Positions 1 through 64,000 of a stretch of DNA of 64,000 bases are shown here, piece after piece (the first letter of the stretch is position 1; the number at the start of each line of letters is the position of its first letter). Below the pieces are notes generated by a model. That model was given only the letters and a program-made list of their open reading frames with translations, had not been told where the DNA came from and did no database searches. A program made the position numbers and the translations under genes. Source of the DNA: Siphonobacter aquaeclarae (GTDB lineage: Bacteria; Bacteroidota; Bacteroidia; Cytophagales; Spirosomataceae); contig NZ_FNGS01000002.1 of NCBI RefSeq assembly GCF_900103285.1, positions 186,001 through 250,000 on the forward strand. Direction: 5' to 3'.

Positions 1-360
1 TTCGAGATCTATGTCGACGACATGCCCCGGGCCAAAAAATTCTACGAAACCGTTCTGAATGTCACGCTGAGTCAGCTTCCGGTGCCTCCCGATGCCGGCG
101 GCGGCGAAATGTGGGCCTTTCCGTGGGTAGAGGGTGCGCCGAATACGTCCGGCACGCTCGTCAAACACGAAATGGGCAAACCCAGCGCCACCGGTACGCT
201 GATTTACTTCTCCTGTGACGATTGCGCCAATGAAATCAGCCGCGTCGAAGCGGCCGGCGGCAAGGTCACGGCGCCCAAATTCCCGATCGGCGAATTCGGC
301 TTCATCGGTATTGCCAGCGATACCGAGGGCAATACGATCGGTTTCCATTCCATGCAGTAA
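1..360 (+). CDS. VOC (glyoxalase-fold) family protein, 5' partial
   Basis: The reading frame is open from base 1 and ends at 358-360, so the N-terminus lies outside the window; the ATG at 22 is internal, because the preceding codons (FEIYVDD) are the typical first beta strand of a vicinal-oxygen-chelate module. The visible part of about 119 residues has the VOC layout: a FYETVLN helix after strand one, and a C-terminal strand ending IGFHSMQ. Members are metal-dependent lyases, dioxygenases or resistance proteins; the substrate cannot be told here. It is followed 29 bases later by a second VOC-fold gene, so the two are probably co-transcribed. Confidence 0.8.
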   Translation, partial: FEIYVDDMPRAKKFYETVLNVTLSQLPVPPDAGGGEMWAFPWVEGAPNTSGTLVKHEMGKPSATGTLIYFSCDDCANEISRVEAAGGKVTAPKFPIGEFGFIGIASDTEGNTIGFHSMQ

Positions 361-389
361 TTTTTCCACGAGTTCAACCAATAAAACCA

Positions 390-839
390 ATGGCAGTCGT
401 CAATGTATATCTGACGTTCAACGGCAACTGTGAAGAAGCCTTCAACTTTTACAAGTCTGTTTTCGGCGGGGAATTTCCGTTCATCGGCCGCTTCGGGGAG
501 ATGCCTCCTTCGGAAGACGGCAAGGGTGTAAGCCCGGAGGATGCCAACAAAATCATGCACGTAAGCCTCCCTATCAGCCGGGAAACCATCCTGATGGGCA
601 GCGATACGGGCGGAGAATGGGCGTCCCACTTTCAACAGGGGAATAATTTCTCGATTTCGGTAGGCACGGAAAGCAAGGAAGAAGCGGACAAACTGTTCGG
701 CGGACTGTCAGCCGGCGGCATCATCACCATGCCCATGGGCGATACTTTCTGGGGCGCGTACTTCGGCATGTTTACCGACAAGTTCGGCATCAACTGGATG
801 GTGAACTACGACGATCCGGCGAAGATGCAGCAGGCATAA
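390..839 (+). CDS. PhnB-like VOC family protein
   Basis: 149 residues, the normal length for PhnB-like glyoxalase/bleomycin-resistance-fold proteins. The family signature is visible near the N-terminus (FNGNCEEAFNFYKSVFGGEFP, residues 10-30) and a GDTFWGAYFGMFTDKFGINW segment near 115-135 forms the second half of the fold. Metal ligand and substrate are not assignable from sequence. It sits 29 bases behind another VOC gene and ahead of a clear terminator, so the pair forms one unit. A paralogue with the same N-terminal signature lies at 29345-29779 on the other strand. Confidence 0.85.
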   Translation: MAVVNVYLTFNGNCEEAFNFYKSVFGGEFPFIGRFGEMPPSEDGKGVSPEDANKIMHVSLPISRETILMGSDTGGEWASHFQQGNNFSISVGTESKEEADKLFGGLSAGGIITMPMGDTFWGAYFGMFTDKFGINWMVNYDDPAKMQQA

Positions 840-857
840 AGGCATTGAACAAACGTA

Positions 858-890
858 AAGAGATCGCTTCCCAACCGAAGCGACCTCTTT
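858..890 (+). terminator. Rho-independent terminator after the VOC pair
   Basis: AAAGAGATCGCTTC at 858-871 pairs with GAAGCGACCTCTTT at 877-890 with one mismatch, giving a long stem with a short loop and a run of T at its 3' end. It lies 18 bases after the stop codon of the second VOC gene. Confidence 0.8.
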
Positions 891-1083
891 CGTTATAGCT
901 GGTTGCCGATATTGCTGTCATTCTATTTCAAAAGGGAAAGAATAATCAAGCTCAATACCTATTTCAAATACTTTGTACGACGGTAGATTTTCAATGAGAG
1001 TTTAAGCAAAGTAATCTTGACAGTTTGAACAAATTCCCCCGGTCAGCGGGCGTCTAGTTTTGTTCCCACAAACCAAACGCATC

Positions 1084-2103
1084 ATGACCAACTACAACGG
1101 AGTACTTCAGCAACCAATCGGCTCGGGTTTCAACGCCGCTTCTACTACCACCGACATCATCGGAGATTTGTCTCTGGCCGGGAAAACGGTCATCGTCACC
1201 GGAGGATATGCCGGTATCGGGCGGGAACTGACCCGTACCCTCAGCGCTGCCGGGGCAACGGTCATCGTACCCGCCCGTGACCTGACCAAAGCCGCCAATA
1301 ACCTCGCCGGGTTGCCGCGCGTCGAAGTCCGGTACCTGAACCTGATGGAGCCGGATTCCATTGATGCCTTTGCCAAAACCTTTCTGGCGTCCGGCCAGCC
1401 GCTTCACCTCCTCCTCAACAACGCCGGAATCATGTGGGTACCCCTGCGCCGGGATAGCCGCGGGTATGAATCCCAGCTTTCGACCAACCACCTCGGTCAC
1501 TTTCAACTCACGGCGCGGCTCTGGCCGGCACTTGTCAGGGCAGGCGGCGCACGCGTGGTTAACGTCTCGTCCTTCGGCCATCAGATTGCGCCGTTCAATT
1601 TTGAGGATCCGCACTTTCTGCACCGCGACTACGAGACCCTGCAAGGGTACGGACAGGCCAAAACAGCCAATAACCTTTTTTCGGTAGCGCTCGACGCCCG
1701 CGGGCAATCGGCCGGCGTCCGGGCCTTTGCCGTACATCCCGGTTCTGTCGGCGATACCGACCTGGGCAGAGAGGCGCCGATGGCCCTGTTTCAGCAGATG
1801 GGCACGCACGACGCAGACGGGAATCTCTATCCGGAAGTCGCCCGCAAACTCAAAACTACCCCTCAGGGCGCCGCAACGGTGCTCTGGGCGGCGGTCAGCC
1901 CGCAACTCGACGGCCTCGGCGGCGTGTATTGCGAAGATTGCGATATTGCAGAACTGGATGCCGGGAACATCGTTCATACCTACGATGAGCCGTCGACCCT
2001 GCGGGGCGTACGCCCCTACTCCCTGGACGAAAAAGCCGCCGGAAAGCTATGGCAGCTTAGTGAAGAATGGACGGGCGTCGTGTTTGATACGACGGTTTCG
2101 TAA
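1084..2103 (+). CDS. Short-chain dehydrogenase/reductase (SDR)
   Basis: 339 residues from the ATG at 1084; a TTG eight codons upstream is less likely. Classical/extended SDR signatures are all present: cofactor loop TGGYAGIG at 39-46, NNAG at 112-115, the serine in VNVSSFG around 162, and the catalytic pair Y189 and K193 in YGQAK. The family catalyses NAD(P)-dependent oxidation or reduction of alcohols and carbonyls; the length and the HYGQAK-like motif resemble retinol-dehydrogenase-like members, but the substrate is unknown. A TAGTTTTG -7-type box lies at 1055-1062. The AraC regulator starts 21 bases downstream, so that regulator may control this gene. Confidence 0.88.
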   Translation: MTNYNGVLQQPIGSGFNAASTTTDIIGDLSLAGKTVIVTGGYAGIGRELTRTLSAAGATVIVPARDLTKAANNLAGLPRVEVRYLNLMEPDSIDAFAKTFLASGQPLHLLLNNAGIMWVPLRRDSRGYESQLSTNHLGHFQLTARLWPALVRAGGARVVNVSSFGHQIAPFNFEDPHFLHRDYETLQGYGQAKTANNLFSVALDARGQSAGVRAFAVHPGSVGDTDLGREAPMALFQQMGTHDADGNLYPEVARKLKTTPQGAATVLWAAVSPQLDGLGGVYCEDCDIAELDAGNIVHTYDEPSTLRGVRPYSLDEKAAGKLWQLSEEWTGVVFDTTVS

Positions 2104-2124
2104 TTTTAGGACAACTCTGCGGAA

Positions 2125-2928
2125 ATGGATTTTCAGACACACTACATCACGCCCGACGTCAAGCTGTCCCGCTACGAAGGCCGCCTCTTCAAAACCGAGG
2201 CGACCTTCGATTACCACATGCTGATCTGGTTTATTTCGGGAGAAACGCGGATTATCCAAGCAGATGCGGCATACGTGTTCCGGTCGGGGGATGTATTCCT
2301 GATACCCCGGAACCAGCCGACGACGGTCATTACCGCTCCTACCGGAGATACCCCGCATCAGGCCGTAGCCATGCACCTGACGACTACCCGGCTCCGTGAC
2401 TTTTACCGCGATAAGCCTTTTTCTGCGCCGGTAGTGGCAGTACCGAAAGTCCGGCAATTTGCGGCGCATCCCCTGTTGGAAAGTTGCCTGACCTCGTTAT
2501 TACCGTATTTTCAGCTGGAAGGAATTTTTCCGGAGGAAATCGCCGCACTCAAGATCACGGAGGCGCTGACGGTTCTGAGACGAATTGACCCGGGAATAGA
2601 CGGCATCCTGGGAAATTTCGAAGAACCGGGAAAAATCGACCTGGTCGACTTCATGGAAAAGAATTTCGCCTTTAACCTTCCGCTGTCGACGTTCAGCTAC
2701 CTCACCGGTCGTAGCCTGGCAACGTTTAACCGGGACTTCCGGAAGGCCTTTCGGACTACGCCGCAGCGCTGGCTGACACACAAGCGACTGGAACTGGCTC
2801 ACTATCAATTAGCTGAAAAACACCGAAAGCCGGTTGACGTGTACCTGGAAGCGGGCTTTGAGAACTTGTCTCACTTTTCTTTCGCCTTTCGCAGGCAGTA
2901 TGGGTATCCGCCGGGGAGTGTTGTGTAG
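2125..2928 (+). CDS. AraC family transcriptional regulator
   Basis: 267 residues. The N-terminal half (about 1-130) is a cupin-like sensing domain with the GDVFLIPRNQPTTV strand typical of AraC regulators. The C-terminal part (about 170-267) is a double helix-turn-helix domain; the second HTH ends in the usual FENLSHFSFAFRRQYGYPPG signature. Members bind DNA as activators in response to a small ligand. It follows the SDR gene by 21 bases in the same direction, which suggests a shared transcript and local control. The ligand is not predictable. Confidence 0.9.
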   Translation: MDFQTHYITPDVKLSRYEGRLFKTEATFDYHMLIWFISGETRIIQADAAYVFRSGDVFLIPRNQPTTVITAPTGDTPHQAVAMHLTTTRLRDFYRDKPFSAPVVAVPKVRQFAAHPLLESCLTSLLPYFQLEGIFPEEIAALKITEALTVLRRIDPGIDGILGNFEEPGKIDLVDFMEKNFAFNLPLSTFSYLTGRSLATFNRDFRKAFRTTPQRWLTHKRLELAHYQLAEKHRKPVDVYLEAGFENLSHFSFAFRRQYGYPPGSVV

Positions 2929-2929
2929 T

Positions 2930-3276
2930 TTTTTCTCACGGACAACACGGACTTCACAGAAGTAGCTGAACTAAATCAGTCACCCCTTTTTCTGTGAAGT
3001 CTGTGTTGTCTGTGAGAACCACATTTCCAAAACCCGATCCGAAGTGCAGATATGGTTTTTTTTCTCACAGAAAACACAGAATACACAGAGGTATCTGAAT
3101 TAAATCAGTCACCCGTTTTTCTGTGAAGTCTGTGTTGTCTGTGAGAACCACATTTCCAAAACCCGATCCGAAGTGCGGATATGCTTTATTTTTCTCACAG
3201 AAAACACAGACTTCACAGAAGTATCAGCATTAGATCAGCGGGCATTTTCCGTGAAGTCCGTGTTGCCTGTGAGAAA
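2930..3276 (+). repeat. Three tandem copies of an about 129-base palindromic repeat
   Basis: This stretch without genes between the convergent AraC and EamA genes is filled by three copies of one unit; equivalent CTCAC positions fall at 2935, 3064 and 3194, so the period is 129-130 bases. Each unit is itself an inverted repeat: a left arm reading TTCTCAC(G/A)GA(C/A)AACAC and a right arm reading GTGTTGTCTGTGAGAA, able to fold into a long stem. Copies one and two share the linker ending GATCCGAAGTGC; the third copy stops after its right arm. It may act as a two-way terminator or as an RNA-level hairpin. Confidence 0.9.
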
Positions 3277-3278
3277 AA

Positions 3279-4157
3279 CTACCTCGCAAATTTCTTCGAC
3301 GCCGCCACACACCCAATCACACCGACCGTAACCACCAGCATCCCGGAACTGATCTGCTCATGAAGCAATGTCGCCGCGAGCGTCAGACCGAAAAACGGCT
3401 GCAATAATTGCAACTGACCTACTGCTGCGATTCCTCCCTGGGCCAGTCCCCGGTACCAGAAAATAAACCCGATCAGCATGCTGAAGAGGGATACATACCC
3501 GAGGCCTGCCCACGCTTCGGAATGAATGCCGGACAGATCATCCGGAAGCAGGAATAGCCCGGCGGTAATCGTCAGCGGCAGCGACAGGACCAGCGCCCAG
3601 GAAATAACCTGCCAGCCGCCGAGCGTCCGGGAGAGTTTCGCCCCCTCGGCGTAGCCCAATCCGCAAATCAACACAGCAAGCAGCATCAGGATATCCCCTT
3701 CCGGAGACGCTGTCAGCCCCTGCATCACAGCAAATCCCACGACAAACAGGCTACCGGCGAGCGAAAAGAGCCAGAAAACCGGCTTCGGGCGCTCTCCTCC
3801 GCGTATGACTCCGAAAATGGCCGTTGTCAGCGGCAACATCCCCAGAAAAACAATCGAATGCGCTGAGGTAATATACCGTAGCGCTATGGCCGACAGCAGC
3901 GGGAAGCCGATGACCACGCCCAGGGACACAATCAGAAGCGGAAGCAGCTGGTCTTTGGCAGGTCGCTTTTCCCGGAAAATCAGTAACAGGATCAAACCGA
4001 GCAATCCGGCAATCGACGCCCGCGCAGTCGTCAGAAATACCGGATGAAAATCCAGTACCGCTACCCGCGTAGCCGGCATGGAACCGCTGAAAATCAATAC
4101 ACCGATAAAACCGTTGATCCAGCCGTTGGCGGAGGCAGTTGTGTCATTACGAATCAT
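3279..4157 (-). CDS. EamA/DMT family transporter
   Basis: 292 residues with about ten hydrophobic segments in two homologous halves, the layout of the drug/metabolite transporter superfamily (two EamA domains, roughly 12-145 and 155-285). These are inner-membrane exporters of metabolites or amino acids; no substrate can be named. It is divergent from the MocR-type regulator at 4252, a common arrangement in which the regulator controls the exporter. The stop codon lies three bases from the end of the third palindromic repeat, which could terminate its mRNA. Confidence 0.9.
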   Translation of the reverse strand: MIRNDTTASANGWINGFIGVLIFSGSMPATRVAVLDFHPVFLTTARASIAGLLGLILLLIFREKRPAKDQLLPLLIVSLGVVIGFPLLSAIALRYITSAHSIVFLGMLPLTTAIFGVIRGGERPKPVFWLFSLAGSLFVVGFAVMQGLTASPEGDILMLLAVLICGLGYAEGAKLSRTLGGWQVISWALVLSLPLTITAGLFLLPDDLSGIHSEAWAGLGYVSLFSMLIGFIFWYRGLAQGGIAAVGQLQLLQPFFGLTLAATLLHEQISSGMLVVTVGVIGCVAASKKFAR

Positions 4158-4215
4158 GGCTGTTGTAAATTTTCAGCAAACCTAGCCGGTGCCGCACAAC
4201 AAACACAGTACCAGT

Positions 4216-4247
4216 TTTGACGAATCTGACGGACACAGTTACATTTG
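4216..4247 (+). promoter_or_regulatory. Bacteroidetes-type promoter for the MocR gene
   Basis: TTTG at 4216-4219 and TACATTTG at 4240-4247 are separated by 20 bases and match the Bacteroidetes -33/-7 consensus. The expected start of transcription, about five bases past the -7 box, falls on the A of the ATG at 4252, so the mRNA is probably leaderless. Confidence 0.6.
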
Positions 4248-4251
4248 CCGC

Positions 4252-5664
4252 ATGCGCTACCTGTATGCCGATATTGCCCGGGGCCTGGCGATCCAGATCC
4301 GGAACGGAGTATTAAAACCCGGCGACCGCCTCCCGTCGGTCCGCATGCTGTGCCAGCAACACGGCATCAGCATGAACACTGCCAAACGGGCGTTTCTGGA
4401 ACTGGAGGCGCAGTCGCTGGTTGAATCCCGGCCGCAGTCCGGCTACTTCGTCAGCCGGCCCGCCTCCCTGAAACTCCCCTTGCCGGAAACCAGCAAGCCG
4501 TCGTCCAGGCCAACCGATTCGGGGCCGGAAGAGCTCATCAGCAAGGTATACGCCAACATGGGCCGGAAGGACCTGACGCTGTTTTCGATCGGGGTACCGT
4601 CGGGGAATTTGCTTCCCACAGCCCGGTTGCAGAAAGAAATCATCCAGGCCGCGCGGGAGCTCGAAGCCGCCGGCGCCGAACTCGAACCGATTGAAGGCAA
4701 CGTGAAGCTGCGGAGGATGGTCGCCCAACGCTCCCTCCTCTGGGGTGGCAACCTGTCGGAAGACGATCTGATTTCCACCAACGGCAGCATGAACGCGCTG
4801 TCTTTCAGTCTGATGACGCTTGGGAAACCGGGGGATACCATCGGCGTGGAGAGTCCGTGCTACCCGGGAATACTCCAGCTGGCGCTGAGCCTGGGCTACA
4901 AGGTGCTCGAATTGCCAACCCACCCGGTTACCGGTATTGAAATCGATGCTTTGAAGAAAGTCATCCACAAACTGCAGGTATGCCTGCTGATTCCGAATTT
5001 CAACGCGCCGCTGGGCTCCTGCATGCCCGATGAGCACAAAAAGGAGGTAGTAGCACTGCTGGCCCGGCATGGTATTCCCCTGATTGAAGACGATACCTAT
5101 GGCGACTTGTATTTCGGGCTTCAGCGGCCTACCTGTTGCAAATCATACGACGAAGAAGGCAACGTACTCTGGTGCAGCGCCGTTTCGAAAACCCTGGCGC
5201 CCGGCTACCGCGTCGGTTGGATTGCGCCGGGCAGGTTCCGGCAGCCGCTGTTGAAAATGAAGCTGGTACACCTGACTTCCTCGCCGGCAGTACTTCAGGA
5301 AGCTGTCGGGAGTTTTCTCAAAAACGGCCGGTACGACAGCCACCTCCGTACCCTGCGGCGCACGTTGCAGGAAAACTACAGGCACTATGCCCGGGTCATC
5401 GGTCAGCATTTCCCGGAAGGTACCCGGATCAGCCGGCCGCAGGGCGGTATTTCGCTATGGGTGGAGCTGGAAAAGGGAACGGACACGGCGGCCTTATACG
5501 ACCTGGCCATCCGCCAACGGATCAGTATTGCCCCGGGCCGGATGTTTACCTTACAAAATCAATTTGAAAACTGCATGCGCCTGACGCTCGGCCTGCCCTG
5601 GTCGGATGAACTGGAAACGCAACTGATAAGGCTCGGAAAACTCGCAGGATCGTTGACAAGGTAG
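4252..5664 (+). CDS. MocR-type GntR/aminotransferase transcriptional regulator
   Basis: 470 residues from the ATG at 4252, chosen over an upstream GTG at 4189 because the GntR winged helix begins directly with MRYLYADIARGLAIQIRNG and the promoter lies just before it. Residues 1-75 form the GntR winged HTH (LPSVRMLCQQHGISMNTAKR). Residues about 110-465 form a fold-type I aminotransferase domain with IEDDTYGDLYFG and the pyridoxal-phosphate lysine in SAVSKTLAPGYRVGW. MocR regulators (for example GabR, PdxR) sense amines, amino acids or PLP. Its divergent neighbour, an EamA exporter, is the likely target. Confidence 0.92.
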   Translation: MRYLYADIARGLAIQIRNGVLKPGDRLPSVRMLCQQHGISMNTAKRAFLELEAQSLVESRPQSGYFVSRPASLKLPLPETSKPSSRPTDSGPEELISKVYANMGRKDLTLFSIGVPSGNLLPTARLQKEIIQAARELEAAGAELEPIEGNVKLRRMVAQRSLLWGGNLSEDDLISTNGSMNALSFSLMTLGKPGDTIGVESPCYPGILQLALSLGYKVLELPTHPVTGIEIDALKKVIHKLQVCLLIPNFNAPLGSCMPDEHKKEVVALLARHGIPLIEDDTYGDLYFGLQRPTCCKSYDEEGNVLWCSAVSKTLAPGYRVGWIAPGRFRQPLLKMKLVHLTSSPAVLQEAVGSFLKNGRYDSHLRTLRRTLQENYRHYARVIGQHFPEGTRISRPQGGISLWVELEKGTDTAALYDLAIRQRISIAPGRMFTLQNQFENCMRLTLGLPWSDELETQLIRLGKLAGSLTR

Positions 5665-5673
5665 CGCCCTTAT

Positions 5674-5710
5674 TCCAAAAACAACGGCCGGAGCTATGCG
5701 CTTCCGGCCG
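5674..5710 (-). terminator. Terminator of the FAD oxidoreductase gene
   Basis: The arms CGGCCGGA (5685-5692) and TCCGGCCG (5703-5710) form a GC-rich stem. Read on the minus strand, the stem is followed by a T-rich run (the A-run at 5676-5683 on the plus strand), as expected for a terminator of the gene ending at 5722. It could also stop plus-strand reading from the MocR gene. Confidence 0.65.
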
Positions 5711-5721
5711 CTCTTTCGAAG

Positions 5722-7842
5722 CTATTCCTTGACGAGCCGGAACATTTTTCCGGTTTGAAACCGCAGGAGATACACGCCGGGAGAAAGGTGCTTCAGCGAC
5801 GTTTCCTCCGTGGTTTTCGTTAATGTGAAACGGTGTCTTATCATGCCGAGAAGATCAAAAACCAGCGCTTCCGTTCCCGCCAGCATCGGGTCTTCCGCGA
5901 GTACTTTCAGGGTTTCCCGGACCGGATTGGGGCCGATGGCGAGTGTTCCTTCTTCCACGAGCGACAGCGTACGGCTGTACTGGTAGCTGCCGTTCTGGTC
6001 CACCATCTTCAGGCGGTAATACCTGACTCCCCGGTAGTTCTCGGAATCCACGTATTCATAAGACTGCGAGCTGGAATTCTGTGCCGTCAGGAAGGAAATC
6101 GGGAGAAATTCGGTTCCGTCGGAGCTACGTTCGATGGCAAAGTGACCGACATTGCGCTCGTCGACTGTGCGCCATTCGAGCCGGGAAGACCGGTCTTTCC
6201 GGATGGCTGTAAATCCGACCAGCTTTAGCGATAATGGCGCATTTCCAGGCAGAATGATCGGGTTATTGACGAGAGAATCTACTAATAACTCCTGCTGAAG
6301 AAGCCCCACGTCAATTTGCTGCACGGGTTTCCCGGAAGCGATTGACATAGCGGCCGCCACGGCTCCCGCCTGCGCCAGCGCCATGAATACCGGCTCCATC
6401 CGCACGGAACCGTAGGCAATGTGGGAAGCAGACACGCAAACGGGTACGATCAGGTTGGCACATTCGGCTTCTTTCGGAACGATAGAGCGGTAGGATATCG
6501 GAAAAGGTTTCGGGACATCATACTGGACATTTCCTTCGTTTTTGATCATTGTTTTTCCGTTCTGCACCACGATTCCCCGCTGCACGTGGTGGGAATCCAT
6601 CGTATAGGAGGCCCAGGCTACTCCATCATCCACCGTGGTATTGCCCATGCAGTTCGCTTCCGTAACCACATATTCGCTGATCATTCGCCGGGCTTCCCGC
6701 ACATATAACTGGGGACTCCAGTTTCCGTTGTCAGTGTACTCATCTTTCGGATATCCCCATCGCCGCATATCCTTCTGCATAGCCGCCGGAATCCGCGGAT
6801 CGTACGCGATGAAATGCAGGAAGCCTTTGATATAATTAGCGTGTTTCCGGGCGATGAGGTCACGGGTGGCGTAGTCCGCTTCGACGTAATCATAGTTTTC
6901 TCCGATCATATCGGTCGAAAACGGTCCGGCATTATTAACGTCGACTTTTTTGTTGGGAATGGTCCGGAACGCCAGGCAATCGTCAATGGTCATCCCGGGT
7001 TTGGCAGCGATCAGCCGGAGCAGCAGTTCATACCTTGTGGAATCATAGTCTGCCGGCCGCGAAAATGGAAGCTGATTGCCCGGATCTGACGTCAGGCAAA
7101 GCCGGTAGTTATAGGCCTGGATTTTGTTGTCACCGGATCCGTTCGTCTCGATTTTTCCGCCGGAGATCCCCCAGACAAATCCTGAAGCCGGATTTCCCGG
7201 AATTTTATACGGATCGATGTTCTCGGGAAACTGCGTGAAGAAATTGACGAGATAGACGCCGTTGCTCTTTTCCCTGTATTTCTTATTCCCCTCTCTTCCT
7301 GCTGTGTAGCTCACGCCGGCCTTTGCCATCAGATCGCCTTCGTAACTGCAATCCAGGAAGACGGCGGCCGAAACGATCTGTTTCTGACCGGCTGGGTTTT
7401 CGGTCGTTATTTCTGCCAGGCGGTTCGCCTCTTTGCGGACAGCCGTCAGGTGGTTTTGATAGGTGATCTTTACGACTGATTGCTTCAGGTATGCCTGAAA
7501 CACCTCAGCAGCCACATGCGGCTCGAACTGAAAAGATTCGCTCTTTTTGTAGGCTGCTCCTACACGACGGTAGAAATCACGCGCAAGACCGGTGATGGCT
7601 TCCTTCTTACCTACGTCGGTAAATCCCAGACCGCCCGTCGTCATTCCGCCCAAGTACTTCCCGGGTTCAATGAGAATAACGGACTTGCCGAGCTTACTCG
7701 CCGTATAGGCCGCGATGACTCCGGCGGAGGTTCCTCCGTAGATACAGACATCGGCAGAAAGACGGGTTTGAGCTGTTGTGTGAAAAAGAGGGAGTAAAAG
7801 GAGTACAATAAGTTTACGGGGTGAAAAGCGGACGGTTAACAT
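5722..7842 (-). CDS. Secreted FAD-dependent oxidoreductase with T9SS sorting domain
   Basis: 706 residues. A signal peptide (hydrophobic LIVLLLLPLF, cleavage after TTAQ) leads into an FAD-binding Rossmann motif, DVCIYGGTSAGVIAAY, and the LIEPGKYLGGMTTGGLG segment typical of the PF12831 FAD oxidoreductases that sit in polysaccharide-degrading loci. Residues about 535-630 form a beta-rich domain (LEWRTVDERNVGHFAIERSSDG), and the last 75 residues are a type A T9SS sorting domain (IGPNPV ... LSPGVYLLRF). The protein should be exported through the outer membrane and act on an extracellular substrate, which is not identifiable. It stands alone on the minus strand. Confidence 0.88.
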   Translation of the reverse strand: MLTVRFSPRKLIVLLLLPLFHTTAQTRLSADVCIYGGTSAGVIAAYTASKLGKSVILIEPGKYLGGMTTGGLGFTDVGKKEAITGLARDFYRRVGAAYKKSESFQFEPHVAAEVFQAYLKQSVVKITYQNHLTAVRKEANRLAEITTENPAGQKQIVSAAVFLDCSYEGDLMAKAGVSYTAGREGNKKYREKSNGVYLVNFFTQFPENIDPYKIPGNPASGFVWGISGGKIETNGSGDNKIQAYNYRLCLTSDPGNQLPFSRPADYDSTRYELLLRLIAAKPGMTIDDCLAFRTIPNKKVDVNNAGPFSTDMIGENYDYVEADYATRDLIARKHANYIKGFLHFIAYDPRIPAAMQKDMRRWGYPKDEYTDNGNWSPQLYVREARRMISEYVVTEANCMGNTTVDDGVAWASYTMDSHHVQRGIVVQNGKTMIKNEGNVQYDVPKPFPISYRSIVPKEAECANLIVPVCVSASHIAYGSVRMEPVFMALAQAGAVAAAMSIASGKPVQQIDVGLLQQELLVDSLVNNPIILPGNAPLSLKLVGFTAIRKDRSSRLEWRTVDERNVGHFAIERSSDGTEFLPISFLTAQNSSSQSYEYVDSENYRGVRYYRLKMVDQNGSYQYSRTLSLVEEGTLAIGPNPVRETLKVLAEDPMLAGTEALVFDLLGMIRHRFTLTKTTEETSLKHLSPGVYLLRFQTGKMFRLVKE

Positions 7843-8112
7843 TCATAAGGACAAAAGGTGTGAGTAAATCATCGCCAACGGGTTGGATGATTACGGGATG
7901 ACAACAGGGGGTAACGCCGTCAACCCACTCAAAAACAGCTTCTAATATACATCCCGGCCTGCTGGTTTTCGGTATGATTCACAATTATTTAACCTGAAAA
8001 AAAGGATAGATTCTGCCGTTTCCGTCAAAAGTCAAATTTTCAGTTAAAAAGTCCTGTGCAGAGCACCTTCTGTCTATACGCCGTCTATCGCTGTGTGCCA
8101 GCCGGGCGACAT

Positions 8113-8151
8113 AAAAGAGGGCCGGCTCCTTCCGGAGCCGGCCCTCTTTTT
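8113..8151 (-). terminator. Strong terminator overlapping the SRPBCC stop codon
   Basis: AAAAGAGGGCCGGCTCC (8113-8129) and GGAGCCGGCCCTCTTTT (8134-8150) are perfectly complementary with a four-base loop. Because the stem is flanked by A on one side and T on the other, it would work in both directions; the SRPBCC stop codon (8150-8152) overlaps its edge. Confidence 0.85.
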
Positions 8152-8629
8152 ACCCGAGCAGTTCGTCCAGGCCTTCCATCGCCATGGAGAAGCCTTCTTT
8201 GAAGCCCATTTCAATTATTTTCTCAAGATCCCCGAGCGAGCGGTGCACAATGTGTATATGGACCACCGTCTCGTCGCCCGCGTCTTCGAACCGCAGGAGC
8301 CAGTCCATCCGGGGCATATTCTCGTCGATGTTACCGTCCCTGTCACAAAAACCGTCCGAAAAGCCGAAGGAGCTTTCGGGGTGAATGGCTTTGTAAACGG
8401 CCTGCGACCAGTGTTCTTCGCCCTGCGGGCCCACCATCGCATACAGCCATTGTCCGCCTTCGGCGAAATGCTGCTCCTTGGTCTGTGCCTTCCAGGGTCG
8501 GGGCGCCCACCACTGGTCGAGCAGTTCTTTTTGGGTCCAGGCGGCCCATACCGATTGACGGGGAGCGGCAAACGCCCGCGTCACATCGATGGTGCGGGCT
8601 TCTTTGGTGACAACAAAATCGAGTTTCAT
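8150..8629 (-). CDS. SRPBCC/AHSA1 family protein
   Basis: 159 residues from the ATG at 8627-8629; the frame is open further upstream, but no other ATG lies downstream of the predicted transcription start near 8732. The START-like fold of the Aha1 C-terminal type is recognised by IDVTRAFAAPRQSVWAAWT near the N-terminus, LLDQWWAPRPW, and the final helix GFKEGFSMAMEGLDELL. Such proteins bind hydrophobic ligands and are often poorly characterised in bacteria. It is divergent from a Crp-like regulator and its promoter is covered by a large palindromic operator, so it is probably tightly repressed. Confidence 0.88.
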   Translation of the reverse strand: MKLDFVVTKEARTIDVTRAFAAPRQSVWAAWTQKELLDQWWAPRPWKAQTKEQHFAEGGQWLYAMVGPQGEEHWSQAVYKAIHPESSFGFSDGFCDRDGNIDENMPRMDWLLRFEDAGDETVVHIHIVHRSLGDLEKIIEMGFKEGFSMAMEGLDELLG

Positions 8630-8721
8630 GGTCTTTCGCGTTTTGATAGTAGAGGATGTTACGGGTTTCAGGCTGGCGGCAAAATTTCTTTGCCAGGACG
8701 AATCCCGGCAATCGCCATCAG

Positions 8722-8769
8722 GAAACCGATCGGTTGCAAATTTATACGCAACCGATCGGTTTCTCAAAA
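8722..8769 (-). promoter_or_regulatory. Promoter and palindromic operator of the SRPBCC gene
   Basis: GAAACCGATCGGTTGC at 8722-8737 is repeated as its exact reverse complement at 8748-8763, and each arm contains the palindrome AACCGATCGGTT. On the minus strand TTTG (8769-8766) and TAAATTTG (8744-8737) are 21 bases apart, a good Bacteroidetes promoter, with the start expected near 8732. One arm therefore lies between the two promoter boxes and the other on the start site, the classic placement for a repressor such as a TetR-family dimer. No TetR gene is seen in the window. Confidence 0.75.
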
Positions 8770-8858
8770 TAGATGGAAAGAAAAAATCAACTTTTTTCGT
8801 GTGAAGTGTCTTCCGGCAGAAAACGGGGCGTATTGTGGCGGACTACATTCCGGCTGCG

Positions 8859-8866
8859 TACTTTTG
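8859..8866 (+). promoter_or_regulatory. -7 box of the Crp-like regulator gene
   Basis: TACTTTTG matches TAnnTTTG and ends five bases before the ATG at 8872, so the transcript is predicted to start at or next to the start codon. The -33 box is weak (ATTG at 8832-8835). Confidence 0.45.
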
Positions 8867-8871
8867 GTCCG

Positions 8872-9450
8872 ATGCTCGCTGAATTTCAACAATACCTTTC
8901 TGACCACGCGAATCTGACGGAAGACGCCCTGCGGGAAATCAGCCGCCTGGCCGTTCCGGCGTCGATTCCCCGTAACGGCGTACTGCTGGAAGCCGGAGAC
9001 ACCTGCCGACATAAAATATTCATCATCAATGGGTTACTGCGCACGTTTTCGATAACGGAAGACGGAAACGAGCATATTCTCCAGTTTTCTCCCGAACGCA
9101 CCTGGACGCTCGATGTTGAGAGTTACGACAAACACACGCCGTCCCAGGTCAGCATCGCCGCCGTTGAACCGAGCAACGTATTGCTCTGGCACAAGCCTGA
9201 TTTCGACGACCTGCTGCTTCGCTTTCCGGAACTCAAGCGTTTTTCGGAACAATTGATCTCCCGGAACATTTATTCCAGCCGCAACCGGATACTGACCATG
9301 CTCAGCGGTACGCCGGAGGAGAAATACGCTGACTTTGTTCAGACCTACCCCGGTTTCCTGGCCCGGCTGCCGCTCCGCATGATTGCCGCCTACCTTGGTA
9401 TTTCCCTCAAAACCCTTACCCGCATCCGGCGCGCACAACTTCGTCGCTGA
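8872..9450 (+). CDS. Crp/Fnr family transcriptional regulator
   Basis: 192 residues from the ATG at 8872. The N-terminal cyclic-nucleotide-binding-like beta roll (about 20-115) contains the patterns IPRNGVLLEAGDTCRHKIFIINGLLR and EHILQFSPE; the C-terminal HTH (about 145-192) ends LPLRMIAAYLGISLKTLTRIRR, which is the recognition helix region of Bacteroidetes Crp-like proteins. The canonical cAMP-contacting residues are not evident, so a ligand is not assumed. Start choice: the protein begins as in relatives (MLAEFQQYL) and a promoter box lies directly upstream. It is divergent from the SRPBCC gene and followed by a reductase gene 77 bases later. Confidence 0.88.
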   Translation: MLAEFQQYLSDHANLTEDALREISRLAVPASIPRNGVLLEAGDTCRHKIFIINGLLRTFSITEDGNEHILQFSPERTWTLDVESYDKHTPSQVSIAAVEPSNVLLWHKPDFDDLLLRFPELKRFSEQLISRNIYSSRNRILTMLSGTPEEKYADFVQTYPGFLARLPLRMIAAYLGISLKTLTRIRRAQLRR

Positions 9451-9527
9451 CCGGAATTATGGTCAAATGACCTTGTTGCGCCCGCTCCCGAAACCGGAAT
9501 TTTGCCTCAAACAACATTCCTGATTCT

Positions 9528-10424
9528 ATGCGTGTATTTGTTACAGGAGCCTCCGGATTTGTAGGCTCCGAAGTAGTCCGCGAACTGACCCGCCACGGGC
9601 ACGAGGTACTGGGGCTGGTCCGTTCCGAAGAGGGAGCCGCGCACGCTGCCGCAGCCGGCGCCACCCCGCTTCCCGGAGATGTCAACGACTTCGCGTTGCT
9701 CCGGCATGGCGTCTCGCAGACAGACGCCGTAATCCATACGGCGTTCAACCATGATTTTTCCCGGTTTAAGGCCAATTGTGAGGACGACCGGCTCGTCATC
9801 GGCGCGCTGGGCGAAGCCCTCGCCGGAACGGACAAACCGCTGGTTATCACCTCCGGTATCGGCCTGCTGCGCGCCAACCGGCCGGTAACGGAAGAGGACG
9901 GCCCCGTTGCCGGCTCAGATGTCAATCCGCGGGTAGCCACCGAAGAGGCCGCCCGGGCAGTTTCGGAAAAAGGGGTGGATGTGTACCTCGTCCGGCTTCC
10001 GCCCAGCGTGCACGGCGCGGGAGACCGCGGTTTTGTGCCGATGCTCATCGACCTGGCCCGGAACAAGGGCGTTTCCGCTTTCACCGGCGAAGGCACCAAC
10101 CGCTGGCCCGCCGTGCACCGGCAGGACGCGGCGGCACTTTACCGCCTGGCGATTGAAAAACGGCCGTCCCTGAAAGTACTTCACGCCGTCGCCGAAACCG
10201 GTATTCCCTTCCGCGAAATTGCCGAAACAATCGGTAAAGGCCTGAGCTTGCCGGTAGCGGCTATGTCGGGGGAGGATATCGCCGCTCATTTTACCTGGTT
10301 TGCGCATTTTGCTGTCATGGACTGCGCGGCTTCGGCTGAGCGTACCCGACGGGAAACCGGCTGGGAGCCAACAGGTTCCGGTCTGCTTTCGGACATTCGG
10401 GAGGCTGGTTATCTGGCGGTCTGA
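9528..10424 (+). CDS. NAD(P)-binding SDR/epimerase family protein
   Basis: 298 residues. The N-terminus has an extended/atypical SDR Rossmann motif (VFVTGASGFVGSEVVRELT) and a binding site helix GHEVLGLVRSEEGA; a central VRLPPSVHG segment and a conserved tryptophan-bearing WPAVHRQDAAALYRLAIE loop are typical of NAD-dependent epimerase/dehydratase-like reductases. Function beyond nucleotide-dependent reduction is not clear; the Y-x-x-x-K pair is not obvious, as in atypical members. It lies behind the Crp-like gene and is closed by a strong terminator. Confidence 0.85.
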   Translation: MRVFVTGASGFVGSEVVRELTRHGHEVLGLVRSEEGAAHAAAAGATPLPGDVNDFALLRHGVSQTDAVIHTAFNHDFSRFKANCEDDRLVIGALGEALAGTDKPLVITSGIGLLRANRPVTEEDGPVAGSDVNPRVATEEAARAVSEKGVDVYLVRLPPSVHGAGDRGFVPMLIDLARNKGVSAFTGEGTNRWPAVHRQDAAALYRLAIEKRPSLKVLHAVAETGIPFREIAETIGKGLSLPVAAMSGEDIAAHFTWFAHFAVMDCAASAERTRRETGWEPTGSGLLSDIREAGYLAV

Positions 10425-10444
10425 TACCATTTCCCGGCCGTTAC

Positions 10445-10477
10445 AAAAGGCTTCTCCGGAAAAGAGAAGCCTTTTGC
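10445..10477 (+). terminator. Rho-independent terminator
   Basis: AAAAGGCTTCTC (10445-10456) pairs perfectly with GAGAAGCCTTTT (10464-10475) around a seven-base loop, with A and T tracts on both sides. It closes the epimerase-like gene 20 bases after its stop codon. Confidence 0.85.
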
Positions 10478-10546
10478 ATGCGTACCTATTCAATAAATCA
10501 ATTGAATACTGATTTTCTTTCCTACCTTCGCCCGAAAACAAACACC

Positions 10547-10969
10547 ATGCGATACGCGCTGCTCTTATTCGCACTATTCGCCGCCGCGCCGGTTTTCGGT
10601 CAATCGGAACCCTGGACGCCGGCCCAACTGATGAAACCCGAGGTACTGGCTTCCCGGATTACCGCCAGCCAGACTCAAAACCTGCTCATCCTGTCGGTTG
10701 GTCCGGATGCGGTCATCAAAGGATCGGTAGATATAGGTCCAACGCGTGACCAGGCCAACGTAGAAAAGCTGAAGACTTACCTGAAAACGGTTAGTCGTGA
10801 AAAGGAAGTAGTCATCTACTGCGGATGCTGCCCGTTTGACAAGTGCCCGAATATCCGTCCCGCTTTCCGGGTACTGAACGAAATGGGTTTTAAAAAAGCC
10901 AGGCTGCTCGACATCCCGAAAAACATCAAGGTAAACTGGCTGGACAAAGACTACCCTTCGGTTGATTAG
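10547..10969 (+). CDS. Exported rhodanese-like protein
   Basis: 140 residues from the ATG at 10547; the longer frame upstream has no coding character and a TACCTTCG -7-like box lies at 10523-10530. Residues 1-18 form a signal peptide (LLLFALFAAAPVFGQ), so the protein is periplasmic. The rhodanese-type active loop reads YCGCCPFDKCP with cysteines at 92, 94, 95 and 100, an unusually cysteine-rich version. It is the first gene of a tight four-gene operon with a TlpA thioredoxin (one base apart), an ArsR-rhodanese regulator and an MFS transporter, pointing to thiol or sulfur chemistry in the periplasm. Confidence 0.85.
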   Translation: MRYALLLFALFAAAPVFGQSEPWTPAQLMKPEVLASRITASQTQNLLILSVGPDAVIKGSVDIGPTRDQANVEKLKTYLKTVSREKEVVIYCGCCPFDKCPNIRPAFRVLNEMGFKKARLLDIPKNIKVNWLDKDYPSVD

Positions 10970-10970
10970 C

Positions 10971-11477
10971 ATGAAAAAAATCCTTGTATTCCTGACGGCA
11001 TGGACGCTAGCCGGTGTGGCGCAGGGCCAGGAAACGCTCGTCGGCAAGCCTGCGCCCGATATTACGGCACCAACCCCTGCCGGCCCGGCGCTGTCGCTTT
11101 CCTCCCTGAGAGGCAAGGTAGTATTGATCGATTTCTGGGCTTCCTGGTGCGCGCCATGCCTGCAGGAGCAGCCGGCACTGAAGACCTTGTACCGGCAGCA
11201 ACTGAACGAATTTGTGCGGGACGGCTCGTTTGAAATTCTTGGTGTTTCACTCGATAAGAACCGGGAAAACTGGGTCAGGGCGATCGAGCGGCTCGGTACC
11301 CCCTGGCCGCAGGTCAGCGATCTGAAGTTCTGGAAGAGCCCGATTGCCAAAACGTACGGGCTGGAAGGATTACCTTTCAACGTGATCGTCTCCCGCAGCG
11401 GGCATGTCATCGCTGCGGACCTCCACGGAGACGCGTTGCGTGATTTTTTGTTGCAACAATTACGTTCACACCGGTAA
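10971..11477 (+). CDS. TlpA-like periplasmic thioredoxin
   Basis: 168 residues from the ATG at 10971, one base after the preceding stop. A signal peptide covers about residues 1-20 (AWTLAGVAQGQ). The AhpC/TSA-TlpA fold is shown by VGKPAPDITAPTPAG, LSSLRGKVVLIDFWASWC and the redox pair C60-A-P-C63. Later YGLEGLPFNVIVSRSG carries the cis-proline loop. Such proteins reduce periplasmic disulfides or partner proteins. Position between a cysteine-rich rhodanese and a rhodanese-bearing regulator suggests that it reduces the persulfide or disulfide state of that rhodanese. Confidence 0.9.
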   Translation: MKKILVFLTAWTLAGVAQGQETLVGKPAPDITAPTPAGPALSLSSLRGKVVLIDFWASWCAPCLQEQPALKTLYRQQLNEFVRDGSFEILGVSLDKNRENWVRAIERLGTPWPQVSDLKFWKSPIAKTYGLEGLPFNVIVSRSGHVIAADLHGDALRDFLLQQLRSHR

Positions 11478-11488
11478 TCCGGATAACG

Positions 11489-12142
11489 ATGAACAAACGG
11501 GAATTCAAAGACCGGGTTTACGGAGAGCTTGCCGCTGTCACAAAGGCAATGGCCAACCCCCATCGCCTGGAAATCATTGATTTACTGGCACAAGGGCCGT
11601 TTTCGGTCGAGCAGATTGCCGGGTACACGGGCCTGTCCGTGGCCAACGCCTCCCAACACCTGCAGACCCTCAGGAAGGCGCGACTGGTGTCGGTTGTCCG
11701 CAACGGCAATTTCATTCTCTATTCGCTCTCGGATGACGATGTCTTCCGGACCTGGGTTTCCCTGCGGGAACTGGGTACGGCCTTTCACGCCGAAATCGAA
11801 AAACTTGTACAGAATTTTCGAGAAGGCACGAAAGCCATCGACGCACAAACGATGATAAGCCTGCTGGAAAAAGATGAAGTAATCCTGATCGACGTACGTC
11901 CGGAAGAAGAATACCGCCGCGGGCATATTCACCGGGCGCTGAGCATGCCGGTCGACCGGCTCCCGGGAGAGCTCAATAACCTGCCAAGGGACCGGCAGAT
12001 TGTCGCTTATTGCCGCGGTCCTTTTTGTGTCTATGCCGACGAGGCCGTCAGGCTGCTTCTGGAAAACGGTTACCAGGCCGTCCGCCTCGAGGAGGGATAC
12101 CGGGAATGGGTACTCGCCGGATATCCTGCGCAAACAGCATGA
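11489..12142 (+). CDS. ArsR/SmtB regulator fused to a rhodanese domain
   Basis: 217 residues. The first 95 or so are an ArsR winged HTH (MANPHRLEIIDLLAQG, VANASQHLQTLRKARLV); residues about 118-215 form a rhodanese domain with DVRPEEEYRRGHI and active loop YCRGPFC (C175, second cysteine C180). Fusions of this kind are known in bacteria and are thought to sense sulfur species or thiol state through the rhodanese cysteine. Here the operon contains a further rhodanese, a thioredoxin and a transporter, which fits that role. It overlaps the transporter gene by four bases. Confidence 0.9.
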   Translation: MNKREFKDRVYGELAAVTKAMANPHRLEIIDLLAQGPFSVEQIAGYTGLSVANASQHLQTLRKARLVSVVRNGNFILYSLSDDDVFRTWVSLRELGTAFHAEIEKLVQNFREGTKAIDAQTMISLLEKDEVILIDVRPEEEYRRGHIHRALSMPVDRLPGELNNLPRDRQIVAYCRGPFCVYADEAVRLLLENGYQAVRLEEGYREWVLAGYPAQTA

Positions 12143-13401
12143 ACCTTTCCCCCTCCCCGACCCGAAACCAGACGATTGCCCTCGGCCTTCGCGAAAACTG
12201 GCGGGCTTTCAGCCTGCTGGTGCTGGTCAATATGCTGGTTGGCGGCATGGTCGGCCTCGAACGTACCGTCGTACCGTTGGTGGGAACGGAAGAATTTCAC
12301 ATCGCCTCCGGCCTGGTTGTCTTCTCCTTCATCATCGCATTCGGCGTTGTCAAGGCATTTACCAACCTCTTTTCGGGGGTATTGGCTGATCGGTACACCC
12401 GTCGCAACGTACTGATTGCCGGCTGGATCGTCGGCCTCCCGGTTCCCTTTTTACTGGCCTGGGCGCCGGCCTGGAACCTGATTATTTTGGCCAACATCCT
12501 CCTCGGCATCAGTCAGGGCCTCGCCTGGTCGATGACGGTCAACATGAAAATTGACCTCGTCGGACCTTCGCAGCGTGGCCTCGCCATGGGCCTCAATGAA
12601 GCGGCAGGATACGGCGCCGTCGGACTTACCGCCCTGGCAACGGGATACCTGGCGACACGCTACGGCCTTCGGCCCGAGCCCTTTTACCCGGGTATCGTCT
12701 ACACACTCCTCGGGCTTGTTCTCTCTGTTTTCGGGGTGAAAGACACCCGGGCCTATGCCCGGCTGGAAGGATTCCGGATGCAGGTCGCTTCCGGGGAGGA
12801 AAAGGCCCATCGGCCGGGCCTGCTGTGGGTATTCCGGGAAACATCCTTCCGGAACCCGAACCTCTTCGCTGTATCGCAGGCCGGACTGATCAATAACCTC
12901 AACGACGGCATGTCATGGGGTGTTTTTCCGCTGCTTTTTACGGCGTATGGCGTCGGCATGGAAGGTGTCGGATGGATCAAGGCCGTGTACCCGGTCGTCT
13001 GGGGTGTCGGGCAAATCGTTACAGGCCCGCTGGCCGACAAAATAGGCCGTAAGCCGCTGATTGTCTGGGGAATGTTGATCCAGACGGTCGGCCATGCCGT
13101 TATTGGCTTTGCGTTTCTTCCGCCTCTGCTTTCGGGGCTTGCGGGATCTGTGCTGCTCGGAGTCGGCACGGCGATGGTCTACCCTGCCCTTCTGGCGGCT
13201 GTGAGCGACGCGGCACATCCGTCATGGCGGGCCTCGTCACTCGGGGTTTACCGGTTCTGGCGGGACATGGGGTATGCCATCGGCGCGCTGATGTCAGGAA
13301 TCGTGGCCGGACTATGGGGACTGGTCTGGGCTGTACATCTGGCGGGAATACTGACACTTGTCTCGGGATTGCTCGTCTGGAAACGAATGAAACCGTCGTA
13401 A
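12139..13401 (+). CDS. MFS transporter
   Basis: 420 residues from the ATG at 12139, which overlaps the preceding stop codon (ATGA); the frame upstream is a shadow of the regulator gene. Twelve hydrophobic segments are visible, with the major-facilitator loop 2-3 signature in GVLADRYTRRNVLIAG and a matching DKIGRKPLIVWG in the second half. It is an inner-membrane secondary transporter. Translational coupling to the ArsR-rhodanese regulator suggests its cargo is linked to the sulfur or thiol signal that regulator reads. Confidence 0.9.
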   Translation: MNLSPSPTRNQTIALGLRENWRAFSLLVLVNMLVGGMVGLERTVVPLVGTEEFHIASGLVVFSFIIAFGVVKAFTNLFSGVLADRYTRRNVLIAGWIVGLPVPFLLAWAPAWNLIILANILLGISQGLAWSMTVNMKIDLVGPSQRGLAMGLNEAAGYGAVGLTALATGYLATRYGLRPEPFYPGIVYTLLGLVLSVFGVKDTRAYARLEGFRMQVASGEEKAHRPGLLWVFRETSFRNPNLFAVSQAGLINNLNDGMSWGVFPLLFTAYGVGMEGVGWIKAVYPVVWGVGQIVTGPLADKIGRKPLIVWGMLIQTVGHAVIGFAFLPPLLSGLAGSVLLGVGTAMVYPALLAAVSDAAHPSWRASSLGVYRFWRDMGYAIGALMSGIVAGLWGLVWAVHLAGILTLVSGLLVWKRMKPS

Positions 13402-13428
13402 AAAACAAAAGCTGCTGCTTTTCAGCAG
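13400..13428 (-). terminator. Possible terminator of the T9SS surface protein gene
   Basis: CTGCTG (13412-13417) and CAGCAG (13423-13428) form a short stem. On the minus strand it is followed by a T-rich run (plus-strand A-run 13400-13410). The stem is short, so the call is tentative. Confidence 0.4.
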
Positions 13429-13460
13429 ACAGCCCTGTTCTCACTACACCACTTTTTCTT

Positions 13461-15377
13461 TTACAGTTTCTGAAGCTTCCGCCGTACCGTGAAGCCTGTG
13501 TTCGGGTCCGTCACCGTGAGGATATACAAGCCGGCCGGGAGGTACCCGACGGAAAGTTTTGTTTCTCCGGCTCCGATACTTTTGCTCAGTACCGTCTTCC
13601 CGGTCATACTTGCCAGTAAAACCCGGCTTCCTTCCGCTATTCCCCTGATGGTCAACTCCGACACAAACGGATTTGGGTTGATTGAAACGAGCCGGTCGTT
13701 AAGCAGGGAAACAGCGTTACTATAGTCCGCTGACCCGTCCAGATCCACCATTTTCAGGCGAAAGTAATGCACCCCGGTACCGGCCGCAGGACTCGTAAAC
13801 CGGTATACACCGTTCGGATTAGGCAATACATTACCTGCCGACTCAAATCGGTGGGCATCCAGGCTATGCTGTACTTCGAAGTGGCTGAAATTCACCTCGG
13901 AAGTCGTTTTCCAGGATAGCTCTGCGATATCCTCTCCGGACCATCTTCCGCTGAAATTCACAAGACGTACCGGCAGCGATGAGCTTGTTTTGATTCCGAA
14001 ATTGATATTGGTTACGTCGGTAGTCGCAACGGTAAACGGCGTACTTTTTCCGTCGGTACCGTCATTACCGGTATCGGGAATACCGTTGTAATCACCTGTA
14101 ATCTGCCAGCCAGGAGAGGTCGTTCCGTTGGTAGACGAGAGATCCGTCCCGGCCGGGTAGTTCGTCGTCGACACTACCGTCTGATATGTACCTTCTATCA
14201 CGTTCGAAAAGGTATAGGTTCCGTCCGTGTTTACAGGCGTCGTGGCGATGACAATTCCGTTCGCATCGACCAGGCTGATGAACATATCGCCGGGGACCAC
14301 GTTGGGCGAGCCGGAGCTGTTGTTGACATTGCCGGCGTCGGGATCGTTAAAGACATTCCCGGAAACATTCACCGGACTTGCTACGGAAACGCCAACGAGG
14401 AAGGCATCTCCGGAGACTGACAAAATCGGCGTAGAACTGCCGGCGGGAATGTGGTTGACCTGATCACTCCACTGAATGGCATTTCCGTTCAGCGCAGTCG
14501 CAACATTTCCATTCCCGTCACGGATCGTGCCGCCGTCTCCTTTCAGGTAAATCCGGAAACTGACACTGCTGATGTTGGTCGCATTGACGACGACAGAACC
14601 CGACGCCGCATACCGGAGAACGCCTACGACCGTCTGCCCGCTGGTAGCAGCGCCGAGGGACGTCGCCGTATTCCGGACGCGGGTATTGGTAGGATCAAGC
14701 GCAAAGTAGGTGTTTCCGGACAGGCGGGTGAGGGTCGTTCCCGGCGTCAGCAATTCCGCTTCCATTGAAAAACCCATGGCATAATTCCGCGTGTTTGCCG
14801 GACCGCCTGTTCCGTTAACCGCATAGTAAAAATCCCCTCCCAGACCAGTCAAATGCACCACCGGGTATGAAACAGGCCTGTTGAATGTAATGGTCAGGTC
14901 CGCAAACCGGGCGGTGGAATTGACAGGATAGGCAGACGTTCCGTCGCTGTTGAGCAGCGCGTCGGAAGCCAGAAACAGCTCAACGCCTTTGTTATACGTT
15001 ACATTTATACCCGTTCCCGAAATGCAGGTATGACAGGCCGTGTAGTTCGGATTCGACGAGCTGCCGAGGTAGTTTATCGCCGGGTACAGGGGCAGGGACG
15101 CCGGCGGGCTATTCACGCCTGTGACTCTCCCGCCGCCAAAGGTCATCCCCGGCACGCCGGGATTTCCATCTATGGAGGCAAATTGCTGATTACTGATGGA
15201 AAAAATAGCTGTCAAAGGCGCAAGTGCCCCGGTTCCGCTGTTTGTAAAGGTAACGACCTGATTGGTCGTTGTGGCGCCGCTGGCCGATGAACCGCCCGAT
15301 GGTCCGAAATACCAGACATTCTGCGCACGGAGCAGGCCCGGCATGCAACAGGCAATCAACATTAGAAATTGTTTCAT
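13461..15377 (-). CDS. T9SS-secreted surface protein with SdrD-like B domain
   Basis: 638 residues: signal peptide (MKQFLMLIACCMPGLLRAQ), a long beta-rich N-terminal region (about 20-330) without catalytic motif I can recognise, an SdrD/Cna B-type repeat (about 338-460; VSGNVFNDPDAGNV, DGTYTFSNVIEGTYQ), a linker domain (ELSWKTTSEVNFSHFEVQ, HYFRLKMVDLDGSADYS), and a type A T9SS sorting domain over the last 75 residues (INPNPFVSELTIRG, YLPAGLYILTV). The N-terminal part resembles surface proteins with choice-of-anchor style repeats. It is probably displayed on or shed from the cell surface; adhesion is a guess. Confidence 0.85.
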   Translation of the reverse strand: MKQFLMLIACCMPGLLRAQNVWYFGPSGGSSASGATTTNQVVTFTNSGTGALAPLTAIFSISNQQFASIDGNPGVPGMTFGGGRVTGVNSPPASLPLYPAINYLGSSSNPNYTACHTCISGTGINVTYNKGVELFLASDALLNSDGTSAYPVNSTARFADLTITFNRPVSYPVVHLTGLGGDFYYAVNGTGGPANTRNYAMGFSMEAELLTPGTTLTRLSGNTYFALDPTNTRVRNTATSLGAATSGQTVVGVLRYAASGSVVVNATNISSVSFRIYLKGDGGTIRDGNGNVATALNGNAIQWSDQVNHIPAGSSTPILSVSGDAFLVGVSVASPVNVSGNVFNDPDAGNVNNSSGSPNVVPGDMFISLVDANGIVIATTPVNTDGTYTFSNVIEGTYQTVVSTTNYPAGTDLSSTNGTTSPGWQITGDYNGIPDTGNDGTDGKSTPFTVATTDVTNINFGIKTSSSLPVRLVNFSGRWSGEDIAELSWKTTSEVNFSHFEVQHSLDAHRFESAGNVLPNPNGVYRFTSPAAGTGVHYFRLKMVDLDGSADYSNAVSLLNDRLVSINPNPFVSELTIRGIAEGSRVLLASMTGKTVLSKSIGAGETKLSVGYLPAGLYILTVTDPNTGFTVRRKLQKL

Positions 15378-16244
15378 GATCTTTGGTTTGGGGAATGATG
15401 CGAAGTGGTTTTTGACGTAGTTATCCTTGAAAAAAGCGCACGAATATCCCGGTCCAGCAGGCCTTGCCTGCGGAGGGTCGTTTCAAAAAGCGGAGTGATC
15501 GATTTAGTAAAGCGGCGGGTAGAACTGGCGGGAAACAGGCTCCCGAACTGTCAGAAATTTTTAAGGAATACATTCCGGAAACCGGAATGCATTACCTGCT
15601 CCTTTCAACTATACTAATCCGTAAATTTGGATTGAAGGTTAAACACATGTCGCCTGATTCGTTTCACTGGCTTTTACCGGTTCCGGCGTCAGGTCACCGT
15701 ACAAAAAATAAAGCGAAACAGGGGTTGGATAGTTGCCGCATATTCCAGGACCTGTTACGGGAAGCCTGTTACAGATACTTCTTTCTTCCATCACAGACAG
15801 TTAATCCGGGTTCTTATTTCATTTCCGAATAGCCTGTAACTCAATCAACCAACAGGTCGTTCCGATTCAGGCGAACACTCGTCCCGAAGCATTCCGGAGT
15901 ACCGAACAAAAGTACCTGCAATACAAACAGACAAACTACTCATTTAGATAAATAGGCATAATTTCACGACAAACAGTTTCAGATGAAACATAATCTGATC
16001 AGCGCTCATTTAACACAAATTATTAAACTAGTAATCAGATAATTATTCACTGTAGTTATTCGAATTTGCTCGAAACAGTATGATACTAATTGAAAAATAT
16101 TGACGCCAATAATTATCTATTAAAATACACTCTAGTCGATTAACCAAGAAGCCTGTTAAAACATACTAGTATTATTTTGCTATTCCTTTAATAGCACATT
16201 TAACTTAGTTTTGCCGTTTCAACGTGTTCATACCTTTTCAACTG
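15378..16244. other. Long AT-rich intergenic region
   Basis: No convincing gene in 867 bases between two divergently read genes. A perfect hairpin CATTCCGG-AAA-CCGGAATG lies at 15571-15589. From about 15900 to 16220 the sequence becomes strongly AT-rich, unlike its surroundings. At 16206-16213 TAGTTTTG fits a -7 box for the response regulator gene, giving a leader of roughly 27 bases. The rest holds nothing I can identify; an unannotated small RNA is possible but unsupported. Confidence 0.5.
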
Positions 16245-16895
16245 ATGGAATCACAGCATGAAACCTCCAGACTGTCCAGCATGCATGCACTGCTGGTCGA
16301 CGATCACACGCTTTTTTCGCTCGGCATCCGGGAGATGCTCACCGGCAAAATACCCGGAGCGAGCGTGGATACCGCCGACTCAGCCGCATCGGCGCGGGAC
16401 CTGCTGGATACAAAGGGTTTTGATTTCCTGCTTCTTGACTACCTCATTCCCGGCACCAATGTGGAGGAGTTTCTTCAGGAAGTAAGGGCCGGCTATCCCA
16501 ATATCAAAATACTGATAGTCAGTGGATTAAGCGACGCAAGTATCATCAAGCGGTGCTTTTCACTGGGCGCCAACGGGTTTCTGAGCAAGTCCATCAATTA
16601 CAGTGAGTTTCTGACAGCGTTGGAACGTACCTACTCCGGCTCCAAGTACATCAGCAGCGACCTGATTGATCTGTTCACCAACGGACCCGAGCGGGAAGAC
16701 GAGCAGGCACTGACCAAGAAAGAGCAGGAAATTTTACAATTGGTAGCGAGGGGCAAAACGGTTAAATCCATCGCTATCGAGCTGGGCATTTCCCCGTCTA
16801 CCGTAATGTCACACCGTACCAATATCATGCGTAAAATAAATGCCAGAACAACCGCCGAAATGATTAAGTATGCGTTCGAAAGGCGTATTGTTTAA
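16245..16895 (+). CDS. LuxR-type (NarL/FixJ) response regulator
   Basis: 216 residues from the ATG at 16245 (a GTG seven codons upstream is possible). Receiver domain about 12-130 has the acidic pair D19-D20, phosphoacceptor D65 in FLLLDYLIPG, the serine in ILIVSG and lysine in GFLSKS. The C-terminal LuxR HTH (about 150-216) reads LTKKEQEILQLVARGKTVK and ISPSTVMSHRTNIMRKI. It is convergent with a sensor kinase gene, a likely partner, although the two are not in one operon. Confidence 0.9.
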   Translation: MESQHETSRLSSMHALLVDDHTLFSLGIREMLTGKIPGASVDTADSAASARDLLDTKGFDFLLLDYLIPGTNVEEFLQEVRAGYPNIKILIVSGLSDASIIKRCFSLGANGFLSKSINYSEFLTALERTYSGSKYISSDLIDLFTNGPEREDEQALTKKEQEILQLVARGKTVKSIAIELGISPSTVMSHRTNIMRKINARTTAEMIKYAFERRIV

Positions 16896-17201
16896 GCACC
16901 CAAAAACAAGCAATTTTCTCTTCCTGTTTTAGGAAAATTCAACATTCAGAACGAGTCGCTAATACAATTACTTCTGTTTAAAAACTATAAAATACAAGAT
17001 ACTTTTTTCCGTATTTTGTGTCCTTTATTTTATTTCAAGAGAGAACATACCTTCTTTTTATTCTGCTATCATAGCGAAACAACGCATGAAAATACCAGGG
17101 ATTTATCCTGCCGGAATAAAAACGTCTCCGGCAGTAAAACAGGATGCTTGTTTCTCTATACCGGCGAAGGGATCCCTCCGGAGAGGACGAACGCTCCTGA
17201 C
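16896..17201. other. Convergent intergenic region with hairpin
   Basis: Between the response regulator and the kinase gene, which face each other. AATTTTC (16912-16918) and GAAAATT (16933-16939) enclose a smaller TTCCT/AGGAA stem and may end transcription of the regulator. The remaining bases to 17201 are AT-rich with no gene that I can support. Confidence 0.4.
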
Positions 17202-19196
17202 CTAAGCTTTTGGCAGGATAACCACAAACACCGACCCGAGGCCCGGCGCAGATTCGACCTCAATTTTTCCGTCATGGCGCTCCACGATGCGCCTGGAAAT
17301 GGCGAGGCCCATGCCGTTGGATTCTTCCCCTTCTGTCCCCGGCCGGGACATTCCGGTGTGGAAATCAAAAATTTCTTCGCGCTTGTCGGTCGGAATGCCG
17401 ATACCCGTGTCCTTTACCGAAAGCCGCACCTTGGTGGCGTCGTCCTCGATCAAAATCCGGATACCGGCTCCCCGGTGGCTGAATTTGATGGCGTTGCTGA
17501 GCAGGTTGGTCAGCACACGCCAGATGCCGTTTGCGTCGATCCGGCATAAAGCATGTTCGGCGCCCGACAGCGTCAGCGTCAGTTGTTTCTCATCCGCCTT
17601 CACCTGCATCATCCGGACACAGGGAACGACGATAGACATCAGGTCTGTTGGCTGGCGGTTTAGCGGAGCGTTATCGGCCTTTACCATGTTCTCGATGATG
17701 GCGGCGGCTTCGCGGGCCGAGTTCGCCACCGCCTGAAACCGCTCCGAACCGCTTTCGGAATACCCCGCTTCACTGATTTGCCGGATGGCAATCAGCGGAT
17801 TCCGGAGATCGTGGGCAACTACCTGCATCATCCTGTTTTGTGTCTGGATGGAATTTTTCAGGTTCGACAGCACACTGTTGAGTTGTTCATTGATCAGTAC
17901 GATTTCCCGGTTGCGGGTCCGGAGCCGAAGCGAGTAGATCGTGATAATTGTTCCGATCAGAACGACGGAAATAATGCCGACAACGCCCAGAATCAATATC
18001 AGGTGCTGAATGCTGTTCTCTTTTTCGAGAAGGGTAACCTTATTCCGGCTGGCGGCAAGTTCCAGCGCCTGGAGCAGGTCCGATTCCCGGCCTTCCGACT
18101 GCTTCTGCGCGGCCGACGACACCAGCGAATCGTAGCGTACCTGCTGCCGGAAGGCCCGGCGCGTATCTCCGGCGGCGGCAAAATACGCGGCAGATACGCG
18201 GGCAAAGCGGCGTTCCGCCTCCGCGGACCGGGTGGTGTCGAGCGCAGCACGAATCGTCCGCTTCAACTCGCCCGCAGCGCCCAGATCTGCCTTCCGGACC
18301 GAAACATCCATCAGCTTAATCCGGGACAGAAGCGCATTTTCAGGCTCATGCCGCTGGTTCAGCTGCACACTGCTCCGCAGCAAAGCGGCAGCTGAATCGA
18401 GCCGTCCCAGCTGCATCATGACATCAGCGAGGTTACTGCACACGACACCGTAAGCGGAATTAACATTGTACTGTTTATCCGGGAAAAGCCGCCCGTATCG
18501 CCGGATATCGTCGAAGGCCAGCCTGAACTCCGCCTGCGCGCTGTCGGCGTTCCCTTTGGCGATATAGGCCATGCCCGCGTTGTTCCGGAGATTCTGCCGC
18601 TTAAACTCGCCCTCCGAATCGAACCGGCAGGACGGATAGTCAACCAATGCCCGGTGATAAAAGGTGATCGCCTGATCGTACCGGCCTACTACAAAACGGG
18701 CATATGCGAGGCTGGAATAACCCTGGATTTCGATCATTCCCCGCGCGCAGGTATCGGCAATAAACGGGACCTCCCGCAACCCTTCCTGTATACTCGCAGC
18801 TGCCTCGTCGGATCGCCCCAGCTGGATATACGCGTTCCCCCTCTGCCGGCAAATAATAGCCATCTGCCTGTGGAAATCACCCTCTTCGGCAAACGACATA
18901 CGCAATTCCTTAATGACGCTGTCGGCAAACGCCAGCTCTGCCGCATAGTTCCCGGCTCTGTTGTTCCAGTCGCGGTCGAAATCATACCGGATCAGCCGCG
19001 CCAGCGCCGGAGAGAGCGAACCTGTATGGAGGGTATCCTGCAATTGCCTGAGCGCGGCATCGCGACCGGCCTTTTTCGACGTATCTTTAATCAGATCCAG
19101 TTTCTCCCGGAATACCGAAAAATCAAACTGTTCCTTCGCGGGCGTGCATCCCCACAGGCAAACCATCATCCAGCCGATTACAGCCCAGTTCTTCAT
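17202..19196 (-). CDS. TPR-containing sensor histidine kinase
   Basis: 664 residues from the ATG at 19194-19196, chosen because it gives a signal peptide with lipobox-like LWGC; a start ten codons upstream is less likely. Residues about 25-385 are helical TPR-like repeats (for example GNAYIQLGRSDEAAASIQEGL), then a transmembrane helix at about 398-422. The cytoplasmic part has an H box with H462 (VVAHDLRNPLIAI), N box (LLSNAIKFS), G1 (DTGIGI) and G2 (GMGLAIS). This is the Bacteroidetes type with periplasmic TPRs sensing a partner. The LuxR regulator at 16245 is the obvious candidate partner. Confidence 0.9.
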   Translation of the reverse strand: MKNWAVIGWMMVCLWGCTPAKEQFDFSVFREKLDLIKDTSKKAGRDAALRQLQDTLHTGSLSPALARLIRYDFDRDWNNRAGNYAAELAFADSVIKELRMSFAEEGDFHRQMAIICRQRGNAYIQLGRSDEAAASIQEGLREVPFIADTCARGMIEIQGYSSLAYARFVVGRYDQAITFYHRALVDYPSCRFDSEGEFKRQNLRNNAGMAYIAKGNADSAQAEFRLAFDDIRRYGRLFPDKQYNVNSAYGVVCSNLADVMMQLGRLDSAAALLRSSVQLNQRHEPENALLSRIKLMDVSVRKADLGAAGELKRTIRAALDTTRSAEAERRFARVSAAYFAAAGDTRRAFRQQVRYDSLVSSAAQKQSEGRESDLLQALELAASRNKVTLLEKENSIQHLILILGVVGIISVVLIGTIITIYSLRLRTRNREIVLINEQLNSVLSNLKNSIQTQNRMMQVVAHDLRNPLIAIRQISEAGYSESGSERFQAVANSAREAAAIIENMVKADNAPLNRQPTDLMSIVVPCVRMMQVKADEKQLTLTLSGAEHALCRIDANGIWRVLTNLLSNAIKFSHRGAGIRILIEDDATKVRLSVKDTGIGIPTDKREEIFDFHTGMSRPGTEGEESNGMGLAISRRIVERHDGKIEVESAPGLGSVFVVILPKA

Positions 19197-19307
19197 AAAT
19201 AGCACTGAAATTATGCTCTTCTGCATCCGCTTTAACCGATCGGATAGCTATTGCAAGAACGACATGAAACGAGAGAATCACAACGATGCTCCGTGCCCGG
19301 AAAAAAA

Positions 19308-19335
19308 TATTCAATCGTATTATTACGATTGAATA
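19308..19335. promoter_or_regulatory. ArsR operator, perfect 12-base inverted repeat
   Basis: TATTCAATCGTA (19308-19319) is followed after TTAT by its exact reverse complement TACGATTGAATA (19324-19335). It ends seven bases before the arsR -7 box, where a repressor would block polymerase. ArsR/SmtB proteins bind such AT-rich 12-2-12-like palindromes, so autoregulation is likely. Confidence 0.8.
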
Positions 19336-19342
19336 AAACACC

Positions 19343-19350
19343 TACCTTTG
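19343..19350 (+). promoter_or_regulatory. -7 box of the arsR promoter
   Basis: TACCTTTG is an exact TAnnTTTG match and ends four bases before the ATG at 19355, so transcription should start on the start codon (leaderless mRNA). No clear -33 box is seen; that position is covered by the operator. Confidence 0.6.
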
Positions 19351-19354
19351 TGGC

Positions 19355-19684
19355 ATGGGAGTAACCAAAACAGCCATATTCACCGACGAGCAAAACCGCC
19401 TCGCCATCCAGCTCAAAGCCCTGGCACATCCGGCGCGGATTGCCATTCTCCAGCAGATTATCAGCGCGAATGCCTGCATCTGCGGCGACCTGGTCGACGA
19501 ACTCGGATTGGCACAAGCCACTATCTCCCAGCACCTGAAGGAGTTAAAGAATGCCGGCATCATTCAGGGAACAATCGAAGGCGTAACCGTCTGCTACTGC
19601 ATCGAACCCACCGCCTGGAAATTACTGCAGGATAACCTCGCTGCTTTCTTTGGCTCCTACCACCTCCCCGACGGTTGCTGTTGA
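19355..19684 (+). CDS. arsR: ArsR family arsenic-type repressor
   Basis: 109 residues. Winged HTH with LKALAHPARIAILQQI and the recognition part LGLAQATISQHLKELKNAGII. A CIC motif at 41-43 (ANACICGDLVDEL) corresponds to the CxC metalloid-binding pair of classical ArsR repressors, and further cysteines (80, 82 and a terminal CC) are available. Arsenite binding would release it from DNA. It heads the arsR-DUF6428-arsC unit and is preceded by a perfect operator. It starts with the ATG lying just after the -7 box. Confidence 0.9.
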   Translation: MGVTKTAIFTDEQNRLAIQLKALAHPARIAILQQIISANACICGDLVDELGLAQATISQHLKELKNAGIIQGTIEGVTVCYCIEPTAWKLLQDNLAAFFGSYHLPDGCC

Positions 19685-19697
19685 TTTTTTTTGACTA

Positions 19698-19720
19698 ATT
19701 CAATCGTAATATTGCAATAA
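19698..19720. promoter_or_regulatory. Second ArsR half-operator in the operon
   Basis: ATTCAATCGTA at 19698-19708 is identical over 11 bases to one arm of the operator at 19308; the other arm, ATTGCAATAA at 19711-19720, is only partly symmetric. It sits between arsR and the DUF6428 gene and may give an extra point of control. Confidence 0.55.
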
Positions 19721-19732
19721 ACCAAACATCCG

Positions 19733-20182
19733 ATGAAGCTTTCCGACATCAAACAATACCTGCTGGATCTTCCCGCTGTTACCTTTCAATTGCCTGATGG
19801 CGCGTGGGTTCCGGAACACTTTCATGTAACGGAAGTCGGCGTGATTACCCGCGACTTTATCGACTGCGGAGGAAAGGTCCGCCACGAAAAAGTCGCGAAC
19901 TTTCAACTTTGGGATGCCAATGATTACGAACATCGGCTCAAACCGCGTAAGTTACTGAATATCATTGCTCTTTCGGAAAGAGTACTCGGCATGGAAGACC
20001 TCGAAATCGAAGTGGAATACCAGGCAGGGACGATCGGGAAGTACGACCTCGGGTTCGACGGCGCCCACTTTCAACTACTGGCGAAACAGACAGCCTGCCT
20101 CGCCGGCGACGCCTGCGGAGTACCCGCGGCAACTACTCCCGCTCCGTCTACCCGTTGTACTCCCGGCGGCGGTTGCTGCTAG
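19733..20182 (+). CDS. DUF6428 family protein of the arsenic operon
   Basis: 149 residues, recognised as the DUF6428-type protein that accompanies arsR and arsC in Bacteroidetes (TFQLPDGAWVPEHFHVTEVG, QLWDANDYEHRLKPRKLL). Its biochemical role is unknown. The C-terminal tail is cysteine-rich: ACLAGDACG followed by STRCTPGGGCC, which could bind arsenite or another soft metal. The gene lies between arsR and arsC, 48 bases after the former and 29 before the latter. Confidence 0.8.
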   Translation: MKLSDIKQYLLDLPAVTFQLPDGAWVPEHFHVTEVGVITRDFIDCGGKVRHEKVANFQLWDANDYEHRLKPRKLLNIIALSERVLGMEDLEIEVEYQAGTIGKYDLGFDGAHFQLLAKQTACLAGDACGVPAATTPAPSTRCTPGGGCC

Positions 20183-20211
20183 TTCTTTTCTCTCACAACG
20201 ATGTTTTTGTC

Positions 20212-20628
20212 ATGAAAAAAGTCCTCGTCCTCTGTACCGGCAATAGTTGCCGCAGTCAGATTGCCGAAGGGTACCTGGCTCATTTTGCCGGAGAAAAAGC
20301 GGAGATCTACAGTGCGGGCGTAGAAACACACGGTGTCAATCCACGAGCAATTGCTACGATGGCTGAAGAAGGTATTGACATATCTGGACATACTTCGAAC
20401 AACGTGTCAGAATATGCTGACATTCCATTCGATTATGTTATTACAGTTTGTGATAATGCCCGGGAACGCTGCCCGTATTTTCCCACAGAAGCAACAAAAA
20501 TTCATCACAACTTTCCCGATCCGGCCCGCGCGACGGGAACAGAAGAAGAAATCCGCGAAGCCTTTCGTGAAACCCGTGATCAGATTAAGGAATTTGCCCG
20601 CCGGTTTGTATCGGATTACCTCGGATAA
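20212..20628 (+). CDS. arsC: Arsenate reductase, thioredoxin-coupled LMW-phosphatase type
   Basis: 138 residues from the ATG at 20212 (longer frame upstream is not needed). Phosphatase P-loop C8-X5-R14 (LCTGNSCRSQ), the redox relay cysteines C80 and C87 in VCDNARERCPYFP, and a catalytic aspartate in NFPDPA near 103 reproduce the spacing of the Staphylococcus pI258 ArsC. The enzyme reduces arsenate to arsenite with electrons from thioredoxin. It ends an operon with a strong terminator and no arsenite exporter follows. Confidence 0.93.
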   Translation: MKKVLVLCTGNSCRSQIAEGYLAHFAGEKAEIYSAGVETHGVNPRAIATMAEEGIDISGHTSNNVSEYADIPFDYVITVCDNARERCPYFPTEATKIHHNFPDPARATGTEEEIREAFRETRDQIKEFARRFVSDYLG

Positions 20629-20648
20629 CGCACTATTCTCTGGAATGA

Positions 20649-20697
20649 CTATACGGAATAAACTGACATTTGCTGGTTTATTCCGTATAGCCGTTTT
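20649..20697 (+). terminator. Terminator of the arsenic operon
   Basis: CTATACGGAATAAAC (20649-20663) pairs perfectly with GTTTATTCCGTATAG (20676-20690), followed by CCGTTTTTGT. The 15-base stem and T run make a strong terminator 20 bases after arsC. Confidence 0.9.
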
Positions 20698-20705
20698 TGT
20701 CTGAC

Positions 20706-22403
20706 TTACCGCAGGATCGATACCCGCCGGGAGATGACCTCTCCTGTCAACCGGGTGATTTTGAGCAGGTACACACCCGTAGCAAGCGGACGGGTATCCA
20801 GCCGGGGCGTACCTTCTGCTTTGAGAACCGTTACTCCTGCCGGATTGATTACCTCGACCGAATGAACTGAAGCCAGTTCGGGGCTTTTGAAGTACAGTAC
20901 GCCGCCGGCAGACGGGTTCGGGTAAACCGTCAGGGAAAACGGCCGGTCCAGCACCACGTTCCGAACCGGACTGAAAGCCGCGCTGCCGTCGGTATCCACC
21001 ATCCGGAGGCGGTAATAGTTGACGCCGCCGGCAGGGCCCTCGTGCCGGAACGCATACCGCCGCACACCATCGCTTTCGCCTGCGGCTGGTACATTGCCGA
21101 TATCGCTCCAGCTTCTGCTGTTCAGACTATGCTGGATATCAAAGCGTTCGGAGGCTTTTTCGGAAGCCGTCTGCCAGGCCAGCCGTACGCCGCCTTCTTC
21201 CGGCACAGCGGTAAAGGCTGTCAGCGTCACCGGAAGCGGCCCGGGATCGACGGTTACCCGGTAGATCGTATTGTTTCCGAGGTTACTGGCATACAGCTCT
21301 CCGTTTTCAGATTCCCCGAAATCAGAAGTAGACCCTACTCCGGCGGACTGAAGCGCCACGGTAAAGGTTCCTCCCGAACGGGAAACCACGTGCAGATTCT
21401 GACTATAGTGGTCTGTTCCGATGTAGTATCCCTGCAGCGCCGGGAAGGCGTTTCCCCGGTATACTACTCCCCCGATCACCGACCTTCCCTCGGCCGGATT
21501 CGGATAGGTATAGGCCGGAGCTACATAGGTATTCTGGGCTGCGCAACCGGCGGTATTGAACGCCAGATCGCCTTCGTAGCAGCGCCAGCCGAAGTTGGCG
21601 CCGCCGATACTCCCGGCAGCGACAAAATCCACTTCCTCGCGGGCGCCCTGCCCGACATCACCGATCCAGATATCGCCCGTTTGCCGGTCAAAACTCCAGC
21701 GGAACGGGTTCCGGAGGCCGAGTGCGTAGACAGGATTTCCGAAGGGATTTCCCGGCGGAACCTGGTACGGGTTGCCGGCAGTAGCGCCTGTCACATTGAT
21801 TCTCAATAATTTACCCAAAAGCGATGTGGTATTCTGCGCGTTGTTGTTCGGATCGCCGCCCCCTCCCCCGTCGCCGGTAGAAAGGTACAGAAAACCATCC
21901 GGACCGAAGTGTAGCTCTCCTCCGTTGTGGTTCACCTGGCCCGGGTGCGGAATTTGTAACAAGGTCAGTTTCGTCGCAGCATCGCCGCGGTACGGGTCGG
22001 CACTGACCTGATACCTCGCCAGCTCCAGGTTGCCGTCACCGTTGGTATAATAGAGATAAAAGAAGCCGTTGGTCGCATAGGCCGGGTCAAAGACCATACT
22101 CAGTAGCCCCTGCTCTCCGGAAGTCGGGATACCGGTGATGGTCATGAAGGTGCCGCGGTCGGTGAATTGTTCGTCGCCGACCCGGTCAAAGACTTTGATA
22201 CTACCACCTTTCTGAACGATGAAAAGGCGTTGGGTACCGTCGCCGGCATGCACGACCTGCATCGGCTGGCTCAGTCCCGTCGTAATGACCGGTTTCAGCA
22301 ATACGTCGGGAGCCTGGGCATACAGGCAAACAGGCAGGAGAGCAATCAGCCAGAATCCGGCATAGAGCAGCTGGCGGAGCCGGAAGAAGTAAATCGGTTT
22401 CAT
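20706..22403 (-). CDS. Secreted PQQ-type sugar dehydrogenase with T9SS domain
   Basis: 565 residues. After a signal peptide (LIALLPVCLYAQ) comes a six-bladed propeller of the glucose/sorbosone dehydrogenase family (about 30-390): QPMQVVHAGDGTQRLFIVQK, NHNGGELHFGPDGFLYLSTG, GLRNPFRWSFD, the calcium/PQQ-binding features of soluble aldose dehydrogenases. Then a beta linker domain (VRLAWQTASEKASERFDIQ) and a T9SS type A sorting domain (VYPNPSAGGVLYF, LATGVYLLKI). It should oxidise sugars outside the cell. The gene converges with the arsenic operon terminator. Confidence 0.9.
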   Translation of the reverse strand: MKPIYFFRLRQLLYAGFWLIALLPVCLYAQAPDVLLKPVITTGLSQPMQVVHAGDGTQRLFIVQKGGSIKVFDRVGDEQFTDRGTFMTITGIPTSGEQGLLSMVFDPAYATNGFFYLYYTNGDGNLELARYQVSADPYRGDAATKLTLLQIPHPGQVNHNGGELHFGPDGFLYLSTGDGGGGGDPNNNAQNTTSLLGKLLRINVTGATAGNPYQVPPGNPFGNPVYALGLRNPFRWSFDRQTGDIWIGDVGQGAREEVDFVAAGSIGGANFGWRCYEGDLAFNTAGCAAQNTYVAPAYTYPNPAEGRSVIGGVVYRGNAFPALQGYYIGTDHYSQNLHVVSRSGGTFTVALQSAGVGSTSDFGESENGELYASNLGNNTIYRVTVDPGPLPVTLTAFTAVPEEGGVRLAWQTASEKASERFDIQHSLNSRSWSDIGNVPAAGESDGVRRYAFRHEGPAGGVNYYRLRMVDTDGSAAFSPVRNVVLDRPFSLTVYPNPSAGGVLYFKSPELASVHSVEVINPAGVTVLKAEGTPRLDTRPLATGVYLLKITRLTGEVISRRVSILR

Positions 22404-22813
22404 ACAAATTCTGTTTAGGGTTGCGAATAGAAGACTGGTTTGGGTTTTCGGACGGCGGAATCCGGAAACGGCAGCATACCGCCCTGACGGCAGAACACTG
22501 ATCTATGGTCGGGGGAAGAGACAACTACCTCAGAGTCGGGAACGTACGCAACGAATAAAAACCGGTACCTACTCCAGGCCGAGCCCGGAACCGACTTCAT
22601 ACGTATCGAAGGAAGGGGAAGATCCGTTCGTCAGAAAGACGAATTTATTCTACGTAAAACAGGCAGAGCAGCCGAAATGTTTTGAATGGAGGCCGCTTTT
22701 CTGACCGTTTCCCTATATACGAAAAAAAGACTGCTCCTGTTTGACAAATTACCTGTTCTGTATGCAGGAAATCCGGCAGTACCTTCGCCGCCGAATCAGT
22801 GGCCTCTTTCTAT
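22404..22813. other. Divergent intergenic region
   Basis: 410 bases between the sugar dehydrogenase and the LamG-nuclease gene. A TACCTTCG box at 22780-22787 is a plausible -7 element for the plus-strand gene, with a leader of about 20 bases. Nothing else stands out. Confidence 0.4.
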
Positions 22814-24847
22814 ATGCGAATTTTCCTCTCTCTGTTTTTGCTTCTGTCCGGGAGTATGCTTTACGGGCAACGAAACCTGGCCCTCCGGCTGGACGGAAAA
22901 GACAACAACGTCCGCACCGGCATGGGTATCCTCAACGGCCCCTGGACCCTGGAAGCCTGGATCAGGGGCGACGACCGGACCTGGAAAGAGCAGGAAGTAA
23001 TCTTCGGCGGCGGAGAATACAGCGAGCTGAATATCACCGACTACCTGCCGCTGGAACTGCGGAACGGGCGGCTGTCCAATGCAAAGACGGGGCTTACTTC
23101 GGGCGCGGTGCTCGACGACCAATGGCATCATGTCGCCCTTTCGTCGGACGGCGCAGCGACGATGCTGTATCTCGACGGAGTGCTGGTCGACCGCAAACCC
23201 GTCGCCTATTCCATCCTCCCCGGCGCGCTTGGAATCCACGAAAAAGGAGAAAGTGTTTTTGGCGGCCTGCTCGACGAAGTCCGTATCTGGCGCGCGGCCG
23301 TTTCTCCGCAAACGATACGCGATTGGATGGGCAGGCCGATCACGCCTGCGCACCCTGACTTTGCCCGACTGACAGGTTACTATCCGTTTGATGAAGATTT
23401 TCGCGACGTTTCTATAAACTGGGTCGGGAAAGGAGATCAGGCGTATCACCTGCGGAACGGGCGGACCAACTACCGCGGCACGGCTCCGTTGGCCCATACC
23501 GTACCGAACGACAATCCGTCTTTTATAGCGACGATAAAGCAACAGCAGGTTTTTAACGCCGTCGTCATCGAAAGCGAATGGGACTCCGAACCGGGTAGTC
23601 GCGACGAGCAAATCCTGAAGCTTCGGGTAGCCGTCCAGGGCAGAGAGAAACCGCTTTCGCTGACGGAACTGACGCTGGATCTGTCTCAGACCTCTTCCCT
23701 CCGCGACCTGTCCGGTATTCAGGTATACTACGCCGGGCAGACGGCCCGGTCGGCGATCCGCACGAAGCTGTTTGAAAAAAGTGGCGCATTGCCCCGTCGT
23801 CTGGTTCTACAAAAGCCTTTGGGAAATCCCATTTTTCTGACGCCGGGTATTCATTACTACCTCGTCACAGCTGCGCTGGCACCCGGTGCCAAACCGGGAA
23901 ATACCATCCGGATGACGGTCCCTTCCTTCCGGTTGAGCGGGAAAAAGCTGATTCCGGAAACCAGCCCCCACCCGATCACGAAGCAAATCGTTCCCGGCAG
24001 CCGGAATGATGCGAACGTGGTTCGCGTCCTGCAATGGAATATCTGGCACGGCGGCGTGCACCTGGTCCATGAAGGATTACACCGGATTGTGGACCTGATT
24101 CGTACCAGCCGCGCTGATATCGTCACCATGCAGGAAGCATATGGTTCGCAACGGCGCATCGCCGATTCGCTTGGTTTTCAGCTCCATACAGCTTCTTCAG
24201 GAGAAAATCTGGCGCTTTTCAGCCGGTATCCGCTGACGCCGCTTTCATCGCTCAAAAAAATGAACTCCGACCCGGCGTTTGTGACCCTGCCCGACGGCCG
24301 CCGTCTGCTGGTCAATTCCAGTTGGTTGCGGTACGCGTACCGGCCGGAGTATACGTGGGTTTACCCGAATACCGGCCTCGACCCACGTCAGTGGGTAGCC
24401 GAAGACTCGACACTGGCCCTTGCCGACATACAGTATATACTTGAAAAAGATACCCGGCCGCACCTGCGCCAATCGGAGGTACCGGTCATCATCGGCGGGG
24501 ATTTCAATTCCTGCAGCCACCTCGACTGGACGACTGCGGCAGCGCGACTGCATTTCGGGTACGGGCCTGTTGCGTTTCCAGTGTCGGGGTATCTGGGGAA
24601 GGAAGGCTTCCGGGATAGTTTCCGGGAGGTAAACCCCGACGAGGTAGTACGGCCGGAAGGTACGTTTGCCGCCATCTATGGTCATCTGCAGGTATGCCGG
24701 ATTGACTTTCTGTATTACAAGGGGAATAACCTCCGGCCGATCGTGTCGAAGATTGTGAAGACGGCGGCGGAGATCGACGACGTATGGGCGTCGGATCATT
24801 CGGCAGTATTGACGACCTTCCGGCTCGCGCCCGCAGGCTCAAACTAG
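22814..24847 (+). CDS. Exported LamG-endonuclease/exonuclease/phosphatase fusion
   Basis: 677 residues from the ATG at 22814, which gives a signal peptide (FLSLFLLLSGSMLYGQ). Residues about 20-220 are a LamG-like lectin domain (WTLEAWIRGDD, LDDQWHHVALSSDGAATMLY, LDEVRIWRAAVS). A beta-sandwich segment follows (about 235-390). The C-terminal part (about 405-675) is an endonuclease/exonuclease/phosphatase domain: VLQWNIWHGG, VTMQEAYGS, PVIIGGDFNSCS and the final WASDHSAVLTTF with the catalytic histidine. Likely hydrolyses an extracellular phosphoester. There is no T9SS sorting domain. Confidence 0.85.
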   Translation: MRIFLSLFLLLSGSMLYGQRNLALRLDGKDNNVRTGMGILNGPWTLEAWIRGDDRTWKEQEVIFGGGEYSELNITDYLPLELRNGRLSNAKTGLTSGAVLDDQWHHVALSSDGAATMLYLDGVLVDRKPVAYSILPGALGIHEKGESVFGGLLDEVRIWRAAVSPQTIRDWMGRPITPAHPDFARLTGYYPFDEDFRDVSINWVGKGDQAYHLRNGRTNYRGTAPLAHTVPNDNPSFIATIKQQQVFNAVVIESEWDSEPGSRDEQILKLRVAVQGREKPLSLTELTLDLSQTSSLRDLSGIQVYYAGQTARSAIRTKLFEKSGALPRRLVLQKPLGNPIFLTPGIHYYLVTAALAPGAKPGNTIRMTVPSFRLSGKKLIPETSPHPITKQIVPGSRNDANVVRVLQWNIWHGGVHLVHEGLHRIVDLIRTSRADIVTMQEAYGSQRRIADSLGFQLHTASSGENLALFSRYPLTPLSSLKKMNSDPAFVTLPDGRRLLVNSSWLRYAYRPEYTWVYPNTGLDPRQWVAEDSTLALADIQYILEKDTRPHLRQSEVPVIIGGDFNSCSHLDWTTAAARLHFGYGPVAFPVSGYLGKEGFRDSFREVNPDEVVRPEGTFAAIYGHLQVCRIDFLYYKGNNLRPIVSKIVKTAAEIDDVWASDHSAVLTTFRLAPAGSN

Positions 24848-24914
24848 TCTGGCACGAAAGTTTCGAGGTGCAATAGCTTCTTCTGAAATACTCAACCAAC
24901 TGACTATCTGACCC

Positions 24915-25424
24915 ATGAATAGGCTCAACGATACACTCGCCCAGCTCGAATTTGCCCAGATCGGATGGGTCGTCCCGGATATTCACGCCGCCGTCCGGTT
25001 TCTGTCGGATACGCTGGGTATTCCGGGGTTTCCGGAGCCGGAGTACGTCCGGGCGCAGGACCTGAACATGACCTATCAGGGCGAAGTAGTAGCTGCCGAC
25101 TGGCTCACGACGCAGACCTATAACGGCGGAGCGTTCATCGAGCTCATCCAGCCGCTATCGGGTCGGAGTATGTTTCACGATTACCTCGCGCGACATCCGG
25201 AGGGAGGTACGCAGCACCTGGCGTTCCGGCTGCCGGTGAGCGGTTTTGAGCGGATTACGTCGGCACTGCGCGAACAGGGTTATGCCGTCGTCAGCGAAGT
25301 AGACCACCCGATTGCGCGGATGGCCTTCTTCGATACGTATCAGCCATTGGGAATGGTGACGGAAATTATGGGCATTACACCCGACGGATGGGAGATTGTG
25401 AAACAGATGGAAGGGCGGTCGTAA
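24915..25424 (+). CDS. VOC (glyoxalase-fold) family protein
   Basis: 169 residues with two beta-alpha-beta-beta-beta modules: FAQIGWVVPDIHAAVRFLSDTLGIPGF at the start and GGTQHLAFRLPVSGFERITSALREQGY in the second half. A histidine in the first and a glutamate in VTEIMG near 155 fit the metal-ligand positions of glyoxalase-like enzymes. Substrate unknown. It faces the methyltransferase gene, 22 bases apart end to end. Confidence 0.82.
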   Translation: MNRLNDTLAQLEFAQIGWVVPDIHAAVRFLSDTLGIPGFPEPEYVRAQDLNMTYQGEVVAADWLTTQTYNGGAFIELIQPLSGRSMFHDYLARHPEGGTQHLAFRLPVSGFERITSALREQGYAVVSEVDHPIARMAFFDTYQPLGMVTEIMGITPDGWEIVKQMEGRS

Positions 25425-25446
25425 AGCGTCCCAAAACCATTTTCCA

Positions 25447-26349
25447 TTACTTCTTCTCAAAAACGAGGCGGAAGTGATCCATCGTCTCATTCTGAAAGCA
25501 AATCCGGTTGGGGCTGTACCGAAAAACATTCAGCAGGTTGCGGAAAGCGCTGTTTGTCAATACCTTGGGCACCAGCGACGCGTAGGCCATGTACTTGCGG
25601 AGGCTGAAGGCGCGGAAACGCTTCCGCCACTCGCCGATGGTCTGGATGTAGTCGAGCCGGCCGCTGCTCTGGGAAACCAGTTTGAAATGCGGTTCGGCAT
25701 TCCGGATTACCTGTTCTGCCCCGTATGGCAGCCACGAGCCCGGAAACTCCGCGATCATGAGCGCGAGCGCGTACGAGGGGGAATCTTTCGGCGCAGAGAG
25801 GCTGATTTCTTCGTAGGGGATCATGTTTTTTCCGAAGACCATCGTTTGGATGAAGGCCCTGCCGCCGGAAGGCAGCATACCGGCGACGTTGGTGAAGAAA
25901 TCGGCATAGACGGCGTCCTGTTCGCCGGCGAGGTACTGCTCGACCGAGCAGAAATGCTCCATCGCCCCGACGCTCGTGATGGCGTCGAACGTACCGAAAT
26001 CGGCCGAAGTTACCTTCCGGCAATCCTTCAGATCTACCGTCAGACCATTTGCCCGGCAGGCAGCGGCCTGCCCCTGCGACAGCGTCAGACCGCGGGCAAT
26101 GGCGCCGCGCGCACCCGCATAGCGCAGAAACGCGCCCCATCCGCTACCCATATCCAGCACGCGGGAGCCCTCGCCAATGCGGAGGCTATCGGCGATAAAA
26201 GCGTGTTTGCGCCGCTGTGCTTCTTCGAGCGTCAGCGAAAAATCCCCGTTGTAATAGGCGCCGCTGTAGTCACCCGTTTCGCCGAGGCTGAGGCGAAAAA
26301 GTTTGTCGATTGTGGTATACGTGAAATCGAGGTCCTTTTGGGAAGCCAT
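25447..26349 (-). CDS. Cyclopropane-fatty-acid-synthase-like methyltransferase
   Basis: 300 residues. SAM-binding motif I is VLDMGSGWGAFLRYA near residues 63-77; the N-terminal YDLSxxFY-like region is replaced by GDYSGAYYNGDFSLTLEEAQ, typical of the CFA synthase/mycolic acid methyltransferase family, and TSVGAMEHFCSVEQYLAGE fits the catalytic helix. These enzymes methylate unsaturated lipids, but short relatives act on other substrates. The position gives no pathway clue. Confidence 0.85.
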   Translation of the reverse strand: MASQKDLDFTYTTIDKLFRLSLGETGDYSGAYYNGDFSLTLEEAQRRKHAFIADSLRIGEGSRVLDMGSGWGAFLRYAGARGAIARGLTLSQGQAAACRANGLTVDLKDCRKVTSADFGTFDAITSVGAMEHFCSVEQYLAGEQDAVYADFFTNVAGMLPSGGRAFIQTMVFGKNMIPYEEISLSAPKDSPSYALALMIAEFPGSWLPYGAEQVIRNAEPHFKLVSQSSGRLDYIQTIGEWRKRFRAFSLRKYMAYASLVPKVLTNSAFRNLLNVFRYSPNRICFQNETMDHFRLVFEKK

Positions 26350-26857
26350 GCTATTGGGGGATTGGAAGTAGAGAAAGACGGGAATGGCGAAGCCAGGAAT
26401 GCCTCCGGGCCTTTACCCTGTTGATTTTTGGATAGACGCGACCGGCAGGTACAAACCTGACGGAGCTAAAGGTAGTCTATTTTCTACAAGTTGGCGAATC
26501 AAGTGAAAGATAGTGTCGTACGTGAAAAATTCCGCAGAGAACAGAATCAAATCACTGAAAATAAGACACTTAGCATACCCATACCCGGCCAATGGCAGGC
26601 TCGGACCGTTCCTGCAACGACAGGATACTTTTCTCAAACCAGCCACTTGCACAAATAACCGCGCGCAGATTGGAGGGAAAAAGCTTTTGTGAGAAGTTTG
26701 ATGTTCCTATAAATTAAAAACAAGCCATGATCTTCAACGAAACCAAAGGTACACCCGGTATGGTGCGGATGCGGGGAAACCCCTCCGGACGTGGTGCTTG
26801 CTACACGCTTAGGACACCTAAGCCGGGTATTTTCTTCACTCCAAAAACGATAGCAAG
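26350..26857. other. Intergenic region with tandem hairpins
   Basis: 508 bases with no supported gene. Two perfect hairpins lie near the start of the following small gene: GGGG-AAA-CCCC at 26773-26783 and GCTTAGG-ACA-CCTAAGC at 26807-26823. They could be part of a structured leader or attenuator for the small gene at 26858. Overlapping small frames here lack coding features. Confidence 0.4.
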
Positions 26858-27127
26858 ATGCAAGTCACCCAACCCACGGGGTCACCAGACCCTGACTACG
26901 ACTGCAACGCTCTTGATGAAACCTATCTCAAGGCAGCGAAATCGCTGATTTCCTTTGCCCGCCCCCCGTACTGGAAAGAAGGCCTGTGGAGCCTGTTCGA
27001 GGCCTGGATTACCACGGAAGGATCAGACGGCCTGAGTCCGGGCCAGCGCGGCCAGGTTTTTGCCTGTTTCCGGGAGTTACTTGTGTTTTTTGAGACGATT
27101 GAGAAAAGAGCGGTTATGGAGAAATGA
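26858..27127 (+). CDS. Small hypothetical protein
   Basis: 89 residues, acidic/hydrophobic in composition with PPYWKEGLWSLFEAWITTEG and a C-terminal amphipathic helix (CFRELLVFFETIEKRAV). No known domain recognised. It is supported as a gene by its codon use, which is like that of its GC-rich neighbours, by the ATG start and by a strong terminator that begins six bases after the stop. Function unknown. Confidence 0.6.
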   Translation: MQVTQPTGSPDPDYDCNALDETYLKAAKSLISFARPPYWKEGLWSLFEAWITTEGSDGLSPGQRGQVFACFRELLVFFETIEKRAVMEK

Positions 27128-27132
27128 AAAAA

Positions 27133-27164
27133 GAAAGCCCGGCTGAAGAGGTCGGGCTTTTTTG
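27133..27164 (+). terminator. Terminator after the small hypothetical gene
   Basis: AAAGCCCG and CGGGCTTT form a stem with a loop of about ten bases, followed by a T run. It marks the end of the GC-rich region before the AT-rich island. Confidence 0.8.
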
Positions 27165-27265
27165 TAGTAAACGACAGGAAAATCAATTTAATCGATTATA
27201 AGCTGGTTTTCCTTCATTCTATTTATCTAAAATCATAGTCTATTAAATAACTTCATGAGCACAGA

Positions 27266-27895
27266 TTAACAAAAAACTCTTCTATAAATCTCCACAACAA
27301 AGAATAAACCAAAAGACACTATTCCGTTACGAACAAGGATATACGATGCAAAGACACAATTTGAAATCTTACTTAAGATAAGATCGTTCAAAAACTTACT
27401 TTTGACCAATATTTCAAATTCTTCCTCTGGTGTTCTACTATCGAGAGACATGACACGCCCGTCGGATTCTATTTCTATTTTGGGTTCGAGGACGTATGTT
27501 TTTCGAATATTTATCCCTTGAATTGCTCGAATTGTCGCGTTCAGGAGAAACAAAATACTAATGAAAAGAATAAATATTGAAATATTTAAATTAAAAAGCA
27601 TCTCCTTATTATTTAATGTGAACGTTATTGCTGCAACGCAAATGGAAATTGTACTAAGAACAGATTTAGCCTTGTCTTCAATTATTTTCCTGCGATCATT
27701 CTGCTTTGACAATGACTCTTTAAGGATTTTAATTTTTTCCTCAGTTACACCAATTGAATCAACAGAATTTTCTTCATTTTCTCGAATTATGTTTTCTATC
27801 TTTCTATTAGAATAGTCCGCATAAAATCCTGGAAATATTTGCTGAAGCAAAATCGACTTAGTCAACTGGGACAAGCGACGAAATAATTTCTTCAT
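27266..27895 (-). CDS. Small membrane protein of the ATP-grasp island
   Basis: 209 residues. A charged, helical N-terminal part (1-75; EEKIKILKESLSKQNDRRKI) is followed by hydrophobic segments at about 78-95 and 104-123, and a probable third at 181-203; the R-R-x-I-I-x-D-K-A pattern before the first segment resembles two-TM proteins found beside stress and defence enzymes, but no family is confirmed. It overlaps the 3' end of the ATP-grasp gene by 38 bases, so it is translationally linked. It could be an immunity, export or effector partner of the peptide. Its codon use is AT-rich like the rest of the island. Confidence 0.65.
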   Translation of the reverse strand: MKKLFRRLSQLTKSILLQQIFPGFYADYSNRKIENIIRENEENSVDSIGVTEEKIKILKESLSKQNDRRKIIEDKAKSVLSTISICVAAITFTLNNKEMLFNLNISIFILFISILFLLNATIRAIQGINIRKTYVLEPKIEIESDGRVMSLDSRTPEEEFEILVKSKFLNDLILSKISNCVFASYILVRNGIVSFGLFFVVEIYRRVFC

Positions 27896-28796
27896 GGATT
27901 CGCTGATTCACATTTTGCTGTATAAATAACCACTCTCCGGTAGGATTAACTTCGATAAAGTAATATTCACCTTTAAAAAAGATTAAATCAATAGCGCAAT
28001 ATCTCAAATTAAGCTCTTTAGCAAATTGAATGCAATTTCTCGCCACATCCAATGGAAGCTCAATAATTTCATAATTCAATGAAGTATCATGTTTTCGCCA
28101 GTCACCAGCAATCGGCACCTCAGAATCAATTTTCACGGCCAAGAGCCAATCCTGAACAATTGTTACTCTTATATCTGATTTTGGAGTCAGTGCTGTTTGA
28201 AAAAAAAAGGGAGAGGAAAAATGCTGATCGTCAAGCGTTGAGGTCTTATACAGTTGGGTATAAACGAACTTCTCCTGTTCGGAGTTTCCGACAATAGCGG
28301 TATCTATTGATTTAATTGCCGCCAACTCACCAAAAGAAGTAGCTTGACTTATATGATTAACTATAAGCGTACGAGGTAGAAAGAATCCAATGCGGCCAGC
28401 TATCATTAATTGATAGGCTTTGTTTTCTGCACGATAGGTGTCAACAGGGTTATTTATCCAAACGGCTTTCTCAAATACGATCAAATTACGAATAAAGGCA
28501 GCCCACTGGCTACGATAGAGCTGCTTATCTTCGGCCAATTCCGGTTGATATATGTCTCTTAAAAAAGTCGGTGCTCTATAATAAATCGACATCAATGAAT
28601 CATCTGAAATTTCATATGTCTGCCCCGCTATTGTTACAATCATTGATGGATCTATTGGATTCAAAATGATTTCATATTCATTAAATCGATCGCGATTTAG
28701 GCGCAAATAGCATATCCCTCGTTCAGATAGACCTATGCAAACGAAATCAGTAGAAAAATCAAGTGTTGTGGAAACAATAAGTACTGCAGGAATCAT
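27858..28796 (-). CDS. Graspetide-type ATP-grasp peptide ligase (MvdC/MvdD-like)
   Basis: 312 residues. N-terminal preATP-grasp features: LIVSTTLDFSTDFV and YYRAP at 72-76. The ATP-grasp core shows WINNP (113-117), ENKAYQLMIAGRIGFFLPRT (124-143), the nucleotide lysine K162, SDIRVTIVQD (207-216), DWRKHD (232-237), D270 and the metal-binding IEVNPTGEW (281-289) before the C-terminus. This set is characteristic of ligases that join Asp/Glu side chains of a precursor peptide to Ser/Thr (ester) or Lys (amide) in microviridin-like peptides. The gene overlaps an upstream small ORF (ATGA), which is the candidate substrate. Which family (GRASP-with-SPASM or other) is not settled; no radical SAM gene is nearby. 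Confidence 0.85.
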   Translation of the reverse strand: MIPAVLIVSTTLDFSTDFVCIGLSERGICYLRLNRDRFNEYEIILNPIDPSMIVTIAGQTYEISDDSLMSIYYRAPTFLRDIYQPELAEDKQLYRSQWAAFIRNLIVFEKAVWINNPVDTYRAENKAYQLMIAGRIGFFLPRTLIVNHISQATSFGELAAIKSIDTAIVGNSEQEKFVYTQLYKTSTLDDQHFSSPFFFQTALTPKSDIRVTIVQDWLLAVKIDSEVPIAGDWRKHDTSLNYEIIELPLDVARNCIQFAKELNLRYCAIDLIFFKGEYYFIEVNPTGEWLFIQQNVNQRIHEEIISSLVPVD

Positions 28797-28996
28797 TGTC
28801 CTTTTTGATCTTCTCCTGTTTCAATATCATTTTTCTTTGTTCCGATACGAGGAAAATCTCTATGATGTACCAAATAACAATTATTCTCCGAGGAGTACCA
28901 TGCATTTTTTTCGCAATCATAGCGATAACCTTGAGGGATGTGGACGCTATTTTCAGTATTATAGGAGATCGCGTTCTCCAACAGAATATGCTTCAT
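28793..28996 (-). CDS. Candidate precursor peptide for the ATP-grasp ligase
   Basis: 67 residues from the ATG at 28994-28996; a GTG 20 codons upstream (29056) would give 87. The stop overlaps the ligase start as ATGA, tight coupling. The last 16 residues, GTKKNDIETGEDQKGQ (52-67), hold Thr and Lys next to Asp and Glu, exactly the residue types joined by graspetide ligases; the preceding part is helical/aromatic and could be a leader. No cleavage motif such as GG is clear. No homologue is recognised, and a non-peptide role (a small adaptor) is possible. Confidence 0.5.
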   Translation of the reverse strand: MKHILLENAISYNTENSVHIPQGYRYDCEKNAWYSSENNCYLVHHRDFPRIGTKKNDIETGEDQKGQ

Positions 28997-29109
28997 GCTA
29001 TTTTCCGGTTTACATGCGGAACTAAATAAGTCCACATAATTGAGATAATATTTCACCTAAATGCATCTATGGCCAATTTAACCCTAATCTTTCGTATACC
29101 AATATTTTA

Positions 29110-29124
29110 CCCTCATAATGAGGG
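29110..29124. promoter_or_regulatory. Perfect palindrome upstream of the ATP-grasp operon
   Basis: CCCTCAT-A-ATGAGGG reads the same on both strands. It sits about 114 bases upstream of the proposed precursor start in an AT-rich region with no gene and is a plausible operator or a small hairpin. The binding protein is unknown. Confidence 0.4.
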
Positions 29125-29344
29125 CAACAAAATTCAACAAAGCGAGGAGAATCACCAAACCTTCAAGGCATGAACAGGTCTATATCTCATAGAGAACGAC
29201 ATTTAGAAAGAGGGAATAGAGTGCCTCCAGGACACGTTAAACCCGTCTTCAGCTAATCAATATGCCAATTGACCACTAAACACCTGCGTATTTGATCTCC
29301 GGAAGTACGTCGTCAACCAGAAAAGCGTACCTATCCGCCTCATC

Positions 29345-29779
29345 TTACCCCTCAACCCCCGGATCATACTCCACAATCCACTCAATCCCGTACTTATCCC
29401 TGAACATGCCCGCATAGGTACCCCAGGGACTGTCGCCGATGGGGCCTTCGACCTCTCCGCCGGCGGATAATCCGTTGAATACCCGGTCTGCTTCCTCACG
29501 GCTTTCGGCGCTGGCATTTATTTTCGACCGGTTTTCGCTTTCGCTGACGCGCCCCATGAATTCGGGTACATCGTTGCCTACCAGCAGGTTATGCTTTCCT
29601 ATCGGCAGGGCGATGTACATGATTTTGTTTTCTTCCTTTGTATCTACCTGAAAATCAGGGCCCGCCAGGTCCTTGAAACGAACGATTCGGGGAAACTCCC
29701 CGCCAAAAACAGATTTGTAGAAGTTGAAGGCTTCTTCGGCATTGCCGTTGAAGTTGATCCATGGATTGATGGTCCTCAT
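29345..29779 (-). CDS. PhnB-like VOC family protein
   Basis: 144 residues, closely similar to the product at 390-839: both have FNGN-EEAFNFYKSVFGGEFP near the N-terminus and a GDSPWGTYAGMFRDKYGIEW segment near the C-terminus. Glyoxalase/bleomycin-resistance fold, substrate unknown. The gene lies upstream of the AT-rich island on the same strand, 289 bases from it, and has host-like base composition, so it is probably not part of it. Confidence 0.85.
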   Translation of the reverse strand: MRTINPWINFNGNAEEAFNFYKSVFGGEFPRIVRFKDLAGPDFQVDTKEENKIMYIALPIGKHNLLVGNDVPEFMGRVSESENRSKINASAESREEADRVFNGLSAGGEVEGPIGDSPWGTYAGMFRDKYGIEWIVEYDPGVEG

Positions 29780-29903
29780 GATTCGGGTTTTAAAATTGCC
29801 AGGGTTTCGAAGTTCGAACCGTTCTATTTAGAAAACAAGAATCTAATTTTCAAGCGGTTAACCTCAATTTTAATATCCGGTTAAGCAATGGGATAAAAGG
29901 ACA

Positions 29904-29936
29904 AAACCCGCCGACAGGTGAATTGTCAGCGGGTTT
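29904..29936. terminator. Imperfect two-way terminator hairpin
   Basis: AAACCCGC-c-GACA (29904-29916) pairs with TGTC-a-GCGGGTTT (29924-29936), with A-rich and T-rich ends. It lies between the VOC gene and the tRNA gene, which both read to the minus side. Confidence 0.5.
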
Positions 29937-29971
29937 CCCTGAAATAAGCCAGGACCGGGTCTGAAAGGTCC

Positions 29972-30010
29972 TAAAAAAACAAATCCTCTCCGCGATTAAG
30001 CAGAGAGGAT
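29972..30010 (-). terminator. Terminator of the tRNA-Leu transcript
   Basis: ATCCTCTC (29983-29990) and GAGAGGAT (30003-30010) form the stem; on the minus strand it is followed by a T run (plus-strand A run 29973-29979). It begins four bases after the tRNA 3' end. Confidence 0.75.
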
Positions 30011-30013
30011 CCG

Positions 30014-30097
30014 TACCCAGAGCCGGACTCGAACCGGCATGTCCTTGCAGACAATGGTGTTTGAGACCATCGCGTCTACCGATTCCGCCATCTGGGC
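30014..30097 (-). tRNA. tRNA-Leu (anticodon CAA)
   Basis: Read on the minus strand it has a seven-base acceptor stem (GCCCAGA with TCTGGGT), a D arm, an anticodon arm ATGGT-CTCAAAC-ACCAT that places CAA at positions 34-36, a long variable arm as expected of class II tRNAs, and a T arm with the GGTTCGAGTCC loop. The length of 84 bases fits a leucine tRNA decoding UUG. CCA is not encoded. Confidence 0.92.
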
Positions 30098-30187
30098 AAA
30101 AGCGCTTTCGCGTTTGGGACTGCAAACATACGACATCGGCATCCCCTTTGGCAAGCCCGGCCCGAAAAGTTTTTCGGCGCTGCCGGC

Positions 30188-31429
30188 CTACTCGTACCGC
30201 AGGGCGTCGATCGGATCGAGCTTCGAAGCCTTCCATGCGGGGTAAAAGCCTGAGAGCAACCCGACTACGATGCACACCGCGATTCCGATAAACAGCCAGA
30301 TCCAGGGTACTACAAAACTCGCCGTCCCCTGACTCACCAGCTGCGAGACCAGGTTGCCGAAGGCCAGCGCCAGCAACAGGCCCGCAATGCCGCCCAATAC
30401 GCAGATGACGATGGCCTCAATCAGAAACTGCTGGCGGATACGCACGGGCGTCGCGCCGAGCGACTTCCGGATGCCTATTTCCTGCGTCCGCTCCGTCACC
30501 GAAACCAGCATGATATTCATCAGTGCAATACTCGCGCCGAGGAGCGTGATGAACCCGATGCCGAAACCGCCCGCCCGCAGCTGCGAACTGGCTTCCTTGA
30601 AGTTTTCGGCGACGGCATCGGCCCGTTCTACCTTGAACGAATCTTCCTGCGTGGTCGGGTCCCTGCGGATCAGCCGCATCAGCCCCCGCGCCTCGCCCAT
30701 GAGGTAGTCGATGCGGTTCAGTCCCGGCACGCTCGTCGTGATACCATACGAGAGATTCCGCGACCCGGCAAGCTGCCGGCCCGTTTCGAGGGGAATGAGG
30801 ACGACGCGGTCGTCTCCTCCGCCCGTTACGTTGCCTTTGTGCTCCAGTACCCCGACAACCCGGAACTTGGCGCCCATCACCGTGATTTCCTTGCCGACGC
30901 TCCCGGTCGTCGAGCCAAAGAGATTTCCAGCTACTTCCGAACCGAGGATTACCACGTTCGTGGAGTTTGAAATATCATTCGGAGAGAAATTCCGTCCGGA
31001 TTCGATTTTATAGTTTTTGATGGATACGTAGTTCTCGTCTGCGCCCGTCACGGTTACGTTCGGATTGGTTTTCTTGCTTTCGTATTTAATCTGGGCAGTG
31101 CCGGAGATGTTGGCAGACAAGGAGACCGTCGCCCCGAAACCAAAGCGCTGTTTGTAATCCAGCGCCTCCTGGTACAGAATGGGTCCGAAGACTTTCTGCT
31201 TCCGGCCGCCCATGCGCACGCCGTACTCGTCAACGCCCATGATATCGAACGTATTCGCACCCATCCCGGCAAAACTATTGTCGAGACTGCTCTGAATACC
31301 GTCAATAGCCGTCAGAATCCCGACCAGACTCGAAATCCCCACCGCGATGATGAGGGAAGTCAGAACGGTTCTCAGTAAATTTGCTTTGATCGACCGGAGA
31401 CCTTCCCGGATATTTTCCATTAAATTCAT
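30188..31429 (-). CDS. MacB/FtsX-type ABC transporter permease
   Basis: 413 residues from the ATG at 31427-31429; the extended frame upstream has no plausible start. Topology is one N-terminal transmembrane helix (LLRTVLTSLIIAVGISSLVGILTAID), a periplasmic MacB-core domain (about 45-270), and three C-terminal helices containing the FtsX-like signature SVTERTQEIGIRKSLGATPV. Such permeases act with a cytoplasmic ATPase to drive export or lipoprotein/peptide release; the ATPase gene is not adjacent. It is divergent from the gene at 31560. Confidence 0.9.
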   Translation of the reverse strand: MNLMENIREGLRSIKANLLRTVLTSLIIAVGISSLVGILTAIDGIQSSLDNSFAGMGANTFDIMGVDEYGVRMGGRKQKVFGPILYQEALDYKQRFGFGATVSLSANISGTAQIKYESKKTNPNVTVTGADENYVSIKNYKIESGRNFSPNDISNSTNVVILGSEVAGNLFGSTTGSVGKEITVMGAKFRVVGVLEHKGNVTGGGDDRVVLIPLETGRQLAGSRNLSYGITTSVPGLNRIDYLMGEARGLMRLIRRDPTTQEDSFKVERADAVAENFKEASSQLRAGGFGIGFITLLGASIALMNIMLVSVTERTQEIGIRKSLGATPVRIRQQFLIEAIVICVLGGIAGLLLALAFGNLVSQLVSQGTASFVVPWIWLFIGIAVCIVVGLLSGFYPAWKASKLDPIDALRYE

Positions 31430-31559
31430 ACGAAACCAGCTTTTTGCCGAGGGGAACGGGTCCTCTCCGCCGGCACCTTTTCCGGACCAGCCTTTTCCGG
31501 CCGGACAGGTACCAACGGGTATCCAAAATTCGTTCCTGAATTTGATAAACGCTGCACCA

Positions 31560-32822
31560 ATGAAACGCCTTCTCGTTCCGTTCATCCTTTTCTGGAGCCT
31601 TTGCGGGCCTGTCCGGGCTTCCCAGATCCTCATCCCGATGGACGAGGCCCAGAAAAACCACCTCAAAGCTTACGGGCTTGCCTATTGGGTGCTGAAGAAC
31701 TACGAAACGGAAGTTGAGTGGCTCCTCAACTACCGGGGCGGTAGTTTTATGTTTCAGGAAAACCAGAAATTCCAGAACGAACTGGTCATCCGCGGCATTA
31801 GCTATGACGTTATTTCGGACGGGCAGGCGCAGCAAATCCGGCAGCAGTTGCAGCAACCCGATGTCAACATGGACGTCGTCAAGCTACAAAAAGCGCCGAA
31901 AATTGCCGTCTACTCGCCCAAGACCAACCAACCCTGGGACGACGCCGTCACCCTCGTTCTCACCTACGCCGAAATCCCCTACGAAACCCTGTACGACGAC
32001 GAAATCATGGGCGGAAAGCTGCCGGGGTACGACTGGCTGCACCTGCACCACGAAGATTTCACCGGGCAGATGGGCAAATTCTGGCAACACCGGAACTACC
32101 CTTACTATCAGATTCAAAAGCGCGAAGGCCAGGAAACGGCGGCCAAGTACGGCCTATCTACTATTCCTCAGTTGAAACTCGCCGTCACGCATAAAATCCG
32201 GGAATTTGTTTCCGGCGGCGGGTACATGTTCGCCATGTGTAACGCGACGGATACCTATGACATAGCCCTGGCGGCAAACGGCGTTGATTTTGTGGACCCG
32301 TTTTACGATGGCACACCGGCCGACCCGACCATCAACCAGAAACTGGACTTCTCGCAAACCTTTGCTTTCCAAGACTTTAAGGTATTTCTCGACCCCTACC
32401 AGAACGAATTTTCCAGCATCGATAACCAGAAGGAAGAGCGGCAGGTCGGGGAGCGGAATGACTACTTCGAACTGTTTCAGTTCTCCGCCAAATGGGACCC
32501 TGTTCCTACTATGCTCACCCAGGACCACGCCACGAGTATCAAAGGCTTCATGGGGCTGACGACGGCCTTCAAAAAGCAGTACATCAAGCCGGAAGTTGTC
32601 GTTCTGGGCGAAAACCGCTCCCTGGCGGAAGCCCGGTACATCCACGGTACCTTCGGCAAAGGGTTCTGGACGTTTTACGGCGGCCACGACCCGGAAGATT
32701 ACGAACACCACGTCGGCGAAGAACCGACCGACCTTACCTTGCACCCCAATTCTGCCGGTTATCGCCTGATTCTCAATAACATTCTGTTCCCGGCGGCGAA
32801 GAAAAAGAAGATGAAAACGTAG
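31560..32822 (+). CDS. Exported protein of unknown function, amidotransferase-like fold possible
   Basis: 420 residues from the ATG at 31560 with a signal peptide (LLVPFILFWSLCGPVRAS). The remainder is a globular protein with GGYMFAMCNATDTYDIALA and ARYIHGTFGKGFWTFYGGHDPEDYEHHVGE motifs reminiscent of class I glutamine-amidotransferase-like (ThuA-like) folds. Similar proteins are sometimes named asparagine synthetase B, but there is no N-terminal Cys nucleophile, so I do not accept that name. Function unknown; probably envelope-associated. Confidence 0.7.
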   Translation: MKRLLVPFILFWSLCGPVRASQILIPMDEAQKNHLKAYGLAYWVLKNYETEVEWLLNYRGGSFMFQENQKFQNELVIRGISYDVISDGQAQQIRQQLQQPDVNMDVVKLQKAPKIAVYSPKTNQPWDDAVTLVLTYAEIPYETLYDDEIMGGKLPGYDWLHLHHEDFTGQMGKFWQHRNYPYYQIQKREGQETAAKYGLSTIPQLKLAVTHKIREFVSGGGYMFAMCNATDTYDIALAANGVDFVDPFYDGTPADPTINQKLDFSQTFAFQDFKVFLDPYQNEFSSIDNQKEERQVGERNDYFELFQFSAKWDPVPTMLTQDHATSIKGFMGLTTAFKKQYIKPEVVVLGENRSLAEARYIHGTFGKGFWTFYGGHDPEDYEHHVGEEPTDLTLHPNSAGYRLILNNILFPAAKKKKMKT

Positions 32823-33127
32823 AGAGGTTTTCTGTTTGCGGTTTTCAGTTGGAGGAGGGGTTGGTAGTTTAGAGTTTGGGGGTTAGAGTTTGGGGTTATT
32901 GGGGAGGTGGCCGGTGGTTGAGCTCCGTCGAAACCACCGTAGCGAGCGTATTGTGGATGAAAAAAACAGGCGGCTGCCGGAGGTTTCGACGGGGCTCAAC
33001 CACTGGGTGGAGAAGCTCGTCCCTGCTCCTGCGCCGGCACTTTCCACCCCATGCCCTCTGCCCCCTGCCAAAACAAAAGAAGCCCGCAAGTGCAGGCTTC
33101 CTTTCGTCCGATATCGTTAAAATCACA
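32823..33127. other. Intergenic region with inverted repeat
   Basis: 305 bases with no gene. A 22-base arm at 32913-32934 is repeated inverted at 32982-33003 with a single mismatch (GGTTGAGC and GTCGAAACC at its ends). This sequence type recurs in many bacterial genomes as a dispersed palindromic repeat. The left arm also contains its own small hairpin (GGTGGTT/AACCACC). Confidence 0.7.
33073..33104 (-). terminator. Terminator of the porin gene
   Basis: GAAGCC (33080-33085) pairs with GGCTTC (33095-33100); the plus-strand A run before it is the T run of the minus transcript. It lies 24 bases beyond the stop codon of the beta-barrel gene. Confidence 0.6.
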
Positions 33128-33697
33128 CTAAAAAATGCCGATGCCGACTCCGAACTGGATCTGCTGTGAACGGCCTTTATCCTGAATATTGTCGATGTCC
33201 GACAGGCCCAGGGTATAACGTCCGTACAATTGCAGGAAACCCAGACTGAACTGCACACCAGCAACGCCCGACAGATCGCCCTTTTTGAAAGCATTCTGCC
33301 CGTTCTTCAACAGATTATCGTCCGGATTCATGAGAATGCTGTACTGAGGCCCGAGGTGAATCGTGAAATTCTCGCTCGGATTAATCCGGAGCAGCACCGG
33401 AATACTCAGGTAATTCAGCTTCTTCTTGTCTGAACCGATATTCTGAAATACCGAACCGAAATTATCGGCCACGCGTGTGTTGGATTGATTGAAGAGTACT
33501 TCTCCCTGAACGCCCAGGGATTTAACAAAATCAACAGCTACATACCCTCCGAGCTGGTATCCTAGCTGGAACTGATCGGAGTACGGCGTGCCGGCGATTT
33601 TCGCCAGGTTGGCGCCGGCTTTCGCCCCGAGATGGAACCCTTGTGACCAGGCCGGCGAGCTCGCTGCGAGGCACAATAAAAACGCGATTTTTTTCAT
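33128..33697 (-). CDS. Outer-membrane beta-barrel (PorT-like) protein
   Basis: 189 residues. Signal peptide (FLLCLAASSPAWSQ) followed by alternating beta strands, GFHLGAKAGANLAKI as the usual start, GYQLGGYVAVDFVKSLGVQGEVLF, KLNYLSIPVLLRINPSENFTIHLGPQYS, and a terminal aromatic residue (GVGIGIF). This is the PF13568 outer-membrane beta-barrel family, common in Bacteroidetes. The pore specificity is unknown. It is downstream of, and 18 bases from, the gene at 33716 and is likely co-transcribed with it. Confidence 0.9.
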   Translation of the reverse strand: MKKIAFLLCLAASSPAWSQGFHLGAKAGANLAKIAGTPYSDQFQLGYQLGGYVAVDFVKSLGVQGEVLFNQSNTRVADNFGSVFQNIGSDKKKLNYLSIPVLLRINPSENFTIHLGPQYSILMNPDDNLLKNGQNAFKKGDLSGVAGVQFSLGFLQLYGRYTLGLSDIDNIQDKGRSQQIQFGVGIGIF

Positions 33698-33715
33698 GGT
33701 CTTGATGGTAAGAAA

Positions 33716-34366
33716 TTAAGGTTGAATCGACGTCAGCAGGGATCGGTTCTCCAGCTTGCTCCCGTTCCAGGCCTCCGTTTTGACAACACCGAAACCCGGC
33801 GCGAACCATTCGGTAATCTGATAGTTCATCGGTATTCCGATGCCCAGCACCTTGAACTGCACTTTCAGCAGATAGCTGATTTTGAAGCAGTTCCAGGCCT
33901 GAGCTAATGCCTGAACGGTCTCCCGGCCGGTAACCCTGCGCTCCGAAATGGCGAAGTGTACGCGGGTCCGTTTGCCTTTGACAGTCGACTCGAACGAGAA
34001 ATCTACGTCCGACGGCAACGTCTGGCCTGCACGGAGTTCCGACGGATATGCCAGAAACGCGGGAGTGTCGGTCCGGCCGGGCACCGGGAAGGCCAGTCGC
34101 AGATCCCCGTTTTCCAGGCGGGAAGAACTGACCGTTTCCTCGAGCAGCTTGCCGGCGGCGTCCCGCTTTTCGGTCCGCATGTCGGCCAGGGTGGCTGCGC
34201 CTTCCTGCCTGACGCCGGAGATAAACGAGCGACTGACGGAAATCCGTTTACCGGCGCTGTCGAAAGTGGTCATTTCAATCTGTTTTCCTTCCCGGAGGTA
34301 GTAGAATCCGTCCGGAGTCTGCCTGACCAGCCAGCTGATCAGGAGGGCGATAAGATAGGTTTTCAT
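33716..34366 (-). CDS. DUF3108/TapB-like exported protein
   Basis: 216 residues. A hydrophobic N-terminus (LIALLISWLV) is a signal peptide. The rest is a beta-rich protein with RLAFPVPGRTDTPAFLAYPSELRAGQTLPSDVDF and NYQITEWFAPGFGVVKTEAWNG, resembling DUF3108-like envelope proteins. Function unknown. The promoter region holds two direct repeats that look like LytTR response-regulator sites, and the adjacent upstream gene is a LytTR regulator; it heads the unit that includes the porin. Confidence 0.7.
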   Translation of the reverse strand: MKTYLIALLISWLVRQTPDGFYYLREGKQIEMTTFDSAGKRISVSRSFISGVRQEGAATLADMRTEKRDAAGKLLEETVSSSRLENGDLRLAFPVPGRTDTPAFLAYPSELRAGQTLPSDVDFSFESTVKGKRTRVHFAISERRVTGRETVQALAQAWNCFKISYLLKVQFKVLGIGIPMNYQITEWFAPGFGVVKTEAWNGSKLENRSLLTSIQP

Positions 34367-34423
34367 GGCTTTTGAGAAAAAGACTCGCCCAAAACAACGA
34401 AAAACCCGACCCCTGCGAAATCG

Positions 34424-34458
34424 TTTTTATAGGAAGCGTCCGGCTTTTTATACGAAAC
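34424..34458. promoter_or_regulatory. Candidate LytTR binding site, direct repeats 21 bases apart
   Basis: TTTTTATAGGAAGC at 34424-34437 and TTTTTATACGAAAC at 34445-34458 are direct repeats with start points 21 bases apart, the spacing used by LytTR regulators (two helical turns). They lie upstream of the minus-strand gene at 34366. A very similar copy lies at 36258, upstream of the kinase gene. Confidence 0.6.
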
Positions 34459-34460
34459 GA

Positions 34461-35186
34461 CTATCTGCTCAGCAAAAAGCCGCTGACGTGCCCGCCGAAA
34501 AATGAATCCCGGTAGGCTTGCCCGATGGACAGTACGGCGTCGCCAATGGTCACATAATGCGCGTCGAACGAATGAATATGCTTGACATTCACCACGCAGG
34601 ATTTGCTGATCCGGGCAAAAACAGCCGGCGGCAGCTGCTGGTAGATCGTCTTGATATTCAGGGCCGTGACGAGCTTTCGTTCCGAAGTATGCAGCACGAC
34701 GTAGTCCTTCAGCCCTTCGATATACAGAATATCCTCCAGCGCGATGCGGAAGTACTTCCGGTCGGCCTTGATGTACACAAAATCAGTCGCTACCTGCTCA
34801 ATACCAGCGGGTTGCTCTTTGTTTTTGCCGAGTAGCTCGGCATACGATAAGGCTTTCTGAACGGCTTTGTGAAAGCGGTCGCGCACGATAGGCTTCACGA
34901 GGTAATCAATTGCGTCCAGCTCATAGCTTTCCAGCGCATATTCCGAATAAGCGGTCGTGAAGATGATCAGCGTTTCGGAAGAAACGGCCCGGGCAAACTC
35001 GAGGCCATCCATACCTGGCATATTGATGTCCAGAAAAACCAGATCTGCCGCCTTTTCGCGGAGGTACCGCGCTGCCGAAAAGGCATTGTTAAAACTTTCG
35101 AGGTGAACGAGCTCCGGAATCTGCCCGGCATACTCCAGGATGCCCTCCCGGGCCAGCGGCTCGTCGTCTACAATGATATACTTCAT
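34461..35186 (-). CDS. LytTR-family response regulator
   Basis: 241 residues. Receiver domain (1-120): acidic pair at 7-8, phosphoacceptor D53 in LVFLDINMPGMDG, lysine in LVKPIVRD near 100. The C-terminal half (about 140-240) is a LytTR DNA-binding domain with DFVYIKADRKYFRIALEDILYIEGLKDYVVL and the ISKSCVVNVKHIHSFDAH strand-turn typical of AgrA/LytR. It overlaps the kinase gene by four bases, so the pair is an operon. The sites at 34424 and 36258 are candidate targets, giving autoregulation. Confidence 0.93.
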   Translation of the reverse strand: MKYIIVDDEPLAREGILEYAGQIPELVHLESFNNAFSAARYLREKAADLVFLDINMPGMDGLEFARAVSSETLIIFTTAYSEYALESYELDAIDYLVKPIVRDRFHKAVQKALSYAELLGKNKEQPAGIEQVATDFVYIKADRKYFRIALEDILYIEGLKDYVVLHTSERKLVTALNIKTIYQQLPPAVFARISKSCVVNVKHIHSFDAHYVTIGDAVLSIGQAYRDSFFGGHVSGFLLSR

Positions 35187-36202
35187 AAGGGAATGGATAG
35201 TTGGACGGTATACCGGTATTCTTCCTGACGGACAAGCAGGGAATACCTGGATGAATAGAGCAGGTCCAGACGCCGCCGGATATTCGCCAGCCCCAGTCCG
35301 CCGCGCGTACGGCCAGGCGGCGGGCCAGCCGGACGGGAATTCTCGCAGACGAACAGCAGCCTGTCTTCCCGGATATCGAACGAAAGATGCACAAACGATT
35401 CATGCAAACTGTCCGCATTGTGTTTAACGGCGTTCTCGACAAAAGGAATAAACAGAAACGGCGGCAACCGGATACCTTCCGGCCGGCCGCTGATCGTCAG
35501 GGTGAACTCGAAACGATCTCTCCGGATTTTTTCCAGATGCAGGAAATTCCGGAGAAACTGGATATCTGAAATGAGCAGAATATTGTCCTGCGCGCTGTCA
35601 TATAACTGATACCGGAGGAGCTCCGACAGCTTTTCCACTACTTCCGACGCCTTCGCCGGATCCTTGCGGGTCAGTACGTTGACGTTGTTGAGCATATTGA
35701 ACAGAAAATGCGGGTTGATCTGACTTTTGAGTCGCTCCAGTTCAGCTTCAAGGGTATGTTTCTCCAGCTCTGCCAGCCGGTGCCGGTCTTTCACCCACTG
35801 CTGAAACAGCTTGATAGCCGAGGTGCAGGAAAGGATAATAACGACGACAAAAAAGACACTCAGAAACGCCGACCAGGTAAGCTGCACATTTCCAGGCTCT
35901 CCTGTGTACGGATCCGAGAAATACACCAGGGCGAAGGAAATCACCGAGACGATCAGTACCCAGAGAAAATACGAACCGTACTTCTGCCGGAAAACCATCC
36001 GGGGCACGAGCAGGTAAATATTAAAGTAAATCAGCCCCAGCGCATAAAAAAAGGAAAGGATATCGGCCAGGGTACGCGGCCCCTTGTTTTGCGAATCGAG
36101 CAGCAGGATCACCCCGATCATGGCCGCCTGCCGAAGCAGGCTGAGCCGTGGATTGATCAGGAATTGTAATAAAATATGGCGTCCGGAGAGCTCTTTCGTC
36201 AT
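35183..36202 (-). CDS. LytS-type sensor histidine kinase
   Basis: 339 residues. Four or so N-terminal transmembrane helices (about 24-130), then the histidine kinase family PF06580 signature with H165 in LKSQINPHFLFNMLNNVNVL, and an HATPase region FVENAVKHNADS and TRGGLGLANIRRRLDLLY. There is no separate PAS or periplasmic sensor, typical of LytS relatives that detect the membrane state. It is the first gene of the operon with the LytTR regulator at 34461. Confidence 0.93.
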   Translation of the reverse strand: MTKELSGRHILLQFLINPRLSLLRQAAMIGVILLLDSQNKGPRTLADILSFFYALGLIYFNIYLLVPRMVFRQKYGSYFLWVLIVSVISFALVYFSDPYTGEPGNVQLTWSAFLSVFFVVVIILSCTSAIKLFQQWVKDRHRLAELEKHTLEAELERLKSQINPHFLFNMLNNVNVLTRKDPAKASEVVEKLSELLRYQLYDSAQDNILLISDIQFLRNFLHLEKIRRDRFEFTLTISGRPEGIRLPPFLFIPFVENAVKHNADSLHESFVHLSFDIREDRLLFVCENSRPAGPPPGRTRGGLGLANIRRRLDLLYSSRYSLLVRQEEYRYTVQLSIPL

Positions 36203-36257
36203 GGGGTGAGCGAAAAATCAACTGCAATCACACCTTTTCCGTCCCCGAATCCAATCG

Positions 36258-36271
36258 TTTTTATACGAAAC
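36258..36271. promoter_or_regulatory. Single LytTR-like half site upstream of the kinase gene
   Basis: TTTTTATACGAAAC is identical to the repeat at 34445-34458. It is 56 bases upstream of the kinase ATG. A matching second copy at the required spacing is only weak. Confidence 0.45.
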
Positions 36272-36292
36272 AGGCGCCGGAACCGATGAACC

Positions 36293-37222
36293 TTACTTCC
36301 GCGACCGACCAAACCAGGCCTGCACGTCATGCTGGGATTCAATCGTATCCTGCAGTTTTTTGGGAAGACGGGCGAAGAAATCGATGCCGGTTTTCTCCTC
36401 TACTTCATCGATCGACGTCGTAAAATCTTTCATCAATACGTCTACCCAGGCTTTGTTTTCGATCAGAAAAGCGATGGCTTCTTCTTTCTGAGGATCGTAC
36501 ACAAGCTTGTAATAGTATTCGGGAACGGCGATTCGGGTAGACTTCCCGATTGTGGGTAGTCCTTTGCGCAGTACCGGCCCCGTCACAATGACGAGATCGC
36601 CGCGTTTCTTGCTCCAGCTCCGCACTTTCTGCTCGATGTCGTTCCAGATTCCGGTATTGAAATCGTGCGCCTGGGGCGACATATTGCTCATATAAAAGGT
36701 ATCGTACTTCAGGCGCTGATCGTAGTTGAAATCCCCGGCAGGCGCCAAGTGACCGCGGTCGTATCCGGTACCGCTGTAGTCAAACGGCAATGCGGTCTTC
36801 GTCTTCACAAGCGGATCCGGCTGGAAATTTTCAGCCCGCCGGGCGCGACCGGTTTTGTTCACCAGGCGGTGCACCACCCAGGAGGCCTGCTCGTATTCTT
36901 CCTGATAATCCAGCACGTAGCCTTCCCGGCGGATGATCTGGTCTTTTTTGCCATAGGCAGGCAGGTACTCGTCGAGGGTATGGGTATCTCCGCCTTCTTT
37001 CGTGTCGGTCGCTTCGGAGTCGTAGCCGTCACGGGCGACGTCCTCTTTCTTCAGTATCTGTGGAAGCTCCGCCCGGGCCGTTCCGATCAATCCGGAAAGG
37101 TCGCGCTTCAGGCTCTCAAAAGGGTGTTTCTGGCTGGAATACCGAAGCACAAGCCCCACACTCAGCAACACAAAAAGAAATACAAAACGATTGTTACGCA
37201 TACCTCGGGTACTTACTTTCAT
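36293..37222 (-). CDS. Membrane-anchored DNA/RNA non-specific endonuclease
   Basis: 309 residues. An N-terminal hydrophobic helix (about 12-28) anchors or exports it. The catalytic NUC motif is YDRGHLAPAGDF with H158 and the metal-binding asparagine further on in MSNMSPQAHDFNTGIWNDIE. The family (NucA, endonuclease G) cuts single and double stranded DNA and RNA. The long charged linker (about 35-105) is typical of Bacteroidetes versions. It is probably for nucleic acid scavenging at the envelope, not an anti-phage system. Divergent from punA. Confidence 0.92.
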   Translation of the reverse strand: MKVSTRGMRNNRFVFLFVLLSVGLVLRYSSQKHPFESLKRDLSGLIGTARAELPQILKKEDVARDGYDSEATDTKEGGDTHTLDEYLPAYGKKDQIIRREGYVLDYQEEYEQASWVVHRLVNKTGRARRAENFQPDPLVKTKTALPFDYSGTGYDRGHLAPAGDFNYDQRLKYDTFYMSNMSPQAHDFNTGIWNDIEQKVRSWSKKRGDLVIVTGPVLRKGLPTIGKSTRIAVPEYYYKLVYDPQKEEAIAFLIENKAWVDVLMKDFTTSIDEVEEKTGIDFFARLPKKLQDTIESQHDVQAWFGRSRK

Positions 37223-37313
37223 GGCGGGTTAAACGGAGCCGGCAGCCGCCGGTCGTCCGGACTTTACTGCAGGGAAAGGCCCCCGCTTTCCCCGCAAATT
37301 TGTACCGAAATCG

Positions 37314-38138
37314 ATGACTTTCGACACGATTCTTTCCGCAACTGCCTATATCCGGCAGCAACTCCCTGATTTTCATCCGGAAATCGGGATTATTTTGGGA
37401 ACGGGCCTCGGCCACCTGGCCGGCGCGGTAGATGTTCAGCTTTCGCTGCCCTATGCCTCCATTCCGCATTTTCCGCTGGCAACTGCCGAAAGCCATTCCG
37501 GCAAACTCCTTCTCGGAACGCTCGGCGGGCGGCCTGTGGTATGCCTGCAGGGGCGTTTCCATTACTATGAAGGCTATACGATGCAGGAGGTGACGTTCCC
37601 GGTACGGGTTCTGAAGGCCCTGGGGGTTCAAAGTCTGCTCGTATCCAATGCCGCCGGCGGCCTCAATCCGGCATTCCATACCAGTGACCTGATGCTGATC
37701 GAAGACCATATTTCTCTTTTTCTGCCGGAAAGTCCCTTGCGCGGGCAAATACCGGCGGAACTAGGCCCTCGCTGGCCGGATATGAGTCGTCCGTATGACG
37801 ATACCCTTCTTGCATTGGCAAAGACAATAGCCGCTGAGAATCAGCTATCCATACAAACCGGCACCTATGTCAGCGTACCGGGTCCTCAACTCGAAACCCG
37901 CGCCGAATACCGTGCACTGCGGATGCTTGGCGCCGACGCCGTCGGGATGAGTACCGTGCCCGAAGTCATCGTCGCCCGGCACGGCGGTATGCGGGTACTG
38001 GCCTGTTCGGTTATCACCGATTTATGCATTCCCGAAACGCTGCGGGAGGCCCGGATCGAAGATATCCTCGCCGCGGCGGCAAAGGCCGAACCGCAGTTGA
38101 CGCTGCTCTTCCGGGAAGTCATTGCCCGTATGCCCTGA
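37314..38138 (+). CDS. punA: Purine-nucleoside phosphorylase (trimeric type)
   Basis: 274 residues. Signatures of the trimeric PNP/MTAP family: [12 protein letters not shown] for phosphate, [36 protein letters not shown], the base pocket [28 protein letters not shown]. It cleaves (deoxy)inosine and guanosine to free purine and ribose-1-phosphate in the salvage pathway. The E and M-S-T-V pattern supports PNP over MTAP. It lies upstream of, and 38 bases from, an oxidoreductase gene. Confidence 0.93.
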
Positions 38139-38176
38139 CCGCCCTATCTTGCCGTTTCACTTTACCTCTTGATCGG

Positions 38177-39466
38177 ATGAACCGTCGTTCTTTTCTGGAA
38201 AATACGGCCAAAGCGTCTGTCGCTTTCTCGGCTACTCCCCTGCTGACTTCGTTTACGCGCACCGAAAAATACCGCACGGCGCTCGTCGGCTCCGGCTGGT
38301 GGGGGATGAATATCCTCCGCGCAGCAGTACAGGCAGGGCAGTCGAAGGTCGTAGCGCTCTGTGATGTGGATACCCGGCAATTGAAAACCGCCCGGCAGGA
38401 ACTGGGTAAACTCACGACCGATCAGCCGAAAGAGTACCGGGATTTCCGGGAAATGCTGGCAAAGGAGAAACCGGAAATCGTCATCGTCGCAACGCCCGAT
38501 CACTGGCACCCGCTTTGCTGCATCGCCGCGATAGAGTCCGGCGCGCATGTGTATGTTGAAAAGCCCGTCGGCCATACCATTCAGGAAGGGCGCGCCATGG
38601 TCAACGCCGCCCGGAAACACAACCGCACGGTACAGGTAGGTACCCACCGTCGTGTTTCTCCGCATAATGTTTCGGGAATGGACTTTCTCAAATCAGGGAA
38701 GGCCGGAAAAATAGGGATGGTCCGCGCGTTTGTACACTACGGCGGCGGTGCGGGAGAAAAGACCCCGTTTCAGGAACCTCCCAAAGAGCTCGACTGGAAT
38801 ATGTGGTGCGGGCCGGCGCCGCTGAACCCCTATCACCCCAGTATGCACCCGAAAGGCTTTCGTTCGTACCTCGACTATGCGAATGGCCAGTTGGGCGACT
38901 GGGGTATTCACTGGATGGACCAGATCATGTGGTGGACGGAAGAAAAATACCCGAAAAAGATCTTCTCAACCGGCGGGCGGGCCATTCGCCGGGATAACAC
39001 CGACGCCCCCGATCACCAGGTAGCTGTCTGGAAGTTTGACGATTTTACGGTGGAGTGGGAACACCGCCTCTTCGCCGCCAACGAAGCCGAACGGACCAAC
39101 GTAGGCTGTTATTTCTACGGAACAGAAGGTACCTTTCACATGGGCTGGCTCGATGGATGGACCTTCTATCCCGCCAATAAAAACAAACCCATCCAGCATC
39201 AGGATCCGCAGCTGGACCTCCCTGACCAGCAAAATATCGCCGCGCTCTGGGCCAATTTCCTGGACTGCATCGAATCAGGGAAGCGACCGATCTCCGATAT
39301 CGAGATCGGCCACCGGTCCACCAACATGGCCCTGCTCGGCATGCTCTCCTACAAACTCGGCCGCAGCATCGACTGGGACGGCGACAAAGAACTCGTCCTC
39401 AACGACCCGGATGCGAATAAACTATTGAGGAGGGAGTATAGGGGGGAGTGGAAGTATCCGGTGTAG
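38177..39466 (+). CDS. Gfo/Idh/MocA family oxidoreductase with Tat-like signal
   Basis: 429 residues from the ATG at 38177. N-terminus MNRRSFLENTAKAS is a twin-arginine-like signal ending before TRTEKYRTALVGSGWWG, the NAD(P) Rossmann motif. Characteristic Gfo motifs follow: EKPVGHTIQEGRAMV with the catalytic lysine, and NGQLGDWGIHWMDQIMWW in the substrate domain. Substrates are sugars or cyclitols; none can be named. Export through Tat would fit the Bacteroidetes secreted members. An array of TTTTCGG repeats follows its stop directly. Confidence 0.9.
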   Translation: MNRRSFLENTAKASVAFSATPLLTSFTRTEKYRTALVGSGWWGMNILRAAVQAGQSKVVALCDVDTRQLKTARQELGKLTTDQPKEYRDFREMLAKEKPEIVIVATPDHWHPLCCIAAIESGAHVYVEKPVGHTIQEGRAMVNAARKHNRTVQVGTHRRVSPHNVSGMDFLKSGKAGKIGMVRAFVHYGGGAGEKTPFQEPPKELDWNMWCGPAPLNPYHPSMHPKGFRSYLDYANGQLGDWGIHWMDQIMWWTEEKYPKKIFSTGGRAIRRDNTDAPDHQVAVWKFDDFTVEWEHRLFAANEAERTNVGCYFYGTEGTFHMGWLDGWTFYPANKNKPIQHQDPQLDLPDQQNIAALWANFLDCIESGKRPISDIEIGHRSTNMALLGMLSYKLGRSIDWDGDKELVLNDPDANKLLRREYRGEWKYPV

Positions 39467-39657
<191 letters not shown>

Positions 39658-39975
39658 TCACTCCCACTCCTCCTCCCACCGCATCAACGCGCTGCGGAGT
39701 TCGCGGAGGGCGTGGGCGTCGCGGGCGGCGGTGGCTTCGGAAATACCTTTTTCGTAGACCGAACGGGCTTTCGTCTCGTCTCCTGCGTCTGCCCAGTGCT
39801 GGGCGGCGTGGTAGTAGGTGGGAATGTAACGCGGAAAGTCACGAAGAAGAAGGTCGAACGTTTCCCCGGCCTTTACAGGGTCTGTTTTCTGGTACTCCAA
39901 TGCCAGTCCATACCAGTTAAACGGATCGGCCGGATCTTCTTCACAAAAGGCCAGCAGGTGCTGTAGTCGGTTCAT
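39658..39975 (-). CDS. Small TPR protein
   Basis: 105 residues from the ATG at 39973-39975 (the frame extends 13 codons further but without need). Two to three tetratricopeptide helices: PFNWYGLALEYQKTDPVKAGETFDLLLRDFP and YYHAAQHWADAGDETKARSVYEKGISEA. Such proteins act as scaffolds; partner unknown. It is divergent from etfB. Confidence 0.7.
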   Translation of the reverse strand: MNRLQHLLAFCEEDPADPFNWYGLALEYQKTDPVKAGETFDLLLRDFPRYIPTYYHAAQHWADAGDETKARSVYEKGISEATAARDAHALRELRSALMRWEEEWE

Positions 39976-40019
39976 TATCAGTAAGCGGGAGCGCTTCCCG
40001 CCGGTTAATTGCAAAAATT

Positions 40020-40062
40020 AGTATGCTAGCATACTTTTATTTCCAAAACAAGAGTAACTTCG
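40020..40062 (+). promoter_or_regulatory. Palindrome and -7 box upstream of etfBA
   Basis: AGTATGCTAGCATACT at 40020-40035 is a perfect 16-base palindrome, and TAACTTCG at 40055-40062 fits the -7 consensus with one mismatch. The palindrome covers the -33 region, so a dimeric regulator (TetR-like would fit) could repress the etf operon. The start of transcription would be near 40067. Confidence 0.5.
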
Positions 40063-40119
40063 CAGGAGTTAATTCTTAGCTTTTTTCTATTCCAACTTGT
40101 TTAAATTCCAACGCTGGCT

Positions 40120-40857
40120 ATGAAAATCCTTGTCTGTATCAGCGTCGTTCCTGATACCACAGCGAAAATATCATTCACCGACGGTGACACCAAGTTCAAC
40201 AAGGCAGGCGTGCAGTTTATTGCCGGTCCGTACGACGATTACGCGCTAAGCCGCGCCGTTGAACTCAAGGAACAGTCCGGCGGTACGGTAACGGTTCTGA
40301 ACGTCGGGGACGCCGACGCCGAACCCATCATCCGGAAGGCGCTGGCAGTCGGCGCCGACGACGCCATCCGTGTCAATGCCGAACCGACGGACGCTTATTT
40401 CGTCGCCGAGCAAATCGCCGCCATCGCCCGGCAGGAAAACTACGACCTCATTCTGATGGGCCGTGAGTCGATCGACTTCAACGGCGGCCAGGTACACGGC
40501 ATCGTCGGCGAGCTCCTCGGCATCGCCTCCTTTTCTCCGGTCATGAAACTCGATATTGACGGTACGACGGCGCGGTTTGCCCGTGAAATCGAAGGCGGCA
40601 AGGAATCGCTTGAAGCTTCCCTCCCGCTGGTGCTCGGCTGCCAGGAGCCAATTGCCGAGTGGAAAATCCCGAATATGCGGGGCATCATGACGGCACGTAC
40701 CAAGCCGCTCAAAGTGGTTGAGCCCGTGGGCCATGATTCCCTGACGCAGGTTACCCAATTCGAGCTGCCTCCGGCCAAAGGCGCGGTGAAGATGATTCCC
40801 GCCGAAGACGCCGGCCAGCTCATTACGTTGCTGCGCACGGAAGCCAAGGTTCTCTGA
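40120..40857 (+). CDS. etfB: Electron transfer flavoprotein, beta subunit
   Basis: 245 residues. ETF-beta fold with KILVCISVVPDTTAKISF at the N-terminus, GADDAIRVNAEPTDAYFVAEQIAAIARQ and DLILMGRESIDFNGGQVHGIVGELLG for AMP binding, and a C-terminal extension VQFELPPAKGAV. It pairs with EtfA to carry electrons from acyl-CoA and similar dehydrogenases to ETF-quinone oxidoreductase. The alpha-subunit gene starts 27 bases downstream. Confidence 0.95.
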   Translation: MKILVCISVVPDTTAKISFTDGDTKFNKAGVQFIAGPYDDYALSRAVELKEQSGGTVTVLNVGDADAEPIIRKALAVGADDAIRVNAEPTDAYFVAEQIAAIARQENYDLILMGRESIDFNGGQVHGIVGELLGIASFSPVMKLDIDGTTARFAREIEGGKESLEASLPLVLGCQEPIAEWKIPNMRGIMTARTKPLKVVEPVGHDSLTQVTQFELPPAKGAVKMIPAEDAGQLITLLRTEAKVL

Positions 40858-40884
40858 TTATTCCACCCGAAAAAGTCTTTGCTT

Positions 40885-41847
40885 ATGTCAGTTCTCGTTT
40901 TTGTTGAAACCGACGGCGGGGAAGTCAAGAAATCTTCTCTCGAAGCGCTTTATTACGGCGCGAAAGTAGCCGCTCAATTGCATACTACGGCGACGGCCCT
41001 CGTCATCGGCCCCGCTGCTACTGATTTGACTACGCTGGGCCAGTATGGCACCGCCGAGGTACTCCACGCCTCCGACGCACGTCTGGCACAGGCGAACCCG
41101 ATGGCCTATGCGGGCGTAGTCGCAGCCGCGGCTGAAAATGCCGAGGTAGTCGTTATCGCCAAATCCTCTCTGGGAGATGCCCTGGCTGCCCGCGCGGCCG
41201 GCAAACTCAAGGCAGGTCTTGTCTCCAACGTCACCGAACTTCCGGATACTTCTGCAGGGTTCAGGGTTAAGAGCAGTATCTACACCGGAAAAGCCTTTGC
41301 CGTTACCGAGATGAAGGCCGGCAAGAAAATCCTTACCGTGAAGAAAAACGCGGTATCTCCTGAATTAACAGATGCCTCAGCCTCTGTAAAACCGTTTGCA
41401 CCGGCTCTTCCTGACGCTGATTTCGCTGCAAAAGTACTCAGCACGGAAAAAGCCAGCGGCGAACTTTCCCTGTCGGACGCCGACATCATCGTATCCGGCG
41501 GCCGCGGTATGAAAGGCCCCGACCACTGGCAGCCGCTGCTCGATCTGGCGCAGGCGCTTCACGCCGCCACGGGCTGTTCAAAACCTGTTTCGGACCTCGA
41601 CTGGCGCCCTCACCACGAGCACATCGGGCAGACCGGCATCAAAGTAAGTCCGAATCTCTACATCGCCTGCGGGATTTCCGGCGCCATCCAGCACCTGGCC
41701 GGCGTAAACGGCTCGAAGGTGATCGTCGTCATCAACAAAGACCCTGAAGCTCCGTTCTTTAAGGCGGCGGACTATGGCATTGTCGGCGACGTATTCGAGA
41801 TCCTTCCGCGCCTGACTCAGGCCGCGAAAGAGCAGCTCGGCTCCTGA
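40885..41847 (+). CDS. etfA: Electron transfer flavoprotein, alpha subunit
   Basis: 320 residues from the ATG at 40885. N-terminal ETF domain ([21 protein letters not shown]) and C-terminal FAD-binding domain with [40 protein letters not shown] and [19 protein letters not shown]. Binds the FAD that is exchanged with acyl-CoA dehydrogenases. Operon with etfB, closed by two hairpins. Confidence 0.95.
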
Positions 41848-41862
41848 TTTCACTGATTCCCG

Positions 41863-41929
41863 GGCCGGAACTTTTCCGGCCTGTCCATGTTTAAGACCCG
41901 TCCTGTTTCCAAAACTCGGCGGGTCTTGT
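41863..41929 (+). terminator. Two consecutive terminator hairpins after etfA
   Basis: GGCCGGAA-CTT-TTCCGGCC at 41863-41881 is a perfect stem. A second, AAGACCCG (41893-41900) with CGGGTCTT (41920-41927), is followed by a T-rich run. The second is the more convincing terminator. Confidence 0.75.
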
Positions 41930-41966
41930 TACTTTTGCCTACCTTTCTAATCAGAGGTCGTAACCA

Positions 41967-42554
41967 GTGGAAAAAATCAAATTAGAGATTTTAGGTCTTT
42001 CCCCGAGTCAATCGCAGACGGGATCTTTTGCATTAGTGTTGGGCGAGGAGTTCGGAAACCGCCGGTTGCCTATCATCATCGGTATGTTTGAAGCGCAGGC
42101 GATTGCCATCGAAATCGAGAAAATCAGCCCGAACCGCCCGATGACACACGATCTCTTTAAGTCGTTTGCGCAGGCGTTCCACTACAAGGTCACGGAAATC
42201 GTTATCTCCGATCTGCGGGAAGGTATCTTCTTTGCGCAGGTTGTCTGCACGGACGGGCTCAAGGAGCGGGTGGTAGACGCACGTCCCTCGGACGCCATTG
42301 CGATCGGCCTCCGGTTTAATGTTCCGATCTATACGTTCGAAAATCTTCTTTCTGAAGCCGGAATTGTGGCGAGCGACGCTCCTTCTTCCCCCGAAAAAAC
42401 GGAAGCCGCTCCCGCCGAAAAAACCAAACCTTTCCAGGATCAGCTCAAGGACAATTCGACGGAAGACCTGCAGCGTATGCTCGACCAGGCTCTTTCCAAC
42501 GAAGAGTACGAAAAAGCTGCCCAGATCCGGGACGAAATCAGCCGCCGTAATTAA
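41967..42554 (+). CDS. Bifunctional nuclease (BFN) family protein with UVR motif
   Basis: 195 residues from a GTG at 41967; there is no suitable ATG. The BFN/DUF151 domain (about 1-130) reads LEILGLSPSQSQTGSFALVLGEEF and RRLPIIIGMFEAQAIAIE, and the catalytic-like DARPSDAIAIGLRF. A UvrB/UvrC-like motif ends the protein (LQRMLDQALSNEEYEKAAQIRDEISRR, 165-195). The family has reported RNase and DNase activity and roles in stress or cell-wall connected processes. A TACTTTTG box at 41930-41937 is a good -7 element. Confidence 0.88.
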   Translation: MEKIKLEILGLSPSQSQTGSFALVLGEEFGNRRLPIIIGMFEAQAIAIEIEKISPNRPMTHDLFKSFAQAFHYKVTEIVISDLREGIFFAQVVCTDGLKERVVDARPSDAIAIGLRFNVPIYTFENLLSEAGIVASDAPSSPEKTEAAPAEKTKPFQDQLKDNSTEDLQRMLDQALSNEEYEKAAQIRDEISRRN

Positions 42555-42664
42555 CAAGGTCCCTTCCGGACCCGGACCGCCGGCTCGTTAAAAAGCCTTA
42601 AATTACCGGTACCGGGTGTACGCCCCTGAAGGAAACTCCTATTTTTGTCAACGACCTGTCTGGC

Positions 42665-43543
42665 ATGATTCAACAACGAAAGAAATACCTTCCCAACTTT
42701 ACGGTTACCGTAAGTCTGACGATTGCCCTGTTTATCATCGGGCTGTGCGGTCTGCTGACGATCATGGGCCGGAAGCTGTCGGAAGTGGTCAAGCAGAACA
42801 TCGAAGTACAGGTTTACCTGGAAAAAGGACTGACGCCGGGCGAATCGGATGCCATCCGGAAGGCTATTGCCGCGAAGCCCTACGTGGCGAAGCGAAACGG
42901 ACAACCTCAGGTATCGTTCATGTCGAAAGAAGCGGCAGCTGACAAGTTCATCAAGGATACAGGTGAGAATTTCCGGAATTTTCTCGGAGACAACCCGCTC
43001 CGCGATGCGATGTTCGTCAAGGTCAGCGAAGACTACTTTTCCGAAGCGGGTCTGAAACAGATCAAAGCCGATCTTGAAAAAGTAGACGGTGTGTTTGAAG
43101 CGACCTACGTCGAAAACTTCGTCGAAGAAGTCAATAAAAACCTCGCCAAGATTTACCTCGTTCTGTCGGTATTCGTGGCCCTGTTGCTGATTATCATTGT
43201 CGTGCTTGTGAATAATACCATCAAGCTGGCGCTGTATTCGCAGCGGTTTACGATCCGGAGTATGCAGTTGGTCGGGGCGACAAACGGATTCATCCGGAGG
43301 CCGTTTCTTTACCGGGGTATTGTCCAGGGCCTGCTCAGCGCGGTATTCGCCTGCGTGTTTCTGGGCGTGATAATTAAACTGGCGTTCCAGTATGTTGAGG
43401 GTATCAACCTGCTTTTGGGCGACTGGAACAAGCTGGCTACCCTGGCCGGCGTACTGGCCCTTTTCGGGATGGTTGTCGGTTTTCTGAGTACTTTTCAATC
43501 GGTTGAGCGCTACCTGCGCTCGTCCGTCGAACGGTTATACTAA
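42665..43543 (+). CDS. ftsX: Cell division ABC-type protein FtsX
   Basis: 292 residues, four transmembrane helices (about 15-37, 160-185, 210-230, 260-282) with an extracellular domain in between (about 40-150). FtsX signature regions MGRKLSEVVKQNIEVQVYLEKG and NNTIKLALYSQRFTIRSMQLVGATNGFIRRPFLYRG. With FtsE it controls peptidoglycan amidases at division; no ftsE is adjacent, as is usual in Bacteroidetes. TATTTTTG at 42640-42647 is a likely -7 box. DUF3098 gene follows at 12 bases. Confidence 0.93.
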   Translation: MIQQRKKYLPNFTVTVSLTIALFIIGLCGLLTIMGRKLSEVVKQNIEVQVYLEKGLTPGESDAIRKAIAAKPYVAKRNGQPQVSFMSKEAAADKFIKDTGENFRNFLGDNPLRDAMFVKVSEDYFSEAGLKQIKADLEKVDGVFEATYVENFVEEVNKNLAKIYLVLSVFVALLLIIIVVLVNNTIKLALYSQRFTIRSMQLVGATNGFIRRPFLYRGIVQGLLSAVFACVFLGVIIKLAFQYVEGINLLLGDWNKLATLAGVLALFGMVVGFLSTFQSVERYLRSSVERLY

Positions 43544-43555
43544 CTCTCTTTTTCC

Positions 43556-43780
43556 ATGACTAAAGACGCAAAATCCGCCGAATCGGCAATGCCCTTCCAG
43601 CGCAGCAATTACCGGTGGATGATCCTCGGCATCGTGGTGATCCTGCTGGGCTTCTTCATCATGAGCCTCGACAAGGAAGAATTCGGCTTCGGGTTCCTCG
43701 GCCTCACCCTCGGCCCTATCGTCGTAGTGGCGGGGTATATCATCGAATTCTTTGCGCTTCTTCAGAAGCCTAAAAAATAA
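43556..43780 (+). CDS. DUF3098 family membrane protein
   Basis: 74 residues with two transmembrane helices (about 20-40 and 45-65) separated by DKEEFGFGFLG. DUF3098 proteins are nearly always found between ftsX and uppP in Bacteroidetes. Function unknown; a link to cell envelope or division is inferred from this context. Confidence 0.9.
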   Translation: MTKDAKSAESAMPFQRSNYRWMILGIVVILLGFFIMSLDKEEFGFGFLGLTLGPIVVVAGYIIEFFALLQKPKK

Positions 43781-43802
43781 CGCCTGCCTCCACGGGCTTT
43801 CC

Positions 43803-43834
43803 GGTACCAGGGATTTTGTCTCTGGTACCTTTTC
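43803..43834 (+). terminator. Terminator after the ftsX-DUF3098 pair
   Basis: GGTACCAG (43803-43810) and CTGGTACC (43822-43829) form an eight-base stem followed by TTTT. Confidence 0.75.
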
Positions 43835-43870
43835 ATGTGCTTTCTTTCCGCCAACAAACAACCTGCCTGC

Positions 43871-44665
43871 ATGACCATTTTTCAAGCCATCATTCTGGCC
43901 ATTATCGAAGGGATTACCGAATACCTGCCGATTTCGTCAACCGGCCACATGATTTTGTATTCGTCGTTTACAGGGATTGCTTCTGATCCTTTTGTGAAGC
44001 TGTTTACGGTTGCGATTCAGTTCGGCGCGATTTTGTCGGTCGTCGTCCTGTATTTCAAGCGTTTTTTCAAGAGTTTCGATTTCTACGTCAAGCTGCTGGC
44101 GGCCTTTGTCCCGGCGGTCATCTTCGGATTACTCTTCAGCGATACCATCGACGCCCTGCTCGAAAACCCGCTGGGCGTAGCGATTTCCCTGCTGGTTGGA
44201 GGTATTGTTCTGCTTTTCGTTGACAAGTGGTTCCAACGTCCGCTTATCGACGACTCGGATGAAATCGACCTTTTCAACGCCTTTAAAATCGGTGTGTTTC
44301 AGTGCATCGCGATGATTCCGGGTGTCTCCCGTTCGGGCGCGTCGATTGTCGGCGGGATGAGCCAAGGCATCAGCCGGAAGGCCGCTGCCGAGTTTTCGTT
44401 TTTCCTCGCCGTACCGACGATGGGTGCTGCGACCTGCAAAAAAATGTATGACTTCTTCAAGGAAGGCCATACCATCACGCCGTACCAGTGGCAATTGTTC
44501 GCGGTCGGTAACATTGTAGCATTCCTCGTCGCGATGATCGCCATCCGCTTTTTTATCAGCTACCTGACCCGTTACGGGTTTAAGGTATTCGGCTGGTACC
44601 GCATCATCGTGGGCGGTATTATTGTGGCGTTGCTGTTGAGCGGGGTGAAGATGGAAGTACTGTGA
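43871..44665 (+). CDS. uppP: Undecaprenyl-diphosphate phosphatase
   Basis: 264 residues from the ATG at 43871; upstream frame is not needed. About eight hydrophobic segments, with the family motifs [17 protein letters not shown] near the N-terminus and [14 protein letters not shown] around 160. It recycles undecaprenyl pyrophosphate to the monophosphate lipid carrier for peptidoglycan and O-antigen, and is also a source of bacitracin resistance. It sits in an envelope-related neighbourhood. Confidence 0.95.
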
Positions 44666-44758
44666 GTTTTCGGTTTGCAGTTTTCTGTTTCCAGTTTGGC
44701 CTGTCGGTTGCAACAACTGAAAACAGAAAACCTCAAACTGAAAACCATTAATTGATGT
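44666..44758. repeat. Imperfect inverted repeat of TTTTC/CAG motifs
   Basis: GTTTTCTGTT at 44680-44689 is repeated as its complement AACAGAAAAC at 44722-44731, inside a run of related TTTTCGG/CAGTTTTC/AAAACTG words. The motifs are shared with the arrays at 32825-32860 and 39467-39657. It lies between uppP and truB and may be a hairpin. Confidence 0.65.
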
Positions 44759-44761
44759 AAC

Positions 44762-45475
44762 ATGGAAGTACCCGAACAATCCCCCGGCGAAGTTCTCCTG
44801 GTGGATAAGCCGCTGGGCTGGACGTCTTTTGCGGTGGTAAAAAAAATGAAGTGGGCGGCGAAGATCAAGAAAATCGGTCATGCCGGTACGCTGGATCCCC
44901 TTGCAACCGGCCTGCTCATCTGCTGCACCGGCAAGATGACCAAGCAGATCGAAACCTACCAGGGCGCTGAAAAGGAATATACCGGCACGTTTGTCCTCGG
45001 GAAGACGACGCCTTCTGTCGACCTGGAAACGGCCTTCGACGCCGATTATCCTACCGAACACATTACACCGGCGGTGCTGGAAGAAGCGCGTGAGAAACTG
45101 ACCGGCGCCATCGACCAGACTCCGCCGATTTTTTCAGCGGTAAAAATCGACGGGCAGCGCGCCTACGAGCTTGCCCGGAAGGGCCAGGACGCCGAAATCA
45201 AGTCCAAAGTCATTACTATTTCCGAGTTTGAACTCGATACCTCCCGGTTTCCGGAGGTCGATTTTCGTGTGGTTTGCTCAAAAGGTACGTACATTCGCAG
45301 TCTGGTTCGCGACTTCGGAACTCTTTGCGGGTCCGGAGCGTATCTCAAAAGTCTCCGGCGCACACGGATCGGAGCGTTCAGGGTAGAAGATGCGTTTTCG
45401 CTCGAACAGTTCGTGGAACAACACCGCCCCGGATCTGTTCTGTATGAGCCGCGTATGCCCGGTATTTCTCATTGA
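44762..45475 (+). CDS. truB: tRNA pseudouridine-55 synthase TruB
   Basis: 237 residues. TruB signatures: DKPLGWTSFAVVKKMK, GHAGTLDPLATGLLICCTGKMTK with catalytic aspartate in GTLDPL, and RALVRDFG-type KGTYIRSLVRDFGTLCGSGAYLKSLRRTRIG. It makes pseudouridine 55 in the tRNA T loop. The bacterial C-terminal PUA is shortened, as in Bacteroidetes. Three bases separate it from ribF, so they are an operon. Confidence 0.95.
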   Translation: MEVPEQSPGEVLLVDKPLGWTSFAVVKKMKWAAKIKKIGHAGTLDPLATGLLICCTGKMTKQIETYQGAEKEYTGTFVLGKTTPSVDLETAFDADYPTEHITPAVLEEAREKLTGAIDQTPPIFSAVKIDGQRAYELARKGQDAEIKSKVITISEFELDTSRFPEVDFRVVCSKGTYIRSLVRDFGTLCGSGAYLKSLRRTRIGAFRVEDAFSLEQFVEQHRPGSVLYEPRMPGISH

Positions 45476-45478
45476 GCA

Positions 45479-46420
45479 ATGCAAGTACACCACGGACCCG
45501 AGTCCTTTCAACGTCTTCCTTACGCCGTCGTTACCAGTGGTACGTTCGACGGCGTTCACCTCGGACACCAGAAAATCCTGTCCCGGCTGATCGAATCGGC
45601 GCGGCAGCTCAACGGGCAGTCGGTCGTCATCACGTTCTGGCCGCACCCGAGAATGGTGGTTTCGACGGATAGTTCCGATCTTAAACTGTTGAGTACGCTC
45701 GACGAAAAGATTGAATTGCTGGCCGACAGCGGTATCGACCACCTGCTGGTCATTCCGTTCAACCGGAATTTTTCCCTGCTGACGTCCGACGAGTTTATCC
45801 GGCAAATCCTCCTCGAAACAATCGGTACAAAACGCCTTGTCATCGGCTATGATCACCGTTTCGGGCGAAACCGGGAAGGCGGCTTCGACTACCTCCACGC
45901 ACATGCGCACGAGTACGGGTTTGAAGTGGAAGAAATTCCGCGTCAGGACGTCGAACACCTGGCGGTAAGCTCGACGCGCATCCGGCAGTCTCTGCTCAGC
46001 GGCGACGTCCGGACGGCTTCTGCCTTTCTCGGCCGGAACTATACCCTCAGCGGTACCGTCGTCAAGGGCCGGCAACTGGGTCGGCAGCTTGGCTATCCGA
46101 CGGCCAATCTTGAGCTTCCGGAGTCGTATAAACTGGTTCCGGCAGACGGCGTCTATGCCGTTCGGGTAAAGTGGCGGAAAGACTGGTACGGAGGCATGCT
46201 CAGCATCGGCACGAATCCGACCGTCGAAGGGACGATCCGGACTATCGAAGTCAATATCTTCGACTTTGATACGGAGATTTATGGCGAAAAACTGACGCTG
46301 GAATTCGTCGCCTGGCTACGGGGTCAGGTGAAGTTCGACGGGCTTGAACCGCTTATCGCCCAGATCGGGCAGGATAAAGTGGATTCGCTGGAGGTACTGG
46401 CTACCAACCCTCCCAAATAA
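45479..46420 (+). CDS. ribF: Bifunctional riboflavin kinase/FAD synthetase
   Basis: 313 residues. The N-terminal nucleotidyltransferase (about 15-180) has the TSGTFDGVHLGHQKIL motif (HxGH) and VIGYDHRFGRNREGG; the C-terminal riboflavin kinase (about 185-310) has GRQLGRQLGYPTANLEL and SIGTNPTVEGTIRTIEVNIFDF. It makes FMN and FAD. The 3' end overlaps the convergent lipoprotein gene by 20 bases. Confidence 0.95.
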   Translation: MQVHHGPESFQRLPYAVVTSGTFDGVHLGHQKILSRLIESARQLNGQSVVITFWPHPRMVVSTDSSDLKLLSTLDEKIELLADSGIDHLLVIPFNRNFSLLTSDEFIRQILLETIGTKRLVIGYDHRFGRNREGGFDYLHAHAHEYGFEVEEIPRQDVEHLAVSSTRIRQSLLSGDVRTASAFLGRNYTLSGTVVKGRQLGRQLGYPTANLELPESYKLVPADGVYAVRVKWRKDWYGGMLSIGTNPTVEGTIRTIEVNIFDFDTEIYGEKLTLEFVAWLRGQVKFDGLEPLIAQIGQDKVDSLEVLATNPPK

Positions 46421-46769
46421 CATCTCCCCGCGTCGCATTTTTCTTTTCCTCAAAAGGGAAAGTAGCACCCTTGCAGCTCAGAACAGCCCAGGGGCAAACC
46501 GAACACGAGTTCAGCGGAGAATCAAGCAGGATAACATTTTCTGTTTTATGCTTTCCCAGACTGACCGAGGTGATCATCGCCGGTACCGTCGCGCCCGGCG
46601 TGTAATACTTCTTTTCCGAAATAATAGTCTTGAGCCATTGTAACTGCTTCTCGTTGCAGTCGCAGTGACTCATTGCCTTCCGAAGATAGGCGGGCGAGTC
46701 GCCGTCATTTTTCCGGCAACTACTGCCTACCATCAACAGACCGATCAGGAGTAGGGAAAGGTGTTTCAT
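46401..46769 (-). CDS. Small lipoprotein, unknown function
   Basis: 122 residues with a signal peptide and lipobox-like VGSSC (cysteine 18). The rest has cysteines in CDC (near 37), SCSVCPWAVLSC and a conserved KKYYTPGATVPAMITS. No family recognised. It ends inside the 3' end of ribF on the opposite strand and is divergent from the glycosyltransferase at 46995. Confidence 0.7.
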   Translation of the reverse strand: MKHLSLLLIGLLMVGSSCRKNDGDSPAYLRKAMSHCDCNEKQLQWLKTIISEKKYYTPGATVPAMITSVSLGKHKTENVILLDSPLNSCSVCPWAVLSCKGATFPFEEKKNATRGDVIWEGW

Positions 46770-46994
46770 CTCTTTTTTCGATCAGGACACGAAACCGCCG
46801 TATTCTGTTGGAAATCAAGGCAATATTCGTTTTTAAAAATGAAGATTTTCGGGGAAGACGTACAATAATCCGAAGTATTTTCTACCCATGTCAAAATATT
46901 AGTACGATTTTCTTCGATCGTTTCCGGAGAATTGGGAAATTAAGGGTTGATTCATATCATCACCCTCACTATAACGCCCGGAAGTCGTATTGGT

Positions 46995-48596
46995 ATGACC
47001 TTTATCTCTCTCCACGCCAGGACGCTCATGAGTGTACTGCTGGTTGTGGTTTCCCTGTATCTCTGGTTCCGCTACCGGAAAGATGATCGTGCAGGAACAG
47101 GCCTGGTACTCGCCCTGCTCGGGCTTACTTTTTTTCTTCGCTGGTATTGGATGGATGACCTCGAGGGAAACGTGGATACCAGCACCTGGCTGGCCAGTAC
47201 GCTTTCCGTACGCCACTACCCCGACTCGTTCTGGAAGCTTCTCAATTACTCCGATTCCCGGCCTCTTACGGTATTTCCGCTCTGGGCGGCTACCTGGTTC
47301 GGGGTCGACGCAGGCTATCGTACAGCAGAGTGCGTGGGCGTGATCTGCTGGCTGGGAACCTTGTTTTTTACCTATCGGGCACTGACACTTTATGTTTCAA
47401 ATTCGCTCGCGGTATTGCTTACCTGGGTACTTTGCCTGTTTATCGGAACGACCTGGAACAACGAGCATACCGCCTATAACTCGGAGCATTTCAGTATTTT
47501 CCTGATTGCCGTCGCGACCTATGCTTATTTGTCGTTTGAGAAAAAAGGACGTACAACAGCGCTGAAAGCCTTCGGAACGGGTTTCCTGCTCGGCAGCCTT
47601 CTCTTTGCGAAATTTCAGAATGTACCGATGGGTCTGGTAGTCGCGGGTTTCATGATGACTTCCCTGTACCGGAAAAAAGACTTCCGCAGCTTAGCGTTTC
47701 TTGTTTCAGGCGGGATATTGCCTACGATCATCGTCAATATCATTTTCTGGTCGCACGGCAAGCTCGACGAGTTCTGGGTAAACTATGTCTGGCACTACAT
47801 ACTTTACTCCTATACGACTGAATTTCAGCCGCTTTCGGTAGGCGAACGCTTCAATCCGATCCGGGCCGGGCGCTTTCTGCTCAGCGCTGTCCAATCCCGC
47901 GCAATTCTTTCGGCACTTTTGCTGGTATTGACGGGTGGCGTCGCCTATGCTGCTTTTTCCGCACCGCAAGGCTCCTTTGTGCGCACTATCCGGCTCTTTA
48001 CCCTCCTGCTGCTGGCCGCGAGTATGTACGCGATTATTCAGGCCGGAAACCCGTTCCATCACTATGCGCTCTATATCTTCCACCCGTTGATTCTGGCGGC
48101 GGGCGCCTGGCTGACTGCGCCGCGGTCCCGGGCGGTACCCCTGCTGGGCGGGGCTTTGCTGCTGGCTGCCGTTGGTCAGGGTGTGTGGAATCTTAATACG
48201 ACGCCTGCGCCTGTCATTTCCAATTATCCCCAAAGCGAAAAACAGATTATCCAAACCATTCTGAACAACTCGACGGAACAGGATAGGCTCGTCGTATGGG
48301 GATGGGTAGACCGCTGGCACCAGTATACCGTGCGGCCGTGCGGCTACCGACTCGCCCATACTCACCTCATGTACATGAAATCGGATCTCTTCAGCCGGCG
48401 GATGGCCAATTTCCTGGAAGACATGGAGGCAAACAAGCCGGCGATATTCGTTGACGCTGCCATCGATCGCTATTCTGTCATCGAAGGCCTCGAAAAACCC
48501 CACGATACCTTCCCCGAAGTAAAAAGCTATATCGACCGGCATTACCAGCCCCTGGCGATAATCGACAGTGTAAGAATTTACCGGCGTATCCGGTAG
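46995..48596 (+). CDS. Polytopic membrane glycosyltransferase (GT39-like)
   Basis: 533 residues from the ATG at 46995. Ten or more hydrophobic segments; the lumenal/periplasmic loop after TM1 carries DDLEGNVDTSTWLAST, the type of acidic motif seen in GT-C lipid-sugar transferases. The C-terminal soluble part (about 410-530) is globular. Such enzymes add sugars from polyprenyl carriers to surface glycans or lipids. Followed by a strong terminator. A second related gene is at 62209. Confidence 0.75.
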   Translation: MTFISLHARTLMSVLLVVVSLYLWFRYRKDDRAGTGLVLALLGLTFFLRWYWMDDLEGNVDTSTWLASTLSVRHYPDSFWKLLNYSDSRPLTVFPLWAATWFGVDAGYRTAECVGVICWLGTLFFTYRALTLYVSNSLAVLLTWVLCLFIGTTWNNEHTAYNSEHFSIFLIAVATYAYLSFEKKGRTTALKAFGTGFLLGSLLFAKFQNVPMGLVVAGFMMTSLYRKKDFRSLAFLVSGGILPTIIVNIIFWSHGKLDEFWVNYVWHYILYSYTTEFQPLSVGERFNPIRAGRFLLSAVQSRAILSALLLVLTGGVAYAAFSAPQGSFVRTIRLFTLLLLAASMYAIIQAGNPFHHYALYIFHPLILAAGAWLTAPRSRAVPLLGGALLLAAVGQGVWNLNTTPAPVISNYPQSEKQIIQTILNNSTEQDRLVVWGWVDRWHQYTVRPCGYRLAHTHLMYMKSDLFSRRMANFLEDMEANKPAIFVDAAIDRYSVIEGLEKPHDTFPEVKSYIDRHYQPLAIIDSVRIYRRIR

Positions 48597-48601
48597 CAAC
48601 A

Positions 48602-48629
48602 AAAAAAGAGCCTGTTACGGCTCTTTTTT
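48602..48629. terminator. Strong two-way terminator
   Basis: AAAAAAGAGCC and GGCTCTTTTTT form a perfect stem with a short loop between the convergent glycosyltransferase and pheA genes, with A and T tracts on either side. Confidence 0.85.
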
Positions 48630-48646
48630 GTTTGCAGAAACAGCTC

Positions 48647-49723
48647 CTAGTCAACCAGGCGGACATAGCTGCCCAGCCACTTGATTTCTGACTTGAGTTG
48701 CTTGAAAATCTTCTGAATCTTGTCGTCCTGCACGTGCCCTTCAAATTCCATCAGGAACCAGAACCCGAAGCGATCCCCCTGCCGGCTGGGATGGCTCGCC
48801 AGCTTGGTCAGGTTGATGTCATACAGTTCAAATTCCCGGAGGCAGCGGGACAGCGTTCCGGGCTTATCAGAGTCGGGAAACTGGACGATAACGGTGGTTT
48901 TGTCGTTACCCGACGGCTGCGTTTCAAAATCCTTTGCCAGGATGAGAAAACGTGTCCGGTTTACGTCCGAGTCCTGAATATTATCGAACAGCACCGGCAC
49001 ACCGAAAATCTTTCCCGCAATAGCGGAGCAGATCGCAGCCGATTGCGGGTCTTCCGAAGCCAGTTTGGCAGCTTTGGACGTCGATTCTACCGGTATGATT
49101 TCGACAGGATGCGCGTGGAAGTAGTCGTCCAGAAAGCGCTTGCACTGCCGGAAGCCGATATCCTTGGAATAGATCCGCTGGATGTCGGACAGTTTTTCCC
49201 GCTGGGTGACAAACGCGAAGTGAATGGGCGTTACGATCTCCGCCGCGATGCGGATGTTCTTTTCGTTGAGGTTATCGACGGTCTCGAAAACGAGGCCTTC
49301 CCGGTTGTTTTCAATCGGGACAACGCCGAATTTGGCGCGTCCCGTTTCGACGGACTCAAAAACGGACCGGATCGTCGGCAGGGCATCGTACTCACTCATC
49401 GCGCCAAACCGGGACTCTGCCGCCTGATGGGTAAAACTACCTTCGGGGCCAAGATACGCCACGCGTTCAGGCAGTTCGATATTCCGGGCAACCGCAAAGA
49501 TTTCCTGAAAAATGGCTTCGATTGCCTCGTTTTTCAGGAGGCCTTCGGACTGACCGGAAAGGCGGTCGATGATGGATTTTTCGCGCTCCGGCCGGTAAAT
49601 AAGGGCCTGAGAGGAGCGCTTTAACTCTCCTACCAGCTGCACCACTTCCATCCGCGCATTGAGCAGGGACAGTAGCTGGTTGTCGATAGAATCGATCCGG
49701 TTTCGTAATTCTTCTAACGTCAT
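48647..49723 (-). CDS. pheA: Chorismate mutase/prephenate dehydratase (P-protein)
   Basis: 358 residues in three parts: AroQ-type chorismate mutase (about 1-88; EELRNRIDSIDNQLLSLLNARMEVV), prephenate dehydratase (about 92-270; VAYLGPEGSFTHQAAE, VVPIENNREGLVFET, and the catalytic TRF in NRTRFLIL), and a C-terminal ACT domain (about 280-350; SHPSR in place of the common ESRP). It makes phenylpyruvate for phenylalanine, with feedback through the ACT domain. Last gene of a five-gene minus-strand run of sugar-related genes, an unusual place. Confidence 0.92.
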   Translation of the reverse strand: MTLEELRNRIDSIDNQLLSLLNARMEVVQLVGELKRSSQALIYRPEREKSIIDRLSGQSEGLLKNEAIEAIFQEIFAVARNIELPERVAYLGPEGSFTHQAAESRFGAMSEYDALPTIRSVFESVETGRAKFGVVPIENNREGLVFETVDNLNEKNIRIAAEIVTPIHFAFVTQREKLSDIQRIYSKDIGFRQCKRFLDDYFHAHPVEIIPVESTSKAAKLASEDPQSAAICSAIAGKIFGVPVLFDNIQDSDVNRTRFLILAKDFETQPSGNDKTTVIVQFPDSDKPGTLSRCLREFELYDINLTKLASHPSRQGDRFGFWFLMEFEGHVQDDKIQKIFKQLKSEIKWLGSYVRLVD

Positions 49724-49735
49724 GAGGAAAAGGGA

Positions 49736-50689
49736 CTACTTCAACCCTCTGAGGCGTCTGGACCAGGCCAGTTGCCCAGGAGTCAGGATTTTCTCTTTGA
49801 GAAGTGTCGCCAGCGGACGGCGAAACGCTTCCGGATGGTAATTTACAGCCTTCAGGGTATACTTCAGTCGGGGCCAGAAGCGATTCTCGAAATCAGCGGT
49901 ATCCGGGAGCAGCCAGTAAAACTCGGCCATCGTCCGTTTGAACCGGTCAGTATACGCGTAACCGGTCTCCCGGTCGAGATGCTCATACATGTTGATCCGG
50001 TTGAAGAGGAAATGAGCCTCCCACCGGTGGTCAGTATTGCTTTGCCCGCCGGCGTGTTTCCGGTAGACTGACATGACTTCGTTGATATAACCGACAGGGC
50101 CGCGCTGAGCCAGGAGGATATTCAATGGAATATCACCGCTTTTCGACTGGGAAATCCAGTCCGGCAATTTCGGAAGGAACGTCTTGCGAAGCACGATACT
50201 CGCCGTAGCCATGAACCAGGTTTCGCTGTTGCCAATCAGATCGCTGACGGTCACCACTTCCTTCTGGTTGTGGTTGAGCAGGTAAGAAGGAGCGCTTCCA
50301 TCCTGGTAAATCACTTCGGCATTATGGAAGCACATGGAAAAGTCGGGATGACTATCCATGAATTCCACCTGTTTCTGCAGCTTGAGCGGGTCGGTCCAGT
50401 AGTCGTCCCCTTCGCATAGTGCGAGGTACTCACCGCGGCAGGCATCGTAGGTATCGATGAAGTTGTAAATAGCTCCCCGGTTCTTTTCGTGCAGCAACAG
50501 CCGGATTTTGTCCGGAAACCGCTGCTGATAAGACCGGAGTACTTCCTGGGTATTGTCTTTGGACGCATCGTCCCCCACTACAATCTCGAAATCGAAGGTC
50601 GTCTGCTGGGCCAGAAAGCTATCCAGCGCCTGCCCGATAAACGGCCCGTGGTTATAGGTAATGCAATAAACGCTCAGCTTTGGCTTCAT
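49736..50689 (-). CDS. Family 2 glycosyltransferase
   Basis: 317 residues. GT-A fold: CITYNHGPFIGQALDSFLAQ at the start, EIVVGDDASKDNT with the nucleotide-sugar-binding acidic residues, and EGDDYWTD (D-x-D equivalent) around 95. Acts on UDP- or dTDP-sugar donors at the cytoplasmic side of the membrane. 12 bases before pheA; 27 bases after the GNAT gene. Confidence 0.9.
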   Translation of the reverse strand: MKPKLSVYCITYNHGPFIGQALDSFLAQQTTFDFEIVVGDDASKDNTQEVLRSYQQRFPDKIRLLLHEKNRGAIYNFIDTYDACRGEYLALCEGDDYWTDPLKLQKQVEFMDSHPDFSMCFHNAEVIYQDGSAPSYLLNHNQKEVVTVSDLIGNSETWFMATASIVLRKTFLPKLPDWISQSKSGDIPLNILLAQRGPVGYINEVMSVYRKHAGGQSNTDHRWEAHFLFNRINMYEHLDRETGYAYTDRFKRTMAEFYWLLPDTADFENRFWPRLKYTLKAVNYHPEAFRRPLATLLKEKILTPGQLAWSRRLRGLK

Positions 50690-50716
50690 AATAAAAATCA
50701 GAAATGAGCGCCGGGA

Positions 50717-51229
50717 TCAGGGATGCCGGTACTCATGGCGCAACAGGCTCATGCCGAGCAAATCGGTAAACTGTCCGTCTTTGAATACGGCCTGACGGAG
50801 CAGTCCTTCCCGCTGAAAACCAAAAGATTCGTACAGACGGATCGCACGCTCGTTACCGGGCAGTACGGTCAGGTAGATACGATTCAGGTTCAGGTCCTGA
50901 AAAGCGTGTTCCAGGATACGCCGGGTAGCCAGTGTACCGGCTCCTTTCGACTGCCGGTCCTTCTCCCCGATCATAATACTGTACTCCGCCTGCTGGTTTA
51001 CCCGGTCAATCTGGGTGAGCTGAACTGTTCCGATCAGCGTATCGGTATCCACGATGGCCAGCCGTACGGCCTGATCCCGGTGCTGGAGGTAATACGAAAA
51101 CCAGTTCCGGTCGACCTCAGGGCCGATAAACCGGAACTGGTTTGTCAGGTAGCGGATAATCTCGGGATCATTCCGCCAGCGGTTGATCGCCGGAACGTCC
51201 TCGGCTACAATTTCCCGCAGCCAGATCAT
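50717..51229 (-). CDS. GNAT N-acetyltransferase (PseH/RimJ-like)
   Basis: 170 residues from the ATG at 51227-51229, which overlaps the stop of the methyltransferase gene by four bases. GNAT motifs: WLREIVAEDVPAINRWRNDPEI, acetyl-CoA loop GEKDRQSKGAGTLATRRIL, and VLPGNERAIRLYESFGFQREG. Similar to enzymes that N-acetylate amino sugars (PseH), which fits the glycan context. Substrate is inferred. Confidence 0.85.
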   Translation of the reverse strand: MIWLREIVAEDVPAINRWRNDPEIIRYLTNQFRFIGPEVDRNWFSYYLQHRDQAVRLAIVDTDTLIGTVQLTQIDRVNQQAEYSIMIGEKDRQSKGAGTLATRRILEHAFQDLNLNRIYLTVLPGNERAIRLYESFGFQREGLLRQAVFKDGQFTDLLGMSLLRHEYRHP

Positions 51230-51963
51230 TTGTTTTCCGCAACGATGTAGATACTGCTGCAAAGATCCGGGTAGACCATACCCAGCTGGAAGCAGCCTTC
51301 CATGTAGGCATCGTCAATAACCCCGAGTTCCAGGGCCTTGTCGAGCTGGAAGTTTGCCAGTCCTTTGAAGAAAATCCCGCCGCGGTGCGCCACTTTCAAC
51401 CCGGCTTCGAGTACGTCTTTTTCAAACGTATCGAGCGAGTACGTAATCCGGTGACCGTGTTTGACATCCGCCGGCGTCAGGGCTGCGTTGTGCGTCAGGT
51501 ACCCCATTTTGACCGCGATCTGCCGGGAGCCGGCGTTAGCGTTGGGGACGATGAGGAACAGACGGCCGGTCGGCGTCAGGAAATTCTTCACACGTGCCAG
51601 AATTTCCACCGGATTGATCAGGTGTTCGAGCACGTGCATGATAAAGATGGCGTCGTATTTTTCGTCCGTTTCGAACGTCTCGAACAGGCCGTTGATAAAC
51701 TTCACTTTGTCACCGACGCGGCTGCGGGTGATGGCGAGGAATTCCTCCGCGGCATCCACAACAGTCAGGTCGTCAAAACGCGCCGAGAGAATGCTGGTAA
51801 ACTCACCATACATACAGCCCAGTTCGAGGGCCTTTCCTTCCCGCATGAACGGCTCGAGCGTGCGCATCATGTAGTGACGCATGCGACGGTCGAACTCGTA
51901 GTCGTCGTAGTTGGTGGCGATTTTGTTCAGATTCTCGTATTCGGTCTGAAGCGTTTGATCCAT
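51226..51963 (-). CDS. Class I SAM-dependent methyltransferase
   Basis: 245 residues with motif I ALELGCMYGEFTSIL and the D/E-loop YDAIFIMHVLEHLINPVEIL. Similar to methyltransferases of glycan clusters that act on sugars or lipid carriers, but the substrate is not given. Translationally coupled to the GNAT gene (ATGA overlap). Confidence 0.85.
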   Translation of the reverse strand: MDQTLQTEYENLNKIATNYDDYEFDRRMRHYMMRTLEPFMREGKALELGCMYGEFTSILSARFDDLTVVDAAEEFLAITRSRVGDKVKFINGLFETFETDEKYDAIFIMHVLEHLINPVEILARVKNFLTPTGRLFLIVPNANAGSRQIAVKMGYLTHNAALTPADVKHGHRITYSLDTFEKDVLEAGLKVAHRGGIFFKGLANFQLDKALELGVIDDAYMEGCFQLGMVYPDLCSSIYIVAENK

Positions 51964-52066
51964 GATCTTGGTTGAATTTGATAAATGGGAAATCCCCTCC
52001 CGCAGGCTGTACCAACGGGAAGGGAGTAAGCAGGCATTAGCCTTTGAACCGGCAAGTTAGGCAAAA

Positions 52067-52873
52067 TTAACCTTGGCCGGGCAGGTAAAGACGTTTTTCC
52101 GGAACCTGGTACCACTCGTCGAGCGAGGCCGGGATACGGGCGTTATAGCCGAGCAATTGCTTCGCAAGGGGCGAAAATTCGCGGTCATAGCCGAAATGAC
52201 GCGGATAATCGAACTGCGGCTTGAAAAAGGGCTTGGTAAACATCGGCGTCAGGCCGCGGCGGATGTCATTCGTTTTGTTGACCCCGGCAGCATGCCAGAC
52301 ATTCGAGTTGAAGAGGACGATACTGCCTTTTTTGGCAATGGCCTGCTTGGCATCTTTGAAGAACTCTTCGTCACTCGGCTTCTCCGCATATTTATGAGAT
52401 CCTCCGAGGAACCAGGTAGCGCCGTTTTCCGCGGTAAAGTCATCGAGCATGACCAGCATGTTGAGCATCAGGTGCAGGTCGCCGCTCCAGGTACGGATGT
52501 CGCGGTGAACGTTCCCGACATACGAAAGCTCCGACTTCAGGTTCATCACACCTCCGAACGAGTTCAGGATGTACGGACCGTTATCGAAATACGCCGTCAG
52601 GTACTCGTGGAGGGGCATTTCTTCGACAAACTTCAGGAACGGGCCTTCGAAAACCACGAGGTGGTGGGAAGTTCCCTCCGTCCGGTTGACTACGTTATTT
52701 TTGATCTGAACCTGACGGCATTTTTCCGTCGCGTCGTCCTGAGCAGCAATCAGTTCCCGGCGGAAATCATCTTCCAGTACTTCGTGGAAAATGACCCATC
52801 CCTTCGTATCCATTTCCTCTCTGAATGTATCTAAATCCATCAATTTCGGCCGGGCTTCTAGTGTATGATCCAT
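52067..52873 (-). CDS. Phytanoyl-CoA dioxygenase family protein
   Basis: 268 residues. Fe(II)/2-oxoglutarate dioxygenase fold: metal triad H123-x-D125 (NVHRDIRTW) and distal H194 (FNSNVWHAAGVNKTNDIRRG). Likely hydroxylates a small molecule or sugar; relatives occur in polysaccharide and natural-product clusters. First gene of the minus-strand unit that reads towards pheA. Confidence 0.88.
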   Translation of the reverse strand: MDHTLEARPKLMDLDTFREEMDTKGWVIFHEVLEDDFRRELIAAQDDATEKCRQVQIKNNVVNRTEGTSHHLVVFEGPFLKFVEEMPLHEYLTAYFDNGPYILNSFGGVMNLKSELSYVGNVHRDIRTWSGDLHLMLNMLVMLDDFTAENGATWFLGGSHKYAEKPSDEEFFKDAKQAIAKKGSIVLFNSNVWHAAGVNKTNDIRRGLTPMFTKPFFKPQFDYPRHFGYDREFSPLAKQLLGYNARIPASLDEWYQVPEKRLYLPGQG

Positions 52874-53218
52874 AACTGACTATTGATTTAAGTTTTCGCA
52901 AAGATAGAGGGGATCGGGAAACAGCATACTGCCGTAAAGTCACCGATTGGAAAAATAAATGTCAGTATCGGGGGTGATGGGGGGAGCGAAAGGCTAAGCG
53001 TTAAGCTGTAAGCGGTAAGCTATAGGCAGTAGGCGCCGGGACTTAAACGGTACGCTGGAAAAAAGTAAAAGTGACAGGCCGGTAAGTGTTAAGTGATAGA
53101 CAGTAAGCGTCGGGAGACTGACGGTACGTTGAAAAAACAAAAGCGACAGACCGGAAAACGATCGCTTCGTCAAAAGCGTCCGTCCCGGCCTGTCGCTTAA
53201 TGCCTATAGCTTATCGCC
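52874..53218. other. Intergenic region with repeats
   Basis: 345 bases with no gene between parE and the dioxygenase gene. A 74-base unit at 53009-53082 is followed by a diverged second copy at 53083-53154 (shared words: TAAG, ACGGTACG, GCGACAG or GTGACAG, CCGG). The promoter of the dioxygenase gene must lie within about 140 bases of 52873, in the left part of this region. Confidence 0.6.
53131..53198 (-). terminator. Terminator of parE, second copy degenerate
   Basis: AAGCGACAGACCGG (53141-53154) pairs with CCGGCCTGTCGCTT (53185-53198) with one mismatch. Read on the minus strand the stem is followed by a T run (plus-strand A run 53131-53140). The left copy of the tandem unit (53009-53082) carries a weaker version of the arm. 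Confidence 0.75.
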
Positions 53219-55117
53219 TTACGCCACTTCCGCTATTTCTTCGGCTTCGTCGCGCTCGACAATCAGGTTATCGATGATGAACTTCTGCCGGTCGGGTGTA
53301 TTCTTACCCATGTAGTAGCTCAGCAGCTTCGGAATGGCCGATTCCTTCTGGAGGATGACCGGTTCGAGCCGCATATCTTCTCCGATGAACTTGCCAAACT
53401 CGTCCGGAGAAATTTCACCAAGGCCTTTGAAACGGGTAATTTCCACTTTTCGGCCGCCGGTCGAAAGCTTCTTAATGGCCGCCTGTTTCTCTTCTTCCGA
53501 ATAACAGTAGATCGTATCCTCGTGCTTTTTCGGATTCCGGACGCGGAACAGCGGCGTTTCGAGGATGTACAGGTGCCCGTTGCGTACCAGATCCGGGAAA
53601 AACTGCAGGAAAAACGTCAGCAGCAGCAGGCGGATGTGCATGCCGTCTACGTCGGCGTCTGTCGCCACCACGATCCGGTTGAAGCGAAGGCCATCCAGCC
53701 CGTCCTCGATATCCAGTGCGTGCTGCAGGAGATTAAACTCTTCGTTTTCGTATACAACCTTCTTCGTCAGTCCGAAACTGTTGAGCGGCTTTCCGCGGAG
53801 GCTGAATACGGCCTGCGTTTGCACATTACGCGATTTGGTAATGGAACCGGAAGCAGAATCCCCTTCGGTGATAAACAAGGTGGTATCCAGACGGTCTTCC
53901 GACTTGGCATCCGGCAGGTGAATGCGGCAGTCGCGCAGCTTCTTGTTGTGAACGCTGGCTTTCTTGGCGCGCTCGTTGGCGAGCTTTTTGATACCGGCAA
54001 TTTCCTTCCGCTCACGTTCCGACTGCTCAATCCGCTTTTTCATCGCCTCCGCAACCGCCGGATTTTTATGGAGGAAGTTATCGAGCTCGGTTTTCAGAAA
54101 GTCGACGACATAGCCGCGGACCGTCGGCGAGCTCGGATCCGGCGCCATATTCACCGAACCCAGTTTTGTTTTGGTCTGGGACTCGAAGACCGGTTCCTGC
54201 ACCCGCAACGAAATCGCGGCGGAGATACTCGACCGGACGTCTTCCGGCGCGTAGTCCTTTTTGAAAAATTCCCGGCAGGTACGAACCAGCGCTTCCTTGA
54301 AAGCGGCGAGGTGGGTACCTCCCATTGTTGTATTCTGCCCGTTGACGAAGGAATAGTACTCTTCCCCGTACTGGTTGCCATGCGTCATCGCGATTTCGAT
54401 ATCCGGCCCCTTGAGGTGGATAATCGGGTAGCGGACCGACTCGGCGTCGGTCTGGCGCTCAAGCAGATCCAGCAATCCACGCTGGGCAACATACTTCTGA
54501 CCGTTGAACTGGAGCGTCAGTCCGGCGTTCAGGTAGGCGTAATTCCAGATTTGCTTTTCGAGGTACTGGGGGATGAAATGATAATTCTTGAAAACGGTAT
54601 TGTCCGGTTCGAAGATGACAATTGTGCCGTTCCGTTCTTTTGTTTCGAGCGTACCTTCCGACTCGGCGACGAGCTCTCCGCGGTTGAACTCGGCCCATTT
54701 GGCCTGTCCGTCGCGCACGGCCTGTACCCGGAAATAGCTGGAAAGTGCGTTGACCGCCTTGGTACCGACGCCGTTGAGCCCGACCGATTTCTGAAACGCG
54801 CCGGAGTCGTATTTACCGCCGGTATTGATCTTCGAGACGACGTCCACCACTTTCCCGAGGGGGATGCCCCGGCCATAATCGCGGACTTCGACACGGTGTT
54901 CGGCGATCTTTACTTCGATCACTTTTCCAAATCCCATCACGTGCTCGTCGATACAGTTGTCGATAACCTCTTTGACGAGGACGTATATACCATCATCAGC
55001 CGAAGATCCGTCTCCGAGCTTCCCGATGTACATCCCCGGACGAAGCCGGATATGTTCTTTCCAGTCAAGCGATCGGATGCTGTCTTCGGTGTATTCAACT
55101 AACTTTTGTTCGGCCAT
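53219..55117 (-). CDS. parE: DNA topoisomerase IV subunit B
   Basis: 632 residues, GyrB/ParE family: GHKL ATPase ([45 protein letters not shown]), transducer domain, TOPRIM domain with EGDSASGS near 420 and DADVDGMH near 505. The length without a GyrB-type insertion and the short C-terminal tail favour ParE. It relieves supercoils and separates daughter chromosomes. It lies alone, divergent from the export operon. Confidence 0.9.
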
Positions 55118-55399
55118 GAGTCAATTTGTAAGCGGGTCCTTTCGTTCTTCAAAAATAGGATTTGTTCAATTTTAATCACACTCCCAACTCCATTTTAGGC
55201 AAATGTTAATTCTGCAAGCGGTATCCGGAAATTCTAATTTAGTGCTTTACTTTGTGCGCTAATCGAGCTTGGATATACTTACTCCGATCCTTAAAACTAG
55301 CTTTCGACTGTGTTTGATATTGTTCAGCCCTTCCGGAAAAAACTCAATTTTCACCTAAAAAGAATCGAAATGCTGCTTCCCGTTCGGTCCAGTGACCTG

Positions 55400-57814
55400 A
55401 TGAAATCTTTTCTTTTTGAGCGAGCGTCCCGAATCTCTTTCCATTCTGTCATTCTTTTTGTGCTGCTGCTGATGGCCGGTCAGGCCCGGTCGCAGGTCAT
55501 TCCCAATTTCCCGCAGCAGAATACGACCATTCCGCAGACGCAGGCGCCGGTGCCGGGTAATACGACGATCACCGATCAGTCGAAAAACCGCAACGTAGTG
55601 GTAGACGATCCGCGGGCGAAGGCCCGTCAGGACTCTGTCCGCCTGCTTCGCATTCAGGAAGAAGATCCCGAAAAAGCGGTTAAAAAACTGAAAATTTTCG
55701 GTGCTGACATCTTCACCAATAAAAGCCTTGATTTCGTTCCGGTTACCAACATCCCGACGCCGAAAGGATATATTCTCGGCGCAGGGGATCAATTGATTCT
55801 CAACCTGTACGGAACGCAGTTTAAAGACGTCAGCATTACGCAGAAAATTACCCCCGAAGGTACAATTCTGATTCCGCAGGTCGGACCGGTATTCCTGTCT
55901 GGCATGACGATCGAGGCGGCTACCGAACGCCTTTACGGCAAACTGGCGAATATTTACCCGCTTGGCCGGGGCATGGACCTCAGCGTCCGCATCGGGGATA
56001 TCCGCAGTATCCGGATCAACTTCGTCGGCGAAGTAGTCAACCCGGGAACGTTTACCCTGCCTTCGCTCGCGACGGTAATGAATGCGCTTTATTTCTCCGG
56101 CGGCCCGACGGAATCCGGTTCCTTCCGGATGATCAACCTCATCCGCCGGAATAAGTTCGGCCAGGACTCTGTCATTCGCCGGATCGACCTCTATCAATAC
56201 CTCACCAAAGGTCTGCGTATCAACGATATCAGCCTGCGGGACGACGATGTTATTCAGATTCCTCCCTACAAATCCCGCATCGAACTCGTTGCCGGAACCA
56301 AGAAAACCGGCTATTTCGAACTCCTCCCGGGTGAGAACCTGGGCAACCTGCTCGACTATGCCGGCGGTTTCGTGGAAGATGCCTACCGCAATGTTATTAC
56401 AGTTCAGCGGATTACGTCCAACGGCCGCAAGTTCCTTGATGTAGCGGATTCGGAAGTACGGAAGTTTGAAGTCATCAACGGCGACCGTGTCGGTATCAAC
56501 AAGGTGCCCGAGCGTGAACTCAATATGGTGACGATTTCCGGGAGCGTATACATGCCGGGAGCTTACCCGCTGGATCGGAATCCGACGGTCAAAGACCTCG
56601 TCAAGCGTGCGGAAGGTCCGACTCGCGAGGCCTTCCTCGGCCGCGCTTCGCTGTACCGTCAGAAGGATGATATGACGGAAGAGCTGATCTCTGTCAACCT
56701 CGGCCGCATTCTCGAAGGCAAGGATACCAACGTGGTTCTCAAGCCACTTGACCGCCTGGAAATTCTGAATGTAACCAAACTCCGGGAAGGGCTGATCGTC
56801 CGCATTCTCGGGGAGGTCAATAACGTACAGGCCGATACCAACAAAGGTTACTTCCCCTGGTTCGAAGGGATGACCGTGGAAGACCTGATCATCAAAGCCG
56901 GTAACCTGCGTGCGGCGGCGTCTCCGAATCACATCGAAGTAGTCCGCCCGAAACACCTGCTGTCTGACGACCCGAAAGATGTCAACTCGACCCTCGGCGA
57001 ACGGTACAACTTTGGCATCAGCCGGGATCTGCGCCTGACAGAAGACGCGTCCCAGTTCAAGCTTCAGCCGTTTGACATCGTGTACGTCCGGACTTCTCCG
57101 AACTTCGAGGAAAACCAGTCGGTGAAAGTCGAAGGGGAAGTACTCCGTCGCGGAGAATACAGCCTCATCGACCGCGATGAACGTATTTCAGACCTGGTGA
57201 AGCGCGCCGGCGGCCTGACGCTGTACGCGTATGTGGATGGCGCCAGCCTGATCCGCCGCAGCAAGCTCTCCAAAACGGAGATTGACCAGCAGCAGCGTAC
57301 GCTCAATGAGATTTCGGGCAACAACCGCAAGGCTGCCGTGAATGCCGATGTCATTACGAAAGACAAGGAAGAAGCGATTGGTATCGATCTGGCCAAGATT
57401 CTTTCGAAGCCCCATACGGAAATCGACCTGGTACTTCAGGACGGCGACCTGCTCAGCATTCCGAAGCACAACCCGACGATCAAAATCGAAGGAGAAGTAC
57501 AGTTACCGACGACTACCCGGTTTACCCGCGGCGTAGGTCTCGGAGAGTACATCTCGCGGGCGGGCGGCTTTACGTCACGAAGTGTGAAGAAGCGAACCTA
57601 TGTGGTATACGCCAACGGATTTGCGAAGAAGACAAAGCACTTCCTGTTCTTCAATTCCTATCCCGAAGTGAGACCGGGTTCGCGGATCGTGGTTCCGACC
57701 CGTACCGTAGCCGATATTACGTCGGCCCAGATCATCGGCAGTATCGCGCAGGTGGGTGCTGCTCTCGGTGGCCTTGTCAGTATCGTCGCTCTGCTTCGCA
57801 CCTTCAACAATTGA
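55400..57814 (+). CDS. Wza-like polysaccharide export outer-membrane protein
   Basis: 804 residues from the ATG at 55400, which gives the best signal peptide (VILFVLLLMAGQARSQ); earlier in-frame starts at 55370 and 55310 are possible. Following about 80 residues comes a Poly_export domain (about 100-190; PKGYILGAGDQLILNLYG) and several SLBB repeats (for example NFVGEVVNPGTFTLPSLATV, SGSVYMPGAYPLDRNPTVKDLV, VEGEVLRRGEYSLIDRDE, IEGEVQLPTTTRFTRGVGL). The C-terminal hydrophobic helix closes the protein. It forms the export channel of the operon that follows. Confidence 0.88.
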   Translation: MKSFLFERASRISFHSVILFVLLLMAGQARSQVIPNFPQQNTTIPQTQAPVPGNTTITDQSKNRNVVVDDPRAKARQDSVRLLRIQEEDPEKAVKKLKIFGADIFTNKSLDFVPVTNIPTPKGYILGAGDQLILNLYGTQFKDVSITQKITPEGTILIPQVGPVFLSGMTIEAATERLYGKLANIYPLGRGMDLSVRIGDIRSIRINFVGEVVNPGTFTLPSLATVMNALYFSGGPTESGSFRMINLIRRNKFGQDSVIRRIDLYQYLTKGLRINDISLRDDDVIQIPPYKSRIELVAGTKKTGYFELLPGENLGNLLDYAGGFVEDAYRNVITVQRITSNGRKFLDVADSEVRKFEVINGDRVGINKVPERELNMVTISGSVYMPGAYPLDRNPTVKDLVKRAEGPTREAFLGRASLYRQKDDMTEELISVNLGRILEGKDTNVVLKPLDRLEILNVTKLREGLIVRILGEVNNVQADTNKGYFPWFEGMTVEDLIIKAGNLRAAASPNHIEVVRPKHLLSDDPKDVNSTLGERYNFGISRDLRLTEDASQFKLQPFDIVYVRTSPNFEENQSVKVEGEVLRRGEYSLIDRDERISDLVKRAGGLTLYAYVDGASLIRRSKLSKTEIDQQQRTLNEISGNNRKAAVNADVITKDKEEAIGIDLAKILSKPHTEIDLVLQDGDLLSIPKHNPTIKIEGEVQLPTTTRFTRGVGLGEYISRAGGFTSRSVKKRTYVVYANGFAKKTKHFLFFNSYPEVRPGSRIVVPTRTVADITSAQIIGSIAQVGAALGGLVSIVALLRTFNN

Positions 57815-57855
57815 TCTACTGACCCGCGCAACGGGTCACGCAATCGCATAAAGAA

Positions 57856-58971
57856 ATGGTATCCGAAAATCCCAAACCGGTCTTAACTCCCAACGGTGAG
57901 ATTGCCACGCAGGAAGCGGCTCCACCGTTTGATCCCAGAAAAGTCATTCAGTCGATCAAGGGGGTATTTAAAATCCTGATCCGCTACTGGTGGCTGCTCG
58001 TTGTACTCGGTGTACTTGGCGGCTTCCTTGGCTGGCTATATGATCAAGTAAATGCGACGCCCGATCAGTACCAGGCGAAAATTGTTTTCAATCTGGAAAG
58101 TGGCGGCGGGATGTCGAATGAAATGAGTACGCTCGCCAGTGCCTTCGGGATGGGTGGCGCTGCGACCAGTGCCGACATGTTCTCCGGCCCGAACTTCCTG
58201 GCGCTGTTCCGTTCGAAGAAAATCGGGAACCGCGTCATGATGACCCCGATCACCTGGAACGGCCGCACGGATCTCCTTGCTAATTTTTACAAAAACCGGT
58301 CGGGAGCACTTCGTCGGACGAAAAACGAAGAATACCTCGGCAGAAAATTCCGGTTCCCGAATAAGCCGCTGAAAGAGTACTCAACGGTAGAGGTGTCCTA
58401 CCTGAATATGTTTCGGGATTATGCGGCTGCTGACCTGTCAATTGACAATGTAGATAAGAAGTCGAGCTTCATGGAACTGAAGACCAAGACGGATTCCGAC
58501 ACGCTGTCAAAAATTCTGGTGGAAACCTGGCTACAGAAAATGACGGAATTTTACCGGGAAGCAAGGAATCAGAAAACGATGGAACTGCTGACGCTGTATG
58601 TCAACAGGCGGGACTCCGTTCTGACGAAACTGTCGGGTGCGGAACGTAAGCTGGCAGCTTCCCAGGATATGAGCCAATATGTCGTAATGCCCTCCGGACG
58701 CGTTTCCGAGCAGCGGCTCCTCCAGAATACCAACTACCTTCAGGGACTTTACATGGATGCGATCCGGAACATCGACGCACTCCGTACGTCTCTTATCAAG
58801 GATAGCCCGCTGGTGACGATCATTGACGAACCCACCTACCCCATTGACTCCGTTCCGTATCCGTATGGACGGGCGATGAAGATCGGAATCGGGCTGGGTA
58901 TCATTCTGGCCTTAATTTCCATGTTCCTGATCAATACGTATCAGAACATGATGAAAAAACTGAAAGCGTAA
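57856..58971 (+). CDS. Wzz/GumC-like chain-length or co-polymerase protein
   Basis: 371 residues with TM helices at about 45-66 (LLVVLGVLGGFLGWLYDQ) and 343-365 (IGIGLGIILALISMFLI), and a long periplasmic helix region between. Characteristic PPYPxxP-like end is IDEPTYPIDSVPYPYGRAM. There is no tyrosine kinase domain, so it is the GumC-type half. It controls polysaccharide chain length and links to the Wza pore. Its end overlaps the next start by one base (TAATG). Confidence 0.88.
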   Translation: MVSENPKPVLTPNGEIATQEAAPPFDPRKVIQSIKGVFKILIRYWWLLVVLGVLGGFLGWLYDQVNATPDQYQAKIVFNLESGGGMSNEMSTLASAFGMGGAATSADMFSGPNFLALFRSKKIGNRVMMTPITWNGRTDLLANFYKNRSGALRRTKNEEYLGRKFRFPNKPLKEYSTVEVSYLNMFRDYAAADLSIDNVDKKSSFMELKTKTDSDTLSKILVETWLQKMTEFYREARNQKTMELLTLYVNRRDSVLTKLSGAERKLAASQDMSQYVVMPSGRVSEQRLLQNTNYLQGLYMDAIRNIDALRTSLIKDSPLVTIIDEPTYPIDSVPYPYGRAMKIGIGLGIILALISMFLINTYQNMMKKLKA

Positions 58972-59807
58972 TGCAGGAAACGATTATTGAAAACGGCCGG
59001 TCTCAAAAGACCTACTGGTCAGAACTGCTGAAGTCATCCGAGCTGTTCTGGATTCTGGCCAAGCGGGATATTACGGTACGGTACAAGCAGACGGTCCTGG
59101 GTGTGGTATGGAGTATTGTCCGCCCGGTCCTGACGACTGCCGTCCTCTTTTTTGCCTTCGGAAAAGTAGCCAAACTGGAATTCGAACCGGGTGTTCCTTC
59201 CAAGCTGGCGATTTTCGCCGGGGTCTTGTTATGGAATTTCTTTGCCAATTCACTGGCTCAGGTCAGCAGCAGTATTGTTGCAAACTCCAACCTGGTTTCG
59301 AAGGTATACTTTCCGCGGCTGATCCTCCCGACCAGCTCGGTGATGGTTGGCTTCGTGGATTTTCTGGTAGGGTGCAGCCTCTTTCTCCCGCTTTACGGCT
59401 GGTACTTCTACAAGATCGGATTCCATCCCTCATGGCAGTTGCTCTTTACGCCGGTATTTCTGCTGCTGGCCTATCTGGCAGCATTTTCCTTCGGGCTGAT
59501 TCTGGCTGTTATGAACGTCAAATACCGTGACTTTTCCCAGCTGACGCCGTTTATCATTCAGTTTGGCTTTTATGCCTGCCCGGTTGGGTACTCTGTGTTT
59601 ACGCTTCAGAAAGAATGGTGGTACCCGTACTATAACCTGAATCCGGTAGTTGGCCTGATCGACGGATTCCGCTGGTGTCTGCTGGGTGGTTACGCGCCTT
59701 TCCGTTGGGAAAGTTTTATTCCCAGTGTTATTATTATTTTGAGTACTGTTGTACTTTCGATTATCTTTTTCCGTAAGCGCGAAAACGGCTTCGTCGATTA
59801 TATCTGA
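58971..59807 (+). CDS. ABC-2 type polysaccharide export permease
   Basis: 278 residues, about six transmembrane helices, with the ABC-2 signature RYKQTVLGVVWSIVRPV and the QVSSSIVANSNLVSKVYFPRLILP loop. The family (Wzm/KpsM) moves lipid-linked O-antigen or capsule chains across the inner membrane. It is paired with the ATPase at 59876 and follows the co-polymerase directly. Confidence 0.92.
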   Translation: MQETIIENGRSQKTYWSELLKSSELFWILAKRDITVRYKQTVLGVVWSIVRPVLTTAVLFFAFGKVAKLEFEPGVPSKLAIFAGVLLWNFFANSLAQVSSSIVANSNLVSKVYFPRLILPTSSVMVGFVDFLVGCSLFLPLYGWYFYKIGFHPSWQLLFTPVFLLLAYLAAFSFGLILAVMNVKYRDFSQLTPFIIQFGFYACPVGYSVFTLQKEWWYPYYNLNPVVGLIDGFRWCLLGGYAPFRWESFIPSVIIILSTVVLSIIFFRKRENGFVDYI

Positions 59808-59875
59808 TCCGCCGGAAGCCATCTCCCGGAATGCCGGCAGGCAAATCGCCGGAACTTGAGTTGCGATATTCCATT

Positions 59876-61129
59876 ATGAAATCCATACAGGTAGAAAATA
59901 TTAGCAAGAAGTACCTGATCGACCACCAGCGCAAGTACGGTGGACCGGCCGGGTTAAAAGAGTCTCTCCTCTCCGGAATCAAGTCTTTTTTCGGATCCGT
60001 GAAGGAAGAAAAAGCGGAGAAGGAAGAATTCTGGGCCTTACGGGACGTCAGTTTTGATATCGAACAGGGCGATCGCGTAGGGATCGTCGGACACAATGGC
60101 GCCGGGAAATCCACACTGCTGAAAATCCTGAGCCGCATTACCGAACCCACCGAAGGGCGGGTGACCGTACGGGGCCGGATTTCGAGTCTGCTGGAAGTCG
60201 GTACCGGTTTCCACCCCGAGCTTACCGGCCGGGAGAACATCTTCCTCAACGGTTCGATCCTGGGCATGAAGCAGGCGGAAATCCGGAAACACTTCGATGA
60301 AATCGTGGAGTTTGCCGGTATCGAGAAATTTCTAGATACGCCTGTCAAGCGCTACTCTTCCGGGATGTATGTGCGCCTCGGCTTTGCCATCTCGGCGCAC
60401 CTTGAACCCGACATCATGATCATTGACGAGGTACTTGCCGTCGGCGATGCCGAATTCCAGCGCAAGTGTCTCGGAAAGATGAAAGACGTATCCGACTCCG
60501 GCCGGACGATCCTCTTCGTCAGCCATAACCTGACGGCAGTGCAGAGCCTTTGTAACAAGGCCGTTTTCATGCACCGCGGCCAGATGATCGAAATGGGCGA
60601 AACGGGTAACGTGATTGCGGACTACATGTCCAAAATCAATAAAACGAGCCTGTGCCGCGAATGGGACACCCCGGAAAGTGCACCCGGTACCGACCTGGTC
60701 CGTATCCGGAAAGTGGAGCTCGTACCCGATCTCGCGCCGGGACAGAAACGCATTGATGTGCGGACGCCGGTCCGGATCCGTTTCGAATTCTGGAACTATG
60801 TCGACAAAGCGAAGCTGAACCTCAGCCTGCATTTTAATTCGATGACCGGAGAGACGATTTTCAACCTCGCCTCCCCTCAGCTCGATGCCGTACCCGGCCT
60901 GATTTCCGGAGAAGCCGTCCTGCCCGGCAACTTCCTCAATGACGGCACGTACACGATCACGATGATGATCGTCAAGGACGCATCCAGCGTGCTGTACCAC
61001 CTCCAGGAGTCTATTATCTTCGAGATCGAAGACTACCGCGGAGAAATTGCCTGGTATGGCAAGTGGCCGGGTTCGGTTCGTCCCCATTTCCCCTTCACCA
61101 TCGAACAGGCAGAGGAGGTTAACGCATGA
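59876..61129 (+). CDS. Polysaccharide ABC transporter ATPase with Wzt-type C-terminal domain
   Basis: 417 residues from the ATG at 59876. ATPase part: Walker A GHNGAGKST, signature YSSGM, Walker B IMIIDEVLAVGDAE, and SHNLTAVQ. The C-terminal domain of about 140 residues (about 275-415; SLHFNSMTGETIFNL) is the Wzt-type carbohydrate-binding domain that recognises the terminal residue of the chain. Works with the permease at 58971. Its stop overlaps the aminotransferase gene by four bases. Confidence 0.93.
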   Translation: MKSIQVENISKKYLIDHQRKYGGPAGLKESLLSGIKSFFGSVKEEKAEKEEFWALRDVSFDIEQGDRVGIVGHNGAGKSTLLKILSRITEPTEGRVTVRGRISSLLEVGTGFHPELTGRENIFLNGSILGMKQAEIRKHFDEIVEFAGIEKFLDTPVKRYSSGMYVRLGFAISAHLEPDIMIIDEVLAVGDAEFQRKCLGKMKDVSDSGRTILFVSHNLTAVQSLCNKAVFMHRGQMIEMGETGNVIADYMSKINKTSLCREWDTPESAPGTDLVRIRKVELVPDLAPGQKRIDVRTPVRIRFEFWNYVDKAKLNLSLHFNSMTGETIFNLASPQLDAVPGLISGEAVLPGNFLNDGTYTITMMIVKDASSVLYHLQESIIFEIEDYRGEIAWYGKWPGSVRPHFPFTIEQAEEVNA

Positions 61130-62205
61130 GCAAAATTTTCGTCACCAAGTCCTACCTTCCTCCTCAAGAAGAATATATCGAGTACCTCAACGGCATCTGG
61201 GAACGTCATCACCTGACCAACCAGGGCCCGCTGGTGACCGAGCTGGAAGCCAAACTCAAGTCATACCTCGGCCTCGAACAACTGCATTTCTGTTCGAACG
61301 GAACGGTTGTTCTGCAACTGGCTCTTCGTGCCCTGGGTATTGACGGAGAAGTCATTACGACGCCGTTTTCCTATTGTGCGACCTCGCACGTCATTGTCTG
61401 GGAAAAGGCGACTCCGGTCTTTGCCGATATTCTTCCCGATACCCTCTGCATTGATCCCGACGCGATCGAAGCGGCCATTACCCCGCGTACGCAGGCGATC
61501 CTGGCTACTCACGTCTATGGTATTCCCTGTGATGTTGACCGGATCGAGGCCATCGCGCGCAAGCATGGCCTTCACGTCATTTACGACGCAGCCCATACCT
61601 TCGGTGTGAAACTGAACGGCCGTTCTCTGCTGAGTTTCGGAGACGTGGCGACCTGCAGCTTCCATGCGACCAAGGTTTTCCATACCGTCGAAGGAGGTAT
61701 GATCACCACGCCCAATGCGGAGCTGGCCGCTCAGATCAAGCTGTACCGCAGTTTCGGGCATACCAACGACGATTACTACGACATCGGTATCAACGCGAAA
61801 AATTCGGAGTTTCACGCGGCCATGGGCCTGTGTAACCTTCCGAAAGTAGGCGAGATCATTGCCGACCGGAAGTTTGTGACGGAGTTGTATGACGCGCATC
61901 TCAACTGGGATAAAATCCGGCAGCCGGTCATTCCGGCGTCTGTTGAACGGAATTACGCCTATTACCCGGTCTTCTTTGACTCTGAGGAAACGCTCCTCCG
62001 TGTCCGTGAAGCCCTCAACGCGGAGGAAATCTACCCCCGCCGCTATTTTTTCCCCTCTTTGAATACGTTGAGCTTCCTCCGGGTGAACAAGGCCTGCCCT
62101 GTTTCGGAGGATATGGCGCTCCGGGTATTATCCCTGCCGCTGTATCCTGACCTGCCGGAAGCGGATGTCCTCCGGATAGCCTCTATTATCAACCGTAATC
62201 TCTGA
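61126..62205 (+). CDS. DegT/DnrJ/EryC1/StrS sugar aminotransferase
   Basis: 359 residues. PLP-dependent fold-type I: NQGPLVTELEAKLKSYLG, TPFSYCATSHVIVWEKATPVFADI, DAAHTFGV, and the Schiff-base lysine in SFHATKVFHTVEGG; YPDLPEADVLRIASIINRNL at the end. It converts a 3- or 4-keto-dTDP/UDP-sugar to an amino sugar. Overlap with the ATPase stop (ATGA) shows one operon, and the product is probably a building block of the exported glycan. Confidence 0.92.
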   Translation: MSKIFVTKSYLPPQEEYIEYLNGIWERHHLTNQGPLVTELEAKLKSYLGLEQLHFCSNGTVVLQLALRALGIDGEVITTPFSYCATSHVIVWEKATPVFADILPDTLCIDPDAIEAAITPRTQAILATHVYGIPCDVDRIEAIARKHGLHVIYDAAHTFGVKLNGRSLLSFGDVATCSFHATKVFHTVEGGMITTPNAELAAQIKLYRSFGHTNDDYYDIGINAKNSEFHAAMGLCNLPKVGEIIADRKFVTELYDAHLNWDKIRQPVIPASVERNYAYYPVFFDSEETLLRVREALNAEEIYPRRYFFPSLNTLSFLRVNKACPVSEDMALRVLSLPLYPDLPEADVLRIASIINRNL

Positions 62206-62208
62206 GAC

Positions 62209-64000
62209 ATGTGGGATTGGTTTTACCGCCTCCTCTTTCTGATGTTTGTCGGCTTCTGTTTCCGGATCGCCACGCAAATCGCCAGAAAGTCGCTTGTTGA
62301 TGTCATCCTGACAGCCTTTACCCTTTTCGCCGGAAGCGTCATCGTTTCCGGATTTATCCTGTCATACCTGCATAAAACGGCGGATGTCCGTTTCTGGGCC
62401 GGTTTTGTCTTCGTTCCGGCGTTTTCGTTTTACCTGCTTTTTTCGAAGATTTTTATCCGGGAGTATGAGTCCTTCTCGGTTATCAGCCTGATCGGCAGTA
62501 CGTTGCAGCGTACCTGGGACTGGTTCAAATCCCTCTCGGTGTACCTGAAGATCCTGTTCGGAAGCCTGATGATTACGTTTGCGATCACGACAGCTACGAA
62601 CATTGCCCTGGTACTCTTTACGGTTCCGAATGAATGGGACAGCATGACCGGCCACCTGGTCCGGCTGCTGTATTTCATGCAAAACGGGACAATGGCGCCG
62701 TTTTACGGTACCAACTGGAACATCGATACCTATCCCCGGAGCGTGTGCGGTATTCAGATTTACAGCTACCTGATTACGGGGAAACTTGAAAATGCCTTCA
62801 AGCTCATCAATTACCTGAGCTACCTGGTCGGCGTTTTGTCGGCGTATGGGATCGCACGGTCGCTCAACACCAGCAAAGCCGCCGCCACGTTCTGTGCGCT
62901 GGTTTTCGGTCTGCTGCCGAATGTACTTCTGCAATCCACCACGACCGATACCGATATTGTCCTGATGGGCTATACCAGTTGCCTGGTGTATTTCCTGTTT
63001 TCCTATCACCAGACGCTCCGTCGCCGGTACCTTTACCTGGCCGGGCTGATGGTTGGCATTGCGCTGGGGCATAAGATTACCATTGTCCTGCAGTTCCCGT
63101 CGCTCTTCCTGATCGGGGTGTATGTATTTGCATTTGAGCTGCCGAACGTCCGGCTGTCCCTGCTGCGTTTCAAGCACTTCTTTCTGGCGACGGTACTCGG
63201 TATCATTCTTTTCGCTCTGCCCTCGGGCTATATCTCGAACGTGCAGCGGTACCACCACCCGATCGGACCGCCGACGGCCACGCGCCATCAGTCTGTTGAG
63301 CGCGCCGGAGGTATCACAAGCCCTAATCTTTACGAACAGGGTACGCGGAATTTGCTGCGGTACGGGTTTGACTTTCTGTCGTTCGACGGGCTGAATAATA
63401 TTCCCGGCCTGACCGAGCGTCCCAATTATTGGATTAAGGCGCCGTTTATCTGGCTCGAAGAGAAAGCACATGCCCGCCTGCGCGAGGAAACGGACTTTAC
63501 GATTCGTCCGTTCCGCTGGGAGCGTGAGTTCATCTTTGCAAACGGACTGCCTTATTGGGGCGTATTCGGGTTTGCCCTGATGTGGCCGCTGGTCTTTCTG
63601 GTGCTGTTCGGGGTGATCCGGTCCAAGCCGCATTTGTTCCTCGCCGGCGCTGCGCTGCTGCATGCCGCCGCGTTGGCCTATTCCGCGCCCTATGACCCGT
63701 TCAAAGGCAGGTATTTTATCAGCACGAGTATCTATGTAGTTCCGTTCCTGGTGTTGTTGTTTGACCGGAAGTATTCGCTTTCGGGAGATGGCAGCCGGTT
63801 GCTCAAGGCGTATGTACTTCCTGTCGCATTGCTGGGTTGTATCTCGGCGATTTTGTCGGTGTACCTCAACGAGCGGGCGCTCCCGATTCCGTATAAAGGC
63901 CTCCCTTCGGCCTTCGAAGCGGGCCGGATCGAGCGCATGACCTATGCCCGGGAAGACATGACGAAGGCTTACGAGAATTTCGAAAAGCTGGTTCCCGAGC
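62209..64000 (+). CDS. Polytopic membrane glycosyltransferase, 3' partial
   Basis: Starts at ATG 62209, four bases after the aminotransferase stop, and stays open to the window end (597 codons seen). Many hydrophobic segments (for example near residues 5-20, 30-60, 115-140, 205-225), with an acidic lumenal loop NGTMAPFYGTNWNIDTYP, in the layout of GT-C glycosyltransferases that use lipid-linked sugars. It is a large relative of the gene at 46995. The C-terminus and any soluble domain are outside the window. It likely acts on the same exported polysaccharide. Confidence 0.8.
   Translation, partial: MWDWFYRLLFLMFVGFCFRIATQIARKSLVDVILTAFTLFAGSVIVSGFILSYLHKTADVRFWAGFVFVPAFSFYLLFSKIFIREYESFSVISLIGSTLQRTWDWFKSLSVYLKILFGSLMITFAITTATNIALVLFTVPNEWDSMTGHLVRLLYFMQNGTMAPFYGTNWNIDTYPRSVCGIQIYSYLITGKLENAFKLINYLSYLVGVLSAYGIARSLNTSKAAATFCALVFGLLPNVLLQSTTTDTDIVLMGYTSCLVYFLFSYHQTLRRRYLYLAGLMVGIALGHKITIVLQFPSLFLIGVYVFAFELPNVRLSLLRFKHFFLATVLGIILFALPSGYISNVQRYHHPIGPPTATRHQSVERAGGITSPNLYEQGTRNLLRYGFDFLSFDGLNNIPGLTERPNYWIKAPFIWLEEKAHARLREETDFTIRPFRWEREFIFANGLPYWGVFGFALMWPLVFLVLFGVIRSKPHLFLAGAALLHAAALAYSAPYDPFKGRYFISTSIYVVPFLVLLFDRKYSLSGDGSRLLKAYVLPVALLGCISAILSVYLNERALPIPYKGLPSAFEAGRIERMTYAREDMTKAYENFEKLVPE

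Follow-up and report, generated by a model that had tools for sequence, protein, structure and literature searches.

In the 64,000-nucleotide stretch of DNA analysed here (the window), two direct repeats in front of a gene for a DUF3108-like envelope protein very probably serve as operator for the LytTR response regulator whose gene adjoins them. We favour a regulator docking site because paired sites at a fixed distance from the promoter recur beside matching regulator genes in related genomes. The sequence-only reading had already taken the repeats for LytTR sites and is upheld at that level, as the pair co-occurs with an orthologous regulator and keeps a fixed distance to a -7 box. Comparison of sequences establishes the predicted site, its spacing, the constant interval between it and the -7 box and its co-occurrence with the regulator. 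With the half-site, spacing and promoter distance defined, the targets of an uncharacterised kinase-regulator pair become predictable and testable, and the DUF3108-like protein would thereby be tied to a signalling system.

Genes and repeated words at the locus

All of the genes associated with the sites are on the minus strand. The predicted target, the DUF3108-like gene (33716..34366; PF21347, E 6.5e-22), is followed after an 18-bp gap by a gene for an outer-membrane beta-barrel protein (33128..33697; PF13505, E 7.2e-14) that is likely to be in the same operon. The gene for the response regulator, which has a LytTR DNA-binding domain (34461..35186; PF00072 and PF04397), overlaps by 4 bp the end of that for a LytS-type sensor histidine kinase (35183..36202; His_kinase domain PF06580, E 4.6e-23), and upstream of the kinase is a gene assigned by Pfam to the DNA/RNA non-specific endonucleases. 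By their Pfam domains, a kinase of the PF06580 His_kinase type beside a Response_reg-LytTR protein, the two have the layout of a LytS/LytTR two-component system. A 5TM-5TMR_LYT sensor domain is a feature of LytS proper; in the window kinase PF06580 was the sole Pfam domain at E ≤ 0.001, with no 5TM-5TMR_LYT domain found. Of the six genomes of the genus, this one alone carries the regulator clade (E ≤ 1e-58), a distribution suggestive of horizontal transfer or of repeated loss.

A search of the window placed TTTTTATANGAANC, without mismatches, at 34424-34437, 34445-34458 and 36258-36271. The first two copies, 21 bp apart from start to start, are inside the 94-bp gap between the regulator and DUF3108-like genes, and the third falls within the 90 bp that precede the kinase gene. 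Just this arrangement had been described in the sequence-only reading, which reported a pair of words 21 bases apart before the DUF3108-like gene, the same word once before the kinase gene and the regulator gene between them. The words were exact at 34424, 34445 and 36258-36271, and the regulator (35186-34461) and kinase (36202-35183) genes both lie between the sites; the strand, however, had to be corrected, as the functional reading is that of the minus strand. In the whole genome (6,189,941 bases) there were three exact matches to TTTTTATANGAANC, all within the locus, and a reversed control pattern had one match in the same 6.19 Mb. A few copies per genome is about the level expected by chance, because the counts in the remaining five genomes of the genus are 2, 3, 3, 4 and 5 (tallies without positions); a cluster of three copies in 1.85 kb, with a single 94-bp gap containing two of them at a distance of 21 bp, is beyond that level. 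Outside its own genome the word alone is uninformative, occurring in 201 of 222 family genomes at tallies no higher than those of the control.

A paired site before the DUF3108-like gene

Read on the minus strand, the DUF3108 promoter contains TTCGTATAA-N12-TTCCTATAA, that is TTSSTATAA-N12-TTSSTATAA, followed by a -7-like box 29 nt further on. The distal (34448..34456, TTCGTATAA) and proximal (34427..34435, TTCCTATAA) predicted LytTR half-sites, the second 21 bp downstream of the first, each match TTSSTATAA at 9/9 positions, and the box (34390..34397, TTGTTTTG) is one change from TAnnTTTG, the Bacteroidota -7 consensus, placed at -12 to -5 (PMC9723704). The distance of 29 nt from pair to box is also that in the receptor promoters of G064, G067 and G087.

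When at most one mismatch was allowed, this strict pair occurred once in its own genome, and therefore no further target is predicted there. That single occurrence, together with the confinement of TTTTTATANGAANC to the locus, makes it most improbable that the repeats are chance AT-rich words, terminators or plasmid-type iterons. Words of this kind do exist, as 21-bp arrays of TTTTTATAA-type words stand beside Rep-like genes and are likely iterons, and a looser pair, TTNNTATAA with up to two mismatches, is not enriched in the same genome (37 matches against 64 for the reversed control). At this locus, however, the adjoining genes are not Rep-like by Pfam, and the distance to TAnnTTTG is conserved in other genomes.

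Loose TTNNTATAA pairs were also tried as a site finder and rejected, as they gave many AT-rich matches, with tandem arrays among the matches listed. The arrays have a period of about 21 bp, with TTTTTATAAGT-type words in L206, L208 and L209 and TTATTATAACA-type words in L207, L210 and L211. All six fetched arrays adjoin Rep-like genes, as judged by eye from protein starts (ParA-like genes too in L206 and L208), and we read them as plasmid iterons that a loose pattern does not tell apart from the LytTR pair.

Before the kinase gene there is a lone predicted LytTR half-site, TTCGTATAA (36261..36269, minus strand), again with a 9/9 match. The position of its partner, 21 bp upstream (36282-36290), matches at 4/9, and 26% of window positions are as good. 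A weak -7-like box, TGTGATTG (36225..36232, minus strand; 4/6 fixed positions), lies 28 nt past the half-site, and a box of 4/6 or better is found at 6% of window positions; a 4/9 partner and a 4/6 box taken together are equalled at 1.7%. The kinase promoter of G096 is similar, its halves matching at 7/9 and 8/9, but its TACTTTTG is perfect.

Conservation with the regulator in the family

Orthologous regulators, at a cut-off of E ≤ 1e-58, were found in 11 of the 222 family genomes. Conservation of the sites in related genomes was the point on which the earlier claim had been made to depend, and the site was kept beside the kinase operon in 10 of these 11, the score having been set from these same loci. 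Exact TTSSTATAA-N12-TTSSTATAA gave 14 matches in 10 of the 222 genomes (G000, G064, G067, G078, G087, G093 with five, G096, G164, G165 and G217), eight of which belong to the 11 with the regulator. The sites of those eight face the kinase operon or a neighbouring target gene, except for four of the five in G093. G164 and G165 have the site before a gene co-directional with the kinase and regulator genes that follow it (in G164 a member of the PF00144 beta-lactamase family). A one-mismatch match in G171, fetched for its motif, has a kinase-regulator pair directly downstream, and in G193 the site is TTGGTCTAA-N12-TTCGTCTAA, with the same change (TCTAA) in both halves, and faces a divergent gene, not the kinase. 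In G217, which lacks the regulator, the exact match falls inside an ORF and is not followed by TAnnTTTG at the expected spacing. Of 19 non-window places, 14 were taken with long flanks, L102-L106 being left out. The 80 relatives kept from a separate contig search with the regulator, of 42% identity or less, were likewise set aside.

Two genomes would sit more comfortably with the idea that the repeats are sites of another transcription factor, or a sigma-factor element, controlling the same genes. G078 has a complete, well-formed site with a TAGATTTG box (L175 5493, plus strand) and downstream sequence resembling the promoter of a receptor gene in G093, yet 16 kb around it gave no match to the kinase or the regulator, and its genome has no regulator match at E ≤ 1e-58. 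G127 has the regulator (50% identical) and no site scoring 19 or more in 16 kb; a filter for repeats spaced by 20-22 bp and for TAnnTTTG passed nothing in the 420 bases that precede its receptor-kinase-regulator operon. Nevertheless, such a factor seems decidedly unlikely, since both the half-sites and the interval between them have the lengths known from LytTR sites, the pair tracks the regulator in eight of the ten exact-pair genomes, and none of five paralogous kinase loci, including one from the window's own genome, had a site of 19 or more. The site in G078 is probably a relic of a lost locus. G127 has likely lost its site, because in the tree its regulator branches, with 97/96 support, among those of site-bearing genomes.

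An F-D pair in one LytTR loop was considered as a determinant of the site and rejected, as in the alignment it is present in most site-bearing regulators but also in G127. The regulator frame of G064 (L109 near 7129-6407) has an internal TAG and is open for 112 aa, the surrounding sites being intact; it is possible that this is a recent pseudogene or a sequencing error.

The site in other genomes of the order

The site score (maximum 24) was fixed on the family loci, so new genomes of the order were the only independent test. A search of 390 genomes from the order for relatives of the regulator (E ≤ 1e-56) gave seven new loci, all of which were fetched. Sites of 20 or more were found beside the kinase in four of the seven (G482, 23 and 22; G470, 22 and 20; G265, 21; G316, 21), the sites of G316 and G265 being identical in sequence. 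No site of 19 or more was found in G352, G272 and G518, whose kinases are the most diverged (29 to 34% identical). This test was scored without a prefilter on the second half-site, and every site of 20 or more would pass that prefilter. Family and order together, the site is missing in four of 18 genomes with the regulator. Shuffled loci (596 kb) gave one site at 19 and none above.

A single half-site with TAnnTTTG at 28 nt (at most one mismatch, 22 genomes) was rejected as a regulon finder, as its tallies were of the same order as those of the reversed control.

Spacing and promoter geometry

The geometry was tallied in 12 loci, four of which (L173, L174, L175 and L178) had been fetched for the motif, so that the counts are partly selected, and as they include close relatives not all of them are independent: exact half-sites no more than 80 bp apart were at 21 bp (a 12-nt spacer) in 13/13 pairs, and with one mismatch allowed 19/26 pairs were at 21 bp. 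An exact TAnnTTTG followed 12 of these 19 pairs within 80 nt, nine at 28 nt and three at 29 nt, and the remaining seven have, at the same distance, a box with 5/6 positions (six pairs) or 4/6 (one pair). Taking the -7 box as -12 to -5, the half-site centres would fall near -45 and -66.

This geometry also bears on whether the regulator represses rather than activates here. Some LytTR proteins do repress, CoxC being an example (PMC11347149), but the CoxC operator is described there as overlapping the -35 box, whereas in the present promoters 28 or 29 nt separate the end of the proximal half-site from the -7 box, which puts the half-site upstream of -33. Moreover, the consensus of the 19 sites has no fixed -33 element, as we would expect of activator-dependent promoters. 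Repression is thus unlikely, and activation remains the preferred reading.

Targets and autoregulation

Sites face the kinase operon in G064, G067, G087, G093, G096, G171, G482, G470, G265 and G316 and, with G164 and G165 included via the upstream gene, in 12 related genomes. Because they do so, the comparison supports autoregulation as the rule among related loci. The autoregulation predicted for the present locus agrees with these 12 genomes, although in the window the kinase gene is preceded by a lone half-site.

Control of envelope genes, the other prediction, was supported in kind rather than for the particular genes: predicted sites face TonB-dependent receptors elsewhere, but the link to the DUF3108-like and barrel genes is found in one genome only. 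TonB-dependent receptor domains (PF00593, PF07715) are present in site-facing genes of G087, G096 and G093, and the site-facing gene of G171 has PF14905 and PF00593, its site being weak (score 20). The Pfam receptor assignments cover these four genomes; in G064 and G067 the gene at the site is of 770 aa. The DUF3108-like and barrel genes were beside the regulator in none of 17 related loci (nine family orthologue loci, G171 and seven of the order). As targets of the regulator the two genes are plausible.

On contig 14 of G093 (about 37-62 kb; L173 and L174) five strict sites lie in 25 kb around one kinase-regulator pair. They are upstream of receptor, kinase, YceI-like and ApbE/DUF3570 genes, the last site having no obvious downstream gene; the distance from site to gene is 345 bp for the YceI-like gene and 481 bp for ApbE. 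This is the richest predicted regulon among those found.

Proposed mechanism and known LytTR systems

We infer that the regulator binds these sites, that it activates rather than represses, and that it depends on phosphorylation. The LytS-type kinase would phosphorylate the regulator, two molecules of which would occupy the two 9-bp half-sites, 21 bp apart. The half-sites would lie at a distance of some 41 to 71 bp before the transcription start, which is predicted near 34385. The bound regulators would then bring sigma-A RNA polymerase to the -7 box (TAnnTTTG), in a promoter with no obvious -33 element, and so switch on the DUF3108-barrel operon, while the weaker kinase-side half-site would turn on the kinase-regulator operon in a positive feedback. 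A wider proposal, which we put forward tentatively and think somewhat less likely to hold than to fail, is that TTSSTATAA-N12-TTSSTATAA-N28/29-TAnnTTTG may be an activation geometry specific to Bacteroidota, with a LytTR dimer replacing the missing -33 element, and that the kinase-regulator pair may be a sparsely distributed, self-amplifying cassette whose outer-membrane targets vary from genome to genome, TonB-dependent receptors in several and DUF3108 plus barrel here.

One account (PMC4847170) describes LytTR regulators as binding pairs of 9-11-nt repeats separated by 11-13 nt, with no sequence common to all. The window has two such repeats (TTCGTATAA and TTCCTATAA, 34456-34427, minus strand) with a 12-nt spacer and a predicted promoter just downstream, its box one change from the consensus; all of the operator features that can be read from sequence are present, and the predicted sites fit the LytTR plan. 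The E. coli YpdB/yhjX system of the same account is alike in its LytS/LytTR-type pair and in its two short repeats upstream of the promoter (the family has both direct and inverse ones), and at yhjX two sites, one of high and one of low affinity, act together; it differs in its half-site (GGCATTTCAT there, TTSSTATAA here) and in having an E. coli promoter in place of a Bacteroidota -7 box. LytTR Regulatory Systems (PMC6193735) have 9-bp repeats with a mostly 12-bp spacer, as here, lying a few bp before the -35 element and ahead of the regulator's own operon, giving positive feedback. Unlike the pair described here, they have a membrane inhibitor protein as partner rather than a histidine kinase, and the predicted targets here include outer-membrane receptors; direct repeats for LRS-like operons of Bacteroides are also given in that paper. 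CoxC and RcoM1 share a LytTR domain and direct repeats about two helical turns apart but have three repeats and another half-site, and CoxC represses (PMC11347149). A LytTR operator of the present half-site sequence was not found in the open-licence PubMed Central papers searched.

Triple repeats also occur among the relatives. In the receptor-side promoter of G067 (L110 8550, plus strand) a third half-site, GTTCTATAA (7/9), lies 21 bp further upstream, and a third half-site was likewise seen by eye in the receptor-side promoters of G087 and G064 (L108 and L109).
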